From Myxococcales bacterium (GTDB lineage Bacteria; Myxococcota_A; Polyangia; Polyangiales; Houyiibacteriaceae): a DNA stretch of 64,000 nt. Under the pieces are notes generated by a model. It was not told the DNA's origin. It did no database searches and saw nothing but the letters and a program-made list of their open reading frames with translations. The stretch lies in assembly GCA_029863605.1 (NCBI GenBank), contig JAOTVB010000001.1, positions 1 to 64,000 on the forward strand. The letters run 5' to 3'. A program made the position numbers and the translations under genes. Shown in pieces: positions 1-64,000 of this stretch; within the stretch, counting starts at the first letter, position 1; each line of letters begins with the position of its first letter.

Positions 1-186
1 GGCGAGATTGGCCGGATGCCCGTGCGCGTCGTGAACCAGCTCACCATGCTCTGCGCACTTCGTGTGCTCGACCAGGAGCATATGGCCGCCGCTCGAGCCT
101 TGAAGGATGAGAGCGAGAAGTCCAAGCGTCGCGCAAGCCCGCCGAATCACGAGGGATCTAGGTGCCGTCGGTCTCGTTCGCGCCAT
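1..186 (-). CDS. Partial secreted small protein (N-terminus only, cut by left edge)
   Basis: An open frame on the minus strand starts at an ATG at 186 and runs without a stop to base 1, giving 62 residues. An in-frame GTG at 150 is an alternative start. The N-terminus has basic residues, then a hydrophobic stretch (about residues 18-30, CATLGLLALILQGSSGG), like an uncleaved or cleaved signal sequence. It is followed by a His/Cys-containing stretch (VEHTKCAEHGELVHDAHGH). Plus-strand frames over the same DNA are Arg/Ser-rich and look like shadows. I do not recognise the family. The clustered His and single Cys would fit a periplasmic metal-related protein, but that is only a guess. Divergent from the sensor kinase at 326. 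Confidence 0.45.
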   Translation of the reverse strand, partial: MARTRPTAPRSLVIRRACATLGLLALILQGSSGGHMLLVEHTKCAEHGELVHDAHGHPANLA

Positions 187-325
187 CGCCAGGAGCGGAG
201 TATGCAAAGTTTCCCGTCGTCCATCAACCGGTGGAGTTGGGCCGCTGGCGTCTGGTCACCCTCTCGGGCTACACCCTCTGACCCAGCAACAGGCTAGGAT
301 TTAACCGGTCTAGGGGCCCCTGAGG

Positions 326-1855
326 ATGTCGAGGGAAGAAACCACCGAAGTGACACGGCGCCACGTGTTTGCGCTGCAAGGGCTCTCCGAAAAACAGGAG
401 GAGGCTCGCATCGTCGTCCTCGCCGGCAAGTTGGCGGGGGACAAGTATGCGATCGATGAAGAGCTGACCTTCGGGCGAGGGGTCGAAGCGCACGTCAAGA
501 TCGACGACAACCTGGCCTCGCGGATGCATGCGAGGATCTTCCGGCACGAGAACGGGGCTTACGTCGTCGAAGACCTCGAAAGCCGCAACGGAACGCAGGT
601 CAACGGGATGGCGATCACGCGTCAGGTGTTGACGTACGGTGATCGCATTCAGATCGGGAGCTGCCTGCTCTTGTTCGCACACCACGATCCGATGGAAGAG
701 CAGGTTGCCCATCGTCGCAAGCTCGAAGCGATCGGTCGGCTCGGCACCGGCGTGGCCCACGACTTCAACAATCTTCTCGGGGCGGTCCGCTCGAGCATCG
801 ACTTTCTCAATGCTTTACCGCCCGACACGAAGCTGAGCGACCCCGACGTGCGTGAGGCGTTCAATGATATTCGCGCGGCCGCCAGTGCCGCAACCGAAAT
901 GACCAGCCGGCTTCTCGGGTTTGCGCGTGAGGTCCAGCGCAGCCACTCCGAGGTCGATTTGTCGGAGCTCTGCCATCACGTGGTGCAGCTAGCCCGACAC
1001 ACCTTTCATCGGAGCATTCGCATCAGCGCGAAGATCGACCGCGGGCTCACGGTGGTGGGCGATCGAGGGCAGCTCCATCAGCTCCTGATGAACCTCTTGA
1101 TCAACGCGCGAGATGCGATGCCAAAAGGCGGCAAGCTCACCATCAGGGCGAAGAAGGCCGATCGGCGGGATCTCGAAAAAGCGCCCCTCAACCCATTGGT
1201 CGCGCATGCGCTCATCACGGTGAAGGACACCGGTATCGGGATGGATGACGAAACCCGAGAGCGGGCGTTCGACCCGTTTTTCACGACCAAGGCCGACCAA
1301 GTCGGAGCCGGGCTCGGGCTCGCAGCAGTGTACGAGATCGCCAAGGGTCACAATGGTCACATCACCGTGCACAGCGAGCCCAATCGCGGAAGCACGTTTC
1401 AAGTGGTGTTTCCGCTCGCCACGGAGCAGTCGATACCGCCAAGCAAGCCGCGCATGCCCGCGATTCCCGTTCCGCAAACGCAGCTGCTGATCATGCTCGT
1501 CGACGACGAAGACGTCGTTCGCCGAAGCGCGGGTCGGGTCGTGAGACAGAGTGGTCATCGCGTCATCTTCGCGAGAAGCGGAGAAGAAGCGCTTCGGATC
1601 TACGGTGAGACCCAACCGCGGCCGGACCTGGTATTGATGGATCTCAACATGCCCGGGATGACCGGGGACCAGGCGTTCAAGGAGCTGAAAGCCATGGATC
1701 CTCAGGCTCCCGTTGTTTTCGTGTCCGGCTACTGGGATGGCGCGCTGGAGCGCGAGCTTCGCAACATGGGAGCGCTCGGTTTTGTTCAAAAGCCCTACGA
1801 AGCTGCTACGCTTCGGGACGCCATCGTGCAGGCGATGACGGCCCAGACTTCATGA
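326..1855 (+). CDS. FHA domain - histidine kinase - receiver hybrid protein
   Basis: A 509-residue soluble hybrid sensor protein with three modules. Residues ~28-120 form an FHA phosphothreonine-binding domain (GR at 50-51, SRMH 65-68, SRNGT 86-90). A HisKA-type dimerisation domain follows with phosphoacceptor His145 in AHDFNNLLG. The ATPase domain has N-box Asn260, DTGIG 301-305 and GAGLGLA ~327-333. A C-terminal receiver (from ~387) carries acidic DDE 393-395, phosphoacceptor Asp439 and Lys489. No membrane segment is seen, so the signal is probably cytoplasmic; the FHA domain suggests input from a Ser/Thr kinase. The stop overlaps the methylase start as ATGA, implying translational coupling. 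ATG 326 lies right after GAGG, so the start may be a little downstream, but the FHA domain is complete either way. Confidence 0.9.
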   Translation: MSREETTEVTRRHVFALQGLSEKQEEARIVVLAGKLAGDKYAIDEELTFGRGVEAHVKIDDNLASRMHARIFRHENGAYVVEDLESRNGTQVNGMAITRQVLTYGDRIQIGSCLLLFAHHDPMEEQVAHRRKLEAIGRLGTGVAHDFNNLLGAVRSSIDFLNALPPDTKLSDPDVREAFNDIRAAASAATEMTSRLLGFAREVQRSHSEVDLSELCHHVVQLARHTFHRSIRISAKIDRGLTVVGDRGQLHQLLMNLLINARDAMPKGGKLTIRAKKADRRDLEKAPLNPLVAHALITVKDTGIGMDDETRERAFDPFFTTKADQVGAGLGLAAVYEIAKGHNGHITVHSEPNRGSTFQVVFPLATEQSIPPSKPRMPAIPVPQTQLLIMLVDDEDVVRRSAGRVVRQSGHRVIFARSGEEALRIYGETQPRPDLVLMDLNMPGMTGDQAFKELKAMDPQAPVVFVSGYWDGALERELRNMGALGFVQKPYEAATLRDAIVQAMTAQTS

Positions 1856-2973
1856 TCAAGTACATAGGTTCGAAACGGGTGTTGGTGCCGCACATCGTGC
1901 GAGCGGTGTCTGCGTTTCCCGAATCTGCGCGGGTTCTCGACCTATTCTCCGGGACGTCCCGGGTTGCGCGCGGGCTCAAGCAGTCGGGGCGATATGTAAT
2001 CGCGAACGATCACCTGGCCTATGCGGCGACTTTGGCGCGGTGCTACGTGCAAGCGGACGCGGAGCGCTGGCGGGAAGAAGCGGCCTGTTTGATCGCTGAG
2101 CTCGCGGAGGCCGCGCCCGCGCCCGGATACTTCACGAAAGCCTTCTGCGAGGACGCCCGCTACTTTCAGCCTCACAATGGGGCGCGCGTCGATGCAATAC
2201 GCGAGAAGATCGCAGGACTCGTCCTGCCGCCAGAGCTCGAAGCGATCGCACTCGTTTCGTTGATGGAGGCAGCCGACCGAGTCGATTCGACGACCGGTGT
2301 ACAGATGGCGTACCTAAAACAGTGGGCGTCCCGCGCGTTCAACGATCTCGAGCTCCGAATGCCGGCGGTTCTACCGGGGCCGGGCGAGTCACTTTGTCTC
2401 GAGGCTGTCGAAGCGGCATCGCAGGTCGAGGCGGACGTGGCCTACATCGACCCGCCCTACAACCAGCATAGCTACATGGGGAACTACCACGTGTGGGAGA
2501 GCCTCGTGCGTTGGGACAAGCCCGCGACTTACGGCATCGCCAACAAGCGCGTGCAGTGTCGCGACTACAAGAGCGACTTCAACTCGAAGCGGCGCATCCG
2601 TCAGGGCCTCGAATCAGTGATCGATGCGGTCCGGTGTCCTCATCTCGTCGTCTCGTTCAACAACGAGGGTCACCTCGAACGACACGAAATGGTGGGTCTG
2701 CTCGAGCGAAGAGGGCATGTCGGCGTCGTGGCAGTCGACTTCAAGCGCTACGTCGGCGCTCAGATCGGAATCTACAGCCCCAACGGGAAGAAGGTGGGCC
2801 AGGTGAGCCATCTTCGAAACAAGGAGTATCTCTTCGTGGTCAGCGCTCGGCGATCGTGCGTCGAGTCGGTTTGTGAGGCGATTGAAGCCAGCATCGAAGA
2901 AGAGGCACTTGCATCTCAACGCCGGAAAGGCAAAAAGAACGGCCATGAACCTGAACGACGTGCTCAACGATGA
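1852..2973 (+). CDS. D12-class (Dam-like) DNA adenine-N6 methyltransferase
   Basis: A 373-residue S-adenosylmethionine-dependent DNA methyltransferase of the alpha group (MethyltransfD12 family). The N-terminal MIKYIGSKR is the motif X typical of D12 enzymes. LDLFSGTSRVA (29-39) is the FxG AdoMet-binding motif I, and DPPYNQHSY (200-208) is the catalytic DPPY motif IV. It would transfer a methyl group to adenine N6 in a specific DNA site that cannot be read from sequence. No restriction endonuclease gene is adjacent, so it may be an orphan methylase acting in regulation or a remnant of a restriction system. It starts inside the stop of the hybrid kinase (ATGA) and its 3' end overlaps the next gene by 29 bp. 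Confidence 0.9.
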   Translation: MIKYIGSKRVLVPHIVRAVSAFPESARVLDLFSGTSRVARGLKQSGRYVIANDHLAYAATLARCYVQADAERWREEAACLIAELAEAAPAPGYFTKAFCEDARYFQPHNGARVDAIREKIAGLVLPPELEAIALVSLMEAADRVDSTTGVQMAYLKQWASRAFNDLELRMPAVLPGPGESLCLEAVEAASQVEADVAYIDPPYNQHSYMGNYHVWESLVRWDKPATYGIANKRVQCRDYKSDFNSKRRIRQGLESVIDAVRCPHLVVSFNNEGHLERHEMVGLLERRGHVGVVAVDFKRYVGAQIGIYSPNGKKVGQVSHLRNKEYLFVVSARRSCVESVCEAIEASIEEEALASQRRKGKKNGHEPERRAQR

Positions 2974-3379
2974 TGCAACACGGACTTCGGTTGTCCAAGA
3001 GGTGTGCCAACTGGTCGAAGACGAGGTGGCGAAGCAGCGAGGACTCGGTGGCGTTGCGGTGAAGGCGGGATACAAGGTCGTCCAAAGCGTCAAGCCAGGT
3101 TTCGTGAGAAATGTCGTGCAATCTCTGCTTCCTGAGTTTGCGGCGGCCCTGGAGCCGATCCGTGAAGAAGCGGTGGCCCAAGGCAAGTCGGTGAGCGATT
3201 ACTTCGGAGCGCACACGGAAGAGGTTGCCGAGGCACTCTTGGCCGTGACCGACAGTCGGGCGTCGAGCTCGCCACACGGTTCCGTCAAAGGCGCCTACAG
3301 CAAATTGCGTGGCTCTGCCCGCAAGAACGTCGAGAGCGCCGTTCCCGGCCTCGGCCGCATCATCGACAGGTACACGTGA
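2945..3379 (+). CDS. Small conserved-looking protein of unknown function
   Basis: A 144-residue soluble protein starting MNLNDVLNDD and ending in a basic helix. It is predicted mostly helical, has no signal peptide or membrane segment, and has charged amphipathic stretches (VCQLVEDEVAKQ; LLPEFAAALEPIREE). The ATG at 2945 was chosen over an upstream start at 2873 because the extra 24 residues are Lys/Arg/His-rich and antisense-like, while from 2945 the composition is normal. It lies 29 bp inside the end of the methylase gene in another frame, so the three genes from 326 are probably one operon. I do not recognise a family with certainty. Confidence 0.65.
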   Translation: MNLNDVLNDDATRTSVVQEVCQLVEDEVAKQRGLGGVAVKAGYKVVQSVKPGFVRNVVQSLLPEFAAALEPIREEAVAQGKSVSDYFGAHTEEVAEALLAVTDSRASSSPHGSVKGAYSKLRGSARKNVESAVPGLGRIIDRYT

Positions 3380-3382
3380 ACA

Positions 3383-3428
3383 GGACGGCCCCGTTTTTCT
3401 AAACCCTGGCAAAAGGGGGACTGTCCCC
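3383..3428. repeat. Imperfect inverted-repeat element, REP/hairpin-like
   Basis: The arm at 3383-3397 (GGACGGCCCCGTTTT) is complementary, with a few mismatches, to the arm at 3411-3427 (AAAAGGGGGACTGTCC), around a ~14-base loop. The right arm also contains a 6+6 palindrome, GGGGAC-T-GTCCCC (3416-3428). A related sequence is found at 35075-35099. It lies between the unknown gene ending at 3379 and the MaoC gene starting at 3430, so it may also act as a transcription terminator or attenuator. Confidence 0.5.
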
Positions 3429-3429
3429 G

Positions 3430-3882
3430 ATGCAGTATTTTGAGGACATCGTCGTTGGGAACGTGAAGGAGTCTGCGGACTTCTACGAGTTGAAAGCCGA
3501 GGAGATAGTCGATTTCTGCGGAAAGTGGGATCCGCTTCCGTTTCACATCGACGAGCGCGCGGCCGAACAGACCCCCGTCGGCAAGCTGTTTACCTCGGCG
3601 ATTCACACCGTGGCGATCGCCATTCGCCTCGGCCACCAGCTTCAAACCGAGCCGGTCGCGACCGCGATTGGGCTCGGTTGGGACGAAGTGCGCTTTCATG
3701 CTCCCGCCTGTGCCGGCGACCGCCTTCGCCTTCGCGGTGAGATCATCGAGACGCGGGTGTCCGAGGGCAATCCTTCCCTGGGGGTCGTCAAGAGCCTCAT
3801 CAGCCTCACGAATCAGGACGGCGAGACCGTGATCAGCTTCAAAGCGGCTGCGCTGATTCGGCGACGGCCCGAGCCGGGATAG
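3430..3882 (+). CDS. MaoC-like hot-dog (R)-enoyl-CoA hydratase family protein
   Basis: A 150-residue single hot-dog domain of the MaoC/R-hydratase type, matching the family's usual length. The hydratase motif is present in modified form as WDPLPFHID: Asp34 and His39 are the expected catalytic pair, but the canonical GDxNPxH is altered. The DGETV...KAAALI strand near the C-terminus is typical of the fold. It would hydrate trans-2-enoyl-CoA to (R)-3-hydroxyacyl-CoA or a related thioester; the substrate is unknown. It converges with the PlsC gene on the other strand, and the two coding ends overlap by 44 bp. Together with the acyltransferase and reductase that follow, a fatty-acyl context is plausible but inferred. 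Confidence 0.8.
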   Translation: MQYFEDIVVGNVKESADFYELKAEEIVDFCGKWDPLPFHIDERAAEQTPVGKLFTSAIHTVAIAIRLGHQLQTEPVATAIGLGWDEVRFHAPACAGDRLRLRGEIIETRVSEGNPSLGVVKSLISLTNQDGETVISFKAAALIRRRPEPG

Positions 3883-4705
3883 CCCTCTCCTTGAGGGCGA
3901 TGATCGCTTCTCGGGTTCGATCGCGGAGGTCGGCTATCCGGTCTTCTTTGCTGAGCTCGGCAATGGGGTAGAGTGGGGCACCGACGCGAACGGTGACGAG
4001 ACGATTCACATGGGGGTCTCTCCAGCTGCCGGTATCGACCGCGTCCCGAGACATCAGTGAAAAGGTTCCGCGGAGGGCGACCGGAACCACAGGGGAATCG
4101 GTCTCGACGGCCGCTTCAAAGGCGCCATTCTTGAATGGCCTGAGCTTGCCGTCTTGGGTTCGTGTGCCCTCGGGAAACACGAGCAGTGGCTGGCCATCCT
4201 CGAGCACTTTCGTGAACGCCTCGATTGCAGCCTTCGCCGCGTCTCTTCCCTGGCTACGGTCGACCGGCACGTGACCTGCAAGTCGGAGATGCCAACCGAG
4301 GAAAGGGATGTTCATCACCGAGCGTTTCGCGGCCCACTTGAAGTCCCCAGGAAGCACTGCGCCGAGGATCAAGATGTCGACCAGGCTCTCGTGATTGCTC
4401 GCATAGACGAAGCCGCCCTCAGGAACGTTGTCGAGACCGTCGGCCTCGATCGCGATGTTGAGCCCCTTCGCGCTCGACCGGCTCCATCGGGTGGCTGCCC
4501 AGGTCGATGCTCGCCCCTTCGAAAAGGGGCCGCCCGTCAATGACACGACTGCCCAGCCAATCGTGCGCGCCCCAAAAGGTACCCACTGCTGCATCCAACG
4601 CACGCGCTCGCGGACACCCATCTCGCCGCCTTTACGGAAGATGCCCCACTCGGTTCGAACCCACTGCAGGGTGCTCTTGATACCCATTCTGGGCTCAATT
4701 ACCAC
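3839..4705 (-). CDS. plsC: 1-acyl-sn-glycerol-3-phosphate acyltransferase family (PlsC)
   Basis: A 288-residue LPLAT-superfamily acyltransferase. The catalytic block I NHESLVD (104-110) gives the His-x4-Asp pair, block II/III includes VPVDRSQGRD (~147-155) and FPEGTR (177-182), and block IV VVPVAL (~206-211) is present. It would acylate lysophosphatidate, or a related lysophospholipid, with acyl-CoA or acyl-ACP at the inner membrane. About 80 residues precede block I and contain one weak hydrophobic segment. An alternative start is Met7 (4687). It is downstream of the SDR gene on the same strand with a 45-bp gap, likely in one operon. A second PlsC-like gene lies at 36898. Confidence 0.88.
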   Translation of the reverse strand: MVIEPRMGIKSTLQWVRTEWGIFRKGGEMGVRERVRWMQQWVPFGARTIGWAVVSLTGGPFSKGRASTWAATRWSRSSAKGLNIAIEADGLDNVPEGGFVYASNHESLVDILILGAVLPGDFKWAAKRSVMNIPFLGWHLRLAGHVPVDRSQGRDAAKAAIEAFTKVLEDGQPLLVFPEGTRTQDGKLRPFKNGAFEAAVETDSPVVPVALRGTFSLMSRDAVDTGSWRDPHVNRLVTVRVGAPLYPIAELSKEDRIADLRDRTREAIIALKERAIPARAVAESAQPL

Positions 4706-4750
4706 TGCTATGCAGACAAGAAAAGCCTTGCCTGAGCTGATCGTCGCAGC

Positions 4751-5914
4751 TCATGCCATTGGCCGCACGGGGTTCGGTGGAACGTTCGAAAGATCCAGGC
4801 CTTCAGGCAACGAGCAATAAGGGAACTCGAAGTCCACGGATTTTGCATAATGGTAGAGATCGGCTCCATACCGAGTGAAAGGAACCGGTGCAGTGTGCAG
4901 GTCGGTTACAGAACGCGTGTTGTCGTACACGATGTCGGCCGCCATGTAGGGGACGAAAACACTCAAAAGTGCGCCAATGCGTTGCGCGTTCCCTCCACGA
5001 TTGAGGTTCGCGAGCAAGCGCATCACCTGCTCAAAGGGCGCTTTCAACCCTCCAACGAAGCGCGGCATTCGTTTCCCGAGAGTCTCAGAGAAGGCTTCGG
5101 CAATCTCGCCCATGGAACGCGATTCGGAGCCGGCGCTCAGGTGATATGTGTCGTACGAAAGGTCCTCGCGAAGATGGAGCTCGGCGATGCTGGGACCAAC
5201 CCAATCTGCATTGACGATGTCGACCCGCGTGTCCTTCGAAAACGGAAGGACGGGAAGATCGGTCAGCACACAGAAAGCCCGGACCATATCGAACTGAGTC
5301 GTTTCCGAAAATCTCGAGTCTCCGATGACGCTGCTTGGACGGAGATAGAGACGTGGTACGTCGGGTAGTAACTCTCGAACCATGTGCTCACAGAACTTCT
5401 TGGTTCGGGTGTAGGGGTTGAAGTCGCGACGATCCCAATCGAGCGGCTCGTTCTCGAGAACGGTGTCGCCTGGACGCTCGCCTGCCACGGCCGCCGTCGA
5501 CACGAGTGTGAAGCGGCGGAGCGGATGGTCGTCTTGAATCGCTCGCGCCAACTTGATCACCGAGAGCGTTCCCCGAAGGTTGTGGTTCGTGCAGGCGCGG
5601 TCCGAGCGAAAGTTCAACGCCGCCGCGTTGTGTAGGACCGACTCCGCGTTCGAAATGAGCCAGTCGTAGTCGGCGTTGGAGATTCCGAGATCTGGCTCGC
5701 TGAGGTCGCCGGTGATGAAACAAATCCGATCGAGGGAGCGATAGAACTGGTCCGCTTGCATGTGGAGCTGCAGTGATCTCCACAGGCGTTCGACGCCCCC
5801 GTCGTAGTCCGCAGCTCGAACTAAGAGAGCAAGTTCGTGATCGGTGTTTCGAAGCAACCAGTCGGTCGCGTATGAACCGATGAACCCCGTTGCTCCCGTC
5901 ATGAAGATCGCCAT
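4751..5914 (-). CDS. Extended SDR NAD(P)-dependent reductase (fatty-acyl/thioester reductase-like)
   Basis: A 387-residue extended short-chain dehydrogenase/reductase. The Rossmann motif TGATGFIGSY (6-15) binds NAD(P). The active-site Ser/Thr strand is LVSTAAVAGE (~137-146), and the catalytic pair Tyr168/Lys172 is in YTRTK. The N-terminal organisation (LVRAAD, then TGDLSEPDLGIS) resembles the NAD-binding_4 or 'male sterility' group that reduces acyl thioesters, so reduction of an acyl-CoA/ACP is one possibility; a sugar-nucleotide epimerase is another. It lies between the alpha/beta hydrolase (6 bp upstream) and PlsC on the same strand, so this looks like a three-gene lipid-modification operon. 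Confidence 0.8.
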   Translation of the reverse strand: MAIFMTGATGFIGSYATDWLLRNTDHELALLVRAADYDGGVERLWRSLQLHMQADQFYRSLDRICFITGDLSEPDLGISNADYDWLISNAESVLHNAAALNFRSDRACTNHNLRGTLSVIKLARAIQDDHPLRRFTLVSTAAVAGERPGDTVLENEPLDWDRRDFNPYTRTKKFCEHMVRELLPDVPRLYLRPSSVIGDSRFSETTQFDMVRAFCVLTDLPVLPFSKDTRVDIVNADWVGPSIAELHLREDLSYDTYHLSAGSESRSMGEIAEAFSETLGKRMPRFVGGLKAPFEQVMRLLANLNRGGNAQRIGALLSVFVPYMAADIVYDNTRSVTDLHTAPVPFTRYGADLYHYAKSVDFEFPYCSLPEGLDLSNVPPNPVRPMA

Positions 5915-5920
5915 CAGAGC

Positions 5921-6739
5921 TTATGGTTGTTCGCCGGCTGCCGATGTCAAGAGAGCGACGAGCTCCTCGGCGGCGTCGACGTGCACCCAGTGGCCCGCGT
6001 CTTCGATGATGTGAACGAACACTCCCGGATCGCGCCCTGCAACGGCTTCCACACGGGCCCGATCCAGCCTCGAAAACACCGACGAGCGTCCCCCGATGAC
6101 CACGTGGATCGTGGAGCCGGCGGAAGGCGATTCGACGACGGGCCACAAATCGGTCTTGGCGTAGTCCTCGATCAGGGATCGAATCGCAGAAAGATCGGGC
6201 CCAAACGAGTGGCTTCCATCGTCGTTGCGGTTCAGGTTCATCGCGAGCCATTGGGCGATTGCCTCGGGTTGCCCGGCCTCGACGATCGACTGCACGAACG
6301 CTTCTCGAGAAGGCCAGTCCTTCTTCAGACTTTCGAGCGTCATCAGTACTCCGGCGGTCACACTCGAGCCTTCCTCTTTCGGGCCTGGGGACGAGTCGAT
6401 GAGCCAGATCTCGGCTCCGCCGTCCTGCATTGCGAGCCACTCCAATGCCACCTTGCCCCCGAAGCTGTGGCCGACCGCCCCCCGCACGGGCAGTGACAGG
6501 GCCTGATCGAGCGCGCGGACATCGGCCGCCGTCGTCTTCAGCGTGTGCGGAGGCGGCTGCTGGAGGGAATCGCCATGCTGCGGAAGGTCGACCAAAATCG
6601 CCCCCCAGTCTGGGCGTCCTTTCACGAAGCTTCGCGCGATGCCTCGCCAATTGGCGCGTGTGCCGAGGATCCCGTGAAGAAAGATCATGTAGCGGGACGG
6701 CTGGCTCGATTCGAACTTGACAATACTATGAGCGAGCAC
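5921..6739 (-). CDS. Alpha/beta-fold hydrolase
   Basis: A 272-residue alpha/beta hydrolase. The oxyanion-hole HG is in FLHGILG (~20-26), the nucleophile elbow GHSFGG (90-95) gives Ser92, and a C-terminal EDAGHWVHVD supplies the catalytic His. I chose the GTG at 6739 because AGGGAGG stands immediately upstream on this strand. An ATG at 6796 would extend the gene 57 bases into the divergent citrate synthase gene, past its start at 6759. Size and motifs resemble esterases or MhpC/BphD-like hydrolases; the substrate is unknown. It heads the minus-strand group with the SDR and PlsC and is separated from gltA by only 19 bp, so each promoter must overlap the other gene. Confidence 0.82.
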   Translation of the reverse strand: MLAHSIVKFESSQPSRYMIFLHGILGTRANWRGIARSFVKGRPDWGAILVDLPQHGDSLQQPPPHTLKTTAADVRALDQALSLPVRGAVGHSFGGKVALEWLAMQDGGAEIWLIDSSPGPKEEGSSVTAGVLMTLESLKKDWPSREAFVQSIVEAGQPEAIAQWLAMNLNRNDDGSHSFGPDLSAIRSLIEDYAKTDLWPVVESPSAGSTIHVVIGGRSSVFSRLDRARVEAVAGRDPGVFVHIIEDAGHWVHVDAAEELVALLTSAAGEQP

Positions 6740-6758
6740 AAAACCTCCCTTACCACAG

Positions 6759-8045
6759 ATGTCCAAGGACAGCCTGACCATCAAGGACAACCGCACGGGG
6801 GAGTCCTACGAGCTTCCGATCACGCACGGTACGATCCGAGCCATGGACCTCCGACAGATCAAAACGTCGGAGGACGATTTCGGCATGATGTCGTACGATC
6901 CGGCCTACAAGAACACTGCGTCGACGACGAGCCGCATCACTTTCATCGACGGCGACAAAGGTATCCTTCGCTATCGTGGTTACCCGATCGAAGAGCTTGC
7001 TGAGCACGCCACGTTTCTCGAAGTCGCGTACCTCCTGTTGACGGGAGAGCTACCTACCACGCCCGCGCTCGACGTCTTCGAGCACCAGATCACCCATCAC
7101 ACGATGGTGCACGAAAACATCCGAGAGTTTGTGGACGCGTTTCGATACGACGCACACCCGATGGGCACCTTGTGCAGCACGGTCGCCGCTCTCTCGACGT
7201 TTTATCCAGACGCGAAGGATCTATCGAACCCGGAGTTACGTCGCCTACAGATGCATCGCATCATCGCAAAAATGCCCACGATTGCGGCGTATGCCTACCG
7301 TCATCGGCGCGGGCTTCCCTATGTCTATCCCGACAACGATCTCAGTTATGCGGGGAACTTCTTGAACATGCTCTTCAAGATGATGGAGCAGACATATACC
7401 CCGAATCCGATCATCGAACGTGCCCTCGACGTGCTGCTCATCCTTCATGCCGATCACGAGCAGAACTGCTCCACGAGCGCGATGCGGGCGGTGGGTTCAT
7501 CGCACGTAGATCCCTACAGCGCGCTTTCAGCAGCTTGTGCCGCGCTCTACGGGCCGCTTCATGGTGGCGCCAACGAGGCGGTGGTCCGGATGCTGACCGA
7601 GATCGGGTCCGTCGCCGCAATTCCGGAGTTCGTCAAACGCGCGAAGGGCGGCGAGGAGCGATTGATGGGCTTTGGCCACCGCGTCTACAAGAACTATGAC
7701 CCGCGGGCCAAGGTCATCAAGAAGCTCGCGTACGAGGTGTTCGAAGAGATGGGCAAAAATCCCTTGATCGACATCGCCGTCGAGCTCGAGCGGATTGCGC
7801 TCGAAGACCCGTACTTCGTCGAGCGAAAGCTCTACCCGAACGTCGACTTCTATTCCGGCTTGATCTACGAGTCGATGGGTTTGCCAGTGGATCTGTTTCC
7901 CGTGCTGTTCGCGATTGGCCGCACGCCCGGCTGGCTCGCGCAATGGGAAGAGATGCTCACCGACCCCGAGCAAAAGATCGCGCGCCCGAGGCAGGTGTAC
8001 CTCGGCGAGGGCGAGCGACACTACATTCCGATCAGCGAGCGCTAG
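6759..8045 (+). CDS. gltA: Citrate synthase (type II, hexameric-type)
   Basis: A 428-residue citrate synthase that condenses oxaloacetate and acetyl-CoA in the TCA cycle. Catalytic residues are His268 (GPLHGGANEAV), His307 (GFGHRVYKNYDPR) and Asp363 (NVDFYSG). The N-terminal beta-domain (TASTTSRITFIDGDKGILRYRGYPI region) and the length match the long, E. coli GltA-like type. The start MSKDSLTIKD fits the family. No clear Shine-Dalgarno is visible, and the divergent hydrolase starts 19 bp away. The 3' end overlaps the convergent sigma-factor gene by 14 bp. Confidence 0.96.
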   Translation: MSKDSLTIKDNRTGESYELPITHGTIRAMDLRQIKTSEDDFGMMSYDPAYKNTASTTSRITFIDGDKGILRYRGYPIEELAEHATFLEVAYLLLTGELPTTPALDVFEHQITHHTMVHENIREFVDAFRYDAHPMGTLCSTVAALSTFYPDAKDLSNPELRRLQMHRIIAKMPTIAAYAYRHRRGLPYVYPDNDLSYAGNFLNMLFKMMEQTYTPNPIIERALDVLLILHADHEQNCSTSAMRAVGSSHVDPYSALSAACAALYGPLHGGANEAVVRMLTEIGSVAAIPEFVKRAKGGEERLMGFGHRVYKNYDPRAKVIKKLAYEVFEEMGKNPLIDIAVELERIALEDPYFVERKLYPNVDFYSGLIYESMGLPVDLFPVLFAIGRTPGWLAQWEEMLTDPEQKIARPRQVYLGEGERHYIPISER

Positions 8046-8739
8046 CGGCGGCCGGGGCGCTCGGGACGAGCTGCAAGAGAGCCCGCTCCAGGCGTAGGAC
8101 CGCGCTATCCGACATCGGACGACGCCTGACCCTAGCTGGGCTGGCGCCTCGCTCGAGGCTGTCGAGGTAGCCTTGCATTTTGCGCCGGGCCTCGTGAATC
8201 CGCCAAGCGATGGTGCCCTCGGTGGTTTCGAGGACGACCGCGGCTTCCTTGTAGCTGAGCCCCTGGAGGGTCGTGAGCACAACTGTCGTCTGAAGGAGTG
8301 GTGTGAGCTGATCGAAGGCTTCGAGCAGAGCGCGGTATCGTTGCCGCAGCTGGACCGCGCGCTCTGGGTCGCCGTGAGAATCGACTGCGACGGCGGCGAG
8401 GAGGCGTGGGTCATCGAGGGGCACCGTCCGTCGTCGTTTTCGGTCGCGCTTCGAGTTGAGAGCTCGGTGAAGCGTGATTCGATAGATCCACGTGAAGAAC
8501 TCACTCCGCCCCTCGAACTCCGGAAGCTTGTGGTACGCCTTGAGAAACGCGTCCTGCGTGATGTCGTCCGCGTCGCTCGCTTGACCGGTGAGGGTCAGCG
8601 CCAACGCATACACCCGATCGCGGTATTTTCGAACCAGCTCGTCGAAGGCTGCCGTGTCGCCGCGCTTGGCTCGATCGACGAGCTCCGCGGCTTCAGCGCC
8701 GCGCCGCTGTGCTTCTGAAACGCATCTCTTTTGTCGCAA
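8032..8739 (-). CDS. ECF-family RNA polymerase sigma factor
   Basis: A 235-residue sigma-70-family factor with only regions 2 and 4, as in ECF (group 4) sigma factors. Region 2 is at ~31-105 (FDELVRKYRDRVYALAL, DADDITQDAFLKAYHKL, FFTWIYRIT). Region 4 (~143-193) includes LQGLSYKEAAVVLETTEGTI, a helix-turn-helix for -35 recognition. A basic C-terminal tail of about 35 residues extends beyond region 4. No anti-sigma factor gene is adjacent, so its control cannot be deduced here. It converges with gltA, overlapping by 14 bp, and is divergent from the mreB operon. Confidence 0.92.
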   Translation of the reverse strand: MRQKRCVSEAQRRGAEAAELVDRAKRGDTAAFDELVRKYRDRVYALALTLTGQASDADDITQDAFLKAYHKLPEFEGRSEFFTWIYRITLHRALNSKRDRKRRRTVPLDDPRLLAAVAVDSHGDPERAVQLRQRYRALLEAFDQLTPLLQTTVVLTTLQGLSYKEAAVVLETTEGTIAWRIHEARRKMQGYLDSLERGASPARVRRRPMSDSAVLRLERALLQLVPSAPAAASAR

Positions 8740-8767
8740 AAAGCCCCCGTCTGTTCAGGACCCCTAA

Positions 8768-9997
<1,230 letters not shown>

Positions 9998-10012
9998 CGC
10001 GAGAACGCGGTG

Positions 10013-10861
10013 ATGAACTATTTTCAGACATTCCGGGACGCTGCGATCGTGATCGCTCTTCTGATCGTCCCGCTTCTCTTTCTCCGTGCTCACCTCAAAG
10101 ACCCTTCCAAGCTCTCACGGTTCGACCATGCGATCCTACAGGTGAGCGGTCCTATACAATACACCGCCGAGTGGGCTGCAGACGCGGCGACTGGCATCAT
10201 CGGGGACTACGTCTATCTCGTCGATGTGAATCGTGACAACGACCACCTACGCGCGGAGAACGACCGCCTGCGAAGTGAGATTCGCGCGCTTCGAGCGGAC
10301 GCTCAGCGCATTTACAAGCTCGAAGCGCTGCTCGGGTTGCGCGAGCGTCTCTCGACGGAGAGCGTGAGTGCGAGGGTCATCGCCAAAGACATCTCGCCGT
10401 CGTTTAGAGTAGTGAGGCTCGCGATCGACCAAGGTGAACGCTCGGGTGTCCAGCCGGGGATGCCGGTGGTGTCCAACGAGGGGTTGGTGGGGCAGGTCCG
10501 TCGAATCTCCGGTCGGTTCGCCGATGTGCTCCTGACGATCGATCCGCAAAGCCGCGTCGATGTGGTCGTCGGCGACCAGCGTGCGCGCGGGCGGTTGGAG
10601 GGCCTGGGCGAGCGGAGCCGCTACCGCGGGCGCATTCAGTTCGACCGAGTCGATGATGAGGTTGGGGTTGGCGACGAGGTCTACACGTCGGGTCTCGGGA
10701 AGAAATTTCCTGCCTCGATCCTCATAGGATACGTGAGCAAGATCAACGACCAGGAATTTGGGCTCCACCAGGAGGGGGAAGTGACTCCTTCGGTCGATTT
10801 CACGCGGCTCGACGAGGTGTTAGTCCTGACGTCTGGTCCCAAGGACTCGGACGCCTTCTAG
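10013..10861 (+). CDS. mreC: Rod-shape-determining protein MreC
   Basis: A 282-residue bitopic membrane protein of the elongasome. There is one N-terminal transmembrane helix (~residues 10-24, AAIVIALLIVPLLFL), then a coiled coil (~70-105, heptads around NDHLRAENDRLRSEIRALRAD), then the beta-rich periplasmic domain (VVRLAIDQGERSGVQPGMPVV onward). MreC links MreB to PBP2 and RodA. A GTG at 10010 directly before the ATG is an alternative start. It is 15 bp downstream of mreB and 10 bp upstream of mreD. Confidence 0.93.
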   Translation: MNYFQTFRDAAIVIALLIVPLLFLRAHLKDPSKLSRFDHAILQVSGPIQYTAEWAADAATGIIGDYVYLVDVNRDNDHLRAENDRLRSEIRALRADAQRIYKLEALLGLRERLSTESVSARVIAKDISPSFRVVRLAIDQGERSGVQPGMPVVSNEGLVGQVRRISGRFADVLLTIDPQSRVDVVVGDQRARGRLEGLGERSRYRGRIQFDRVDDEVGVGDEVYTSGLGKKFPASILIGYVSKINDQEFGLHQEGEVTPSVDFTRLDEVLVLTSGPKDSDAF

Positions 10862-10871
10862 AGGGGGACGG

Positions 10872-11387
10872 ATGCAAGGGCTCAGAAGCAGTATCCTCAT
10901 CGTCCTGATCGCATTCGGGATGCTGTTGGCGCAATCCTCCTTCGCGAAGGTTCTGTCTCCGTATCCATTCTCGCCCTACCTCGGGCTGCCGTTGGTGTTC
11001 GCGCTCGGCACTGCCCCCGGTGTGCGGCTCGTTCGCGGCGCAGCGACATCCTTTGCCCTCGGCTACCTCTTCGACCTCTTCACCGGGAACCCCCTCGGGA
11101 TTCACACCTTGGTGTTCGTCATCGGCTATTTGGCGTCGTGGCTGGTCGGGTACCTCATGTCGTTTCGTGGCGTCTTGTTCGAGATGGCGCTCACCTTCGG
11201 TTTGACGATCTCGATCGGCGGGCTGATCGAAATCATTCGCTCTTTTTCGCCAGGCGGCATGGCCTGGGACGGCGGAGCGCTCGCCCTGGCGCTCTTCGCA
11301 TCCGGGTTTGCCACTTCGCTCGTGTCGCCACTCCTCTTCGCATTGGTGCGCTGGGTCGACCCGGAGTCGGCGCGGGCTCCAACATGA
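10872..11387 (+). CDS. mreD: Rod-shape-determining membrane protein MreD
   Basis: A 171-residue, very hydrophobic inner-membrane protein with about five predicted transmembrane helices (LIVLIAFGMLLAQSSF; a VFALGTAPGVRLVRGAATSFALG region; LVFVIGYLASWLVGYLM; MALTFGLTISIGGLIEII; ALALFASGFATSL). Sequence conservation in MreD is low, so the call depends on topology, size and position between mreC and mrdA. The stop overlaps the PBP2 start (ATGA at 11384-11387), which suggests coupled translation. Confidence 0.88.
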   Translation: MQGLRSSILIVLIAFGMLLAQSSFAKVLSPYPFSPYLGLPLVFALGTAPGVRLVRGAATSFALGYLFDLFTGNPLGIHTLVFVIGYLASWLVGYLMSFRGVLFEMALTFGLTISIGGLIEIIRSFSPGGMAWDGGALALALFASGFATSLVSPLLFALVRWVDPESARAPT

Positions 11388-13249
11388 TCACGCTTTCGCA
11401 GCGCCGCGAGGTCGGCGAGTTCCGCAAGCGATACCGGTGGATGGCGCTTTTCGTCGTGCTCGTATTCGGAACCCTCATCGTACGCGTAGCGCAGGTGCAG
11501 CTCTTCCAGCGCAATCGCTGGTCCGGTATTGCCCAACAGAACATCACGAAGACACTCGAGCTCCCGGCGACCCGCGGCGTGATTCGCGACGTCGCAGGTC
11601 GCGTCGTTGCCTCGAACAGACCTTCGTACAACGTCCATGCCACGCCAGGCCTTCTCCGTATCCCTGAAGACGTCGAACGGATCGCTACGTTGATGGGGCT
11701 TTCCGAAGAGGACACCGCCGCGCTCACCACACGGCTCGTCGAGCTGCCCGAAAACCGCCGCACGCACCAACTCGAGCTCTACAGCGACATCTCTCGCGAG
11801 CAGCTGGCGGCCCTCGAAACCCACCTCGCCGAGCTTCCTGCTCTCGACATCGTGACCGTCCCGCTTCGCGACTACCCCTATGCGACCCTCGGCGCGCACC
11901 TCATCGGCTATTTGAACGAGGTGAACGAGACCGACCTTCGCGATGCCCCTGACCCCGGCATCTATCGAGCCGGTGACCGCATGGGCCGAAGCGGCCTCGA
12001 GCGTCGCTACGAGGAGCTCCTACGGGGGACGCGAGGCTATCGCCGTGTCGTCGTCGACGCGCGTGGAAGAGCCCTCGAAGGCACGCGACCCCAATCCCTC
12101 GAAGTCGAAATGCTCAAGAAGCCCGTCCCCGGTCACGAGCTCCAGCTCACCATCGACATGCAGCTCATGGAGGCGCTCGATCGAGCGTTTCGCCAGCATC
12201 CCTCCGGCGCCGCCGTGGTCGTCGACATCCACACCGGCGCGGTTCGCGCGCTCTACTCGAAGCCAGTCTACGATCCGAACGAAATGAGCAGCGGCCTCAG
12301 CACCCAACGCTACCAAGAGCTCACGTCGGATCCGTTCCGTCCCCTGATCGACAAGACGATCTACGAGACCTATTTTCCCGGCTCTACCTTCAAGGTCATC
12401 ACTGCGCTCGCGGCCCTACAGGACTCCGTCGTCGACCCGATGCAGCGCGTCGAATGCCTCGGGTCGATCAAGATCGGCAGGCAGAAATTTCGCTGCAACC
12501 ACCGTCACGACTGGGTCGACCTATACGATGCGATCGTTCAGTCCTGTAATGTGTACTTCTGGGAGCTCGCCGAAAAGGTCGGCCTCGAGCGCATCAATCG
12601 TTACGCCGAGGCCGTTGGATTCGCGGAGCGATCGGGAATCGGCGTCAACAGTGAGGCGAAGGGATTCTTGGCGACGCGCGACTGGTACAAAGAGCACTAC
12701 GGAGCGTTTCGTCCAGGCTACACCCTCAATACGGCGATCGGGCAGGGCAACACCCGGGTCACCGTGTTGCAACTAGCGATGGCGTACGCAGCGATCGCCA
12801 ACGGCGGTACCTTGTACGTTCCACAGGTCGTTCAGAACGTGAAGGCGCCCGACGGCTCGCTTTCCGAGACCTTCCAGCCCAGAGTGCGGCGCGAGATCCG
12901 GGTCTTGCCGGAGCACTTGGAGCTGCTCCGGCGTGCGCTCACGGGCGTTGTCAACGAAGAGTTGGGAACCGCATACCGTGCGCGAACGCGGGAGGGGCCG
13001 CTCATCGCGGGCAAGACCGGCACGGCACAGGTCGTGAGCCGTAAGAGTCGGTCGGGGGAGTCGTCGAGCGCCTGGTACCTCGACCGCTCTCACGGATGGT
13101 TTGCCGGCTACGCACCTGCCGACGACCCCCAGGTGGCCTTCGCCGTACTGGTGGAGCACGGTGGATCGGGAAGCACCAGCGCGGCGCCGATTGCCGTGAT
13201 GGTGATGCAGGAGTACCTGCGAGAGCCCGAGGGTGAGGAGCCCGAATAG
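11384..13249 (+). CDS. mrdA: Penicillin-binding protein 2 (elongation-specific transpeptidase)
   Basis: A 621-residue class B penicillin-binding protein that cross-links lateral-wall peptidoglycan. It has one N-terminal membrane anchor (~19-36), a dimerisation/pedestal domain, and a transpeptidase domain with SxxK S334TFK337, SxN S387CN389 and KTG K544TG. The start ATG at 11384 overlaps the mreD stop; longer upstream reading in this frame is a shadow of mreD. Its partner glycosyltransferase RodA follows, with the PBP2 TAG at 13247-13249 sharing its last base with a possible GTG start. Confidence 0.96.
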   Translation: MITLSQRREVGEFRKRYRWMALFVVLVFGTLIVRVAQVQLFQRNRWSGIAQQNITKTLELPATRGVIRDVAGRVVASNRPSYNVHATPGLLRIPEDVERIATLMGLSEEDTAALTTRLVELPENRRTHQLELYSDISREQLAALETHLAELPALDIVTVPLRDYPYATLGAHLIGYLNEVNETDLRDAPDPGIYRAGDRMGRSGLERRYEELLRGTRGYRRVVVDARGRALEGTRPQSLEVEMLKKPVPGHELQLTIDMQLMEALDRAFRQHPSGAAVVVDIHTGAVRALYSKPVYDPNEMSSGLSTQRYQELTSDPFRPLIDKTIYETYFPGSTFKVITALAALQDSVVDPMQRVECLGSIKIGRQKFRCNHRHDWVDLYDAIVQSCNVYFWELAEKVGLERINRYAEAVGFAERSGIGVNSEAKGFLATRDWYKEHYGAFRPGYTLNTAIGQGNTRVTVLQLAMAYAAIANGGTLYVPQVVQNVKAPDGSLSETFQPRVRREIRVLPEHLELLRRALTGVVNEELGTAYRARTREGPLIAGKTGTAQVVSRKSRSGESSSAWYLDRSHGWFAGYAPADDPQVAFAVLVEHGGSGSTSAAPIAVMVMQEYLREPEGEEPE

Positions 13250-13251
13250 TG

Positions 13252-14361
13252 ATGGCGATCGGTAGAACCATCCGTGACGAGTTCGATTGGCCGCTCTTCA
13301 TCGCGGTCTCGACCATCGCTCTTTTCGGTGTTCTCAACTTGTACAGCGCTACCGACGGTGGAACGACTTCCGATGCGTACGTACAGCAGCTCTACTGGCT
13401 CATTCTCGGGTTCGGGGCGGCCGGCGTCACTGTCGCGATCGACTATCGATACTTCGAGCGTTACGGCTGGGTCATCTACGGCGCCTGCATTCTCGCCCTC
13501 GTGTTGGTGTTCGTCCTCGGAAAGAGCGTTCGTGGGTCTACCCGATGGATCGCACTTGGCGGTTTCTCGCTCCAGCCGAGCGAGCTGATGAAGATCGGGC
13601 TCGTCATCGCGCTCGCCAAGTACCTCCACCACGACACCAAGACCGGCGGACGCACGCTTGCGGATCTGATCATTCCAGGACTAATCCTCGCCCTGCCAAC
13701 GGCCCTCGTCCTTCTTCAACCGGATCTCGGGACGGCCATGGTGCTCGCATTCATCTTCGCCAGCGTGATGATGCTGACCGAGCTCAAGGCCCGTTCGGTG
13801 GTCACCCTCATCGCGACCTTCGTGGTCGCTGCACCGGTTACTTGGTTCTACTTGCTCAAGGACTACCAAAAAGAAAGGATTACCGCGTTCTGGAGCCGCG
13901 TCGGGGGTACCCAAGCCGACCTTTTGGACTCCGGCTGGCATGCTCACCAGTCGCTCGTCGCGATCGGCAGTGGTGGCCTGGCCGGGAAGGGCTTCACCCA
14001 GGGCACCCAAACCCGCTTTCGATTCCTTCCCGACCAGCACACCGATTTCCCTTTCCCGGTGTGGGCGGAGGAACACGGCTTCATCGGGGCGATCTTGCTG
14101 ATCAGTCTATACCTGTTCTTGATTCTCTGGGCGCTTCGGATCGCCTCGCAGGCCAAAGACCGCTTTGGGGCAGTTGTCGCCGTGGGCGTCGGCGCCATGA
14201 TCTTCTGGCAAACCGTGGTCAACCTCGGGATGGTGTCCGGGCTGCTTCCGGTGGTCGGGATGACACTGCCGCTGTTCTCCTATGGCGGATCGAGCCTGCT
14301 CTCGACGATGCTCGGGCTCGGGTTGCTGATGAACGTATCGATGCGGAGGTTTTCACATTGA
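13252..14361 (+). CDS. rodA: SEDS peptidoglycan polymerase RodA
   Basis: A ~369-residue multi-pass membrane protein of the SEDS family (RodA/FtsW/SpoVE) that polymerises lipid II into glycan strands with PBP2. About ten transmembrane segments can be seen. SEDS signatures include KSVRGSTRWIALGGFSLQPS near residues 86-105, LQPDLGTAMV, and the C-terminal GLLPVVGMTLPLFSYGGSSL motif. A GTG at 13249 is an alternative start, one codon upstream. The 3' end overlaps the TTG start of the Nit-type amidase. Confidence 0.95.
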   Translation: MAIGRTIRDEFDWPLFIAVSTIALFGVLNLYSATDGGTTSDAYVQQLYWLILGFGAAGVTVAIDYRYFERYGWVIYGACILALVLVFVLGKSVRGSTRWIALGGFSLQPSELMKIGLVIALAKYLHHDTKTGGRTLADLIIPGLILALPTALVLLQPDLGTAMVLAFIFASVMMLTELKARSVVTLIATFVVAAPVTWFYLLKDYQKERITAFWSRVGGTQADLLDSGWHAHQSLVAIGSGGLAGKGFTQGTQTRFRFLPDQHTDFPFPVWAEEHGFIGAILLISLYLFLILWALRIASQAKDRFGAVVAVGVGAMIFWQTVVNLGMVSGLLPVVGMTLPLFSYGGSSLLSTMLGLGLLMNVSMRRFSH

Positions 14362-15182
14362 GTCAGTCGAAGCCAAGCCTAGCCGGCGTCATTCAAATGA
14401 CCTCTACCGCCGATGTCGATGCCAACATGAGCATGGTGCAGGAGCTCGTCCGGGAGGCCGCGGTGCGCGGCGCCGAGCTCGTCGTCGTTCCGGAGTGTTT
14501 TGCGTACCTAGGCCCCGAGGCTGGCAAGCTCGAGGTCGCCGAGTCGCTCGATGACGGTGGCCCCATCCTGGACGCGTGTCGAAGCGTCGCCACGGAAGCA
14601 GGCGTCGACGTCGTTTACGGCGGCTTCTGGGAAAAGAGCGACGTGGCAGGCAAAGTGCACAACGCCTGTGTCTACATGCGCGCCGAGGGGTCGATCGCGG
14701 CGGTATATCGAAAGATCCACCTCTTCGATGTCGACCTCCCCGACGGCACGAAGGTCCTCGAATCCGAGACGGTCGATCCCGGCGCGAAGGTCGTCGTCGC
14801 CGAAGCGCCCTTCGGCACGCTCGGCTTGAGCGTCTGCTACGACCTCAGGTTTCCGGAGCTCTACCGGCGCCTGGTCGACGAGGGGGCGATCGCACTGGCT
14901 ATCCCTTCTGCGTTCACACTCACCACCGGCAAGGATCACTGGCACGTCCTTCTTCGGGCACGGGCGATCGAGCAGCAATGCTACGTCCTGGCGGCGGCCC
15001 AAACCGGCCACCACTACGGAAAGCGGCGCTCGTACGGTCACGCGTTGATCGCGGACCCGTGGGGCACGGTCATTGCGGAGTGTGGGGAGGGTGCGGGCGT
15101 AGCGGTCGGCCCGATCGACCCCGATGTCGTCACGCGTGTTCGGCGCTCGCTTCCGAGCCTCGCGCACCGGCGCCTTGAGTGA
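14358..15182 (+). CDS. Nitrilase-superfamily (Nit1/Nit2-type) carbon-nitrogen hydrolase
   Basis: A 274-residue cytoplasmic amidase of the Nit branch, closest in motif to deaminated-glutathione amidase and omega-amidase. The catalytic triad is Glu46 (VVPECFAY), Lys119 (YRKIHLFDVD) and Cys160 (SVCYDLRFPELY). The start is a TTG at 14358, supported by GGAGGT at 14345-14350 and by overlap with the rodA TGA (TTGA); no ATG with a suitable position exists upstream in this frame except within rodA. It is the last gene of the mre operon, followed by a hairpin at 15197. Its role next to cell-wall genes is unclear; metabolite repair is the known role of the family. Confidence 0.9.
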   Translation: MSQSKPSLAGVIQMTSTADVDANMSMVQELVREAAVRGAELVVVPECFAYLGPEAGKLEVAESLDDGGPILDACRSVATEAGVDVVYGGFWEKSDVAGKVHNACVYMRAEGSIAAVYRKIHLFDVDLPDGTKVLESETVDPGAKVVVAEAPFGTLGLSVCYDLRFPELYRRLVDEGAIALAIPSAFTLTTGKDHWHVLLRARAIEQQCYVLAAAQTGHHYGKRRSYGHALIADPWGTVIAECGEGAGVAVGPIDPDVVTRVRRSLPSLAHRRLE

Positions 15183-15196
15183 CGGGTTAACGCAAC

Positions 15197-15223
15197 GAGC
15201 CCCGCCGAAGAACGACGGGGCTC
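15197..15223. terminator. Bidirectional hairpin between convergent genes
   Basis: GAGCCCCG (15197-15204) and CGGGGCTC (15216-15223) form a perfect 8-bp stem with a small extra CG/CG pairing inside the loop. It lies between the amidase (ends 15182) and the convergent lipoprotein (ends 15245). There is no long T tract on either side, so it may be a weak or Rho-assisted terminator. Confidence 0.5.
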
Positions 15224-15244
15224 ATTGACTGTGTCAGCGGAGTA

Positions 15245-16018
15245 CTAGTTCGCCGCGGCCGCCGTGAAGCTGAGCGACGGCGGAACGGTGTCCCAAACGC
15301 AATCTGGGGGTGTGCAGGTGCCGCCGCCAGCGCAGTCGCCGTCGTCCACGCATTCGAGGCCAGCGTTGTCGCCACCCGAGCACAGCATTCGGGTCTCAAG
15401 AACCAGCGCGAGGCCAGATGCGTCGAGCTCGATGGTCACGTCCTGCAGGGTAAGCGTCTGCGTGGTGCCGTCATTCAAGTCCCAGGTGCCCGGGCCGGCC
15501 GGCGACACAATCCTGACTTCAGTGTCCCTCTCGAAGCATATTAGACACGGCACGTTGTCCAAGGCGAGATCCACGGTGTTCGTGTCGGTCGTGCCCGCGG
15601 TCGGCACCACGGTCGCGGTGATCCCGGTGACGGTAGACGAGTCCGCTAACGCAAGGACGAGGTTCGCCGTCGCTGCGCTGACGATCGCCTCGGGCTGGAG
15701 GCTGTAGGTGTTTGGCCCAACGACGGGGTCGCCGCCGCCCATGACCTGACCCGTCAGGTTGGATTGGAAGCCGAGGCCGATGCCCATGACGGTGCAGTTC
15801 AGAACCTGCTCGTCGCTGTCAAATGCGGGGTCGATCGTGTTGCCGACGCCACAGGTCGTTTCACAAGCAGCACCACCTGCGCCGCCTGCGCCCGCCGTGC
15901 CGCCGGTCCCGCCGGAGCCACCCGTGCCGCCGGTGCTAGTGGCGTCGTCGCCACAACCCACCAAGGCAAGCGTGCCGGTGAGCAGTGCAATTACACTCAA
16001 TTTCATTAGATTCGTCAT
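15245..16018 (-). CDS. Secreted lipoprotein with Gly/Thr-rich linker, unknown function
   Basis: A 257-residue predicted lipoprotein. The signal peptide ends in a lipobox LALVGC (Cys22), followed by an acidic GDDAT and a Gly/Thr/Ser/Ala-rich linker (~28-51) of GG-repeat type. The mature domain (~52-257) contains several Cys, including a CLICFERD region and the Cys/Asp-rich stretch CSGGDNAGLECVDDGDCAGG near the C-terminus, of the kind seen in many myxobacterial surface proteins. The start at 16018 is supported by GAGGAGAACAAAGGG upstream; a longer frame to 16168 lacks any signal-peptide logic. Monocistronic by context. No enzymatic motif is seen. Confidence 0.82.
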   Translation of the reverse strand: MTNLMKLSVIALLTGTLALVGCGDDATSTGGTGGSGGTGGTAGAGGAGGAACETTCGVGNTIDPAFDSDEQVLNCTVMGIGLGFQSNLTGQVMGGGDPVVGPNTYSLQPEAIVSAATANLVLALADSSTVTGITATVVPTAGTTDTNTVDLALDNVPCLICFERDTEVRIVSPAGPGTWDLNDGTTQTLTLQDVTIELDASGLALVLETRMLCSGGDNAGLECVDDGDCAGGGTCTPPDCVWDTVPPSLSFTAAAAN

Positions 16019-16332
16019 CCCTTTGTTCTCCTCTTCATAAAGCCCCGGCGCGGGACAGCTTGGCACACAACCCAGGGCAAGCCCAGCGCGCGCGAAGACG
16101 TTTAGCCGGTGTTTGTCGGGGATGCAACGAATTGCGACCCTGATTACGGGATTGGACGCGACGCGCAATTCGAGGGCGGGGCCTGGTTCTTCACCAGGAG
16201 GGCCACCGGCTCACGACAGTCCTCGTAATCCCAGGGTTTTTCGGCTGAACATGCGTTTGCTGGTCGGGCGCTCCGAGTCAGAGCCCCGGGCGTACTGCGA
16301 AAAGGGACCCCTCACGAAATCCCCGGGACGGG
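16019..16332. other. 314-bp intergenic region, no convincing gene
   Basis: This stretch separates the lipoprotein start (16018, minus) from the end of the DUF1295 gene (16333, minus), so it should hold the lipoprotein promoter and its ribosome-binding site (GAGGAG on the minus strand, near 16030). A short plus-strand frame (16113-16391) is Arg/Ser-rich and is rejected. A hairpin with 6-bp arms CCTGGT/ACCAGG lies near 16181-16197. No tRNA-like fold was found. Confidence 0.4.
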
Positions 16333-17181
16333 TCAGGGAATCGACCGCCGGGCCGATTTCGGAAACCAGGGCATCAGACGGCTGGTGGTAATTTGATAAT
16401 CGGCATAGGCCGGGTACTTACGAAGCGAAATCTGTTCGGTGAGGCCGGTCGACCCTTGGAAGAGCAACGTCAACAGCAATGTGCCCGTGATCGTCCAGTT
16501 GAGCCATCCCGCGCCCGCGGCGATCGAGAACACGTAATAGGTCCACCACATCGCCTGCTCGCAAAAGAAGTTCGGGTGGCGTGAGTAGCGAAAGAGGCCG
16601 GTCGTCAGGAAGTCCGCGCCCGGTGTTTCGCCGCGCGCTTTGGCGGCGTGCTTAGCGGTTTGAAATCGCCACTGCTGTTCGTCAGCGATCGTTTCTCCGA
16701 GAAAGAACAATGCAAACACTACGGCCGCCGCATAGTCGAGCGTGTCGAGGGGCGTCCCCGCATGTTGGTAGGCGGCATACGACGGCACCACGATCAGAAG
16801 CAGCAACACGTTCTGAAAGGGAGCGAGGAAGGTCGCGTTCAACACTTGAAACCACTTCATGCCGATTCTTCGCTGAATCTCCTCCCACCGATAGTCTTCG
16901 CCCCCCGGGGCGTATCCACCCTTGCGCGCATAGTTATAAGTGAGCCGTACGCCCCACAGGGTGACGAGAGCGGCCATCAAGTTGAGCCGCGCATCGGTGA
17001 AGCCCACGTACGCGGCGAAATGTACCGCGTAGATCACCGGGGTAATCGACCAAAGACGGTCGACCCAAGAGTACTCACGCGTGAACACCGAAAGCACCCA
17101 ACAGAGTGCCGCGAAGCCGAGAGAGGCCCAAAACGCGGTCACGAGCGGGTCGGTGGCTTGGTAGAGCGCGACGGGGTCCAT
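16333..17181 (-). CDS. DUF1295 family membrane protein (steroid 5-alpha-reductase-like fold)
   Basis: A 282-residue multi-pass membrane protein of the DUF1295 family, related to 3-oxo-5-alpha-steroid 4-dehydrogenases and isoprenylcysteine methyltransferases. The C-terminal signature includes GLFRYSRHPNFFCEQAMWW (~195-215), the conserved cofactor-binding region of this superfamily, and ends with a RKYPAYADYQ motif. About six or seven transmembrane segments are visible. The ATG at 17181 is 2 bp from the stop of the SnoaL-like gene, so an upstream extension to 17235 is unlikely. Probable NADPH-dependent reduction of an enone or a related membrane-lipid reaction; the actual substrate is unknown. 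Confidence 0.82.
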   Translation of the reverse strand: MDPVALYQATDPLVTAFWASLGFAALCWVLSVFTREYSWVDRLWSITPVIYAVHFAAYVGFTDARLNLMAALVTLWGVRLTYNYARKGGYAPGGEDYRWEEIQRRIGMKWFQVLNATFLAPFQNVLLLLIVVPSYAAYQHAGTPLDTLDYAAAVVFALFFLGETIADEQQWRFQTAKHAAKARGETPGADFLTTGLFRYSRHPNFFCEQAMWWTYYVFSIAAGAGWLNWTITGTLLLTLLFQGSTGLTEQISLRKYPAYADYQITTSRLMPWFPKSARRSIP

Positions 17182-17183
17182 GG

Positions 17184-17603
17184 TCAACCGATTCCGAGCT
17201 CTTTGAGCTGCGCCAAGAGCTTGTTGAAGTCCCAATACACCCTGAGTGAGCTTAGCTTGCCGTCCTCGTTCACTTCGTAGAGGCCCACCATGTCGACAAC
17301 CGTTTCGAAGCCGCCCCCGAGGTCGTTCGTGGCTCGAAGCACCGCGACGCAGGTGTTTTCACAGGCGATGCGTTGCGAAGCGACGAGGGTGAGGTTCGCT
17401 TTTGCGATCACGTTGTCCCAGAACCTTTCGATCGCGGCCTTTCCGCGATGCCCCTGGCCTTCGGGATCCAGCATCGACTTGCCGACGGGGTCGGCCAGGA
17501 ATGCGTTTTCGGCAAACAGCCCGAGCCATGATTCTTTGTCTTTTGCCATGGCGAACTTCGCGGAGTTTTCGCTAGCGGTCACGGCAGGATGAGGCTTGGA
17601 CAT
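17184..17603 (-). CDS. SnoaL-like / NTF2-fold (ketosteroid-isomerase-like) protein
   Basis: A 139-residue protein with the NTF2-like cone fold. Landmarks are the N-terminal helix region KESWLGLFAENAFLADPVG, the FWDNVI helix and the C-terminal strands (VDMVGLYEVNEDGKLSSLRVYWDF). Asp in AFLADPV aligns with a common pocket residue of SnoaL/KSI proteins. It may be an isomerase, hydratase or ligand-binding protein; the sequence alone does not decide. The ATG at 17603 is 11 bp downstream of the TRAP receptor gene and 2 bp upstream of the DUF1295 stop-start junction, so these genes are very likely co-transcribed. Confidence 0.75.
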   Translation of the reverse strand: MSKPHPAVTASENSAKFAMAKDKESWLGLFAENAFLADPVGKSMLDPEGQGHRGKAAIERFWDNVIAKANLTLVASQRIACENTCVAVLRATNDLGGGFETVVDMVGLYEVNEDGKLSSLRVYWDFNKLLAQLKELGIG

Positions 17604-17614
17604 GGGCCCTTTCC

Positions 17615-18625
17615 TTACTTGGCCGCGGTCTCGACGGCGCGAAGGAGCGACTTGCTGTAGACGCCGCGCTCTGCCAGGCGCTCGCGCGCTTTCTTGGCTG
17701 TCGCATCCCATGCGGCTTGGTGAGCGGCCGTGTCGACGACCGTGATGCCTCGGGTGACGAGGGTCTCATAGGCTCGGTCGTCGTCGCGTTGCACGATCTG
17801 GTCGAGCTTTTCGGCGGCCCGTTTGGCGGTAGCGAGCAGAGTCTCTTGGTCCTCGGCCGTCAGCGCGTCGAATTTCTTCTTACTGATGACCGAGCCCCCC
17901 ACGATGATGTTGAAGTTGCCCGACGTCATCGCTTTGAGCCGCGTATACCATTGGAAAGCAACCGCAGCCATCGCCGACGCCGGGACGATCTGGAGCTTGT
18001 CGTTCCCAAGAGCGGGGAACACGCCCGAGGCGCCGACTCGAACTGGATTGGCTCCGATCGCTTTCACGAATTCCTCGACGACGGCGTTGTCTTTGCCGGC
18101 CCAGGCCGGCTGCTTGGCTAGGTCGGCCGGGCTCGAGAACGCCGTCGAAGAAAAGACGCGGTTCTTTCCGCCGTCACCCCAGGTGAGAAGCTTGAATCCG
18201 CCGTCCTCGATCATCTTTTGAAGGCGCTCGTCGAGCTTCGTTCTTGCCTGGTCTAGGGCCGCGTCGGTCGTCAGCAACCCAGGTGCGGTGAGCACCTGTA
18301 CCTCTGGGGCGATCAGGCTCAGCCCGGTCGTAGCGACCCCCGCCGCATCTAGCTTTCCCGTCTTGATCTTTCGAATCAGGTCGCGATCGTCGCCTTCGCT
18401 ACCCCCCGAAAAGACACGGAGCTCGACGCGCCCTTCGGTCTCCTTTTCGAGGGTACGGCTCCAGGCCTTGAGCACCTTCACGAATGACGAGCCTGGGGGC
18501 GCAAGGGAGGCGATGCGAATCGTAGTGGCCGCCTCGGCGTCCACACTCGACACAGTCGCGCTACCCGGAAACAACAGGGCGGCCGCCGTCAGCGCCGCGA
18601 TGCAAAACAGTCTCCAGCGAGTCAT
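17615..18625 (-). CDS. TRAP-type transporter solute-binding protein (DctP family), orphan
   Basis: A 336-residue periplasmic substrate-binding protein of the DctP/TAXI-like TRAP family. The N-terminal signal peptide (MTRWRLFCIAALTAAALLFP) is followed by TIRIASLAPPGSSFVKVLKAW, the typical first strand of DctP proteins. The specificity region KLQIVPASAMAAVAFQWYTR and the ISKKKFDALTAEDQE helix fit the fold. The start at 18625 has AAAGGGG upstream. No DctQ or DctM permease gene is present in the window, so the receptor must either partner a permease elsewhere or have another periplasmic role. It sits in a TetR - DctP - SnoaL - DUF1295 cluster. Confidence 0.85.
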   Translation of the reverse strand: MTRWRLFCIAALTAAALLFPGSATVSSVDAEAATTIRIASLAPPGSSFVKVLKAWSRTLEKETEGRVELRVFSGGSEGDDRDLIRKIKTGKLDAAGVATTGLSLIAPEVQVLTAPGLLTTDAALDQARTKLDERLQKMIEDGGFKLLTWGDGGKNRVFSSTAFSSPADLAKQPAWAGKDNAVVEEFVKAIGANPVRVGASGVFPALGNDKLQIVPASAMAAVAFQWYTRLKAMTSGNFNIIVGGSVISKKKFDALTAEDQETLLATAKRAAEKLDQIVQRDDDRAYETLVTRGITVVDTAAHQAAWDATAKKARERLAERGVYSKSLLRAVETAAK

Positions 18626-18711
18626 CGTGAACCCCTTTACTACAAGCCAGTTGAGGGTACCAACCGGCTCCGCCCTTGGACGGCCCCGGCTCGGCGGCCA
18701 TTCACTTTCGG

Positions 18712-19332
18712 TTAAAGGCCCAGCGCGGGCACGAATCTGCGCCTGAGGAAATCGCGCAACTCTTGCTCGCTTCGCTGGGGATCCGGGGAGGCGAGAAACG
18801 ACATGATCAAGCGGAGCATGTACTCCATGACCTCGGTCGCTTCGGCTTCGTCCCAACCCGCGGCGTCGATGAAGTCGCTGAATGCGATCCTGGTGAACGC
18901 GATCGAGGCGGGCTGTGTGAACCCGCGCAACACGACCGCATCGAAGACCGGTGGGCTCCAGACCTGTTTCAGGACTGGGTTTTCTCGAATGCCCTCGAGC
19001 GTGAAGACCATTGCTTCGACCGCGCCCTCCGTTGGGTCGTCGAAGCCTTTCATGTGGGTGCGCACTTCGTTTGCGAGGCGAAGGCCTGCCTGCAGCAGCA
19101 CGCAGCGAATCAGCTCATCGCGGTCCTTGAAATAGCGGTAGACAGTCGGTCGACTAACTCCCGCTTCGAGTGCCACGTGGGCTATCCCGGTGCCGGAGAT
19201 TCCGTCCCGGGCGACACAGTGCGCGGCGACCTCCAGCAGGCGTTCGCGTGCGGCGGTCCGGTGAGGCGGATCGCCGTCCCAAGCTGCACGACTGCTGAGC
19301 TCCTTCTTCTCGCTGGCGGAAGTTTGGGTCAT
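18712..19332 (-). CDS. TetR/AcrR-family transcriptional regulator
   Basis: A 206-residue TetR regulator. The N-terminal HTH domain is at ~26-72: the recognition region is IAHVALEAGVSRPTVYRYFK, followed by DRDELIRCVL. The rest is a helical ligand-binding domain with low conservation. The gene stands first on the minus strand, 86 bp upstream of the TRAP receptor gene, so local control of the DctP - SnoaL - DUF1295 genes is the simplest reading. No clear operator palindrome was found in 19333-19423, the likely promoter region. Confidence 0.9.
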   Translation of the reverse strand: MTQTSASEKKELSSRAAWDGDPPHRTAARERLLEVAAHCVARDGISGTGIAHVALEAGVSRPTVYRYFKDRDELIRCVLLQAGLRLANEVRTHMKGFDDPTEGAVEAMVFTLEGIRENPVLKQVWSPPVFDAVVLRGFTQPASIAFTRIAFSDFIDAAGWDEAEATEVMEYMLRLIMSFLASPDPQRSEQELRDFLRRRFVPALGL

Positions 19333-19423
19333 CAGGCGATCTAACGACTAGCAATCTCTTTACCGTAGATCGGGGGTGACGATCAAGTGCACCGATGAGC
19401 TGCAGGAAAACAGTAGCCGTTCA

Positions 19424-20262
19424 TCACAAAGACCAGTGTGCCGCGAGCAGGACTTGCGCTCCTATGAGGGCATTCGTCACGGTGTGAGCGATGATGGCAT
19501 CGGTGAGCAAGCCGCGGCGTGATGCGTGAAGGCATAACATAGGCCCGCAATGAAGCCCGCGACCCATTGCTGGTGCGCTGCTGCGAATGCCAATGACGAA
19601 ATGAGGACGGCTGGCCATCGAAACGTCTCGGGGACTTTCGTGAAGTCCCGGGCAATCAGGCGGCGCAACAAGAACCCCCGAAAGGCCAACTCTTCGACGA
19701 TCGGAACGGTCACGGTGGAGCCGAATACGCGTGCCGCGACCCAGATCATCGCAGCAGAAGCAGAGAGCTCGGCGAGGGCGGCCGGGGGGTCGTTGCTCAC
19801 CGGCGAATCGACACCCCACGCCGCGATCCATACCAGATACGCGACCACGCCGATTGTCACGGCCTGCCACGACCAGATGCTCCGACCCCGAAGGTGGCGA
19901 CGCAAACCCTCCAGGTAGTCTTTCCTGAACCATGCCAACACCGTGAGGGCGACCCCGATGCGCAGGGGATAGAGGTAGTCGAACTCTGAGACGAAGAGCC
20001 CGGTGACCAGCGCAGTCGCGACGACCGCGAGCAGCGGCAAGAGAAACCGCGCGCTCGGATCGCTCGTGAACCACGGGACCCGTTGGCTGACCCAGACGGT
20101 ACCGAGCGCACCGCGCAAAAGAACGCCCAGCCCGCCTTCGAATGAAAGCCCCTCCTTCGTGTTCAGGATTAAGCGCCGTCGCTCTTGCTGCCGGGGCACC
20201 GATTCTGACGCGGGCACTGAACCTGGCACTCGCATTGCCGCCACTGACCCTGCCGCTGCCAC
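19424..20262 (-). pseudogene. CPBP (CAAX-type) intramembrane protease with a C-terminal frameshift
   Basis: Two overlapping minus-strand frames together give one complete membrane protease. Frame A (from GTG 20262) has several transmembrane helices, the Abi/CPBP motif 1 E190-E191-x3-R195 (VEELAFRGF) and motif 2 His230 (FAAAHQQW). It then ends in a non-homologous tail (HHAAACSPMPSS). Frame B (stop at 19424) resumes with RRGLLTDAIIAHTVTNALIG, which carries motif 4 (HxxxN). Adding one base near 19515-19525 restores a continuous protein GLCYAFTHH-RRGLL. The overall layout resembles the CAAX-protease-related proteins linked to exosortase systems, but no exosortase is seen here. It is either a recent disabling mutation or a sequence error. 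The N-terminus is also doubtful because of the repeat there. Confidence 0.7.
20211..20262. repeat. Degenerate hexamer array (GGCACT/GCCACT type)
   Basis: Successive imperfect copies of a six-base unit (GGCACT-GAACCT-GGCACT-CGCATT-GCCGCC-ACTGAC style) cover the 5' end of the frameshifted protease gene. It is one of six such sites in the window (see 30417, 33649, 45353, 49992 and 50405). Confidence 0.45.
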
Positions 20263-20367
20263 CTGGTCTGTGCGGTCCCTTACACGATCGTAATTTTGCC
20301 TCCTAGCGGGCCTTGCTTTGCTTGCTTGAGCATAATATTTCCGTGATTCTGTTGAAGAGGAGGCCTC

Positions 20368-21315
20368 ATGGCTTATCGATGGCTTGGAATATTGCTGCTT
20401 TCGGCTGCTTGCATGGTCGGTTGCGGGACTGGAGGCTCGGATGGCCCACCATTTGGCACGGGCGGCTCTGGTGGCGCTGGCGGAGCAGGGGGAGGCATTG
20501 GCGGAGCTGGTGGATCCGGGCCGATGTGCATGACCAACTCGCTATGCCGCGGCTGTCCGACCGAAGATCTGTGCGACACCACGGACGATTGCTCTCCGGG
20601 ATTCGTCTGCCTCGAATCTGGGTGCGACAGCCTCGAGGGTGCGCCGATCAAACAGTGTGTCTTTGGCGGTGGCGGGGCCTGCGTCACCAACGACAACTGT
20701 CTCCCCTTTCCAGGACGCGAGTGCATCGACGTACCCGGTGAAGGCATGCGCTGCGTCAAGACGACGCCCGGCTGCGACACGAGGTTTGACTGCGTGCCTG
20801 GCTTCTCCTGCGAAAACGGTAGCTGTGTAGATCGTAGGCTTCCCTGCGACCTCGACGACCACTGCCCGAAGAACCACGTCTGCGTAGCCGGCACAAACGG
20901 GAGCTTCTGCGCGCGCGTCCAAGTCGAGTGCGTCGCGGAGTTCGACTGTGCTGGTCTCGCGCCTCGATGTGAGGATATCGACGGCGACGGCAACATGGAG
21001 TGCGCCGGTGTGTTCGATGCAAATCAGTCGATGCCGGTTGCTTGCCTGAACTCGGATTGCGCCGATGTGTCGGCACCCGTCTGCGAAACCGCAGGCGCAG
21101 GAAGCACGACTGTGTGCGGGCAGTACGGGCTTTGCCGCGACGGCGCAGACTGCGCGACTGGCTTCGATTGCGTTGGCCTTTGGCCCGATGGGCGCATGGA
21201 ATGCGTACCGAGCGGCGGGAGCTGCTCGAACGTGAGCGACTGTCCGGTACGACAGGTTTGTGCCTCTCCTCGCGAGGGCGGGACACCGAGCTGCCAAGCT
21301 GGATTCCTGAACTAA
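20368..21315 (+). CDS. Cys-rich lipoprotein with Gly-rich linker (paralogue 1)
   Basis: A 315-residue predicted outer-surface lipoprotein. The lipobox is CMVGC (Cys19), then a Gly/Ala linker (~20-51). The mature part holds over thirty Cys in repeats of the form C-x-DxDC or CxxxxDCxxGxxC (DDCSPGFVCLESGC, FDCVPGFSCENGSCVD, DHCPKNHVC, FDCAGLAPRC, ADCATGFDCVGLWPDG). These are typical of disulphide-knit or metal-binding extracellular domains in Myxococcota. GAGGAGG precedes the ATG. The next gene (21322) is a clear paralogue with the same order of motifs, only 6 bp away. Function unknown. Confidence 0.85.
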   Translation: MAYRWLGILLLSAACMVGCGTGGSDGPPFGTGGSGGAGGAGGGIGGAGGSGPMCMTNSLCRGCPTEDLCDTTDDCSPGFVCLESGCDSLEGAPIKQCVFGGGGACVTNDNCLPFPGRECIDVPGEGMRCVKTTPGCDTRFDCVPGFSCENGSCVDRRLPCDLDDHCPKNHVCVAGTNGSFCARVQVECVAEFDCAGLAPRCEDIDGDGNMECAGVFDANQSMPVACLNSDCADVSAPVCETAGAGSTTVCGQYGLCRDGADCATGFDCVGLWPDGRMECVPSGGSCSNVSDCPVRQVCASPREGGTPSCQAGFLN

Positions 21316-21321
21316 TACAAG

Positions 21322-22410
21322 ATGAACCGAACCGAACCCATATCGAGAATGAGCATCGCCCGCCACGGCTTGTGGTCGGTTGGCGCGGTGTCGCTCGCGC
21401 TCTTGGTCGGCTGCGGTGATAGCGGCCCGTCTGTCCCCAGGGGAACCGGAGGGACCAGTGGAACCGGAGCCTCCGGGGGTGTTGGCGCCACGGGTGGTAC
21501 TGGCATGGGCGGTAGCGGCGGCATGGCCGGCATTGTCGGGACCGGCGGCATGGGTGGCACGGTCGGGACAGGCGGCACGGGCGGGACCAGCGGCACGGGT
21601 GGCACCGGCGGTGCGACTGGCCCCTGCATGACCAATGCGCTTTGCCACACCTGTCCCACACAGTTGCCTTGCAACACCGACGACGACTGCGCGTTTAGCG
21701 GATATGTCTGCGTCGACTCGGGCTGCGATACCAACCAAGGCGCACCGATCAAGCAGTGCCAGCCACTGCACGGTGGCTCGTGCGCTTCCGTGACTGAATG
21801 TCCTAACTCCACGGACTACGCATGCGCTCCGATCGGGGTTGGGCCTACGCACTGCGTGAGGATCACACTGGGCTGCAGCCCGTCTACTGAGAGCTACGAT
21901 TGTCCGCTCGGCTTCTCCTGCGAGGCAGGCGCCTGTGTCGATCGTCGCGTCCCGTGTGACAGTTACCTCGACTGCCCGAAGAGCCACGTCTGCAAGGTGA
22001 CCCCAACGGCGGACTTCTGCGTTCGCACCTTCCAAACCTGCCATCTCGATGAAGATTGCGCGGGGCTCGGCGAGTTTTGCGCCGACATCGACAACAACGG
22101 CACCAAAGAGTGTGCCGGCGGCGCGGGCAGCCCATGCCTCAACGCAAGCTGTCCGTCCACCGTCCCGGTTTGCGAGGTCGGTGCCGTCGCCACCGACGTT
22201 GCGTGTGGCGACTACGGATTGTGCCGCTCCAATAGCGACTGCGATGAAGCGGCTGGCTTTGAATGCGTCGGCCTTTGGCAAGACGGTCGCAAAGAATGCG
22301 TTCGAGCCGGCGGTACGTGTGACCAAGTAACGGACTGCGACCCCCAGCAGGTCTGTGCAGCCCCTCGCAATGGCGGCGCGCCGAGCTGCCAAGCCGGAAG
22401 TGTTCCTTAA
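21322..22410 (+). CDS. Cys-rich lipoprotein with Gly/Thr-rich linker (paralogue 2)
   Basis: A 362-residue tandem paralogue of the gene at 20368. The lipobox is LLVGC (Cys31 from this ATG; Met10 at 21349 is an alternative start giving a more usual signal length). A long GTGG/GTSG linker (~41-98) is followed by the same ordered blocks as its neighbour: CMTNALCHTCP, DDCAFSGYVCVDSGCD, GAPIKQC, FSCEAGACVDRRVPCD, LDCPKSHVC, GLGEFCADID, DYGLCRSNSDC, FECVGLWQDGRKECV, CDPQQVCAAPRNGGAPSCQAG. The linker is longer than in paralogue 1. It ends 10 bp before the GTG of the VWA lipoprotein and provides its Shine-Dalgarno. Confidence 0.85.
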   Translation: MNRTEPISRMSIARHGLWSVGAVSLALLVGCGDSGPSVPRGTGGTSGTGASGGVGATGGTGMGGSGGMAGIVGTGGMGGTVGTGGTGGTSGTGGTGGATGPCMTNALCHTCPTQLPCNTDDDCAFSGYVCVDSGCDTNQGAPIKQCQPLHGGSCASVTECPNSTDYACAPIGVGPTHCVRITLGCSPSTESYDCPLGFSCEAGACVDRRVPCDSYLDCPKSHVCKVTPTADFCVRTFQTCHLDEDCAGLGEFCADIDNNGTKECAGGAGSPCLNASCPSTVPVCEVGAVATDVACGDYGLCRSNSDCDEAAGFECVGLWQDGRKECVRAGGTCDQVTDCDPQQVCAAPRNGGAPSCQAGSVP

Positions 22411-22420
22411 GGAGGAAAAC

Positions 22421-24853
22421 GTGAAACCCCAAGCCCTGACCCCTTTGATTCTCTTCTCGTTCGCAGTCGCGCTGCCCGCGTGTCAGAGCGGCGATCCTTC
22501 GGTGGAGGCCGCCTACCAAGCGGTCGTCACCGCGCCCACATCCTGTGGCAACGGCGACCCCACCTGCAACACCGCCATCGACTACCCCGAGCAGATCGAT
22601 CTCAGTGTCACCAACTCGAGCGACCTCTTGTTTTCGAGCGCCGACGGCGCGCTCACCCTCGTCGGCGGCAGCGGTAGTGCAGCCCTCGGCGATACAGATG
22701 GCGACGGGGTGCCCGACCCGGCCGACGATTGTGCGGGGCCTGGTTGGCGACTTCCCTGCGATGGTGACAAGGACGACGACGGCGCCTACCAGACCGCCTA
22801 TTACGACTCGGGCGGCGACAACACTGTGTCCGCCAGCATCGAGATCCAGTCCGATATCCAGAGCGCCGACGTCTATATTCTCATGGATGCCACCGGCTCC
22901 ATGAGCGGCGAGCAGAACCAGCTCGTTACCGATTTGACGAGCGGAACCTTTGTCGACACGAACGACTGCCCGGGAGGCGCGGACACAGGCATCGTCGGAG
23001 CCATTCAGTGCGTGATTCCGGACGTCTGGATGGGCGTTGGGGACTTCAAAGAGGTTTCGTATCTACCGCACAACGACCGCTACGACATGGCGCCCTATCA
23101 CCACTACCTCGACACGACCAACAACATTCAGCAGGTGCTCGATGCCGTGTCCGCGTTCCGCGCCGACGGCAACAAGGACTACCCAGAGGCCCTCAGCCAA
23201 GCGCTTTACTCGGTTGTGACGGGGCAGGGCCTTGGAGACCTCGTACCGAATCGCGGCGCGTGTCCCTCGACGCCGGCAGCGCGCTGGGGCTACCCCTGCT
23301 TCCGCGACAGTGTGCTTCCAATCATCCTGCTGTTCAGCGACGCCGATATGTGGAACGGCCCGGTCGCCAACGGCCACACCTATGGCAATCCACCCTTTGA
23401 CGGGACCCTCGGCATAGGCACCCGGTTGCCGCCGGTGGAGCAGTCTCCGAACGTCCTTTACTCGAGCGACCCGTTCACGGCCTGGGATCTCGGGGACCTG
23501 ACCAACAAGTCGTTGACGTTGATGGGAAGCAACACCAACCTCGGAAACGACGCGGTGACCTGGGACAAGGGGCTCTGCCTGCAGTGCGGCGGCTCTGGGT
23601 GCTGGGCCGACGGGCGTGACGCATTCGTCAAGTTCTCCCTCAGCGGTCTGACCGACATGTTTGTGAGCGGCGAGGGCACCGCTTACCATACGACCAACGC
23701 CGCGCTCCTTGATTCAGCGCTTGCATTCGTCGATTGCAATCCCGGGCCCGGCGGCGGCGATTACTGGGGACGGCTGACTCAAACTCTGGGCGCCGGTGAT
23801 TGGTACGCGGTCTCGGACGCTTCGGTCGATCCAAGCACGTCGGTCTCCACTCGCCGGGGCAACTTTCAACTTCGGTTTCACAACCTGACCGCCGACCCCG
23901 GCGGGTACCCGAGCTGGCAGACCACCGACCTGCCCGTCCAATGGACCACGGTGGAAACCGAGCTGCTGGCCAACGGCGTGAAGCTCGTCAGCGTTGTCAG
24001 CCCCAACTCCGGAGGCTACATCGCCATGCCTGACCTGACCGAGCTCGGAATTGTCACCGGGTCGGTCGACCTGCTCGGTGATCCCTATCTCCAGCAGATC
24101 GCAGGCGACGGGTCGGGTCTCGGGACCGCGGTCCTCGATGCCATGCTCGCCCTGGTCGGCGACACACGACGGGATGTCACCCTTGTTCCCGAAGACAACT
24201 TGGCAACTCCCACGGTCGACGAGAGTCTTTTCGTGAGCGCGATCGTGGCCAAGGACTGCCCAGACAATGGCGTCCCCCAAAAATGCATCGGCGGCTCCGG
24301 GACTCCCATGTGTCTAGGGTGCCTCGCGGGAGCGAACATTGAGTTCGAGTTCCGCGTCGGGAACGACTTCGTGCCCCCAACGGCCACTCCGCAGGTCTTC
24401 GACTTCGATATGCGTGTGATGGTCGATGGCACGACCGAGATCGCCCGATATCCGGTTCGGATCATGGTGCCCCCGGCCGGATCCGACTACGGAGCGGGCT
24501 TCTACCAGAACACCTACGACTCCGATATCGTTTGTGAGATGCCACCTGAGCGACCCGACTGGGGCACGCTCACCTGGATCGGCTCGACCCCCTCGGACAG
24601 CACGGTCGAGTTCGAGTTCTTCACCGCGAACACCCTTGCCGAGCTCGATACTGTGATTCCGGTGTCGATCGTCTATCCGACCGACACGACCTTGCAGACG
24701 TACGATATCGGTGACGAGCTTCTCGCCGGCGGCGAGACAAACTTCTTGCCCTACCTCCGGGTGCGGGCCAAGCTCAACGCCTCGAGCGACGCGTTGAGCA
24801 CACCGATCTTCCAAGGATGGTCGATCGAGTTCCATTGCGTCCCATTTGATTAG
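22421..24853 (+). CDS. Large lipoprotein with VWA-like (MIDAS) domain and TSP3-type Ca-binding motif
   Basis: An 810-residue predicted lipoprotein. A GTG start at 22421 is set by AAGGAGG (22409-22415). The lipobox LPAC gives Cys21. Residues 91-104 (DTDGDGVPDPADDC) match a thrombospondin type-3 calcium-binding repeat. A VWA/integrin-beta-like domain follows, with the metal-ion site D156ATGSMS162 (ILMDATGSMSGEQ), a GVGDFKE strand and a C-rich LQCGGSGCW segment. The C-terminal third (~620-810) is beta-rich with a CxxC-x5-CxGC cluster and no recognised domain. Likely anchored at the outer membrane and exposed, binding protein or polymer ligands. It is the third gene of the lipoprotein operon; its 3' end overlaps the convergent PQQ gene by 4 bp. 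Confidence 0.85.
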   Translation: MKPQALTPLILFSFAVALPACQSGDPSVEAAYQAVVTAPTSCGNGDPTCNTAIDYPEQIDLSVTNSSDLLFSSADGALTLVGGSGSAALGDTDGDGVPDPADDCAGPGWRLPCDGDKDDDGAYQTAYYDSGGDNTVSASIEIQSDIQSADVYILMDATGSMSGEQNQLVTDLTSGTFVDTNDCPGGADTGIVGAIQCVIPDVWMGVGDFKEVSYLPHNDRYDMAPYHHYLDTTNNIQQVLDAVSAFRADGNKDYPEALSQALYSVVTGQGLGDLVPNRGACPSTPAARWGYPCFRDSVLPIILLFSDADMWNGPVANGHTYGNPPFDGTLGIGTRLPPVEQSPNVLYSSDPFTAWDLGDLTNKSLTLMGSNTNLGNDAVTWDKGLCLQCGGSGCWADGRDAFVKFSLSGLTDMFVSGEGTAYHTTNAALLDSALAFVDCNPGPGGGDYWGRLTQTLGAGDWYAVSDASVDPSTSVSTRRGNFQLRFHNLTADPGGYPSWQTTDLPVQWTTVETELLANGVKLVSVVSPNSGGYIAMPDLTELGIVTGSVDLLGDPYLQQIAGDGSGLGTAVLDAMLALVGDTRRDVTLVPEDNLATPTVDESLFVSAIVAKDCPDNGVPQKCIGGSGTPMCLGCLAGANIEFEFRVGNDFVPPTATPQVFDFDMRVMVDGTTEIARYPVRIMVPPAGSDYGAGFYQNTYDSDIVCEMPPERPDWGTLTWIGSTPSDSTVEFEFFTANTLAELDTVIPVSIVYPTDTTLQTYDIGDELLAGGETNFLPYLRVRAKLNASSDALSTPIFQGWSIEFHCVPFD

Positions 24854-27075
24854 CCGCCGCGCACCAACGTCAGCATCGGCTTAGGCGCATAGCCGGCGAG
24901 GTAGCCGCTTTCCTCGGCGACATAGACCCAGCCACGCTCGTCGACTCGCATGAGGTCGGGAACGAGGTCGCAGGGAAGGCTCGCCGAAAGCCGGGTTCCG
25001 TCGGCGGGTCGAACGACGTGCACAGACGATGCGGGCACGAAAAGTGCGCCCCCTCGAAGAACGGGCTCGAGCCTCCTCGGGATCTCGTCCGCCAGGGCAT
25101 CCGCGAGATTGGTCGACCACTGCACGTGGCCCGTGTGCACATCGAACGCGCTGAGCTGCCCAAAGGGCGCGTTGACGATCCAGGTGCCGTCGATCGTCAT
25201 GCCGGCGCCGCCGATGCCGAGGCCCGGGTCCTTCACGTCCCAAAGCGGCTCGCCTTGGTCGAGCGAATGCGCGGTGAGCGTGGCCTGCTCTCCCGCGGTG
25301 GAAACCAGGACGACGCTGGCAGCGCCCGATGGGTCCGACGTGGGTGGGCCTTGGAGCTCGCGCTGCCACCGGGGCTGCCCACTGTAGAGGTCGATCGCAT
25401 AGAGCGCGCCTTCGCGGCGGCCACGAACCGCGGCAGCCACCACCGTTTCGTCTCGGACCAAGGGTTTGAACTGAAAGCAGCCTCGTTCGGCGAATCTCCA
25501 GACATCTTCCCCGGTGGCGAGGTCGATGGCGTGAATCGCCTCTTCGCCGCAGGTCACGAGCAGCACGCGGCCTATCTTCGTCATTCGGAACTCGCCGCCG
25601 GTTCGAGATGCGAAGCGCCAACGCGGCTCCCCGGTGCGGATGTCGAGCGCAACCAATCGATCGCTGCCTTCGGTGATGACCGCAACGGGGGGAATGCTGC
25701 CGCCGCCGGCCATCAGTCCGCTCGGCGGGCCGCCAATGCGTGGCGTGATGTGCGTCGAGCAATAGGCCGCGCCGTCTTCGACGTTGCAGAGCTCGACCTC
25801 ACCGTCAGGCGAGAGCCGGATCAGCACCGAGCCAGCCATCAGGGTGGTGGAGGCCTGGCCCGGACGGGCCCAGAGCACCTGACCATCGTCGCGCGAGATC
25901 GCGACTACGTGGTTTTGGGTCGCGATGACCAGCCTATCGCCGCACATGAATACCGAGTTCGCGTCGAGCCCTTCGAGGCAGATCCGCCATCGCTCCTCGA
26001 ACTGGAGGGACGGCAGTCTTTCGGCCTTCGCGGTTGGTCCGGACTCCACCTCGTTGTGTATGCGAAGCCGGTCGGGGTCGAGGTTCACGAAGCTGTCGGC
26101 GTTACGCCGCGCCCGGATCTCCCGCCGCAGCGCCCGCACCTCTTGTCGGAGCGCACGCACGCGAAGGTTGCGGCTTTGCCCACGGTCGGAGGCGACCAGG
26201 CTTCGAAGGAGGTCGCTCGCCAGCTTGAGAATAGGGAGAGCCGCCTCTGCGATGCTCAGCGAGGTCGCAGTGAGATCGCCTCGGCCTTCGGAATGGAGCT
26301 CGACACTGACCAGTTGGTGAGACGACTTCCGCATCGCGATCTGAAAGCCGCCAGCCCGTAGACGGACATGCGTCGGCTGGGCGCTGTCCCAGGAATCTAC
26401 GAGGGTTCGCACCGCGACCACCATCCGATGCGCCGCCAGCATCAACGGGCCTTGCACGAGGGAGAGCCGACGTCCGCGTACGAACGCCCACAAATGGCCC
26501 TCGAAGAGAAGAGCATGAACGTCGGCCCGAACCGAGCGGCTCTGTGACGCAGAGGACGACGGATAGATCGCCGCTTCATATCCAAACGCGAGAGGCACTT
26601 CCGAGGGCGGAGCATCGAGCTCACCGCCTCGTTGATTGACAGCGGCGATCGGTCCTATAGGGTCCGGCGCAAGCTTGGTGGCAAGCGCCCGCTCTGCGAC
26701 TCGAATGGCAATCTGCCTGGCCGTCGGGTCGAGCTCCTGCCTCGCGGTTTCGAGCATCGCCTGTGCACAAGTGTGCAGGAGTAGCCTGAGCGGGACCGTG
26801 CGGTCGAGCTGATACACGACCGGGGCGCTGGCCGTCCCATAGCAACTGACCAACACCGAGTCTCCGCGCCGCACCAACGCGTACTCGATCGCACAAGTCG
26901 CGAGTGGCAATAGGACTTTGCGCTTTGCGCCGATCGCCAGCGCTGCCGTGGCGGCCGTGAGCTCCGCGAGCGCGGGAACCTCGACGTCGAGCTCGCTCCC
27001 GAGCAGCAGACGCGGGACCCCCGAATTCGTGCGTTTTTGTGCGTGTGAGACCGATTCGTCCAATGGCGCGACCAT
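24850..27075 (-). CDS. PQQ-like beta-propeller protein with novel N-terminal half
   Basis: A 741-residue protein. The C-terminal half (~360-735) holds repeated PQQ/WD-type blades with the form xVxAxDxxTGxxxW (VVAISRDDGQVLWARPG, LVALDIRTGEPRWRF, IHAIDLATGEDVWRF, LYAIDLYSGQPRWQRE, LSAFDVHTGHVQWS). The N-terminal half (~1-330) matches nothing I recognise and ends in an Arg-rich helical segment (LRVRALRQEVRALRREIRARR). No signal peptide is visible, so it is probably cytoplasmic, unlike BamB. A scaffold or sensor role is possible. Convergent with the VWA lipoprotein (4-bp overlap). Confidence 0.8.
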   Translation of the reverse strand: MVAPLDESVSHAQKRTNSGVPRLLLGSELDVEVPALAELTAATAALAIGAKRKVLLPLATCAIEYALVRRGDSVLVSCYGTASAPVVYQLDRTVPLRLLLHTCAQAMLETARQELDPTARQIAIRVAERALATKLAPDPIGPIAAVNQRGGELDAPPSEVPLAFGYEAAIYPSSSASQSRSVRADVHALLFEGHLWAFVRGRRLSLVQGPLMLAAHRMVVAVRTLVDSWDSAQPTHVRLRAGGFQIAMRKSSHQLVSVELHSEGRGDLTATSLSIAEAALPILKLASDLLRSLVASDRGQSRNLRVRALRQEVRALRREIRARRNADSFVNLDPDRLRIHNEVESGPTAKAERLPSLQFEERWRICLEGLDANSVFMCGDRLVIATQNHVVAISRDDGQVLWARPGQASTTLMAGSVLIRLSPDGEVELCNVEDGAAYCSTHITPRIGGPPSGLMAGGGSIPPVAVITEGSDRLVALDIRTGEPRWRFASRTGGEFRMTKIGRVLLVTCGEEAIHAIDLATGEDVWRFAERGCFQFKPLVRDETVVAAAVRGRREGALYAIDLYSGQPRWQRELQGPPTSDPSGAASVVLVSTAGEQATLTAHSLDQGEPLWDVKDPGLGIGGAGMTIDGTWIVNAPFGQLSAFDVHTGHVQWSTNLADALADEIPRRLEPVLRGGALFVPASSVHVVRPADGTRLSASLPCDLVPDLMRVDERGWVYVAEESGYLAGYAPKPMLTLVRGG

Positions 27076-27105
27076 GTTGGTTTTCCAACGCGAGCTGGAG
27101 AGAAA

Positions 27106-27591
27106 ATGGTACTTGGGTCGTTCGACGCGGATCCAAAAAAAGGCGTCCTTTCCCTATATGTTGACAGCAGGGTTTCTGTGGTGACTGAAGAAGCGAAACA
27201 GTGGGTCGCGGTGACTGTCTTGGTGTTCCGTGGTGATCGCGTTCTAGCGATGCAGCGCGCGTCGTCCGCAGCCGCGGGGGCCGGTATTTGGGAAGGGATC
27301 TCGGGGCGGGTCGAAGCTGATGAAGACCCTCTTGCCGCCGCGAAACGCGAAGTGGTCGAAGAGAGTGGCCTCCGCGTGCGAGTGCGCGCTCGTCCCGTCG
27401 ACACGTACGCTGCCCGTCGACGTGGCGAGCCGATGACGGTGATCGTGTTTCGAGCAGAGCACGAAGGCGGGGAGGTTGTCTTGTCGCTGGAGCACGATGC
27501 GTATCGATGGTGCGCGCTCGAGGAGCTCACCGAGCTGGGTGTGCCAGCCCGATTGATCGAGGCGGCGCATCGTGCGCGGAAAGTCGTCTAG
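27106..27591 (+). CDS. NUDIX hydrolase
   Basis: A 161-residue NUDIX-fold pyrophosphohydrolase. The Nudix box GX5EX7REUXEEXGU is complete at 67-89 (G67...E73...R81-E82...E85-E86...G88-L89). It cleaves nucleoside-diphosphate-X compounds in the presence of Mg2+; the preceding substrate region (RASSAAAGAGIWEGISGRVE) is like that of MutT/ADP-ribose types, but the substrate cannot be fixed. The ATG at 27106 may be too far upstream: GTG at 27178 or 27181 would remove 24-25 residues that are poorly typical of the family. The 3' end overlaps the convergent glycosyltransferase gene by 65 bp. Confidence 0.88.
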   Translation: MVLGSFDADPKKGVLSLYVDSRVSVVTEEAKQWVAVTVLVFRGDRVLAMQRASSAAAGAGIWEGISGRVEADEDPLAAAKREVVEESGLRVRVRARPVDTYAARRRGEPMTVIVFRAEHEGGEVVLSLEHDAYRWCALEELTELGVPARLIEAAHRARKVV

Positions 27592-28723
27592 AAGGCCTGC
27601 CGAGAAGCCGCTGCATCGCGGCATCGAACCTCGCGGCACGGTGATGGCGATCGAGATAGTCGAGACCGGCAGACCGGAGCCGATCGGCGAGGGCCTTGTC
27701 GATCAGCACTCGGTGAGCCGCTTTGGCCAGCGCGCGCGGGTCGTCGTTGCGCACGCTCACACACGCTTCGTCGATCGGGAGGCCTGCTGTCGCCCGCTCC
27801 GTCGCCACCACCGGAAGCCCGCGGGAAAACGCATCCAGCATCTTGATTGGGAGACCACCGACGGCACGACGTGGCACCCATGTGAAATCTGCCGCTGCAT
27901 GCGCCAGCCGACGGGCTCGCTCACCGGCCAATCGGCGGAAATCGACGGCGTTCCCCAGCCCGGCGCGGATTGCTGCTAGGCGGGCCGGAACGGGGTCGGA
28001 TTCGGTGGCGATCAAGAGCCGAGCGCTCGGGTGCCGGCGTCGCAGGGCGAGGAGGGCGTCGAGCAGGTCCTCCCAGCCTTGGTAAGGATCGAGATTCCCG
28101 GCGTAGAGGCAAAGGGGCCCTGTCGTCCCGAGCCCGAGTGTCTTTCTCGCGTCGCCTGGGGTCATCGCGGCGCCGATCGATCGACGCCATGGGACGGGCA
28201 GGTACGTCGCGGTCTTGCCGAGCAGAGTCGACAGCGAAGGGGAGACGGCAGCAACGCCGGCGGCCAGTCGACAGACCCGCGTCTCGACCTGACGTGCGGT
28301 GGCGGCCATCGGCGATTCGAGGAGTCGGGGAAAGTACATCGGCAGCTCTCGTTCGAGCGATGTGTGTGCGACATAGTAGACAGGCCCCGTGTTCGCAGCG
28401 AGCGAGGCAAGCGCTGCTTCGATGTGATGCGCGACGACTGCCTCCGGTCTCAGCCGCGCCGATAGGCGACGGATTTCGCCAATACACCACACATCGAGCG
28501 CAAGCTTGCCCAGCGATGGTCCGGAGCGCAGCGATTGGACCCTCGGGAAGTCCGGGACGCGATCGATGGGGTAGGGCGCCTCGAGCTCACAGGCTCCGCG
28601 CGCGTACGTGAGCAGATGAACCGGCCTACCGAGCTCCGAGGATGCTCGAAGCATGGAATCGAGAGCGGCCTGTGTGCCCTGGTACGTTGGGAACGGTAAG
28701 CAGGCGACGTGCAAAACGGTCAT
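27527..28723 (-). CDS. GT4-like family glycosyltransferase (GT-B fold)
   Basis: A 398-residue glycosyltransferase of the GT-B type. The N-terminal acceptor domain starts MTVLHVACLPFPTYQGTQ, the typical glycine loop of GT4 enzymes, and the C-terminal donor domain includes LCLYAGNLDPYQGWEDLLDAL, and then the VPRRAVGGLPIKMLDAFSRGLPVVAT region that usually carries the GxPxK/E donor motif. In place of the E-x7-E motif there is a KMLDAFSRGLPVV segment, so donor specificity is open. It would transfer a sugar to a lipid or polysaccharide acceptor. It lies downstream of, and overlaps by 4 bp, the AlkP-type gene on the same strand. Confidence 0.82.
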   Translation of the reverse strand: MTVLHVACLPFPTYQGTQAALDSMLRASSELGRPVHLLTYARGACELEAPYPIDRVPDFPRVQSLRSGPSLGKLALDVWCIGEIRRLSARLRPEAVVAHHIEAALASLAANTGPVYYVAHTSLERELPMYFPRLLESPMAATARQVETRVCRLAAGVAAVSPSLSTLLGKTATYLPVPWRRSIGAAMTPGDARKTLGLGTTGPLCLYAGNLDPYQGWEDLLDALLALRRRHPSARLLIATESDPVPARLAAIRAGLGNAVDFRRLAGERARRLAHAAADFTWVPRRAVGGLPIKMLDAFSRGLPVVATERATAGLPIDEACVSVRNDDPRALAKAAHRVLIDKALADRLRSAGLDYLDRHHRAARFDAAMQRLLGRPSRRLSAHDAPPRSIGLAHPAR

Positions 28724-30387
28724 TCCACGTACCCCAGCGCTCGTAGACGAGCCTCAACCGCTGCTTCATTGCGACGGACGCCAGACCTCTGCCGATCGCC
28801 TGAGGGAAGCGCTTCGGCCGCATCCGAAGCCTCGAGAGCATTCCATAGTACGCGTCCTCGGAACGAAGATGGCACCACGACACCGAGGCGCGCGAGAAGT
28901 GTTGCGGTCACGTCCGCGATGTGTGCGTCGATCCGCCCTACCGAAACGACTTGCGGACCATCGATCGCCACGAAGCCATGCGAGCGATGACTGCCTGGGA
29001 GGCTGCGGCCTTTCTTCCCAAGCTTCTCCTGGTCTGTGAGCAACCGCCACGCGCCGTGCTCCGTGGGGGCGCTCGCGCTCGGCATCAGGTTATACGAGTA
29101 CTCGCCGTCGAGATGAAAATCGAGAAGCAGGTCCGGCGCGCGCTCGAGGTAAGGGCCATCGAATAGCTCCTCTCGTCGCACCACGTCGCGCAAGACCGGC
29201 CCACCCGTCCATGGATCGCGAACCGCGAGTAAGGCGGTACGGATGCGCAGAATCGTCTCGTGCTTCTGGTCCCGGCGAACCGTCCCCTTGTGCTCACGGC
29301 CGGCCATGTTGAGATAGATGCCGGGGAAGTAGTTGAGCTCGTCGCTGAAGGCGGTCGTGCGTTCCATGTCGATCGCGCCAAAACGCACGTGCGATTCGAG
29401 CCGGCTCGGGAGCCAGGCGTTGCCTATGCGAAACACTCGTTCGCGAAGGCGCGGTGGAAAGCGTCTCAGGGCGAGCTCTTTGAGTCGCGCTGCGGCATGC
29501 TGGTTTCGGGCCTTGAATGACAGCAGCCCGTGCTCGGCCAGCAGGCGGTTCAGGTACAGGACCTTGTCGGAGGACCCCCCAAAGCCATGATCGCTGAGCA
29601 CAGTTACCTCGGTTTGGCTGCCCGCTGCGTCGATCAACCGACCCACCGCCTCGTCGAGTGCCTGGTAAACGCGCGAGAGGCCCGCCCGTTGCTCGCTCGA
29701 GACGCTTCGTGGTTTTCTCGGTGACCGGGGGTCGTGGTGCGCCCAAAGGTAGTGTGATGCGGTGTCGCTTTCGCCGAAATAGACGGCGAACAGATCCCAC
29801 TCTTTGCGTTCCATCAACCACCGGGCCCATTCCTGCTTTCTCACCACGCGCCGCGCCAACGCGTCGGGCAGACGGTCGATCCAACCCGGTGCGTCCGCGT
29901 GGAATTCGTCGATGTCGTCGAAGGTGGGCGTGCCGAACCGCGCCACCGTCTCGTCGTAGAGGGACGGGGGCCACATGAAGGACCGATCCGCCTCGAAGGC
30001 CACCGGCGCGTCCCAGCCGCTGACAAAAACTCCCCGCGTGAGCTCCTCAGGAGGCCAGGTTGCCGGGAAGCTCAAGCAAGCGCAGCGAAACCCGAGCCGG
30101 TCGAGGCGTTGAAAGATGGTCGGCGCCTCTCGGGCCGTGCCCGCGGTGAACCGCACTCGATATCCACGTCGGGTCGTGAAGTCGAACACTCCATGCCGAG
30201 CAGGATCAAGACCGGTCAGAAAGGTTGTCCAGTTGGGTAGGGTGGCCGGAGGTTGCACCGATTCGAGCGCCGCGTAAGCACCGTGATTCATCACGCGATA
30301 GAGGTTCGGCAAAAGCTCAGCGCCGAACTGTTCGACCACTCCGAGGTCGAGCCCATCGAGGCCAATCACCAGCGCCCGCGCAGACAC
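28720..30387 (-). CDS. AlkP-superfamily phosphodiesterase/phosphatase (copy 1)
   Basis: A 555-residue enzyme of the alkaline-phosphatase superfamily, type I phosphodiesterase/nucleotide pyrophosphatase branch. Metal and nucleophile landmarks are Asp11 (IGLDGLD), Thr54 (TLPNWTTFLTG), a YFGESDTASHYLW Asp/His motif and VLSDHGFGG. No signal peptide is seen. Members of this branch hydrolyse phosphodiesters or phosphoglycolipids, sometimes transferring headgroups; the substrate is unknown here. The gene is coupled (ATGA-type overlap) to the glycosyltransferase, pointing to an envelope or glycan role. A homologous gene lies at 33670; the Ca-ATPase lies between them. Confidence 0.85.
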   Translation of the reverse strand: MSARALVIGLDGLDLGVVEQFGAELLPNLYRVMNHGAYAALESVQPPATLPNWTTFLTGLDPARHGVFDFTTRRGYRVRFTAGTAREAPTIFQRLDRLGFRCACLSFPATWPPEELTRGVFVSGWDAPVAFEADRSFMWPPSLYDETVARFGTPTFDDIDEFHADAPGWIDRLPDALARRVVRKQEWARWLMERKEWDLFAVYFGESDTASHYLWAHHDPRSPRKPRSVSSEQRAGLSRVYQALDEAVGRLIDAAGSQTEVTVLSDHGFGGSSDKVLYLNRLLAEHGLLSFKARNQHAAARLKELALRRFPPRLRERVFRIGNAWLPSRLESHVRFGAIDMERTTAFSDELNYFPGIYLNMAGREHKGTVRRDQKHETILRIRTALLAVRDPWTGGPVLRDVVRREELFDGPYLERAPDLLLDFHLDGEYSYNLMPSASAPTEHGAWRLLTDQEKLGKKGRSLPGSHRSHGFVAIDGPQVVSVGRIDAHIADVTATLLARLGVVVPSSFRGRVLWNALEASDAAEALPSGDRQRSGVRRNEAAVEARLRALGYVE

Positions 30388-30416
30388 GCGCGGAGCCTAG
30401 CAGCCTCAGCGGTGGT

Positions 30417-30448
30417 GTCAGCGGCAGTGCCAGCCGCAGTGCCAGTCG
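30417..30448. repeat. Degenerate hexamer array (CAGTGCCAGYCG type)
   Basis: GTCAGC-GGCAGT-GCCAGC-CGCAGT-GCCAGT lies 30 bp upstream of the AlkP copy 1 start, in the gap that precedes the Ca-ATPase. It is one of the two arrays that bracket the ATPase segment (the other at 33649). Confidence 0.45.
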
Positions 30449-30612
30449 ATTGGATCGAGTTGCCTGCGCAGATCGAAGCCTCGATACAGCGCGATGTAGA
30501 AGCCGTCCCACTGGTACCAGTGCGCCTGAAGCAAGCCACGAAAGGGTTCACCGACCGTCACGAGGTCTTTGCCACCATCAGGGTGATGGACGGGCTCGGC
30601 GATTCTCGCCCC
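30418..30612 (-). other. Possible coding remnant, minus strand
   Basis: An open minus-strand frame of 64 codons between two stops; a GTG at 30561 would allow 47 residues. The translation has natural, aromatic-rich composition (GLLQAHWYQWDGFYIALYRG) with G/C-rich third positions, unlike the Arg/Ser-rich shadows nearby, but no ATG and no ribosome-binding site. Its last codons are supplied by the hexamer array at 30417. It could be the 3' end of a decayed gene. I do not recognise the family. Confidence 0.3.
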
Positions 30613-30644
30613 TCAATCGACCGCTGGCTCGCCGACGGAGTTGA

Positions 30645-33419
30645 ATGAGTGTAATTCCTCCTTGCTCAAATGCCACAAGACCGACTCTCGAAAATCTTAA
30701 TAGCGCACATGGAGATGAAGCAGTGACCGAGCCCTTGCCAAATGCGAGTTGGCCCGGATGGCATACGCTACCCTTTCACAGTGTCTTGTCGCATCTGTCC
30801 TCAGGCCCTCACGGCCTCGCGGAGGTCGAGGTTGAGCATCGCCTATCTCTCTACGGCCCGAATGAGCTGGAGGCCGCTGATCGTGTCTCGCCTTGGACCC
30901 TTCTGTTGGGACAATTCAAAAATGTACTGATCATCATCCTGCTGGTCGCAACCGCGATCTCCGCCTTTGTCGGACACGGCGTCGAGGCCATCGCCATCGC
31001 CGTGATCGTGCTGTTCGCTGTGGTGCTGGGTTTCGTACAGGAGTACCGAGCGGAACGCGCGATCGAAGCACTGAGGCGAATGGCCGCGCCCACCGTAACG
31101 GCGATCCGCGACGGTCAGGAGATCGAGATTCCGGCGCGCGAGCTCGTGCCAGGCGACCTCATTCTGTTGCACGCGGGCGACAAGGTGGCGGCCGACTCGC
31201 GGCTGATCGAGTCGGTCAATCTGCAAGTGGAAGAAGCGGCGCTCACGGGCGAATCGGTGGCCGTGGCGAAGAACACCGAACCGCTCGGTCGGGAGGACCC
31301 GGCCCTCGGCGACCGCAGCAACATGGTTTTTGCTGGAACGATCGCCACCTACGGCCGTGGCCGTGCCGTCGTCGTCGGCACCGGCATGAATACCCAGTTT
31401 GGCCGGATTGCGAAGATGTTGCAATCCGTCGAATCCGGCAAGACGCCTCTGCAGCAGAATCTCGATAAGGTAGGTCGCGTCCTGGGCCTAGCGGCCGCTG
31501 TCGTCGTGGCTGCGATCGTCGCCATGGGCATACTTCGCGGGCAACCGTTGCTAGAGATGTTCATCTTCGGGATCGCCCTGGCGGTCGCGGTCGTACCCGA
31601 GGCGTTGCCCGCAGTTGTCACCGTATCGTTGGCAATCGGCGTGCAACGTATGGCGAAGCGAAACGCCCTCGTGCGCCGCCTGCCCGCTGTCGAAACCTTG
31701 GGGAGCACGTCGGTCATCTGCTCGGATAAGACCGGGACGCTGACCAGGGACGAGATGACCGCTCGCAAGCTGTACACCCCCGAAAGAACGCTCACGATCT
31801 CCGGTAGCGGCTACGAGCCTAAAGGCGAGTTCTCACTGGAGGGACCGGCTGTCGAGCTTTCGCAACAGGAGACGGAGTTGCTACGGGCCGCCGCGCTGGT
31901 TTCCGATGCACACCTCGTCCGCGACGATGCGCACGGCGGTTGGCACATCAAGGGAGACCCCACCGAAGGCGCCATGATCGTGGCGGCAGCGAAAGCCGGA
32001 CTGCAAAAGGACGACCTCGACCTCCAGTTCCCCCGGATTGGCGAGATCCCGTTCACCTCTGAAACCAAACGGATGACGACCCTGCATTCCATTGAGAACG
32101 GTCAGGTCGCATACGCCAAGGGCGCGCCGGAGACCATCCTCGATCCGTGCTCTCGGCAATTGACCGCGCAAGGCGAAGTCGCGCTGGGGGATGCGGACCG
32201 AGGCGCGATTTTGGAAACGGTCCAACAGATGGCTGGCGAGGCCCTCCGCGTCCTAGCTGTGGCGACCAAAGCAGAAGCCGAGCTCGAAGACGCGGAGCGC
32301 AATATGACCTTCCTCGGCCTGGTGGGCATGATCGATCCACCGCGTCCCGAAGCCAAAGCCGCAATCGAACGATGCGAGCAAGCCGGAATCAGAGTCGTGA
32401 TGATCACGGGCGACCATCCGATCACTGCTCAGGCCGTGGCTCGTGAGCTCGGTCTGTTCAAGGCGGGGCACGCGATAACCGGCGCAGAGCTCGAAGACAT
32501 GAGCGACGAGGAGCTCGAGCGCGACGTCGAAACCATCGAGGTCTATTCCCGGGTCTCCCCGGCTCACAAGCTCCGGGTAGTCACCGCCTTGCAGAAGCGC
32601 GGTCACATCGTAGCGATGACAGGCGACGGCGTGAACGACGCACCGTCTCTCAAGAAAGCCGACATAGGGATCGCCATGGGCATCACCGGCACCGACGTGA
32701 GCAAAGAGGCCGCCGCGATGACCCTGACCGACGACAACTTCGCATCGATCGTTGCGGCGGTGGAAGAAGGGCGCGGGATCTTCGAGAACATCAAGAAGTA
32801 CCTGATGTACCTCCTCTCCTCGAACGCCGGAGAGATCGGTCTCATGGCTGGCGCCGTAATCGCGGGTTTGCCGCTGCCTTTGACCGCCGTACAGATCCTC
32901 TACGTCAACCTAGCCTCCGACGGCTTGCCTGCACTGGCACTGGCGGTCGATCCCCCCGAGGACGACCTGATGAAGCGGCCGCCGCGCGACGGTCGCACCG
33001 GAGTATTCACTCGCCCTGTCGTAATCCTGATGACCATTGGAGGGCTCTGGTCCACAGTAGTGAATCTCAGTGTCTTCACGTGGGCTCTGCGGTCGGGCCG
33101 CGGCGTTGCTCACGCCATGGCGATAACCTTTGTGTCCCTGGTGTTGATCCAGTTCGTCAAGGCCTACAACTTCCGCTCCGACCGCCGGTCCATCTTGCAT
33201 CGGCCATTCGCCAACAAGTGGCTGAACCGCGCCATCTTTTGGGAGCTGGGGCTGTTGCTCTTCATCGTGTTGTTTCCACCGATGCACGAGCTCTTTGGCA
33301 TCTACGCGTTGTCACAGAACGACTGGCTAATCGCCATGGGCGCAGCCCTGACCATTTCGCCGGTCTTGGAGCTGGCCAAGTGGTGCGAACGGCGGGGTTG
33401 GTTCGGAAAGCTGTCCTGA
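30645..33419 (+). CDS. P2A-type (Ca2+-transporting) P-type ATPase
   Basis: A 924-residue P-type ATPase. Actuator TGES (201-204), M4 PEALPA (318-323, the usual P-E-G-L-P in SERCA is here P-E-A-L-P), phosphorylation site DKTGTLT (Asp361), hinge TGDGVNDAPSLKKADIG, M5 SSNAGEIG and M6 YVNLASDGLPALAL. Ca2+-binding-type residues in M4, M5 and M6 suggest Ca2+ (or Mn2+) export from the cytoplasm, driven by ATP. The first ~35 residues are poorly conserved; a GTG at 30723 is an alternative start. It lies between two AlkP-type genes that are on the other strand and may be an insertion. Confidence 0.92.
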   Translation: MSVIPPCSNATRPTLENLNSAHGDEAVTEPLPNASWPGWHTLPFHSVLSHLSSGPHGLAEVEVEHRLSLYGPNELEAADRVSPWTLLLGQFKNVLIIILLVATAISAFVGHGVEAIAIAVIVLFAVVLGFVQEYRAERAIEALRRMAAPTVTAIRDGQEIEIPARELVPGDLILLHAGDKVAADSRLIESVNLQVEEAALTGESVAVAKNTEPLGREDPALGDRSNMVFAGTIATYGRGRAVVVGTGMNTQFGRIAKMLQSVESGKTPLQQNLDKVGRVLGLAAAVVVAAIVAMGILRGQPLLEMFIFGIALAVAVVPEALPAVVTVSLAIGVQRMAKRNALVRRLPAVETLGSTSVICSDKTGTLTRDEMTARKLYTPERTLTISGSGYEPKGEFSLEGPAVELSQQETELLRAAALVSDAHLVRDDAHGGWHIKGDPTEGAMIVAAAKAGLQKDDLDLQFPRIGEIPFTSETKRMTTLHSIENGQVAYAKGAPETILDPCSRQLTAQGEVALGDADRGAILETVQQMAGEALRVLAVATKAEAELEDAERNMTFLGLVGMIDPPRPEAKAAIERCEQAGIRVVMITGDHPITAQAVARELGLFKAGHAITGAELEDMSDEELERDVETIEVYSRVSPAHKLRVVTALQKRGHIVAMTGDGVNDAPSLKKADIGIAMGITGTDVSKEAAAMTLTDDNFASIVAAVEEGRGIFENIKKYLMYLLSSNAGEIGLMAGAVIAGLPLPLTAVQILYVNLASDGLPALALAVDPPEDDLMKRPPRDGRTGVFTRPVVILMTIGGLWSTVVNLSVFTWALRSGRGVAHAMAITFVSLVLIQFVKAYNFRSDRRSILHRPFANKWLNRAIFWELGLLLFIVLFPPMHELFGIYALSQNDWLIAMGAALTISPVLELAKWCERRGWFGKLS

Positions 33420-33421
33420 CG

Positions 33422-33826
33422 GTGGTGCAAGCAGCCGGGGTCGCGAGCCTAGTCGCGGTCGTGCTGCTGGTGCCCGCTCTTATCAAGCGTATTCCCGCGG
33501 ACTATTTTTCCCACTCACAGCGACATCGCCTGGCCCCAACGTCGCGGTACCCCGCGATTAGTTTTGCGTTAGCAGGCGCAAAGAATCTGCTCGGCGCGAC
33601 CCTCGTGTTGGCGGGGCTGCTGATGCTGTTCGTTCCCGGCCAGGGGCGCAGGGTCAGCGCCAGCCGTCCTCACGCTGTCCAGTCCCTGCCCAGGATCCCT
33701 GGTGGCCTTTCCACGCCGAATACGCTTAGAATGGTAGGCGTCACGTCGTGGATCTCCGCCCCTTCGACGCGACCACGGGCCGGCACGCCTCCGCCGCTCA
33801 TGACGAAAATCCCGTTCCAGTCGTGA
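33422..33826 (+). pseudogene. Truncated small membrane protein (VPGQG-motif family)
   Basis: A frame starting at GTG 33422 (or 33425), 2 bp after the ATPase stop and with GGAAAG upstream, encodes two hydrophobic segments (VASLVAVVLLVPALI and LLGATLVLAGLLMLFVPGQG). The second is the hallmark start of a family of ~100-residue inner-membrane proteins in which VPGQG is followed by a further membrane helix (LLTILxG...). Here the homologous part stops at 33646, directly at a hexamer-repeat array. The frame then runs antisense through the AlkP copy 2 gene to 33826, which is unlikely to be functional. Called as 3'-truncated; only 33422-33646 is family-like. Confidence 0.55.
33649..33666. repeat. Degenerate hexamer array (GTCAGCGCCAGC)
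   Basis: A short array (GCAGG-GTCAGC-GCCAGC) exactly at the truncation point of the small membrane-protein gene and 4 bp from the stop of the convergent AlkP copy 2 gene. Confidence 0.35.
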
Positions 33827-35052
33827 TTGCAAGTATCGGGTCCAATGTCGTTTTCGGTGACGATCAATCGACCGTGCCCGACCGACCCGATTGCTCGAAG
33901 CGAGAGGTCGTCGAAATAAACCATGAGATCCGGGGGAAAGCCGCGCGTCTCCCGGTAGTGTTCCTTCGGATTGCGGACCACTGTCGGCAGCTCGCAGCCT
34001 TCGTCGTCTCGCAAGGCGTCGAGCTGGCGCTGCAATCGGTTCGTGAGGGCGGTCGCCTCGTGCGGAGACACCCGTCCCTCCGGCTCGCGGCCCGCGACGT
34101 TCAGGAAGATCCGCGCGTAGTAGCCGCCTTCCGCCCATGCCACAGTCTGTGACCAATCGATGCGGTCATGGGTGAGTGGGGACACGGCGCTCGGGGGGTC
34201 CTTCAAGACCAGGTATTCTCGCCTAATCAGCCACTCGTTGATGCAAAAGCCTCCCCGCATTGCGCGCGCGCCATGATCGCTCACCACTAAAAAGGTCGTG
34301 TCGTCGTCCGCCAGCTCGCGCAGCTTGCCAATCTCCTCATCGAGCAGCGTGTAGTACTCACGACCCGAATCGGACCATCGGTTGCCCGGCTCGTGCTTGG
34401 GATGCTCGGGATCGATATGCCGCCAGAATGCGTGATGGAAGCGGTCGAGGCCGATCTCGACCATCATCATGAAGTCCGGCTTCTTTTCTACCCAGATGTA
34501 TTCCGCGATGTCGAAGTGTTGGTGAGTCATCGTGTGTATCTCTTCGTGGATGCGCTCTAGATCGTCCGATCGGAAGTGCTCGACATCGGGAATGTACCGG
34601 CCAAAACGCCCCTCGATCTCCGTCGCCAACGAACGCGGAAAGCACCAAGGGGCGTCACCACTCTGCGACATGAAACCCGAGATCATCTCACCTCGAACCG
34701 GGCTTGGTGGCGACGTCAGCGGAACGAACAGAGGGGCTACCCGAAAACCGTGGTCGCCAAGCCAGTCCCACACACGTTTCACGTGTACGTCGCAGCTGTC
34801 CGCGATCCGCAAACCAGTTGCTCCAACGATCCGATTGCGGAAGCCGTAGAGCCCGAGCTCTCCCGGGTCCCTTCCGGACACCATGCACGTCCACGCTGGG
34901 ACCGTGATTGGAGGATCCGAGCTCCGCAGCGGACCCCAAGTACCGCATTCGATCAATGACCTCAGGTTCGGCATCGAGTCTCGATAGCGATCGAACACCA
35001 GCGCCGGCGTCGCACAGTCGAGCCCAACGACGATCATCCGTGGCTTGCCCAT
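33670..35052 (-). CDS. AlkP-superfamily phosphodiesterase/phosphatase (copy 2)
   Basis: A ~460-residue homologue of the gene at 28720. Landmarks are VVGLDCATPAL (metal Asp), TVPAWTCMVSG (Thr nucleophile; the same PxWT arrangement as copy 1), the EIGLDRFHHAFW Asp/His block and VVSDHGARAM. The C-terminus ends DVTPTILSVFGVERPPGILGRDW, typical of this branch. Start chosen at ATG 35052 (MGKPRM); ATG 35040 or 35076 are alternatives and the ribosome-binding site is weak. The stop lies in the hexamer-array region. Separated from copy 1 by the ATPase segment, which is on the other strand. Confidence 0.83.
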   Translation of the reverse strand: MGKPRMIVVGLDCATPALVFDRYRDSMPNLRSLIECGTWGPLRSSDPPITVPAWTCMVSGRDPGELGLYGFRNRIVGATGLRIADSCDVHVKRVWDWLGDHGFRVAPLFVPLTSPPSPVRGEMISGFMSQSGDAPWCFPRSLATEIEGRFGRYIPDVEHFRSDDLERIHEEIHTMTHQHFDIAEYIWVEKKPDFMMMVEIGLDRFHHAFWRHIDPEHPKHEPGNRWSDSGREYYTLLDEEIGKLRELADDDTTFLVVSDHGARAMRGGFCINEWLIRREYLVLKDPPSAVSPLTHDRIDWSQTVAWAEGGYYARIFLNVAGREPEGRVSPHEATALTNRLQRQLDALRDDEGCELPTVVRNPKEHYRETRGFPPDLMVYFDDLSLRAIGSVGHGRLIVTENDIGPDTCNHDWNGIFVMSGGGVPARGRVEGAEIHDVTPTILSVFGVERPPGILGRDWTA

Positions 35053-35074
35053 CACCCATCGGATTAACCCCCAC

Positions 35075-35099
35075 AAAAAGGGGACCGTCCTCCTTTTTT
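35075..35099 (-). terminator. Terminator-like hairpin, second copy of the AAAAGGGGACxGTCC element
   Basis: On the minus strand, AAAAAGG-A-GG pairs with TCCCCTTTTT around a four-base loop, with one A-C mismatch and a G-T pair, and ends in a T run. It sits directly after the stop of the hybrid kinase and before the AlkP copy 2 start. It shares GGACGGTCCCC..TTTTT with the element at 3383-3428. Confidence 0.5.
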
Positions 35100-36756
35100 A
35101 TGGGTGCACGGACTCGCGGCTCGAAGGGGCCTCGGTCGCGTCGGCGGCCTCTTGGATGGTGCGCTCCAGGTGGGTGAGGTCGAAAGGCTTTTCAATTCGA
35201 AGGTTTGGGACGCTTTGAAGGAAGTCTCGAGCGCGCTGAGTGAAGGCGCCGCCGGTCATGAACACGATGCGCTCGTGCATCGGGGTGCCCCGCTGAAGGG
35301 CCGCCCTATAGACGTCCATTCCGGTCATCTCCGGCATGATCAGGTCGCAGAGGATCACGTCGTAGGCGTGCTCGCCCATCAGCGCGACCGCCTGCCGACC
35401 ATCGTGCGCGATCGTGACCTCGTGTCCAACCAGTGCTTTTTGAATCAGCCTTGCGATCACCGGCTCGTCATCAACGACCAACACGCTCAAGCTTCGACCC
35501 GAAGCACGTCGAACGGCGGTAGTCGATGGCGGTGGCGCCGAGAGCGGCAGGGGTGACCGCGCAGCCCGCTTCAACACCACACGCACGACCGTGCCCTGAC
35601 CCGGATGACTCTGAATCTCGATCGTTCCTTCGAGTGAATGAACGATCCGTCGACAAATCGACAGCCCAAGCCCCGTACCACGGCCAGCTGGCTTGGTAGT
35701 CACGAACGGATCGAATACCCGCCGCAAGAGCTGTGCGGGGATTCCAGGACCTGTGTCTTGCACTTCGATGCAAACACGGTCGTTCTCGATGCTACGCGCG
35801 CGGACGGTGATCGCGTTCCGCGAAAGATCGCCGGGCTCGATCGCCTGCGCGGCGTTGACGATCAGATTCAGGAACACCTGGCCGATGCGCGTCTTCGATC
35901 CCCGCGTGTAGAGCGCTCCCTCTTCATACTCGCGGACGATCGATGCGCGATGCTGCACCTCGGGCTGCGCCATGCGGATCGCGCTCTCGAGGACCTCCTT
36001 GAGGTCGACGACCCCGGATTCAGCCGGATCTCCGCCATGCGATAACTCCGTGATTTCCTTTGCAATTTCGCGAATTCTATCCGCTCCTTCGTACGCCTCG
36101 CTGACCCATTCGGCCGCCTGGTCCGGGAGGTTCTTGCTCATGCTACCGAGCGAGCGAAGATGGCTCCAAACGAAAGTCAGGGGGTTCCTGATCTCGTGAA
36201 TGATGCTCGCGGTCAGCGTTCCGATCGCGGACATGCGCTCGGAGAGCAAGAGTCGTTGTTGGAGCTCGCGTTCCCCTGTCATGTCGACGACGGACACGAT
36301 CGCACGAACGAATTTGCCCGCCCGGTCGGGTACGAAACGCCAATGCGCACGAACGTCGCGGGGTTCCAGGGCGCATGTGGTAATCGCAGTTTCGAGATGC
36401 ACATCCGTTTCGTTTCGAAATGCAGCGAGAAGCACGCGGAGAAAATCCGCTTTCGACTCGGCGGTCAGCAACTCGGGCATGCGGCGTATGCACTCTTCTT
36501 CACTCGAGGCACCGACGAGCGCGATGGCGCCGGCGCTTGCTCTTCGGATGCGCGTCCGCCTCAGGCACTCCGAAAGAGCATCCGGGTCGTTTCTGACGAG
36601 TTGCTTGAACTCGTCGGCATCGTGACATCCCTGGGCATCGATCCACGAGAGAACCGCCGCGAAGTCGAGATCCAAGACGGCGCTCGGGAGCAATGCCCAC
36701 ACATTGTCGTCACGCTGCGTGGTCATATCCTTGGACTGACGTAAGAGGCGAACCAT
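35098..36756 (-). CDS. PAS-type histidine kinase with C-terminal receiver domain (hybrid)
   Basis: A ~552-residue soluble hybrid sensor kinase. An N-terminal region of ~85 residues is unassigned, residues ~90-160 look PAS-like (FRNETDVHLETAITTC, WRFVPDRAGKFVRAIVSVVDMTGE), the HisKA domain has His187 in SIIHEIRNPLTF, and the HATPase has DTGPGIP and GRGTGLGLSI. A C-terminal receiver starts LSVLVVDDEP, has its phosphoacceptor Asp in ILCDLIMPEMTG and Lys in IEKPFDL. Start uncertain: ATG 36756 is used; ATG 36726 (with AAGGA next to it) and ATG 36867 are alternatives. No transmembrane segment, no adjacent partner regulator. Confidence 0.85.
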   Translation of the reverse strand: MVRLLRQSKDMTTQRDDNVWALLPSAVLDLDFAAVLSWIDAQGCHDADEFKQLVRNDPDALSECLRRTRIRRASAGAIALVGASSEEECIRRMPELLTAESKADFLRVLLAAFRNETDVHLETAITTCALEPRDVRAHWRFVPDRAGKFVRAIVSVVDMTGERELQQRLLLSERMSAIGTLTASIIHEIRNPLTFVWSHLRSLGSMSKNLPDQAAEWVSEAYEGADRIREIAKEITELSHGGDPAESGVVDLKEVLESAIRMAQPEVQHRASIVREYEEGALYTRGSKTRIGQVFLNLIVNAAQAIEPGDLSRNAITVRARSIENDRVCIEVQDTGPGIPAQLLRRVFDPFVTTKPAGRGTGLGLSICRRIVHSLEGTIEIQSHPGQGTVVRVVLKRAARSPLPLSAPPPSTTAVRRASGRSLSVLVVDDEPVIARLIQKALVGHEVTIAHDGRQAVALMGEHAYDVILCDLIMPEMTGMDVYRAALQRGTPMHERIVFMTGGAFTQRARDFLQSVPNLRIEKPFDLTHLERTIQEAADATEAPSSRESVHP

Positions 36757-36897
36757 CGTTTTGCAGGACTCGGGTCGGACGAGCTCCCTCCGAATCGTAG
36801 CGAAGCGGGGCCGTCGCTCCCAAAAGCTCGCAGAGTCAGGACTTGGCGCCGAAGCCTGGCCTGCCATTGTCGCTGATACCGGGATGGAAACGGGGCT

Positions 36898-37641
36898 TCA
36901 GCTCGCATCGAGCTCCTCACGAGCATCGATCACGAGCTCTTGAACACGAGCGCGCGCTGCGGTTGCTGCTCCACGGGGGTCGAGGCTCGGGGACAGTGGC
37001 TCACCCACACGTACGGAAACTCGAGTGCGTGGCCTCGCAGCGATCCTGGCGAGATGCCTCGCGAACGATTCCTGAGCGTATGGTACCGCAGGTGAGTATG
37101 CGAGCCCCACGGGCACGACGGGCACGTCCAGGGAGCGAACCGCCGCAAACGCACCCGGTTGAAAGTCATGAACCGTGTCTTCGGGAAACGTGCCCCCCTC
37201 GGGAAACGCCACGACCGTTCGCCCCTCGCTCAGCCGCCTTCGCATCGCTCGTACGGCCGCGGCGCCGCTGTGACCGTCGTCTCGATCGACGAAGATTGTG
37301 GCGCCATGCTTGGCCATCCGTCCGAGGAGTGGCCAGTCGGCGACATCGTGCCGGCTGACCATCACGCCTCGAAACACGGAAAGCATCACCGCGATGTCCA
37401 GCGCACTCTGGTGGTTTGCGACCACCAGGGCGCCGGACTTGTGAGCAAGCTCACCGGTGGTTGCAATCTGTGCGCCAAACACGTCGAGGAGCCGGTTTAC
37501 CAAGTAGGTGCGGTACGTGTCGGCGAGCGGCTCATGTAGCTCTTTGGGGACGAAAAGACGGTTCATTTCGTACGCGGCCAGGATCCCTGCTGAAAGCGAG
37601 ACGAAGGCGCCCGACCGATAGGCGGCACGCACCGTGCTCAT
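36898..37641 (-). CDS. PlsC-like acyltransferase with altered block III
   Basis: A 247-residue LPLAT-family acyltransferase. Block I NHQSALD carries the His-x4-Asp pair, block II is IFVDRDDGHSG, block III reads FPEGGTFPED instead of FPEGTRS (one extra Gly and no Arg) and block IV is VPVVPVGLAYS. The start ATG 37641 has GGGGGG upstream; the longer frame to 37764 is antisense to AlgH. Most likely 1-acylglycerol-3-phosphate acyltransferase or a related lysolipid acyltransferase; the changed block III leaves the acceptor less certain. It is divergent from algH. Confidence 0.82.
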   Translation of the reverse strand: MSTVRAAYRSGAFVSLSAGILAAYEMNRLFVPKELHEPLADTYRTYLVNRLLDVFGAQIATTGELAHKSGALVVANHQSALDIAVMLSVFRGVMVSRHDVADWPLLGRMAKHGATIFVDRDDGHSGAAAVRAMRRRLSEGRTVVAFPEGGTFPEDTVHDFQPGAFAAVRSLDVPVVPVGLAYSPAVPYAQESFARHLARIAARPRTRVSVRVGEPLSPSLDPRGAATAARARVQELVIDAREELDAS

Positions 37642-37699
37642 TTCGGAACCCCCCGAATTTGGGCTCGCGAGGTTCGCCTTTTGGTGGCAGTCTCGATTC

Positions 37700-38272
37700 G
37701 TGGCTGGGTCATTGGCACCAGGATTTCTCGTTGCGTCCCCGTCGATGCGGTGTCCATTCTTCAATCATACGCTGGTGTTGCTCATCGATCACGGCGACGA
37801 AGGCTCTTTTGGGTTCGTCGTCAATCGATTGACCGACTTGGACATGGGCGACGTCTTTCAGGAAGTCGGTGTCGATGGTGACGCCGCCACGGCGGTCGAC
37901 GCCCCCGTACTTCTCGGCGGGCCAGTCTCTCCCGAGTCGGGTTGGATCCTCTACGACGTGGAGGGTGTCCCACAGCCGAGCTCCGGGCGCACGATCGCAG
38001 TTGGAGCACGCATTGCGTGCAGCGCTTCACTCGAGCTTCTTCAGCGAATAGCCCGAGGCGACGGGCCCGACACCTGCGCGATGATGCTCGGCTATGCTGG
38101 CTGGGGTGCCGGACAGCTCGAGAGCGAGATGAAAGAGGGTTCGTGGATCCCGGTCGACCTCGACTACGACCTCGTTTTCGAAACCCCGGTCGAAGCGCGT
38201 TGGGAGGCCGCCCTAGCGAGCCTCGGGATCGATCCTGCCAGGGTGATCGACAGCCACATGGCGAGCGCCTGA
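37700..38272 (+). CDS. YqgE/AlgH family protein
   Basis: A 190-residue member of the DUF179 family. The N-terminal LAPGFLVASPSM and the HTLVLLIDH strand are family hallmarks, as are LLGGPVS, ARIACSASLELLQRIA and GYAGWGAGQLESEM. The function is uncertain; AlgH was named for a possible link to alginate regulation. I use GTG 37700 because the length then fits the family (~185-190); ATG 37634 would add 22 residues and overlap the start of the divergent PlsC gene. It is 71 bp upstream of bamD. Confidence 0.9.
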   Translation: MAGSLAPGFLVASPSMRCPFFNHTLVLLIDHGDEGSFGFVVNRLTDLDMGDVFQEVGVDGDAATAVDAPVLLGGPVSPESGWILYDVEGVPQPSSGRTIAVGARIACSASLELLQRIARGDGPDTCAMMLGYAGWGAGQLESEMKEGSWIPVDLDYDLVFETPVEARWEAALASLGIDPARVIDSHMASA

Positions 38273-38343
38273 CAAGACCCAGCTCTCGGCCGCTCCAAAC
38301 CGTCGACTTGTTCGATCAAGGCACAGAGGCTACGCCCGTGGCG

Positions 38344-39147
38344 ATGCGCGTACATCTCCCGAAGGCCTTCTTTGTCGTGCTTTTGGCGGCCGCTTTTGCG
38401 TGTGGCGGCGGGAGCGGCCAAACCAGGAGCAAAGGCAGCACGATCGAGCGCGGCGAGGACGCGAGGGGTGCCTACGAAAGGGCCCTGCTCGACTTCCGTC
38501 GGGGAGATTGTCTCGGCGCGGAACCTTTGTTTCGCGACATCCGAAGGGAGTTTCCGTACAGTCGGTTCGCCGCGCTTTCGGAGCTTCGGATTGGAGATTG
38601 CCAATTCAAGAACGAAGCCTACCCGGAGGCGATCCAGACCTATCGTCAGTTCGTCCGGATACGCCCCTCGCACAAAGAGATCCCGTACGCCCGGTTTCGG
38701 ATCGCCGAGGCCTACTACAATCAGATCCCTGGTGGTTGGTTCATGACACCGCCACGCCACGAACGCGATCAAAGCGCCGCCAGAGACGCGCTGATTCAAT
38801 TGCGGCGGTTCGTCGTGGATTACCCCGACGACCAACGCGTGCCCGAAGCGAACAAGCTCATGGACAAGTGCATGAGCCTGCTGGCGGAGCACGAGTTCTA
38901 TGTGGCCCGGTTTTACTTGAAGCGAGACGCGTACCGCGGCGTCGTATCGCGGCTCAGGGGCCTGCTCGCCAGTTATCCCGGGAGCGGAGTGGAGCCCGAG
39001 GCACTACTCATGCTCGGCGAGATCTACTTGAAGCTCGATGAAGTCGAAGCCGCCCGTCAGGCGCTGAACGAGCTCGTCCAGCGTTTTCCCGACACGGGCG
39101 AAGCCAGACGGGCCCAGACCATCCTCGGTAAGCTCGCCCAAGGCTGA
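38344..39147 (+). CDS. bamD: Outer-membrane assembly lipoprotein BamD
   Basis: A 267-residue lipoprotein of the beta-barrel assembly machine. The signal peptide ends in AAAFAC (Cys20), and the mature protein has TPR-like repeats (AYERALLDFRRGDCLGAEPLF; AYPEAIQTYRQFVRIRPSH; RFRIAEAYYNQI; AARDALIQLRRFVVDYPDD; ARFYLKRDAYRGVVSRLRGL; QALNELVQRFPDTGEA). The RIAEAYYNQI region is characteristic of BamD. Together with BamA it inserts outer-membrane proteins; this supports a Gram-negative envelope. An in-frame GTG two codons upstream (38338) is an alternative start. Confidence 0.92.
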   Translation: MRVHLPKAFFVVLLAAAFACGGGSGQTRSKGSTIERGEDARGAYERALLDFRRGDCLGAEPLFRDIRREFPYSRFAALSELRIGDCQFKNEAYPEAIQTYRQFVRIRPSHKEIPYARFRIAEAYYNQIPGGWFMTPPRHERDQSAARDALIQLRRFVVDYPDDQRVPEANKLMDKCMSLLAEHEFYVARFYLKRDAYRGVVSRLRGLLASYPGSGVEPEALLMLGEIYLKLDEVEAARQALNELVQRFPDTGEARRAQTILGKLAQG

Positions 39148-39197
39148 CCCCGGCTGATTTCTGGCCTCCGTTTCGACCGATCGTTACCTTCGGGCTC

Positions 39198-39905
39198 ATG
39201 CCTCCTTGGGCTCAACAAATCTTGGACGCGGCAAACGACCACTACGCGCGTGCAGAGTACCCACTCGCGCAACCGTATTACGAGAAGCTCGTGCAACAGG
39301 GCCTCCGGTACCCGGACGTTCTCAACCGACTCGGCGTCATCTACCACCTGAACGCGCGCCTTCCGGAAGCTCGATGGTGTTTCGAGCAAGCCTTGGAGGT
39401 GAACTCGGGCTATCTCGAGGCTGCCCTCAACCTCACCGTCACGTGCAATGAGCTTGGCGAGTACGGCTCCGGCGTTCGTTCTCTCGAGCGCGCACAAAGT
39501 CACTCGGACTCCTCGAACGATGCGTATCGCCGCGGCAAGGTTGCCAATCTTCACCGGGCTTTGGCTCAGGCCTACGTCGAGCTCGAACGTCCCGAGGACG
39601 CGATCCACGAGTTTGGCCGCGCGCTCCGGCTCTGCCCGAGCTTTCACGACATTCGTCTCGAGCTGGCACGGCTTCTTAGGCTTCGCGGCAACGTCCACGG
39701 CGCCCGCGAGCAGCTCACCTTGGTCTTGCAGCTAGAACCCGGCCACCATGATGCTCGGGCGCTGCTCGGCGTGATCGAGATCGAAACCGGAGACCGCAGG
39801 CAGGGACTCCAGCACTTACGCGACGTCGTCGACCGGTGTGCCGACCATCCGGTCGCAAAGGCCTACCTTCAGCACGCCGAGCCGGAGTATTGGCAAGCCT
39901 CCTGA
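39198..39905 (+). CDS. TPR repeat protein
   Basis: A 235-residue soluble protein consisting of tetratricopeptide repeats from near the N-terminus (AQPYYEKLVQQG; VLNRLGVIYHLNARLPEARWCFEQAL; ALNLTVTCNELGEYGSG; ALAQAYVELERPEDAIHEFGRAL; ELARLLRLRGNVHGAREQL). No signal peptide or catalytic motif. It follows bamD by 50 bp and precedes the multi-domain response regulator by 55 bp; it may be a protein-protein adaptor for the latter, which is inference only. Confidence 0.82.
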   Translation: MPPWAQQILDAANDHYARAEYPLAQPYYEKLVQQGLRYPDVLNRLGVIYHLNARLPEARWCFEQALEVNSGYLEAALNLTVTCNELGEYGSGVRSLERAQSHSDSSNDAYRRGKVANLHRALAQAYVELERPEDAIHEFGRALRLCPSFHDIRLELARLLRLRGNVHGAREQLTLVLQLEPGHHDARALLGVIEIETGDRRQGLQHLRDVVDRCADHPVAKAYLQHAEPEYWQAS

Positions 39906-39960
39906 CCGTTGGAGCGAACCGGCTTTGTGAGCCCATCAAACGGTGCAATATTAGTGGGAC

Positions 39961-41997
39961 GTGCCCCAAACGGTCCTCCTTCTCGACGATGATGCCCAGT
40001 TCCGTTCGAGCGTCACCCCGGCGCTCGAGGCGTTCGGGCTGCGTGTTATTCACGCCACCAAGGGAAGTATCGCCTGGGCGATGATCGAGGAGGCGGAGCC
40101 CTCCGTACTGGTCGTCGATGGGCTTCTTCCCGACATCAACGGCATCGCCTGGATCGAGGAGTTGCGCCGGTCCGGCTACCAGACGCCGGTCATTTTCGTT
40201 TCGGCCTTCTATCGTGACCTGACCACCTTCAAACACCTCACCCACGACCTCGACGTGTTGAGGGTGTTCCACAAGCCCGTCACGGTCGAACGATTCGCGC
40301 GGGAAGTCGCCAATACGATCTCCGCGCCCATCAGTCTCACACCCGCGGATCGCCGTCCCATAGTTCAGGATCGAGCGGATACCGTGCTTTTTCCGGACGA
40401 GCCTTCCGAGCCGCAGGGCGTGCACGACCCGCAGTCCTATTCGAGCCTCCTGCCGGTGGCGGCGGACAACTTGACCGGCGCGATCCGGCGCGTGCATGCC
40501 GAGACCGCGCGTACCAGCGTCGTGGCGGAGGCCCTTCGTCAGGCACACGATCTTCACGGCGCTGCCGAGACTCACGGATTCACCGAGATCTCAGTCGCGG
40601 CCGCCCGAATCGAGAATGAGCTTCGCGAGCTACAGAGGTCGGGACGACTGGACTGGTCGGCGATGTTCGAGTCGATCGACGAGGTTCGCACGCATGCTGC
40701 AGCAGCGGTGGGTCAGCCCGCTGAATCTCTCAAACCACTTGCGGCGGCGCCCCCTTCGGTGACCCCCGCTGCGTCCTTCTTCTTGCATCGAGCGGTTCCC
40801 CGTGACTTCGTCCCTACTATTCTCGTGCTCGAGGACGATCCTGCAATGATCGCCTACCTTCGCTCGGCGTTCGACGAAGTTTTGGTGCACCTTCGTCCGG
40901 TGGGCACCGTCGAGGAGGCTTTGAAAATCGCGGGGCGAACCCCCCCAACTGCGGCGATCATCGGTTGGCCTCTCGAAGACCGCGATGCTCTGCGCCGGTT
41001 TCTCGGGATGTTCAGAGCGCTACACGGGTGCTCCGAAACTCCGGTGATCCTGCTGTCTGTCGACGACGACCCACACACGCGGGCCCTCGCCGCGCAACTC
41101 GGCGTGGACATCTTCTTGCCACATCCGATCGAGCTCGTGCGCTTGCACCATGCGGTGGAAACTGCAGTCGAACGAGCCACGACCCCGCGGCCCAAAGTCG
41201 CCGTACTGAGGGACTCCGATGCCGCGAGGCAGATCGAAGAAGCCGGGATCGAGTGTTTCCTCTACTTCAGCTTGGAAGAGCTTCTTCGCGAGGTCGACGT
41301 GCAGTGTCCCGATGTCGTGCTGATCGGCTCGACGGTGACCGGCCCTCAGGTCCCGGCGATCATTCAAATGTCTAGCTGGGATGTCGCATCCGCGTTCCTT
41401 TGCTTCGACGACTCACCGGTGGTCGATAGTCCGGTCATTACCGAGCGCCTCGAGCGTCATGGTGGTTGGTTGGTAGAGCTCCATCGAGTGGCCGAACGCA
41501 TCGCGCGCATGCGTCGTCAACAGTTGCGCTGCAGCCAGACTGGGTTGCTACTTCGAACGGCCGCCATTGCGGCCCTCGAAAACGGCTTGTCCTCCGGGCA
41601 ACGTCATGGCCGGACCTATTCGATCGGGCTGCTGAGCCCCGTAGGTCTCGACGGGCTCGACCACATGCAGGCGCGTCGGTTGCGCACATACCTCGGTCGA
41701 TTGATCTCTGGCCGTTTTCGTCGTGAGGACGTGCGGGGCCGGTGGGACGATAACGCGTTCGTCGTCGGGTTCGAGGGCGCCAGCGCGCGGGCCGTGGTCG
41801 AAGTGGTGCGCAGGCTTCAAGAGGAGCTTGCGCTGCAAAGGCAACGGCGGCCGGACGAGCTTTCGCTCCTCCAGGTCGCCGTCGGGCTGGCATCTTATCC
41901 CCTCGATGGTGACACGACCCGCGCACTGATCTTGGCAGCGCACGAGCGCCTCGAAACCGCTATCGAGCGAGGGTCAGACTCGTTGGTCTGGCGGTAA
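39961..41997 (+). CDS. Multi-domain response regulator with degenerate receivers, HPt and GGDEF-like module
   Basis: A 678-residue protein from a GTG start. Residues 1-120 are an intact receiver (DDD 9-11, phosphoacceptor Asp53, Ser81, Lys105). Residues ~160-250 look like a histidine phosphotransfer domain with His196 (QAHDLHGAAETHGF). A second receiver (~285-400) keeps EDD but has Gly335 where Asp is expected and His388 for Lys. A third receiver-like segment (~410-510) has Gly456 in that place. The C-terminus (~520-678) resembles a GGDEF domain in which the catalytic motif reads WDDNAF (595-600), so cyclase activity is not expected. A plausible scaffold for phosphorelay through Asp53 and His196. 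No kinase is adjacent. Confidence 0.8.
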   Translation: MPQTVLLLDDDAQFRSSVTPALEAFGLRVIHATKGSIAWAMIEEAEPSVLVVDGLLPDINGIAWIEELRRSGYQTPVIFVSAFYRDLTTFKHLTHDLDVLRVFHKPVTVERFAREVANTISAPISLTPADRRPIVQDRADTVLFPDEPSEPQGVHDPQSYSSLLPVAADNLTGAIRRVHAETARTSVVAEALRQAHDLHGAAETHGFTEISVAAARIENELRELQRSGRLDWSAMFESIDEVRTHAAAAVGQPAESLKPLAAAPPSVTPAASFFLHRAVPRDFVPTILVLEDDPAMIAYLRSAFDEVLVHLRPVGTVEEALKIAGRTPPTAAIIGWPLEDRDALRRFLGMFRALHGCSETPVILLSVDDDPHTRALAAQLGVDIFLPHPIELVRLHHAVETAVERATTPRPKVAVLRDSDAARQIEEAGIECFLYFSLEELLREVDVQCPDVVLIGSTVTGPQVPAIIQMSSWDVASAFLCFDDSPVVDSPVITERLERHGGWLVELHRVAERIARMRRQQLRCSQTGLLLRTAAIAALENGLSSGQRHGRTYSIGLLSPVGLDGLDHMQARRLRTYLGRLISGRFRREDVRGRWDDNAFVVGFEGASARAVVEVVRRLQEELALQRQRRPDELSLLQVAVGLASYPLDGDTTRALILAAHERLETAIERGSDSLVWR

Positions 41998-42045
41998 CGA
42001 CGTGGCTCGCGCCGTCCACAACAACCGTGTAGACTTCAGGTATTG

Positions 42046-43056
42046 ATGCACCCTTCCGCGCGTCCCGGCCCAACCGAGGCTGACGTAGCCGCCGACATCG
42101 AAGTCGCCGACCCCGGTCTCTTGCTAAGGCTGAGCGGCCCTGGTGGTTCGAATTTGCGGGTCCTCGAAGGCGAGCTCGGGGTGTCGATGGGTCTGCGTGG
42201 TTCGACGATCCACATCCAGGGCCCAAACCGAGACGTCGAAATGGTGGAGCGCGTCCTGCACGAGCTGATCGACGCGCTTCAGCTTCGAGATCTCAGTCCG
42301 ATCGAGATGGCACGCGCAGCACGTACCCTGCGTGCCAATCCGCAACTGCGGCTTCGGGACTTGTTGGACGATGTGGTGCTGACGACGTCGAACCGCCGAA
42401 TCGTCTCGCCCAAGGGCGTGATGCAGCAAAACTACATTCAGGCGATCCGCACGCACGACCTCGTGTTTGGGATCGGCCCCGCAGGTACTGGCAAGACTTA
42501 TCTGGCGATGGCAATGGCGATTCGCGCGCTTCAAGAGCGGCAAGTGAAACGCATCATATTGACGCGTCCAGCTGTCGAAGCTGGCGAGCGCCTAGGCTTC
42601 TTGCCCGGCGACTTGGCGGAGAAGATCAATCCCTACCTCCGTCCGTTGTACGACGCGTTGCACGACATGATGGAGCCCGGCAGGATCACCGCGTTGCTCG
42701 AGCGAGGTACGATCGAGGTAGCGCCGCTCGCATTCATGCGCGGCCGGACCCTCAACAACTGTTTCGTGGTCCTCGACGAAGCTCAAAACACGACCCCCGA
42801 GCAGATGAAGATGTTCCTCACCCGCCTTGGGTTCGACGCAAAGGCGGTCATCACTGGCGATGTGACCCAGGTCGATCTGCCCGGAGGCGCCCGAAGCGGC
42901 CTCCGGCATGCCGAACGTGTCCTGCGCTCCATCCGAGGGATCGACTTCGTCTATTTCTCGCACGCCGACGTCGTACGGCACCCGCTAGTGCAGCAAATTG
43001 TGCAGGCCTACGACGCTCACGAGTCAGCCGGAAGTGCGTCAGACGATGACATCTAA
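42046..43056 (+). CDS. PhoH-family ATPase
   Basis: A 336-residue cytoplasmic P-loop ATPase of the PhoH/YbeZ type. An N-terminal KH-like region (LLLRLSGPGGSNLRVLEGELGVSM...IHIQGPNRDVE) is followed by the Walker A GPAGTGKTYLA, the Walker B VVLDEAQN and the arginine-rich FLTRLGFDAKAVITGDVTQVDLP motif. Related proteins act in RNA processing or stress, often next to ybeY, which is not seen here. TTG 42043 immediately before ATG 42046 is an alternative start. It precedes the cysteine synthase gene by 26 bp. Confidence 0.93.
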   Translation: MHPSARPGPTEADVAADIEVADPGLLLRLSGPGGSNLRVLEGELGVSMGLRGSTIHIQGPNRDVEMVERVLHELIDALQLRDLSPIEMARAARTLRANPQLRLRDLLDDVVLTTSNRRIVSPKGVMQQNYIQAIRTHDLVFGIGPAGTGKTYLAMAMAIRALQERQVKRIILTRPAVEAGERLGFLPGDLAEKINPYLRPLYDALHDMMEPGRITALLERGTIEVAPLAFMRGRTLNNCFVVLDEAQNTTPEQMKMFLTRLGFDAKAVITGDVTQVDLPGGARSGLRHAERVLRSIRGIDFVYFSHADVVRHPLVQQIVQAYDAHESAGSASDDDI

Positions 43057-43082
43057 GCGCTCCCTGGTATGCTAGCGACCAC

Positions 43083-43991
43083 ATGACCGAGCGAATCTAC
43101 GACGGGGCACTCGAGCTGATCGGCCACACACCCTTGGTCCGTCTCAGACACATTGCAGGCGAAAAAGGAGCCGAGATTTGCGGCAAGCTCGAGTCGAACA
43201 ACGTCGCAGGCTCCGTCAAAGACCGCCCGGCCCTATCGATGATCCTTGCAGCCGAAGAGTCGGGAGAGCTGGGTCCTGGGTCCACGATCGTGGAAGCGAC
43301 GAGCGGCAACACCGGCATCAGCCTTGCGATGATCTGCGCCGTACGCGGTTACCGCTGCGTGATCATAATGCCCGAGGACATGAGTACGGCACGGCGCCAC
43401 ATCCTCAAGTCGTACGGTGCGGACGTGATTCTCACGCCCGCGGACGACGGGATGGCAGGCGCGGTCGAGCAGGCTGAGCATGTACTGCAGACCACGCCTG
43501 ACTCCATGATGTGCGGTCAATTCGAAAATCCGGCCAACCCGGACGTCCACGAGCGGACCACCGCCGAGGAGATTTGGGAGGCTACTGGGGGCGAGGTCGA
43601 CGCCTTTGTCGCAGGTGTCGGCACCGGGGGAACGGTGACCGGCGTGGGGCGTGTCTTCAAGAAGCGAAACCCCGCGATTCGAATCATTGCTGTCGAGCCG
43701 CGCGCAAGCGCGGTGCTGTCTGGCGGTAAACCTGGGCTTCATGGGATACAAGGTCTTGGCGCGGGCTTCGTTCCCCAGGTCCTCGATACCGAATTGGTCG
43801 ACGAGGTGATCACCGTCACCGACCTCGCGGCCGAGCGGATGACCAAACGTCTCGCGCGTGAGGAAGGTCTTCTTCTCGGACCGTCATCGGGTGCCAATGT
43901 GCACGCCGCGCTCGAGGTTTCACGCCGCATGCGGAGCGGGCAACGCGTCGTCACGATCCTTTGCGATGGCGGCGAGCGTTATCTCTGCTGA
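43083..43991 (+). CDS. Cysteine synthase (O-acetylserine sulphhydrylase)
   Basis: A 302-residue PLP-dependent beta-replacing enzyme that makes cysteine from O-acetyl-L-serine and sulphide. PLP Lys46 is in NNVAGSVKDRPA, the substrate loop is EATSGNTGISLAM, the phosphate-binding loop is GTGGTVTGVGR and the C-terminal PLP ring motif is GPSSGAN. Length and the VAGSVKDR form suit either CysK or CysM; I do not distinguish them. Only 6 bp separate it from the SMUG1-like gene. Confidence 0.92.
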   Translation: MTERIYDGALELIGHTPLVRLRHIAGEKGAEICGKLESNNVAGSVKDRPALSMILAAEESGELGPGSTIVEATSGNTGISLAMICAVRGYRCVIIMPEDMSTARRHILKSYGADVILTPADDGMAGAVEQAEHVLQTTPDSMMCGQFENPANPDVHERTTAEEIWEATGGEVDAFVAGVGTGGTVTGVGRVFKKRNPAIRIIAVEPRASAVLSGGKPGLHGIQGLGAGFVPQVLDTELVDEVITVTDLAAERMTKRLAREEGLLLGPSSGANVHAALEVSRRMRSGQRVVTILCDGGERYLC

Positions 43992-43997
43992 CCGGCC

Positions 43998-44711
43998 ATG
44001 TCCGATCTGACCAAGATCTCGCGTGACCTGTCGCGCGCAGTTTCGAAGATCCGTTTCCGTGACCCGGTCGCGTACGTCTACAATCCACTCAGCTATGCAA
44101 GACCGGCACACGAACTCTATCTGAGGCGCTACGGCGAGGGCAGAAAAGAGGTGGTGCTGATCGGGATGAACCCAGGGCCCTTCGGTATGGCTCAGACGGG
44201 GGTGCCGTTCGGCGACGTGGGTTTCGTTAGAGATTGGATGGGAATCGAGGCGCCGGTCGGTCATCCTGCCGAGCAACATCCCAAACGACCCGTGCTTGGT
44301 TTCGACTGCTCACGCTCGGAAGTGAGCGGCTCCCGGCTCTGGGGGTGGGCGAAAGCGCGATTCGAAACACCGGACCGTTTCTTCTCCCGCTTCTTCGTAA
44401 TCAACTACTGCCCGTTGGTCTTCATCGAATCGACGGGTCGCAACCGAACGCCAGACAAACTTTCGGTCGAAGAGCGGAAAGAATTGCTTCCAGCTTGCGA
44501 TCTGGCGCTTCGTCAAGCAATCGAAGTGCTTCAACCCAGCCTGGCCGTCGGGGTTGGTGCATGGGCGACGAAGCGTGCAAGGGCGGCGCTTCACAACGAT
44601 GGGCTGGCGATCGGAACCGTATTGCACCCGAGCCCTGCAAGCCCCAAGGCGAACCGCGGTTGGGCCGCTCAAGCCGAAAACGATTTGCTTGGACTCGGCA
44701 TCAAGTTATAA
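43998..44711 (+). CDS. SMUG1-type uracil-DNA glycosylase
   Basis: A 237-residue DNA-repair enzyme of the single-strand-selective monofunctional uracil-DNA glycosylase family (UDG family 3), which is best known from animals. The active-site block GMNPGPFGMAQTGVPFGDV (56-74) is nearly identical to the animal form, and the second block HPSPASPKANRGW (210-222) is conserved too. The HPKRPVLGFD...SEVSG segment is also like the family. It removes uracil and oxidised pyrimidines from DNA. The sequence retains Asn58 of motif 1, the catalytic residue in SMUG1. It is 6 bp downstream of the cysteine synthase gene, likely co-transcribed. Confidence 0.93.
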   Translation: MSDLTKISRDLSRAVSKIRFRDPVAYVYNPLSYARPAHELYLRRYGEGRKEVVLIGMNPGPFGMAQTGVPFGDVGFVRDWMGIEAPVGHPAEQHPKRPVLGFDCSRSEVSGSRLWGWAKARFETPDRFFSRFFVINYCPLVFIESTGRNRTPDKLSVEERKELLPACDLALRQAIEVLQPSLAVGVGAWATKRARAALHNDGLAIGTVLHPSPASPKANRGWAAQAENDLLGLGIKL

Positions 44712-44759
44712 CGCCAGCGTCGGTTCGTAGTGTAGATACGGGCCGCGAGGGTCGATTAC

Positions 44760-45023
44760 ATGTTCAAGCACCTTTCCTTTGTCTCGCTCGTCGTGTTCCT
44801 CGGCTGCGGGCACGAGAACGCGGCGACCCAACAGGTGCGGAGCGCCGCCGCCGTCGACTTGAGCTGCGACGAATCGGTCCTCGAGATCGTCGAAGACGCC
44901 CCGATGGAAAAGCGAGTAAGCGGTTGCGGGCGGTCGCTGACTTACATGTACAAGTGCAACCCGACGGCTGGAGGCGGCCAAGACTGCCGGTGGAAAGCCG
45001 TGCCCGACAAGCGCGACCACTAA
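44760..45023 (+). CDS. Small secreted lipoprotein, unknown function
   Basis: An 87-residue predicted lipoprotein. The signal peptide (MFKHLSFVSLVVFLGC) has its lipobox at FLGC (Cys16). The mature part has four more Cys (LSCDESVLE, VSGCGRSL, YKCNPT, DCRW), probably disulphide-forming outside the cytoplasm. GAGGG lies ~10 bases upstream of the ATG. It ends 28 bp before a 53-54 bp tandem repeat. I do not recognise the family. Confidence 0.7.
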   Translation: MFKHLSFVSLVVFLGCGHENAATQQVRSAAAVDLSCDESVLEIVEDAPMEKRVSGCGRSLTYMYKCNPTAGGGQDCRWKAVPDKRDH

Positions 45024-45050
45024 CTCTGGACGGCCTGCGGCTTCAATCTG

Positions 45051-45187
45051 TCCCGCCCCAGCGCCCCGACAATCGCCCGGTCCGCCTCCGGCGGGCAATC
45101 TGGTCCCGCCCCACGGCGCCCACACTATCGCCCGGTCCGCCTTCGGCGGGCGATTGGTCCCGCCCCACCGCCCCCACACTATCGCCT
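45051..45187. repeat. Tandem repeat, 53-54 bp unit, about 2.5 copies, with internal palindrome
   Basis: TCCCGCCCCA recurs at 45051, 45104 and 45158. Each full unit contains an ATCGCC...CCGCC-TYC-GGCGG..GGCRAT palindrome (for example 45126-45153), able to form a stem-loop with a CGGT bulge. The third unit is cut short and provides the stop codon and last codons of the convergent Ser/Thr kinase gene. Between unit 1 and unit 2 the outer stem differs by one base. It may serve as a terminator between the two genes. Confidence 0.75.
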
Positions 45188-46432
45188 AGCTTTGGCACGA
45201 AGTGCCTCGATGTCGGGATTGCTCGGGTCATATGCAGTCGCGCGGTCTAGTGCCGCCTGTGCGCCCGCCACGTCCCCGTTTCGAAGCGCCTCGCGTGCGC
45301 GAGCAAGCTCGTCCTTAGCCGCTTCCTCACGCTCGTGGGGGCTGAGGGGTTCAGCGACGGCGTCAGCATCCGTGTCAGCGACGGCGCCAGGGCCGGTGCC
45401 AGTGTCGGTGCCAGCGACAGTGTCAACGTCAGTGCCAGCGTCAGCGCCAATGCCAGAGCTGGTGCGAGTGTCGGTGTCAGCGCTGGGAGGTTTGATCTGG
45501 TTGGTTAGCAGTGCCCATGCGGTCAGCGCTGCGCCGACCAGGAGCACGAAGATCATCGGAACGCTTCTCCGCCGCCGACGGGGTCTCTTCGGGGCCTTGC
45601 CCGTGTAGGCCTCGCGGAGGGCCGAGACCAGCGTGCGCGAACTGGCGAAACGTGCGCCTGGGTCCTTGCTGAGCGCTCGCATGATCACTCGATCGACCTG
45701 AACCGGGATTGCGGCTCCTCGGTTGGTTTCGCTTGGCGGTGTCGGGTCCTTATACATGACGTTTTGCGCCACGACGATCGCTTCGGCGCCCGGAAAGGCA
45801 CGCTCTCCCGACGCGGCTTCGTACAAGACGGCGCCAAACGAAAACAGATCGGTCTTCTCGCTGTATTCTCCCTTGAGAAGGGTCTCTGGTGCTGCGTAGC
45901 AAGGTGTACCGAGAAACTGTCCCTCTTTCGTAAGGTCCGCGTTGGGTACGCGGGCGATGCCGAAGTCCGCAAGCTTCACTTGTCCGTTATCGGTGATCAG
46001 CAGGTTCTCAGGCTTGAGATCGCGATGGATCACCCCGGCCGCGTGTGCGGTTGCGAGGGCGTCGGCGATCTGTTGCGCGACGTGGAGCAGCTGATCTTTC
46101 GGGAGCGGCCCCTTGTTTCGGAGCTGCTGCTTCAGCGTGTGGCCCGGGACGTACTCGAACACGAGATAGGGGCCGTGCTTCCGATCGTCGCCGACGTCGA
46201 ATATTTGGACGATATTCGGATGGTGGAGCCGCGCCGCAGCCCTCGCCTCGTTTTGGAAGCGACTCAGAAACACGCGGCGGCTTTCTTCGTCGAGGTCGAC
46301 ATCGCGCAGGGTCTTGATCGCCACGGGTCGCTCGAGATCGGCGTCGCGCGCGAGATAGACGTGCCCCATCGAACCCGACCCAAGCAGTCGTTCGATGCGG
46401 TAGCGGCCGATCTGTTGCGGCGTGTCTTCCAT
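45179..46432 (-). CDS. Membrane Ser/Thr protein kinase (Hanks type) with repeat-derived linker
   Basis: A 417-residue receptor-like kinase. The N-terminal kinase domain has the Gly loop GSGSMGHVY (18-26), Lys40, HRDLKPEN (136-143, catalytic Asp138) and DFG (156-158). An Arg-rich stop-transfer (283-289) precedes one transmembrane helix (~291-311). The external part begins with an Asp/Thr/Gly/Ala-rich low-complexity linker (318-360), coded by the degenerate hexamer array at 45353-45481, and ends in a TPR-like pair of helices (DELARAREALRNGDVAGAQA). No PASTA domains. Cytoplasmic targets might include FHA proteins such as that at 326, but this is inference. Confidence 0.92.
   Translation of the reverse strand: MEDTPQQIGRYRIERLLGSGSMGHVYLARDADLERPVAIKTLRDVDLDEESRRVFLSRFQNEARAAARLHHPNIVQIFDVGDDRKHGPYLVFEYVPGHTLKQQLRNKGPLPKDQLLHVAQQIADALATAHAAGVIHRDLKPENLLITDNGQVKLADFGIARVPNADLTKEGQFLGTPCYAAPETLLKGEYSEKTDLFSFGAVLYEAASGERAFPGAEAIVVAQNVMYKDPTPPSETNRGAAIPVQVDRVIMRALSKDPGARFASSRTLVSALREAYTGKAPKRPRRRRRSVPMIFVLLVGAALTAWALLTNQIKPPSADTDTRTSSGIGADAGTDVDTVAGTDTGTGPGAVADTDADAVAEPLSPHEREEAAKDELARAREALRNGDVAGAQAALDRATAYDPSNPDIEALRAKARR
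45353..45481. repeat. Degenerate hexamer array inside the kinase gene
   Basis: About 129 bp made of imperfect six-base units (GTCAGC, GCCAGT, GTCGGT, GACAGT on the plus strand) that translate on the minus strand into DT/GT/DA-type residues. It is the longest copy of the array family in the window, and the only one within an intact coding region. Confidence 0.7.
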
Positions 46433-46464
46433 GGTCGCGATCTAGTGCAAGCGTGGGGTGGAGG

Positions 46465-47874
46465 CTAGAGACGATGAAGCTTGACCGTATTGGTCCTTCC
46501 CGACGTGGGCCACGCCACCACCATTGCAAACGCCTCGCCTCTCTTGCAGAGCTTTTCTCGGACGAGTAACTCAGTCGCGATCCGAAGCGTTTCGTCGAGC
46601 GACTCCGGGGGGACCTCGACTCGAGGAATGACGCCCCACTCGAGGGCGAGTCGGCGGGCGACACGAACTTTGCTGGTCACGGCGAGGATAGGCGCGCGCG
46701 GACGGTACTCGGACAAGAGTCTCGCGGAGCGCCCATCTTGGGTGAACACCACTACCGCCATCAGCGGGAGGTTCGTCGTCAGCACGGCCGCCGCACGGGC
46801 CGCCGCATTCGCAAAGGGCCACTCTTCGTTGCCGGCCTCCCGGAGATCTCGAAACTCTTTTGAAAAGTCCTCGACGTAGTCGGACTCCACATCGCAAATG
46901 ATCGCGTCCATCATTTTGATAGCTTGCACGGGGTAGCGCCCCGCCGCCGTCTCGCCGCTCAGCATCAGCGCATCGCTTCCGTCCATGACTGCGTTTGCCA
47001 CGTCGGCGGCTTCCGCACGGGTCGGTCGCGGGTTGCGAATCATCGAATCGAGCATCTGAGTCGCGGTGATCACGAGCTTCCCGCGTGCGTTCGCCTCCCG
47101 GATGATACGCTTTTGGATGAGGGGAACCCGCTCGGCGCCAAGCTCGACGCCGAGATCCCCCCGCGCGACCATGATGCCATCGGCGGTGTCGACGATCTCC
47201 GACAACGCCGCAACTGCCTCGGGTCGCTCTATCTTGGCGATGACCGGAACGTCGCCCGCCAAAGCTTTGGCCTCACGAACGTCCTGTGCCGATCGCACGA
47301 AGGACAGTGCGATGTAATCGACTTCGAGCTCCGAGATGGCAAATGCCAGGTCAGCCCGATCTTTGTCTGCTAACGCCGGCGCGCTGACCGAAACCCCCGG
47401 AAGATTCATACCCTTGTTATTCGAGAGCGGTCCGCCGTCTTCGACGATCGTATGCACTGTGTTGCCGTCGACTGATTCGACTCGAAGGCGTATGAGCCCA
47501 TCGTCGAGGGCCACCGCGTCCCCGGGGCCAACGTCCTCCGGAAGGGACTCGTAACTGACCGAGACGATCTCTCTTGTTCCCTCGACATTGTCGGTGGTGA
47601 GGGCAAATCGGTCCCCGGCGCCGAGCTCGATCGGACCCGACGCGAACGTCCCGATCCGCATCTTAGGGCCTTGGAGGTCGGCCAGTATGGCCATGGGCCG
47701 CCTCGCCGCGGACGCGGCTTCGCGAACGAGCGCGGCGGTCGCCAGGTGCCCGTCGTGGTTGCCGTGGGAGAAGTTGAGCCGGGCACAGCTCATGCCGGCC
47801 GAAACAAGCGCCGCGATTTTGTCTTTCGTGTCGCTGGCTGGCCCAAGCGTGCAGACGATCTTGGTACGTCTCAC
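46465..47874 (-). CDS. pyk: Pyruvate kinase
   Basis: A 469-residue glycolytic enzyme that makes ATP and pyruvate from phosphoenolpyruvate and ADP. Signatures include TKIVCTLGPAS (N-terminus), NFSHGNHDGH, the active-site IMVARGDLGVELG and the NAVMDGSDALMLSGETAAGRYP helix. The C-terminal allosteric domain (VVVFTQDGRSARLLSEYRPRAPILAVT) is complete. It is 32 bp from the Ser/Thr kinase start on the same strand, but the two need not be co-transcribed. Confidence 0.96.
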   Translation of the reverse strand: MRRTKIVCTLGPASDTKDKIAALVSAGMSCARLNFSHGNHDGHLATAALVREAASAARRPMAILADLQGPKMRIGTFASGPIELGAGDRFALTTDNVEGTREIVSVSYESLPEDVGPGDAVALDDGLIRLRVESVDGNTVHTIVEDGGPLSNNKGMNLPGVSVSAPALADKDRADLAFAISELEVDYIALSFVRSAQDVREAKALAGDVPVIAKIERPEAVAALSEIVDTADGIMVARGDLGVELGAERVPLIQKRIIREANARGKLVITATQMLDSMIRNPRPTRAEAADVANAVMDGSDALMLSGETAAGRYPVQAIKMMDAIICDVESDYVEDFSKEFRDLREAGNEEWPFANAAARAAAVLTTNLPLMAVVVFTQDGRSARLLSEYRPRAPILAVTSKVRVARRLALEWGVIPRVEVPPESLDETLRIATELLVREKLCKRGEAFAMVVAWPTSGRTNTVKLHRL

Positions 47875-47910
47875 ATCGCGGTTGTAGCGAGGATCGTCAC
47901 AACCGCCAAC

Positions 47911-48555
47911 CTATCGGTGCCGATACCGTGCGGGCTCCCAGTGACCGATGTTCGCTTTGAATCCCAAACGCACGACGAAAGTGAGATAAAGTGTCCATTC
48001 GCTTCGGTCGACGTCGGGCTGTGTATTTCGGTTGGACGGATCGGCGCTGATGTATCTCGTTCCGATTTGGAACCAGAGCCCGCGGAGCGTCGTCAGCGGT
48101 CGGTAGATCGGTATCCCAAACCCAAAGCCGACTCCGAGGGCCGAGCTTTGATTGCCGTCCAAGAGAAAAGCGGCACCGAGCTCGACATAGATCGACTGCA
48201 ACATCAAGTCGGCAAACTCGTTCCAAGTCTGTTTGTAGAGAAAGAAGAGCGCCGGGAAGAGCGGGCGAACGTCGACGCCGAGAAACAGGTACTGGCCCGA
48301 ATCAGGACCCCAGCGTCCGGAGAGCACGAGCCCAGCGGCATCTGCGACGAGGAGTCTCGCCTCCCCGACGATCGAGATATCGGCCTGCCGCGAGAACCAC
48401 GTGGCCCCGGGGCCGGCGCCCAGCGCCAAGACCAGGCCCCGATCCCAGCGGCCATAGAGGCCGTCACCGCCACGCTGCGCGCTGGCAGAGCCGCCAAACG
48501 TCGATAGGACCAGGATCGAGCCGACGATCACCCGCAGCCGGGCGTCCCGTGTCAT
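47911..48555 (-). CDS. Outer-membrane beta-barrel-type protein
   Basis: A 214-residue exported protein. The start ATG at 48555 has GGGGG upstream; the longer frame to 48831 is antisense to the HAMP kinase. A cleavable signal peptide (VIVGSILVLSTFGGSASA-Q) is followed by alternating hydrophobic/aromatic strands (LVLALGAGPGATWFS, YLFLGVDVRPLFPALFFLY, IYVELGAAFLLDGN, LGVGFGFGIPIYRPL, WTLYLTFVVRLGFK), as expected in an 8- or 10-stranded barrel. No periplasmic domain is seen. Substrate and partners are unknown. Confidence 0.7.
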   Translation of the reverse strand: MTRDARLRVIVGSILVLSTFGGSASAQRGGDGLYGRWDRGLVLALGAGPGATWFSRQADISIVGEARLLVADAAGLVLSGRWGPDSGQYLFLGVDVRPLFPALFFLYKQTWNEFADLMLQSIYVELGAAFLLDGNQSSALGVGFGFGIPIYRPLTTLRGLWFQIGTRYISADPSNRNTQPDVDRSEWTLYLTFVVRLGFKANIGHWEPARYRHR

Positions 48556-48616
48556 GATTTCCCCCATGCACTGGGCGGCGTGGCGGGTCAAGAACCAGAA
48601 GCTGTAGACTGTACCC

Positions 48617-49987
48617 ATGGGGCGTCCGTTCGGCCTGGGGCTTCGAAGCCAGCTCATGCTTGCGCTGATCATCGCGTTCGGCGCCGCGTTCGTCCTGCTC
48701 AGCCTCGTTACTGCGCGGCTCGATGAGAGCGAGAACGCCGAGGAGCGGCGCCACCGTGCCAACGGTCTGGTGCAAGCGCTCGCTGCGAGCGCGGGTTCTC
48801 TTGGCGAAGGATTCGGCGCGGCGAGCATCAACGAAATGGTCGCCGAAGGGCTGGTCGATGGTGTCGAGATCCAATCCGAGGACGGTCAGGCCCAACACTG
48901 GGGGAGGACGGTCGGTGTGCCGGATGCTGTCGCCCGCACATCCGGGGGCGCCGACCTTCGGGTCTGGGTGCCGGTTGGGGGGCGCGGAGATGCGGCACGC
49001 CGGAGCTTGTTCGTGTTTTACCTCGGGCTGACGGCGTTGGTGGTGTTGCTTCTGTCATATGTTCTGTTGACCTACTTCATCGTCCGCCCGATCGACAGGA
49101 TGAGACGCGCATCGGAGCGGATGGCGGAGGGAAACCTTCGAACCCGCGTTCCGGTGACAGGCGCGGCTGAGGTGGCTCGGCTTGCAAGCGCGTTCAACGA
49201 GATGGCCTCCCAGCTCCGCGCAGATCGTGCTGCGCTGCAAGAGCGCCTAGAGGAGCTCGAGCGCACGACTGCCGAGCTGACGACGGCACAGGAGCAACTG
49301 GTGCGAAGTGCCCGGCTCGCGGCGGTGGGGCGCCTTTCTGCGGGCGTTGCCCACGAGATCGGAAATCCGTTGGCCGCCATTCGCGGGATGCTGGACCTGA
49401 TGCAAGCTGGTGATCTGGACAGAGACGAAGAAGGGGAGTTTGTCTTGCGGATTCAACGGGAGACCCAGCGAATCCATCACACGATTCGGGATCTTCTCGA
49501 TTTTTCTCGGCACGAGCCACAGCAAAGTGGGCGAATCGAAAGCTCCGCCAGCCTCGCCGAGGTGGTCGAGGACACCGTCAAGCTCGTCGATCGGCAATCG
49601 CGCTTTCGAGACATCGACCTCGAGCTCGCGGTGGACGAATCCCTCCCGCGGGTCCGAGGCGATCACGAACGCCTTCGGCAGTTGCTTCTCAACCTCTTGT
49701 TCAATGCAGCTGATGCGCTGTCTGGAAGGGGTACGATCGAGGTCAGCGCCACCGGTGCCAATGGGCGCGTACAACTCGTGGTCTCGGACGACGGGCCCGG
49801 AATCGACGGTGAGATTCTCGACCAAGTGTTTGACCCGTTCGTGACGACGAAGCCTGCAGGGCAGGGCACGGGTCTCGGCCTGGCGGTATGCCACACGATC
49901 GTCGAGCGGCTCGGAGGCTCCATACGAGCCGAAAATCGATCAAGCGGCGGAGCGTCATTCGAAGTGTCGTTACCCGCCGCCCAGTAA
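48617..49987 (+). CDS. HAMP-domain membrane histidine kinase
   Basis: A 456-residue sensor kinase. TM1 (~12-31) and TM2 (~131-154) enclose a ~100-residue periplasmic sensor. A HAMP linker (~150-203), a coiled-coil (~205-230), HisKA with His246 (GVAHEIGNPLA) and HATPase follow; N-box region LLLNLLFNAADAL, G1 DDGPGI, G2 GQGTGLGLAV. It is NtrB-like in its kinase core. No response regulator is next to it; a NtrC-like partner elsewhere is likely. It is followed by a hexamer array at 49992. Confidence 0.93.
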   Translation: MGRPFGLGLRSQLMLALIIAFGAAFVLLSLVTARLDESENAEERRHRANGLVQALAASAGSLGEGFGAASINEMVAEGLVDGVEIQSEDGQAQHWGRTVGVPDAVARTSGGADLRVWVPVGGRGDAARRSLFVFYLGLTALVVLLLSYVLLTYFIVRPIDRMRRASERMAEGNLRTRVPVTGAAEVARLASAFNEMASQLRADRAALQERLEELERTTAELTTAQEQLVRSARLAAVGRLSAGVAHEIGNPLAAIRGMLDLMQAGDLDRDEEGEFVLRIQRETQRIHHTIRDLLDFSRHEPQQSGRIESSASLAEVVEDTVKLVDRQSRFRDIDLELAVDESLPRVRGDHERLRQLLLNLLFNAADALSGRGTIEVSATGANGRVQLVVSDDGPGIDGEILDQVFDPFVTTKPAGQGTGLGLAVCHTIVERLGGSIRAENRSSGGASFEVSLPAAQ

Positions 49988-49991
49988 CAAT

Positions 49992-50019
49992 CGGCACTGG
50001 CACTGGCAATGACACTGGG
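49992..50019. repeat. Degenerate hexamer array (GGCACTGGCACTGGCAAT)
   Basis: GGCACT-GGCACT-GGCAAT-GACACT-GGG, the most regular copy of the family, lies directly after the HAMP kinase stop and 18 bp before queD. A second array at 50405 lies directly after queD. Confidence 0.6.
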
Positions 50020-50037
50020 TAATGGTCTGGCGGAGCG

Positions 50038-50394
50038 ATGGAGATCTGGAAGAAATTCACTTTCGAGGCGGCGCACATGCTTCCGAATGTGCCGGACGGT
50101 CACAAGTGCAAGCGTCTCCATGGCCACTCGTATCACGTGCACATCCACGTCACCGGAGAGCCCGACCCGGAGCTTGGGTGGGTCATCGACTTCGCGGCGA
50201 TCGCCGAGGCCTTTCAGCCGCTTTGGGAGCGGTTGGACCACAATTATTTGAACGAGATCGAGGGGCTCGAGAATCCCACCAGCGAAATCGTCGCCGTGTG
50301 GATCTGGGACCGCCTGAAGCCAAGCTTGCCGCTCTTGAGCAAAGTCGTGGTGGGGGAGACGTGCACCGCCGGGTGCATCTACGAGGGCGAGTAA
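50038..50394 (+). CDS. queD: 6-carboxytetrahydropterin synthase (QueD/PTPS family)
   Basis: A 118-residue enzyme of the 6-pyruvoyl-tetrahydropterin synthase fold, the length of bacterial QueD. Zinc ligands are His15 (EAAHMLP) and His32/His34 region ([12 protein letters not shown]). The catalytic Cys is in [18 protein letters not shown] and the C-terminal substrate Glu (EGE) also fit. It converts dihydroneopterin triphosphate in queuosine (7-deazaguanine) biosynthesis. No other que genes are here. Hexamer arrays lie just upstream and downstream of it. Confidence 0.9.
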
Positions 50395-50404
50395 CCCCAG
50401 CGGA

Positions 50405-50435
50405 AGTGCCAGCGCCAGTCGACCGGGGGTCAGTC
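50405..50435. repeat. Degenerate hexamer array (AGTGCCAGCGCCAGTC)
   Basis: Short array between the stops of the convergent queD and uvrC genes; the last bases include the uvrC stop (50430-50432). Confidence 0.4.
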
Positions 50436-52328
50436 TGCCTGAAAAGCGTTTTCGATTGCCGTTTCTTCGGCGCTCTTCGCGTCTTCCGTGCCCACCGCGT
50501 ACTCGCCTAGCGTTTCCTTGATGGCCTGGGCTTGTTTTCTTGTCGCGCCCGCTTCGATCAATCGCTCCTCGTCGGCCGCCAATACGTCGCGTAGCGATCC
50601 CAGATTGCGCAATAGCTTGCCCCTCGTTTTTGGCCCAATCCCCGGTACCACATCGAGCTCGCTCCGGAGCCGCCTTCTCTTCCCAACCTTCTTTCGCAAA
50701 TCATTCGATGCCCGATGTGCCTCATCACGAGCGAGCAACAAGATCGAGAGGGCCGAGCTTGCGCGGACCGGGATAGGGTTCTTTTGGCCGGGACGGAACA
50801 CTCGGTCGCCTTCCTCTTCCCCTGTGGCAGTGATTCGAGGTTTCGCCACCGAGGCAAGCTCGAGGTCGACGACGCCTACATCCTCCTTCGCCCGCTCGAG
50901 GACTCCGAGTTGACCCTTGCCCCCGTCTACCACCAGCAAATCCGGGAGCTCCCACCCGACCTCTCCGTTCCGGCCGCGTCGCAAACGCCGCACGAGAACT
51001 TCGTACATCGCGCCATAGTCGTCGCCGCCGCGAACGTGTTTCACGCGGAAGCTTCGGTAGCGCTCCCGTGCCGGCATACCGTCTTGCAATGAGACGAAGA
51101 CCGCAACGGTTTCCTCGCCCCCAGTATGAGAAATGTCGACGCATTCGATGTGCCGCGGGTTCGACGTCAAACGGAGTTGGCGGCGGATCTCCCCGATGCG
51201 AGCTTCCACGTCTTCTCGCGCACGTTCTTTCTCTCGAAACGCGTGCTCGGCGTTTTCCCGCGCGAGAGCGAGTAGCTTGGCTTTCGCGCCGCGTTTCGGC
51301 TGGACGATCCGAGCTTGGCGCCTTCTGTCTTCGTTCAGTAGCTCTTCCAAGGCCTCGCTCATTTCGATCGGCACGGGGACCAAGATTTCATCGGGAAGAA
51401 CGGGCCGCGCCGTGTAGTGCTGGGTCAGAAACGAACCCAACATTTCGTCGCTAGGCACCGCGACCCTTCGTAGCGGGAAAGTGCGGACTTCGAACAGACG
51501 TCCACCACGCATGCTGAGCACCGCCACCTCTACTTGGTCTCCTTGCCGATGAAACCCGACCACGTCTCGGTCGGCCTTCTGGACCCCGGCTACGCGTTGC
51601 TCTTGCCGTGCTCGTGCGACCGCGCGCAATTGGTCACGATATATTGCGGCTTGCTCATATTCGAGCGAGCTCGACGAGCTTTGCATTCGCGCATCGATGT
51701 CGTGGACGAGCTCGTCATGTCGACCGTCGAGGAATCGAGCGACGTTGGCAACCTGCGCTCGGTACTCCTGTTCGTCCACGTCCAGCACGCATGGGCCGGG
51801 GCACCGCTTGATCTGGTATTGGAGGCAGGGCCGTGTGCGAAGTCGAAACTCGGTGTCGGTGCAAGTGCGAAGCTGGAAATAGCGGTTGACCAGCCTCAGG
51901 GTCTGACGAGCGGCCGTTGCGGAATGATAGGGGCCAAAGTACTGCGCACCATCGGGCTTGGGGCGCCGCACGACTTCGAGCCGCGGCCATGGCTTCTTCG
52001 GGTCGAGGCGCAACGACAAGTACTCTTTGTCGTCGCGGAGCTTCACGTTGTACTTGGGTTGGTGGGACTTGATCAGTTGGTTCTCGAGCAGCGCTGCTTC
52101 CTTGTCGGTGTGCGTGACGAAGGTCTCGATGTCGGTGAGCTCACGTTCAAGTCGGCTGACGAACGCGCGCAAGTCACTGGATCCAGGTTGAAAATAGCTC
52201 CGCACCCGGCTCCGAAGGCTTCTCGCCTTCCCGACGTATAAAACCTTCCCCTTCGCGCCGTGGAACACGTAGACCCCGGGCGATACGGGAAGGTTGTCGA
52301 GCTTGCGTTGCGCTGCCTCCGCGACCAC
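50430..52328 (-). CDS. uvrC: Excinuclease ABC subunit C
   Basis: A 632-residue nuclease subunit that makes both incisions in UvrABC nucleotide excision repair. The N-terminal GIY-YIG domain (~18-95: PGVYVFHGAKGKVLYVGKA) makes the 3' cut, a UVR motif (~200-235) contacts UvrB, the central RNase-H-like domain (HIECVDISHTGGEETVAVFV; LLVVDGGKGQL) makes the 5' cut, and tandem HhH motifs near the C-terminus (VVPGIGPKTRGKLLRNLGS) bind DNA. Length is typical. Same strand and order as the ygfA and zapA genes, 43 bp from the former. Confidence 0.96.
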   Translation of the reverse strand: MVAEAAQRKLDNLPVSPGVYVFHGAKGKVLYVGKARSLRSRVRSYFQPGSSDLRAFVSRLERELTDIETFVTHTDKEAALLENQLIKSHQPKYNVKLRDDKEYLSLRLDPKKPWPRLEVVRRPKPDGAQYFGPYHSATAARQTLRLVNRYFQLRTCTDTEFRLRTRPCLQYQIKRCPGPCVLDVDEQEYRAQVANVARFLDGRHDELVHDIDARMQSSSSSLEYEQAAIYRDQLRAVARARQEQRVAGVQKADRDVVGFHRQGDQVEVAVLSMRGGRLFEVRTFPLRRVAVPSDEMLGSFLTQHYTARPVLPDEILVPVPIEMSEALEELLNEDRRRQARIVQPKRGAKAKLLALARENAEHAFREKERAREDVEARIGEIRRQLRLTSNPRHIECVDISHTGGEETVAVFVSLQDGMPARERYRSFRVKHVRGGDDYGAMYEVLVRRLRRGRNGEVGWELPDLLVVDGGKGQLGVLERAKEDVGVVDLELASVAKPRITATGEEEGDRVFRPGQKNPIPVRASSALSILLLARDEAHRASNDLRKKVGKRRRLRSELDVVPGIGPKTRGKLLRNLGSLRDVLAADEERLIEAGATRKQAQAIKETLGEYAVGTEDAKSAEETAIENAFQAD

Positions 52329-52371
52329 GGCGATCCTATACCACCCGCTCGGCGTTCGAGCGCCCCGCCGC

Positions 52372-52974
52372 TCAAGTAGCTTCGAACACCCGTTGGTCGG
52401 TCACCACGATGTCGACGGGTATGTCGATCGGAAGCTCAGGCACCTCGGCAATCAGTTGGAAGTCGAAAGCCAAAGCACACGATTGCGCGTTTTTGAGAAG
52501 CGGGAGCAGTCGATCGTAGTAACCGCCTCCGTAGCCAATGCGGTAGCCTCTCAGATCCACTGCCAACGCTGGAACGATCGCGAAATCCACGGTTTCCGTT
52601 GAAATCCGAGGGGCCTCCTCGGGCGGCTCAGGGACTCCAAAGGCGCCTTCGACCAGCTCGGTGTCAACGCCGATTCGATGCAAGTGAAGGTCGTTTTCGA
52701 CGACGCGCGGAAGCGCGACCTGTTTACCCGCGGTCCACGCGGCTTGCATGATTGCTTGGGTTCTCACTTCGCAGCGAATCGATGAAAATGCGAGGATCGT
52801 CTTCGCCGACTCGAAGCCCTCGAGCCCAACGACGCGTTTCGCGATCTCGGCCGAACGCGTTTCGCACGCGGAAACGGGTAGGGCGCCTCGAACGGAGCGC
52901 ATGCGCTTGCGCAGCTCCGCTTTCACCTGATGACGGATCTGTTCCTCGCTGGTGTCAGTGCGCCGCCGGCTCAC
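52372..52974 (-). CDS. 5-formyltetrahydrofolate cyclo-ligase
   Basis: A 200-residue enzyme that converts 5-formyl-THF to 5,10-methenyl-THF with ATP. The N-terminus (KAELRKRMRSVRGALP) and the C-terminal substrate/ATP loop GYRIGYGGGYYDRLLP are family signatures. It is the ygfA-type neighbour of zapA, as in many proteobacteria, and its start overlaps the zapA stop by 4 bp, so there is no room for 6S RNA between them, where it often lies in Gammaproteobacteria. Confidence 0.93.
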   Translation of the reverse strand: MSRRRTDTSEEQIRHQVKAELRKRMRSVRGALPVSACETRSAEIAKRVVGLEGFESAKTILAFSSIRCEVRTQAIMQAAWTAGKQVALPRVVENDLHLHRIGVDTELVEGAFGVPEPPEEAPRISTETVDFAIVPALAVDLRGYRIGYGGGYYDRLLPLLKNAQSCALAFDFQLIAEVPELPIDIPVDIVVTDQRVFEAT

Positions 52975-53291
52975 TGCTGGTCGATCTGCTGGGCGAGCTC
53001 CGCGTCCGCCTGCAGTCTCTCGTCGATTCGTCGAATCGCCGCATCCACCACCTGCCGGGTCTTGTTTTGGAGGCTCGCGCGACGCCGTTCAGAGACCTCT
53101 AGGTCCTCTGCGAGACTGAGAGCGACCACTGCCAACAACTGTGCAGGTGTTGCCGCCCGTGCCGCTTTCGGGCCGAGCGCCGTCACCCGTTCGTTCACGA
53201 TATCGGCAAGACGTTGCAGGTAAGCTTCGTCGGCATCGGAGGACATTCGGTACCGGGCGCCGGCAATTTCGATCTGAATGGTGCGCTTCAC
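52971..53291 (-). CDS. zapA: Cell-division protein ZapA
   Basis: A 106-residue protein with the ZapA fold. The N-terminal beta-strand region (MKRTIQIEIAGARYRMSSDADEAYLQRLA split around residue 20) is the signature, followed by a long helix (VALSLAEDLEVSERRRASLQNK...) for coiled-coil dimerisation. It stabilises FtsZ filaments at the division ring. First gene of the zapA-ygfA-uvrC group on the minus strand. A promoter must lie in 53292-53451, also the leader of the divergent TPR gene; no clear -10/-35 was seen. Confidence 0.88.
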   Translation of the reverse strand: MKRTIQIEIAGARYRMSSDADEAYLQRLADIVNERVTALGPKAARAATPAQLLAVVALSLAEDLEVSERRRASLQNKTRQVVDAAIRRIDERLQADAELAQQIDQQ

Positions 53292-53451
53292 AGTTGTCGG
53301 GAAGGTAGTCTTCGAGCTCCTAAGGCGTCAAGGTAGGACAAACACTTTCATGGCCGCGTTGGTTCCGCTACGGTCGGAATCGATCTACGAGGGTTTATGA
53401 GTCCCGCATCAACCATGTTACTCTTGTTTCCCGGGGGACGATCACAAAGCC

Positions 53452-56400
53452 ATGATTCAGGTTCATTGCCCGTCATGCCATGCGTCGTATGACGTAGACG
53501 AGCACCGTTTGCCTACGGACGGGCTCAAGATGCGCTGCCCGAAGTGCAGCGATAGCTTTCGAGTTCATCCAGATGGCTCCACACGAGCCGGTGACGACAC
53601 AGGCACGTCCTCGAAGCCGCGGGCGAAGCGCAAAATGACGAAGGTCGGGCTCGGCCCGAATGTGCCGCCTCCAGCACCGCCGGCAGGGACGCCCGGAGCA
53701 AGCGCAGCGCCTTCGCTATCGCCCGACGAAATCGATCTTCCCACTCCGATGTCGATTCCGGGAATCGAAGATCTTCCCGCGCCTAAGGGCGCTGGCGGCT
53801 CCCTCGATCTCGATCCGTTTGGAGACCTGCAGGGCGTGGAGGATCTCCCGGCACCCAAGGGCGAGCGCAAACCGCGGCCGAGTAGCTTCGATCCCTTCGG
53901 GGACATGGATCTACCCGCGCCGATGGAGCCTCCGGGGGGCGTCGACCTTCCGGCACCTAAAGGCTCCGGTCGCGGTGCTGCCTCGACCGATCTCCCGGCA
54001 CTCAAAGGCGGTCGGGAGATCGGTGAAGAAGTCGACCTTCCGATGGCGCTCACCGATGGCGAGCTTCCCGCCCCGATCGCGCTCGAGTCCGACCTTCCGA
54101 TCCCAAGCGACCAATCCGATCTGCCGGTTGCGCGGGATGATTTTTCGAATCCCCCGATCGAGGGGCCCGCTCGCCGTCACGGGGGTGGCCCAATCGAGCT
54201 CGACCTCCCCGACGGAGACGACCTAGCGCTCGAAATGGACATCGATCCGGGCGTGAAGCGCCCCGGCCCGCCGCCACCCCCGCCGCTCGGTAGCGGTTTG
54301 GGGGGCCAGTCCGCGCCGCCGCAAGACGCGGGGCGCGTCAGTCGGGACTCGGCAGAGCTCGATCTTCCCGAGTCCGACGGGCTCGAGTTTTCAGAGCTTT
54401 CGGCTGCTGGCAACGGCGACGTGATGCACATGCCCCACCCCGGTGGCGAAGGCGGTGTCGTTGCGCCGGCGGCCGGACGCAAACGTACGATCGACATCAG
54501 GGCAGCGTTAACCCGCAAGCGCCCCCCGTGGCTGATGAAGGCCGTCGCTGCGGCGGTGGCCGTGTCGCTGATCTTCAGCGTGGGCTTCTACATGGGAAGC
54601 ACGAAGTACGGGCTCTTCGGGATTCATCTGGTCGAGCCCTTCCTGCCGGCCTCGGGCGATGCCGTTCAGGTGACGCAGGTGATTCAACAAGCGGAGGCTG
54701 CGGCCGCCGTCGACACCTACCACGCGACCGCTCAGGCGCTGGTCCAACTCGAGCGAGCGCGGAGCAACGCCCGGCTGAACCGGGCTCTCATCGCCCGGAG
54801 CCTCCTGCACGAGTCGTATTTTCAGATCCGCTACGGACAAGAAGCACAAAGCGCGGCTAGAGCCGATGAGCTTCGGCTACACCTGCAGCGCCGTGGCGAC
54901 GAGGCGCCGGGCATCCACACAGCCCTCGCGGCCAACGCCCTCCGCCAAGGCGACCCGGATCTCGCAGCGACGGAGATCGCACTCGCGCAGAGTGAGGACT
55001 CGATGGATGCATATGTAGACTTGGTGGCCGGGGAGATCGCGCTTGCGGTGGCGGACGGTCAGAGCGCCGTTGCTGCATTTGAGCGCGCTCACCAAAAAGA
55101 TGGAAGCGCACGCGGCCAATGGGGCCTCGCGCGCGCGCATCGCTACGTCGGTGAACGGGACAAAGCTCTCGAGGCCGCCAAGGAGACGCAGCGTATGAGC
55201 CCGAATCATGCAGCCGCGCGCGTGGTCGTGGCCGAGAGCCTGATCGCGAACGGTGACATCGACCGGGCGTTCGAGCTTCTGCAAGTGCCCGCGGGGCTTG
55301 CCCCAGGCGAGGGAGGCGCGACTCTGGCGGTAGCCCGTGCCGATCGCTCCGCCGCGCTTGCACTCGTGGCTCGGATCGACGAGCAACGGGGGCGTCTTGG
55401 AGCCGCACGTGAGCTGTACGAAAAGGCCGTGGAGCTCGACGCGAGCAATGCGCAGGCGGCGTTGGGTGCCGCCAGGCTCGTTCTCTTAGAAGGCAGCTAC
55501 CAAGATGCCCTAGCTCGGTTCCAAACCGTGATCGGCGCGAACGTCGATCCTGGGGCGGAGCTCGACGCCACCGGGAAGCCCAAGGTTCTCGTCGAGGCGA
55601 AGCTCGGGGCTGCACATGCACTCGTTGCGATGAACAAAGCAAGCGCGGCCAAGACGCTGTTGGCCGACCTCGAGACCGAGGAGCCCGTCAACGTCAATGT
55701 CGAGATCTGGCAGGGCAAGATTGCGGATGCGCTCGGCGACAGCAAGGAGGCGATACGGCACCTTCGCAATGCGATCCAGCTCGATCCCGAGGCTTTTCCC
55801 GCCTACATGGCGCTCGCACAGCATTACAAGAGCACCAAGCGCCCCGGCGAAGCGGTCGCGGTGCTGGAGGAGGCGCAGAAAAGCGTCGAGATCACCGCTG
55901 AGGTTCGTCGCCTGCTGGGCGATGCCGAGCTCGAACGGAATCGCATCGACGCCGCTATCACGCAATATCAGGCAGCCCTCGAGATGGAGCCGCGCGACTC
56001 ATCCGCTCGGTTCGGCCTTGCCGTGGCATATCGCCGAAATCTCTCTCTCGACGACGCTACCGCGGCGCTCGCAGTGGTCGAAGAGCTCGATGCGAAGTAC
56101 CCCGGACTTCGGCTCGAAAGGGGCAGATTGGCCGAGGCGAGAGGCGACTTGGCGGGCGCAGTTGCGAGCTACCAATCAGCTCTAGAGCAAACGCCGACGG
56201 ACCTCGCGCTCCAATCTCGCCTGGGGGCCGTGCTCGTGATGACCGGTCAGGTCGACGAAGCCGAGGCGATGCTCGGAGAAGTCCTCAAGGCTCAGCCCTA
56301 TTCAGCGGAGGCAGAGCACTACCTTGGCAGGATCGAGATGGGCCGTGGCGATCTCACGACCGCACGTCAGCATTTCTTGCAAGCGGTGAGGCTCGAGCCT

Positions 56401-56997
56401 CAGAAGGGGCTTTATCGCATGCACGTCGGCTGGGCGGCGCTCGAGTCGAACGAGATGACGACGGCTCTGCGCGAGCTCAACACCGCGCTGAAGCTCGATC
56501 CGACCCTCGGCGATGCGTACTGGCTACGCGCGCGGATCCGGATTCGAGCTGGTATCGTGCGGGACGCGCTCGCGGATCTGCAAAAAGCGATCGAGCTCAA
56601 CCCGAGCCGTACCGAGGCCTGGGCCGCCATCGGGGAGTGTCACTACCAACTCGGCCAGGTGAAAGAGGCGATCGCCGCTTTCAAGAAGGCGGTCGAGGCT
56701 GAGCCGACGCAAGGCCAATGGTGGTACCGCTTGGGCCGTTTGCAGCTCGACGAGGGCCAACGCGACCAGGCGTTTCAATCGCTGACTGCGGCAGCGGGGA
56801 TCGGAGACGCTATGGAGAAACATCCCGCGTGGTTGGCGGATACACACCGTCTCATCGGCGATGTGTACTATGTCCAGCGCAAGCAACGCGAGGCGGTGGT
56901 TCACTACGGCCGCTATCTCGAGCTCTCGCCAGCTGACGCGATCGATCGCGCCGAAATACAGAACAAGCTTCGGAAGATCGGAACCGGCGCGCAGTAG
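53452..56997 (+). CDS. Large zinc-ribbon / TPR membrane protein with Asp-Leu-Pro-Ala-Pro repeats
   Basis: A 1181-residue protein. Residues 1-40 are an MJ0042-type zinc ribbon (Cys6, Cys9, Cys29, Cys32). Residues ~85-330 are a disordered, Pro/Asp-rich segment with at least six DLPAPK-like repeats (VEDLPAPKG, MDLPAPME, VDLPAPKGS, STDLPALKG, GELPAPIA). One transmembrane helix (~362-381, AVAAAVAVSLIFSVGFYMG) is followed by ~18 TPR-like repeats to the end. The zinc ribbon would be cytoplasmic and the TPR part periplasmic. Such zinc-ribbon proteins with repeat linkers are typical in Myxococcota and some act in gliding or polarity; no specific match is claimed. Confidence 0.88.
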   Translation: MIQVHCPSCHASYDVDEHRLPTDGLKMRCPKCSDSFRVHPDGSTRAGDDTGTSSKPRAKRKMTKVGLGPNVPPPAPPAGTPGASAAPSLSPDEIDLPTPMSIPGIEDLPAPKGAGGSLDLDPFGDLQGVEDLPAPKGERKPRPSSFDPFGDMDLPAPMEPPGGVDLPAPKGSGRGAASTDLPALKGGREIGEEVDLPMALTDGELPAPIALESDLPIPSDQSDLPVARDDFSNPPIEGPARRHGGGPIELDLPDGDDLALEMDIDPGVKRPGPPPPPPLGSGLGGQSAPPQDAGRVSRDSAELDLPESDGLEFSELSAAGNGDVMHMPHPGGEGGVVAPAAGRKRTIDIRAALTRKRPPWLMKAVAAAVAVSLIFSVGFYMGSTKYGLFGIHLVEPFLPASGDAVQVTQVIQQAEAAAAVDTYHATAQALVQLERARSNARLNRALIARSLLHESYFQIRYGQEAQSAARADELRLHLQRRGDEAPGIHTALAANALRQGDPDLAATEIALAQSEDSMDAYVDLVAGEIALAVADGQSAVAAFERAHQKDGSARGQWGLARAHRYVGERDKALEAAKETQRMSPNHAAARVVVAESLIANGDIDRAFELLQVPAGLAPGEGGATLAVARADRSAALALVARIDEQRGRLGAARELYEKAVELDASNAQAALGAARLVLLEGSYQDALARFQTVIGANVDPGAELDATGKPKVLVEAKLGAAHALVAMNKASAAKTLLADLETEEPVNVNVEIWQGKIADALGDSKEAIRHLRNAIQLDPEAFPAYMALAQHYKSTKRPGEAVAVLEEAQKSVEITAEVRRLLGDAELERNRIDAAITQYQAALEMEPRDSSARFGLAVAYRRNLSLDDATAALAVVEELDAKYPGLRLERGRLAEARGDLAGAVASYQSALEQTPTDLALQSRLGAVLVMTGQVDEAEAMLGEVLKAQPYSAEAEHYLGRIEMGRGDLTTARQHFLQAVRLEPQKGLYRMHVGWAALESNEMTTALRELNTALKLDPTLGDAYWLRARIRIRAGIVRDALADLQKAIELNPSRTEAWAAIGECHYQLGQVKEAIAAFKKAVEAEPTQGQWWYRLGRLQLDEGQRDQAFQSLTAAAGIGDAMEKHPAWLADTHRLIGDVYYVQRKQREAVVHYGRYLELSPADAIDRAEIQNKLRKIGTGAQ

Positions 56998-57010
56998 AGA
57001 ACCGAATCGC

Positions 57011-57412
57011 CTAGTCGAACTGGCCGCGATCGAAGGCGTCCGGCAGGAGCTCAGAAAGCTCGTACTCGGCGAAAGCACCATCCTTTGTGAAGCTCCGAAT
57101 TCGCAGCTCGGGAACGAGCTCCGACAAGCATTGCCGACAGATTCCGCAAGGCGGTGTGGGTCGACCGGCGCTGGTCGCGATGGCGAGCGCCACCAAGTCA
57201 CGTTCTCCAGCCGCCACTGCAGCGGCCAGAGCACCTCGCTCGGCGCAAATCGTGGCGCCGTAGCTCGCATTTTCGACGTTGCATCCCTGAAACACGCGCC
57301 CGTCGTTGGTCTGGAGCGCCGCTCCAACGGCAAAGCCGGAGTAGGGCGCGTAGGCACGGCTGCGAGCATCGATCGCCGCGAGCTTCAAGGCTTCCCAGTC
57401 CGTCTCACCCAT
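57011..57412 (-). CDS. cdd: Cytidine deaminase
   Basis: A 133-residue zinc-dependent deaminase, the length of the homotetrameric type. CAERGAL (56-62) holds the zinc Cys and proton-shuttle Glu58, and PPCGICRQC (87-95) provides the other Cys ligands. SGFAVGAAL and CNVENASYG are substrate-binding. It converts cytidine and deoxycytidine to uridine in pyrimidine salvage. The ATG at 57412 shares its A with the stop of the upstream purine nucleoside phosphorylase (TGATG), so the two are co-translated. The longer frame to 58261 is a shadow of that gene. Confidence 0.94.
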
Positions 57413-58221
57413 CACATCGCCCCCAGCACGCCCGAAAGAAGCGACTCGAAACGCGACCGAACACGTGCTGTAGTCGTTTCCACGTCCTCGTGGCTCAATG
57501 GACCTTCGCCGATCCCCGCAGCGAGGTTGGAGATGCACGAGATTCCAAGCACCTGCATCCCCATGTGGCGTGCGGCGAGCACCTCGAGCACCGTGCTCAT
57601 TCCGACCGCGTCCGCACCGAGCGTTCGCAGCATTCGGATTTCTGCCGGGGTTTCGTACGCGGGCCCCAAAAGCCCAGCGTAGACGCCCCGCTTGAGCTCG
57701 AACCCCTGATCGGAGGCGATGCTCGTGGCGAGCTCGATGAGCCTCGCGTCGAAGGCTGCCGTCATATCGAGAAATCGAGGGCCGAGTTGCTCGTCGTTCG
57801 GGCCGAGCAGACTGCTCGTTCCGGTCAAATTGATTTGGTCTGAAATCACCATCAGATCGCCGACCTGGAGTGCGGAATCGATGCCGCCGGCGGCGTTGGT
57901 CACGATCAGGGTCTTCGCACCGAGCCATGCAAGCAGACGGACGCCGAACGTCACGACATTGGCGGCGTGACCTTCGTAGAGGTGGGCTCGCCCTTGCATC
58001 GCCGCGACCTGCTTGCCACCTCGACCGCCGACGACGAGATTCCCCGCGTGCCCCGATACGCCCGATAGCGGCATGTGTGGGATCTCGGAGTATGGAATCA
58101 CCCGTGCGTCCTCGAGGCTGTCCGCGTACGGGCCGAGCCCCGACCCGAGAACCATCGCCACCTCGGGAACCTCGACGCGATCGGCAATCGCGGCTCTCGC
58201 TTGGTCGAGCTTCCCCATCAT
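57412..58221 (-). CDS. Purine nucleoside phosphorylase
   Basis: A 269-residue trimeric-type (PNP/MTAP family) phosphorylase that splits purine nucleosides with phosphate. Signatures are [12 protein letters not shown] (phosphate loop), [17 protein letters not shown] (active site), [13 protein letters not shown] and the ribose/base site [17 protein letters not shown]. It is in a salvage operon with cytidine deaminase. Start: ATG 58221, or the next ATG one codon on. Confidence 0.94.
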
Positions 58222-58264
58222 GGCGGACGCATTGTACGCCGACCTCCGCTATAGTGCTCACCGG

Positions 58265-58906
58265 ATGACGAGAAGGATCGCCATCGGGTGCCTCATACTA
58301 TCCTTTGGCTGTGCCAGCAGAAGCGCCGAGGGGCCTGCTAGCGACACCGCCCAAGAGGTCTCGGACGAAGAAAAGGTCCCCATCACGGTGGAACCTCCAG
58401 TGCTGGTGTCGATTGTACCGGGTGCCAAGGCCGAAGAGATCCCGCAGGACTGCACCAACGCCGTCGAAGAAACCTGCAATGCGCTCGACGACGATTGCGA
58501 CGGGGTCATCGATGACGGGTGCGGCTACAGCGCCGGGCTAATTCAAGTCACGGCAGCTTGGAGTACGGGCTCGGACATCGATCTCTACGTGACCGGGCCC
58601 CTTGGGGACACCCTGAGTTTCCAGCGGCCTTCGACGCCGATAGGCGCCCGATTGGATCATTCCGGTCGCGGAGACTGCTCGCCCGACATCCCCAACCCGC
58701 GGATCGAGAATGTACGATGGGTGGGCCAGCGTCCGACCGTCGGCGTCTACGAGGTCGAGCTGCATTATTGGGGTGAGTGCATCAGCGGAGGTGGACCGAC
58801 CGCCGCTACAGTCTCCGTAGCGATCGGTCGCAAGATTGCAGGTCAGTTCCTAGTGACCATGCTGCCTGGCGAGCGCGTCCGCGTGGTTCGATTCGTGATC
58901 CAATGA
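58265..58906 (+). CDS. Lipoprotein with MopE-type metal-binding motif
   Basis: A 213-residue predicted lipoprotein. Lipobox LSFGC (Cys16). The motif [18 protein letters not shown] (69-86) is the repeated Cys/Asp unit first described in MopE and common in myxobacterial surface proteins (putative metal binding). The rest (~90-213) is a beta-rich domain with DIDLYVTGP and a YEVELHYWG strand near the end, like a pre-peptidase-C-like or YfaP-type fold. Its stop overlaps the start of the GT-C gene (ATGA), suggesting coupled translation. The frame further upstream to 58013 is antisense to the phosphorylase. Confidence 0.83.
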
Positions 58907-60198
58907 CCGTGCTCAAGCCAGGGCGGCATCACCTCTTCGCTGCGTGCTTGCTCACGCAAGGGCTTCTCGTCTTTGGATTGATGGTCGTCGCGCGCGCGGG
59001 GGTCGTTGCGTCGACGATCGTGCTCGGACTCGCGGCCTGCTTCGTGCCTTACGCGATCGCGCTGAAGCTGGCTCGCGATCTTTTCAATCGGACCAGGTCC
59101 GAGCAGGTCGCGCTCGCCGCACTCTTCGTTTTCGGCTTGGCTTTTGTCTTTGCACCGCCCGCGTTGTCGGACGACGTGCATCGGTTCCTTTGGGAAGGAC
59201 GCGTTTGGCTCGAGGGGTTCAACCCTTACGCGCTCGCTCCGGCGGACCCCTCTCTGGCCCATTTGCGGAACGATAGCTGGGCCGCGATCAACAACAAGCC
59301 CCTCGCAAGCATTTACCCCCCGCTATCGCACGCCCTGTTCGTCTTGATCGGTATGCTCGGGGGCGGGATCTGGACCGTGAAGCTCCTTGCCCTCATTGCT
59401 CACGCCTTCACCACCATCGCCGTCGCGAGGATTTCTACCGATTCACGCGCTCCTCTGGCACTCGCGCTCAATCCGCTTCTGCTGAGCGAAGGCGCTCTCA
59501 ACGGTCACCTCGATGTGCTCACCGGCCTGGCCTTACTGGTCTCGGCGTGGAGCCTTTCGCGACACCGGATCCTTCGAGCCGCAATCGCAACCTGCGTTGC
59601 AGTAGGTCTCAAGGCAGTGGGTCTGGTCATGGTGCCTCTTTTCGCTCGTCGGCCGGTTGCGTTCTCGGTCGTCGCGCTGGTGAGCGCCGTCGTTCTGTCC
59701 CCGCTGGTGGCCTTTCAGTCACTGGCGGATGCCGCTTCGGGCCCCGCGCAGTTTGCGGCCCGCTGGCGCGGCAATGAGAGCCTCTATGCGGTCATCGAGT
59801 GGATGAGCGGTCAGGTCTTCGAGCAAAGCGTCGCGATCACGGTGGCTCGCGCGGGTGTGTTCGGCGTCGTGCTCGCCGTCGGCGCGATCTCGGTCGCAAA
59901 GCGCATCCCTCCGGTTCGCGCTACGCGTATCCTCTTGTGGACGACTCTGCTGCTCTCACCTCAAGTTCATCCTTGGTATCTAGCGTGGCTGCTGCCGATC
60001 GAGGTCGCTTCGGGCCGCCTCGCCGGCTTGGTGTGGAGTGCGAGCGTCCTATGCGCCTACGCTCCCATCGATCGCTGGCTCGCTGAAGGGGTGTGGGAGA
60101 TGCCGATCGCGCTTCAGGTCGCGGAGTACTCGCTGGTCACTGCGGCTTTGATCATCGAGGGGCACTATTGGCGCGATCGAGAAGATATTAGCACATGA
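58903..60198 (+). CDS. GT-C-fold polyprenyl-phosphate-dependent mannosyltransferase-like membrane protein
   Basis: A 431-residue integral membrane protein with about eleven helices. After TM3, the conserved GT-C catalytic-type loop LSDDVHRFLWEGRVWLEG (Asp90/Asp91) and GFNPYA appear, as in the GT87/MptA-type mannosyltransferases that use polyprenyl-phosphate sugars. The region TLLLSPQVHPWYLAWLLP near the C-terminus is also typical of this group. Likely adds a sugar on the outer side of the inner membrane; the acceptor is unknown. Coupled to the MopE-motif lipoprotein, so that protein may be a partner or substrate, but this is inference. Confidence 0.82.
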   Translation: MTVLKPGRHHLFAACLLTQGLLVFGLMVVARAGVVASTIVLGLAACFVPYAIALKLARDLFNRTRSEQVALAALFVFGLAFVFAPPALSDDVHRFLWEGRVWLEGFNPYALAPADPSLAHLRNDSWAAINNKPLASIYPPLSHALFVLIGMLGGGIWTVKLLALIAHAFTTIAVARISTDSRAPLALALNPLLLSEGALNGHLDVLTGLALLVSAWSLSRHRILRAAIATCVAVGLKAVGLVMVPLFARRPVAFSVVALVSAVVLSPLVAFQSLADAASGPAQFAARWRGNESLYAVIEWMSGQVFEQSVAITVARAGVFGVVLAVGAISVAKRIPPVRATRILLWTTLLLSPQVHPWYLAWLLPIEVASGRLAGLVWSASVLCAYAPIDRWLAEGVWEMPIALQVAEYSLVTAALIIEGHYWRDREDIST

Positions 60199-60318
60199 TT
60201 TCGACAGGTTAGGGACCTCGTTGAACCGCTCGACGTCGGCTGCTGGGTTTCGCCTTGCAGGGAAAGCACGAGCCCCTAGACTAGGCGGCCCTAAGAACCA
60301 GGGCGTGACGGATTTACC

Positions 60319-60627
60319 ATGTACGCGGTCATTCAAACGGGTGGAAAACAGTATCGCGTCGCCGAGGGCGACAAGATACGCGTCGAAAAGTTACCCGGTG
60401 ACGTAGGCTCCAAAGTCGAGTTCAAAGACGTCTTGATGGTAGGCGGCGACAAAGTCGCGGTGGGCAGGCCCCACGTTGGCGGCGCGAAGGTGGTGGCCGA
60501 AATCACCGCACAAGACCTCGCCAAAAAAATCATCGTCTTCAAGATGAAGCGCCGAAAAGGCTATCGTCGTCGACGGGGTCATCGTCAGCCTTATACCGAG
60601 CTTCGCATCGCCAGCGTGAAAGGATAG
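60319..60627 (+). CDS. rplU: 50S ribosomal protein L21
   Basis: A 102-residue ribosomal protein. MYAVIQTGGKQYRV at the N-terminus and the C-terminal FKMKRRKGYRRRRGHRQPYT are universal L21 signatures. The 120-bp leader (60199-60318) may have an autoregulatory structure; no clear motif was identified. Followed by rpmA after 9 bp. Confidence 0.98.
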   Translation: MYAVIQTGGKQYRVAEGDKIRVEKLPGDVGSKVEFKDVLMVGGDKVAVGRPHVGGAKVVAEITAQDLAKKIIVFKMKRRKGYRRRRGHRQPYTELRIASVKG

Positions 60628-60636
60628 GGGAACGCC

Positions 60637-60897
60637 ATGGCGCACAAAAAGGGTCAGGGCTCATCCCGAAACGGGCGCGATTCAAAGCCTCAATACCGCG
60701 GAGTCAAGGCTTTCGGTGGGCAGACCGTGTCCGCTGGCAGCATTTTGGTACGCCAGGTCGGTCAGACTTTTCACCCAGGCGAAAACGTCGGGGTCGGCAA
60801 GGACCACACGCTTTGGGCCAAGGTTGACGGCGTCGTGAAATTCGAGCGTCGAGGCCGCACCGGCAAGCGTGTGAGTGTCTATCCGGTCAGCGGCTGA
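60637..60897 (+). CDS. rpmA: 50S ribosomal protein L27
   Basis: An 86-residue ribosomal protein near the peptidyl-transferase centre. [19 protein letters not shown] has the exact L27 N-terminus, without the extra cleaved leader found in Firmicutes, and [21 protein letters not shown] is conserved. AGGGGAA is upstream of the ATG. The usual third gene of this operon, obg, is replaced here by the HAD-IG nucleotidase. Confidence 0.98.
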
Positions 60898-60906
60898 GCG
60901 GCTCCA

Positions 60907-62394
60907 TTGCAGGAGCGGTTCCCGGCGCCGGAATTCGACTCCCCTGGAGGGAGTGTCTTCCCTCCGCCGGCCGGGCGTCGGGTCTATTGCAATCGCAACT
61001 TGAGGCTCGACCAAATGAAAGTGGTCGGGTTCGACATGGACTACACGTTGGCGATTTATCGCCAAGCGGAGATCGACCGGCTCAGCATCGAAGCCACTGT
61101 CAGCAAGCTCGTCGAGCGCGGTTATCCCAAACAGCTCCTCTCGATGAAATACCGGACAGACTTTCCCGTCCGGGGCCTGCTGATCGACCGAAAGCTCGGC
61201 AACGTGCTCAAGATGGACCGGTACCGTTACGTGAAGACCGCGTATCATGGGTTTCGGAGGCTCACACGTGAAGAGCGTCGCCGCGCGTACCATACTCGGC
61301 GCCTTCGTCCTGGCACTGAGCGGTATCACTGGGTCGACACGCTCTACTCGCTTTCTGAAGTTGCGGTCTACGCTGCAGTGATCGATCACCTCGAAAACCA
61401 CGGGCGCACCGTCGAATACGGGAAGCTCTTTGCCAACATCCGTGAGTGCACGGACATCTCGCATCAGGATGGCTCGATCCTCAACGTGGTGCTTGGCGAC
61501 CTTCCAAAGTACGTGGAGGCCGACCCCGAACTCGGTGTTTTGTTTCATCGGCTGCGAAGTGCCGGCAAACGCCTTTTCGTACTGACCAACTCCGGGCCCG
61601 AATACACCAACGCGATGATGTCGTACCTCCTCGATGACGCGCTCGTTGAATACCCCAGCTGGAGGAACTACTTCGACTACGTGATTACCGCCTCCAAAAA
61701 ACCAACCTTCTTCACGGGGAAGGCTCCCTTCGTCGACTTCGAAACCGGCGAAGAGACGACGAAGCCGGATCGCGGGCGGCTCTACACGGGAGGAAACATC
61801 GTGGATCTCCGGCGTGTCCTCGGGGTGCCAGGAGACGAAGTGCTTTACGTCGGTGACCACATCTACGGCGATGTTCTTCGGGCCAAGAAAGAATCTGCGT
61901 GGCGCACTGCCATGATCATCCAGGAAATGGACGACGAGCTCCGGACCTTGCGCGAGCACACCGTCAGCTTCGAACGCCACGATGTGCTCGAGCAGATGCG
62001 CACCGCAGTGCAGGACGAGCTGCGGGAGCATCAAGCGCGCTTGAAGAAGGTCGAGCGGGCGCTCAACGGAGAAGAGACGAGCTCCGCCAGGCCTTCGCTC
62101 GAGGCCCAGCGTGTCCGCCACCGACGTTCGATCGACCGACTCCGCGCTCAGCTCCGTGACCTCGACGTCGAGAGCTCCGCCCTGAATGACGCCCTCGACG
62201 AGGCCTTCCACCCCTTCTGGGGTTCCAGCTTCAAGGCCGGCAACGAGGTCTCGAGCTTCGGCAATCAGATCGAACAGTACGCTTGCCTCTACACGTCGCG
62301 CGCGACGAACTTCGCCCAATATTCGCCCATGCACTACTTCCAGAGCCCGAGGCACCGAATGCCTCACGAGGCGGGGACCGCACCAGGCGCATAG
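60907..62394 (+). CDS. HAD-IG family 5'-nucleotidase
   Basis: A 495-residue HAD-superfamily IG enzyme, related to animal cytosolic purine 5'-nucleotidase (cN-II type). The catalytic motif DMDYTLAIY (~39-47) follows the family N-terminal VYCNRNLRLDQMKVVGF. Motif II LFVLTNSGPEYT, and motif III/IV YVGDHIYGDVLRAKK are present. Residues ~350-430 form an Arg/Glu-rich helical insertion. It hydrolyses IMP/GMP-type nucleotides in known members. The TTG at 60907 is used because the N-terminal conserved part starts before any ATG; no good Shine-Dalgarno is seen. It is 9 bp after rpmA. Confidence 0.88.
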   Translation: MQERFPAPEFDSPGGSVFPPPAGRRVYCNRNLRLDQMKVVGFDMDYTLAIYRQAEIDRLSIEATVSKLVERGYPKQLLSMKYRTDFPVRGLLIDRKLGNVLKMDRYRYVKTAYHGFRRLTREERRRAYHTRRLRPGTERYHWVDTLYSLSEVAVYAAVIDHLENHGRTVEYGKLFANIRECTDISHQDGSILNVVLGDLPKYVEADPELGVLFHRLRSAGKRLFVLTNSGPEYTNAMMSYLLDDALVEYPSWRNYFDYVITASKKPTFFTGKAPFVDFETGEETTKPDRGRLYTGGNIVDLRRVLGVPGDEVLYVGDHIYGDVLRAKKESAWRTAMIIQEMDDELRTLREHTVSFERHDVLEQMRTAVQDELREHQARLKKVERALNGEETSSARPSLEAQRVRHRRSIDRLRAQLRDLDVESSALNDALDEAFHPFWGSSFKAGNEVSSFGNQIEQYACLYTSRATNFAQYSPMHYFQSPRHRMPHEAGTAPGA

Positions 62395-62422
62395 CTCCAC
62401 CCGTGCGCGGCTCGTGAGTTTT

Positions 62423-62453
62423 TTGTTCTCACCAGACGGCACTTGTCTATACT
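62423..62453 (+). promoter_or_regulatory. Possible sigma-70-type promoter for the histone-like gene
   Basis: TATACT (62448-62453) resembles a -10 box. A -35 could be TTGTTC at 62423 (19-base spacer) or TTCTCA at 62426 (16-base). It lies 28 bp upstream of the ATG at 62482. Not experimentally supported. Confidence 0.3.
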
Positions 62454-62481
62454 GTCGTCGCAAACAGAAGGGGAGCGCGTC

Positions 62482-62877
62482 ATGGCCACAGCAAGAAAGA
62501 AGCGAACGACGAAGAAGCGGACCACGAAGAAAGTGGCGAAGAAGCGGGCAGCGCCCAAAAAGGCCGCCAAGAAGCGGGTAGCGCCCAAGAAGGCCGCCAA
62601 GAAGCGGGCAGCGCCCAAGAAGGCCGCCAAGAAGCGGGCAGCACCGAAGAAGGCCGCCAAGAAGCGAAAAGCCTCAGCGACCAAACGGGCAAAGGCTGAA
62701 GCGGCCGCTCTAAAGAGGAAGGCTACCCAAGAGGTTGCCGCCCTCAAAAAGAAGATCGGCAAGGCAACGCGGGAGGCAAAGAGGGAAACAACCGCCCTGA
62801 AGAGAAAGTTCACGGCCGCGACGAGGCAGCTTCAACACAGGGCTGGGAAGAGACGCCCCACCAGTAGAAAGAAGTAG
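62482..62877 (+). CDS. Histone H1-like Ala/Lys/Pro-rich DNA-binding protein
   Basis: A 131-residue, extremely basic protein. Residues ~1-60 are Lys/Arg/Ala/Pro repeats (KKRAAPKKAA repeated about four times), the rest is a Lys/Ala-rich helical part (KAEAAALKRKATQEVAALKKK...). Similar to eukaryotic-H1-tail-like nucleoid proteins of bacteria (AlgP/Hc1 style) and known in Myxococcota. It should bind DNA by its charge and may compact the nucleoid. AAGGGGAG lies upstream of the ATG. The central DNA is a 30-bp tandem repeat. Confidence 0.88.
   Translation: MATARKKRTTKKRTTKKVAKKRAAPKKAAKKRVAPKKAAKKRAAPKKAAKKRAAPKKAAKKRKASATKRAKAEAAALKRKATQEVAALKKKIGKATREAKRETTALKRKFTAATRQLQHRAGKRRPTSRKK
62539..62658 (+). 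repeat. 30-bp coding tandem repeat, four units
   Basis: Units start at 62539, 62569, 62599 and 62629 (AAGAAGCGGGYAGCRCC... 30 bp each), with a fifth partial unit. They encode KKRxAPKKAA. Units differ by a few silent or single changes (C/T in the Ala/Val codon; CCC/CCG). Repeat copy number is expected to vary between strains. Confidence 0.85.
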
Positions 62878-62897
62878 AGGCGTCCTGCGCGATTCGG

Positions 62898-62970
62898 TGG
62901 AGCGAAGGGGGATCGAACCCCTGACCCCTACACTGCCAGTGTAGTGCTCTCCCAGCTGAGCTACCGCCCC
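62898..62970 (-). tRNA. tRNA-Ala (anticodon GGC)
   Basis: The minus strand folds into a full cloverleaf of 73 nt: acceptor GGGGCGG/TCGCTCC (with G-T pairs), D-arm with AGCTCAGCTGGGAGAGC, anticodon stem CTACA/TGTAG with loop CTGGCAG (anticodon GGC, reads GCC), T-arm AGGGG-TTCGATC-CCCCT, discriminator A. The CCA end is not encoded. Confidence 0.95.
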
Positions 62971-63064
62971 AAGGGGACGCGTCCTTAGCCCTTTGTCCGC
63001 CGTTTCGCAACCGGGTTGGGTCGCTTTTTTGACGTCTCGGCGCGGCGGGGGGCAATGGTGAGCC

Positions 63065-64000
63065 ATGCGAGTTGCTGCCGTCCTGTGTGTTCTATGCCTC
63101 GCGGGATGCAATGCCTATGACGACCTTCCGCTCCTCGACATCGAGGCTATCGAACCTCCACAGATCGAGCCTGGAGGGAGGCTCCGCATTCATGGGGAGG
63201 GCTTTCCGCTCGGTAGGCAAGCCGTCGTGAGCCTCCACGGAGCTCTCTATCGACCCGGAGCTCCCGCGAGCCCCATCGAGGTTCATCTCCCTGGGAAGGT
63301 TCAAACCGAGACGCTCATCGAAGCTCCGATCGACGCAGAGCTCATGCGCTCGATCGGTGGCCGTGCCACTTTTGACGGGCGCCTCCGACTTGCCTTTCGA
63401 GCTTCGAACGATCGCCGCGACGTGTTCGCCGAGCAACCCGCCCTCATCGACTTCCTTCCGGACACTTCCACGCAGCTTCGCGACGATCCGGACGCAGACG
63501 AGCTCGCTCGACCCATCGATGCTCGACACTTTGGTGTGACGCTTTCGCGCGAGGAGTCCGGCACGGTCGGGGTGCTTGTCGACGCAGTCGATCCGCATAG
63601 CTTCGCAGCGACCCAAGGGGTGCAGCCGGGCGACACGTTGGTTGGCCTCGATGGCGTGCGACTCTACAGTTGGCGGGACTTCCTTCCCGATCCGGCTCAG
63701 ACCGAGTCCCGTGTCTTGGTCGTGCGGGCGGGTCTAACTGGGGTGCACACGCTGCGCTGGCCGCACGCTGCGACCGAGCGGCGTGCCGATCCGTTGACGT
63801 TTGGGGTTCTCTTGCTCCTTGGGCTCTTGCTTGGCTGGCTTTCGCCGATCGCCCTCTGTTTTGGAAAAGGGTCATCGGCGTCGATCTCGGTCGGGCTGAC
63901 TCGATTGAGCCTCGTTCTCGTGTTTGTAGCTGCCCTCTTCTGTACGCCGGCCCTTCAGTGGACGACGATCTGGATCCTAATCCTCGGATTGCTGGCGGCG
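63065..64000 (+). CDS. Partial lipoprotein with PDZ-like domain and C-terminal membrane helices (right edge)
   Basis: The frame from ATG 63065 is open to the last base (312 codons). The N-terminus MRVAAVLCVLCLAGC has a lipobox (Cys15). Residues ~25-75 resemble an IPT/TIG-type fold (IEPPQIEPGGRLRIHGEGFPLG). Residues ~155-235 fit a PDZ domain (SFAATQGVQPGDTLVGLDGV). From ~245 there are at least two hydrophobic segments (FGVLLLLGLLLGWLSPIAL and LVLVFVAALFCTPALQW...), so the protein continues as a membrane protein beyond the window. A fused transporter or complex-I-like subunit is possible but cannot be decided. Confidence 0.7.
   Translation, partial: MRVAAVLCVLCLAGCNAYDDLPLLDIEAIEPPQIEPGGRLRIHGEGFPLGRQAVVSLHGALYRPGAPASPIEVHLPGKVQTETLIEAPIDAELMRSIGGRATFDGRLRLAFRASNDRRDVFAEQPALIDFLPDTSTQLRDDPDADELARPIDARHFGVTLSREESGTVGVLVDAVDPHSFAATQGVQPGDTLVGLDGVRLYSWRDFLPDPAQTESRVLVVRAGLTGVHTLRWPHAATERRADPLTFGVLLLLGLLLGWLSPIALCFGKGSSASISVGLTRLSLVLVFVAALFCTPALQWTTIWILILGLLAA

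Follow-up and report, generated by a model that had tools for sequence, protein, structure and literature searches.

The usual view is that animals and their close relatives invented integrins, and it is by means of the hybrid domain that integrins change shape. Integrin-like bacterial proteins are already known, among them the integrin-beta homologue of Trichodesmium erythraeum, for which no partner gene is described and which is likened to the present locus by description alone, and CglD, a VWA-containing predicted lipoprotein named in other work as an integrin-like adhesin of Myxococcus gliding (PMC11752065, PMC11444678, PMC4488436). CglB, also a VWA protein, acts in substrate binding during Myxococcus gliding (PMC13104615). 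In Bdellovibrio, a MIDAS protein with a lipobox has its role at the predator–prey junction, and Bd0875 joins a lipobox to a MIDAS VWA domain that is inserted into a small beta domain and capped at its MIDAS face (PMC11003981).

The three tandem plus-strand genes A, B and C described here, found in a 64,000-nucleotide stretch of DNA from an uncultured myxobacterium (Myxococcales bacterium, assembly GCA_029863605.1, contig JAOTVB010000001.1, positions 1 to 64,000; hereafter the window), are a new variant of such systems. C resembles the integrin beta headpiece of animals and of the Dictyostelium Sib proteins in its predicted beta-I domain within a hybrid domain, in its MIDAS and SyMBS-type residues and in the Pfam Integrin_beta matches of members of its family. 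It differs in being lipid-anchored, whereas integrin beta has a transmembrane helix and tail, in that no I-EGF stalk was found in it, and in its additional TSP3 loop, PPC-like insert and C-terminal beta-rich domain; moreover, the operon is without the FG-GAP alpha subunit of the integrin heterodimer. Like CglD of Myxococcus xanthus, which has been called integrin-like, C is a Myxococcotal VWA lipoprotein, but it gives no match to the CglD model NF033765, and we know of no constant A partner for CglD. Bd0875, compared by description alone, shares the lipobox and the MIDAS VWA domain but is ~378 aa long, with neither a TSP3 motif nor a Cys-rich partner described. Within the literature searched, no description of integrin-beta-like proteins in Polyangiales was found.

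Operon layout and the Cys-rich lipoproteins A and B

The preliminary description placed the three plus-strand genes correctly: A at 20368–21315 (315 aa), B ending at 22410 and C, which begins with GTG, at 22421–24853 (810 aa). The gap of 10 bp between B and C is as had been reported, whereas the 6 bp given for the A–B gap applies to the B start at 21322 and becomes 33 bp with the equally fitting start at 21349, from which B (21349–22410) encodes 353 aa. The long C start at 22355 in the list of open reading frames was discarded together with those of several relatives, since such starts only extend the frame upstream into A/B. Strong ribosome-binding sites had been claimed; they are present before A (GAGGAGG, in the site AGAGGAGG at 20357–20364, directly 5′ of the ATG) and before C (AAGGAGG, 22409–22415, overlapping the stop codon of B), but a strong Shine-Dalgarno sequence sought 5′ of B was not found. 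No promoter-like site was found upstream of the operon, a result that is little informative for this phylum. Between the window and the nearest sister genome, dN/dS is 0.15–0.16 for A, B and C alike, indicative of purifying selection on all three genes. The operon is adjoined by a convergent PQQ propeller gene (24850–27075), which is of another type than the FG-GAP alpha subunit.

All three products are predicted from sequence to be lipoproteins, as proposed earlier, each with a putative signal peptide and a lipobox-like Cys. The lipoboxes of B (LVGC, Cys22) and C (LPAC, Cys21) fit the consensus more closely than that of A (MVGC, Cys19), which is weak at −3. In A, the anchor is followed by a Gly-rich linker (~residues 20–52) and then by a disulfide-rich region; the linker of B is longer. 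The suggestion that A and B arose by duplication is borne out by their 50% identity (52% in the search match at E 6e-70) and by the ordered Cys pattern common to both, running through FDCVGLWPDG/FECVGLWQDG to the PSCQAG tail. Their local alignment score is 692, and 200 shuffles that preserved the Cys positions reached no more than 231, indicating that the likeness exceeds Cys composition. In the tree, B forms a genus-wide clade separate from A.

A contains 38 Cys, and 30 are invariant across its family. Its predicted model has a pLDDT of 84, mostly above 90 in the Cys-rich part, and a search for fold relatives gave no clear match (best Foldseek E 0.12, best Z 2.7), which does not by itself make the fold new. 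Relatives of A match Dickkopf_N, Ldl_recept_a, DUF7107 and TIGR04201 Myxo_Cys_RPT, the last in 7 of the 37 A-family members (best 1.2e-9). The likeness to the Cys-rich repeats of Myxo_Cys_RPT, Dickkopf_N and DUF7107 extends to several family members, but the window A falls short of these models, and the defining marks of the family are the complete Cys pattern and the linkage to C.

Predicted architecture of C

The AlphaFold2 model of C (pLDDT 81.5, pTM 0.73) closely matches the integrin beta headpiece specifically, beyond a generic VWA likeness. Among the 50 PDB matches listed by Foldseek, all are integrin beta chains (E 1e-12 to 1e-8), as are all 50 listed by VIA-align (Z 20–22, ~315 aligned residues, model residues 117–686). 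In the best whole-headpiece superposition, model residues 117–685 lie on chain residues 65–433 of 3ze2_D, which we take to be an open headpiece, at 3.6 Å over 319 residues; the model was built from 36 sequences, its hybrid/beta-I orientation is uncertain, and the rmsd is near 7 Å in most superpositions. Searched against PDB sequences, the C family profile reaches integrin beta-3 at E 1.1e-4, and integrin beta chains are its only VWA matches, the others being a TSP3-repeat OmpA and two weak unrelated proteins (E over 1). Pfam Integrin_beta is matched by 11 of the 36 C-family members (best 8e-7) and SIBA-E VWA by nine. The C paralogue in the same genome scores 31.8 bits with Integrin_beta against a cut-off of 24.8, the window C stays under it at 13.1 bits, and none of 14 control genomes has a match. 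The earlier label "VWA-like" can accordingly be made more precise, the predicted fold being that of the integrin-beta beta-I domain.

The N-terminal region of C carries a TSP3-like Ca2+ motif (DTDGDGVPDPAD, residues 91–102, 22691–22726), which, like the DATGSMS motif at residues 156–162, had been recognised in the preliminary description; TSP_3 matches occur in 11 of 36 family members. In the predicted core, a beta-I (VWA) domain is inserted in a hybrid-like domain, and the integrin-beta match spans both sides of the insertion. The hybrid-like domain would comprise an N-terminal part (~residues 117–145, 22769–22855), where the model from residue 117 is aligned to the integrin chain from residue 65, and a C-terminal part (~residues 584–686, 24170–24478), delimited by structural alignment. 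Between them, the two modelled parts of the beta-I domain (~residues 146–315, 22856–23365, and ~residues 505–583, 23933–24169) flank a PPC-like beta-rich insert (~residues 324–497, 23390–23911); PPC matches were obtained for 4 of 36 members, and the insert is absent in all seven out-of-genus copies compared. The C-terminal beta-rich domain (~residues 690–808, 24488–24844), defined by DSSP of the model, lies outside the PDB matches. The protein ends after it, at residue 810, with no transmembrane helix or cytoplasmic tail following an I-EGF stalk and no terminal hydrophobic helix.

A MIDAS metal site had been set beforehand as the check on the VWA domain, and the alignment places D156, T158 and S160 (D156-A-T158-G-S160, 22886–22900), E256 and D307 of the integrin-beta-type beta-I fold at the metal positions, with Thr for the first Ser. 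D307 (23339–23341), which lies within FSDADMWNGP and is invariant in the family, presumably corresponds to D251 of integrin beta-3. The putative SyMBS-type residues of the window-type C are E211 (23051–23053), the counterpart of the SyMBS acidic residue by alignment position and presumably of D158 of integrin beta-3 (integrin numbering), followed by N251, D253, P255 and E256 of an N-x-D-x-P-E motif; the stretch N251-K-D253-Y-P255-E256 (23171–23188) is the apparent counterpart of integrin NRDAPE and includes the MIDAS Glu. At the ADMIDAS acidic pair, E164 is conserved and the partner position is G163. Window-type copies of C, and most of those outside the genus, retain the MIDAS and SyMBS-type residues.

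Linkage and duplication of A and C

A lies upstream of an adjacent C in nearly all A-bearing Polyangiales genomes. Homologues outside the genus, whose linkage the preliminary description had set as a check, are indeed mostly linked: A immediately precedes C in the same orientation in 19 genomes, as against three in which the two are adjacent but convergent and two in which A has no C nearby. An A–C fusion considered in one genome (G032, L084/L129) was rejected as an apparent frameshift, the first part of A being in frame with C and the rest of A in a second frame.

An older A–C copy is present in the same genome at a conserved locus, followed by a PMT-type glycosyltransferase gene, and the trees of A and C both point to a single duplication of the pair. 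The window copy arose from this old-locus A–C pair within the genus, and its A gene was subsequently duplicated to give A and B. In most genus members the old-locus C paralogue has a degenerate metal site, indicating that metal binding is not required of every C copy. The earlier reading contained neither the integrin-beta specificity of C, nor A–C as an order-wide unit, nor the status of the window copy as a duplicate.

Probable role in adhesion and alternative functions

The analysis shows the integrin-beta match of the predicted fold, conservation of the metal residues, lipoprotein signals, linkage of A with C, duplication of the two genes together and purifying selection, and on this basis the operon probably encodes a metal-dependent outer-membrane adhesion module; the surface adhesion or capture complex proposed earlier is plausible. 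The Bdellovibrio junction protein and Myxococcus CglB, introduced above, also speak for such a role. C would be a lipoprotein with an integrin-beta-headpiece core, in which a metal-binding beta-I (VWA) domain is inserted in a hybrid-type beta-sandwich, supplemented by the TSP3 calcium loop, the PPC-like insert in beta-I and the C-terminal beta-rich domain. A and B, a duplicated pair of lipid-anchored proteins rich in disulfides and carried on flexible Gly-rich tethers, would accompany it and most likely serve as its partner or stalk. Located at the surface, C would use its metal site to hold an acidic group presented by another cell, by matrix or by A/B, and A/B would act with C.

It is quite unlikely that C belongs with ordinary VWA/MIDAS lipoprotein adhesins of the Bd0875 or CglB type and resembles integrin beta only through the common VWA fold. 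VWA domains are common, some family members match generic VWA families and two distant members match the CglB model NF033757 (best E 4.8e-9), but the structural match goes beyond the VWA domain to take in both flanking parts of the hybrid domain, the VWA-type PDB matches of the family profile are integrin beta chains only, and C has the N-x-D-x-P-E site that is typical of integrin beta. An NCBIfam search of the window C at E 0.1 returned no family, CglB NF033757 included. This result also bears on the very unlikely reading of C as a local form of CglD in an operon serving gliding motility, for which the integrin-like gliding adhesin role ascribed to CglD, a VWA predicted lipoprotein, and the GltC (NF033756) relatives in all 57 genomes searched, albeit all under the cut-off, can be adduced: the CglD model NF033765 (cut-off 400 bits) gives no hit in the genome that carries the window and exceeds its cut-off in none of 29 genomes, and no known gliding gene was recognised among the neighbours of the operon.

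Constant linkage, joint duplication and congruent A and C trees, together with the doubling of A into A and B, suggest joint work and could also reflect proteins that recognise each other between neighbouring cells, as a cohesion or kin-recognition pair, and not a foreign surface or matrix. We consider this rather doubtful, since a cis complex on one cell fits the same data and a dN/dS of 0.15 lacks the rapid divergence expected of a recognition pair. A slight chance remains that A, B and C are non-adhesive, periplasm-facing scaffold or envelope-assembly lipoproteins, as a lipobox gives anchoring and not orientation, and parts of the metal site have been lost in the old-locus clade; however, Cys-rich repeats, Gly-rich tethers, TSP3 and PPC modules and integrin-type heads are typical of extracellular proteins.

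The adhesion module may take a more specific form, which we hold to be rather unlikely, namely an obligate two-chain integrin-like bacterial adhesion receptor, whose C head would combine MIDAS and SyMBS with a movable hybrid domain and in which A/B would replace the alpha subunit or an inbuilt ligand. More generally, a bacterial lipoprotein built on the full plan of the beta headpiece, hybrid domain included, and accompanied by a conserved small partner gene would make it possible to ask about the origin of that plan and whether metal-gated, shape-changing adhesion works outside eukaryotes. Within the same genus, the intact site of the window copy and the partly degenerate site of the old-locus clade provide a natural comparison.

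A lipoprotein operon with two Cys-rich paralogues

The window lies on contig C28 of the source genome (4.2 Mb, completeness rating 100%). Among relatives that carry a name, the nearest are Myxococcales MAGs; 'Myxococcales bacterium SG8_38' shares its genus, and Sandaracinus-type MAGs share its family. Judged by these names, the genome would belong to the order Polyangiales, phylum Myxococcota. Three tandem plus-strand genes, A (20368–21315), B (21349, alternatively 21322, to 22410) and C (22421–24853), are flanked by minus-strand genes for an Rce1-like protease (19477–20262) and a PQQ-propeller protein (24850–27075), the latter convergent with C. At the N-terminus of all three products, a signal peptide leads into a lipobox-like cysteine (MVGC, Cys19; LVGC, Cys22; and LPAC, Cys21, respectively). 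Strong ribosome-binding sites precede A and C; none was found at either candidate start of B (21322, 21349), so that B may rely on translational coupling to A. Measured against the sister genome G017, dN/dS is 0.149 for A, 0.164 for B and 0.157 for C, so that each of them is a real gene under constraint.

The similarity between the paralogues A and B is well above what Cys composition explains. The A family has 30 invariant and several nearly invariant cysteines, and its members match Dickkopf_N (13/37) and, weakly, Ldl_recept_a (16/37), with relatives also matching DUF7107 and the myxobacterial repeat TIGR04201. The A model is disulfide-rich and well predicted (pLDDT 84), and no notable match to it was found among PDB structures. 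In both A and B, a Gly-rich tether of ~30 to 70 residues follows the lipid anchor.

The PQQ-propeller protein (741 aa) lacks an obvious signal peptide; its gene overlaps the end of C by 4 bases and remains beside C in the genus (cluster in seven loci). Near the operon, the window also encodes a look-alike of TRAP-type (DctP-like) substrate-binding proteins (17615–18856, minus), which is in tandem in some genus members and has a relative near a lone A gene in another family (L089:3441–4484). An apparent cell-shape cluster (8864–14361) extends from a MreB-like gene (8864–9997) through a RodA-like gene (13249–14361).

Resemblance of C to the integrin beta headpiece

Searched alone against Pfam, window C gave a sub-threshold Integrin_beta match and nothing else; the second copy of C in the same genome exceeded the Pfam cut-off, and across the C family Integrin_beta was matched by 11 of 36 members (best 8e-7) and SIBA-E VWA, a model of integrin-beta-like proteins, by 9 of 36. 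When the family profile was compared with all PDB sequences, the only VWA-type matches were integrin beta chains (beta-3, E 1.1e-4), the remainder being an OmpA protein, matched via its TSP3 repeats, and two unrelated proteins (E 1.3 and 2.2). An AlphaFold2 model of C built from 36 sequences (mean pLDDT 81.5) retrieved integrin beta chains in all of the 50 best matches listed by Foldseek and by VIA-align. Residues 117–686 of the model align with ~65–433 of beta-3. This range spans beta-I together with the two hybrid-domain halves on either side of it, and the predicted fold thus reproduces the defining insertion. Most of the integrin matches listed superpose at an rmsd of ~7 Å, presumably owing to differing domain orientation; the best fit was to 3ze2_D (3.6 Å over 319 residues). 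Taken by itself, the beta-I domain fits 5ffg_B at 2.7 Å over 219 residues. The 3ze2 entry includes an open headpiece; it would be premature to read an activation state of C from the match of a predicted model.

In the family profile alignment, the NxDxPE segment of C aligns with NRDAPE of beta-3. Residues D156-x-T158-x-S160, E211, N251-x-D253-x-P255-E256 and D307 are, by alignment, the counterparts of the MIDAS and SyMBS residues of beta-3; beyond the NRDAPE match, the beta-3 numbering follows established knowledge. C further carries a single TSP3-like loop (residues 91–102), an insert in the beta-I domain (~324–497) that is PPC-like by Pfam in some members and missing from all seven out-of-genus copies compared, and, after the hybrid part, a beta-rich C-terminal domain in the model, its fold left unassigned.

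Linkage to A and duplication history

In a sample of 282 Myxococcota genomes, the A family was found in 15, 14 of which belong to the same order as the source. C lies directly downstream on the same strand in 13 of these, is adjoining but convergent in one and is absent from the vicinity in one. Outside the genus, a larger locus set contained A directly followed by C in 19 genomes, adjacent convergent genes in three and a missing neighbour in two; inside the genus, C is missing beside a single copy of A (G014). Integrin-like relatives of C in general are more widespread (54/282 genomes at E 1e-25), and thus the link to A is the distinguishing mark of the present group. Convergent instead of tandem neighbours were seen in one genome group (L134, L136, L138 and L188).

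The second A–C copy of the source genome (C7:243806–247216) has a context conserved across families and is taken as the ancestral place. Upstream of A and C are look-alikes of pyruvate dehydrogenase E1alpha, E1beta and E2 (labels from sequence starts only) and an FAD-linked oxidase, and downstream a small membrane protein, a PMT-type glycosyltransferase and then a CDP-alcohol phosphatidyltransferase. At this locus (L006:7807–13810; C7:243806–249809), the A–C copy is followed, within 27 bp, by the gene of a membrane protein of 312 aa, which a PMT_2 glycosyltransferase gene overlaps, as in other families; the putative adhesins may be glycosylated. The window copy occupies a different place genus-wide, and the PMT genes are absent there. 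The A and C trees are concordant, each with a genus old-locus and a genus new-locus clade, and A and B form separate clades inside the latter. A and C were thus duplicated jointly, and A later doubled into A and B; because both trees are midpoint-rooted, the direction of duplication rests on synteny.

Metal-site residues of C are largely retained outside the genus. The genus old-locus clade (L109–L116, L118) frequently has Thr in place of S160 and has lost D253/E256; the old copy in the source genome retains the DxTxS motif and PE, with D253 replaced by Thr. In a third genus subgroup (L103, L105, L106), DTSSKM or DTSAKM replaces DxTGSM, placing Lys at S160, a metal-binding position. Metal binding thus appears to be relaxed in some C paralogues.

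Proposed working and relation to known systems

From the fold match, the metal-site residues, the anchoring signals and the A–C linkage, we infer that lipidated A, B and C are most likely exposed on the outer membrane, where C would hold out a head stabilised by Ca2+ and bind an acidic group through its Mg2+ site. The PPC-like insert might form a cap close to the metal face, and A and B would be tethered partners contacting C. Two analogies support this mechanism: the lipobox MIDAS protein Bd0875 of Bdellovibrio requires its metal motif at the predator–prey junction (PMC11003981), and CglB is part of the Myxococcus focal adhesions (PMC13104615).

An integrin beta homologue is on record in Trichodesmium (PMC3192720), and CglD of M. 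xanthus is described as integrin-like. Identity of C with CglD was ruled out by the curated CglD model, and C therefore ranks as a variant of the known bacterial integrin-like proteins. Because it is without the transmembrane and tail features of an integrin beta subunit, C is not claimed as such a subunit proper. What is new is the partnership with a Cys-rich protein, an operon that extends across the order, the combination of a lipid anchor with TSP3/PPC modules, and the pairing of intact with degenerate copies.
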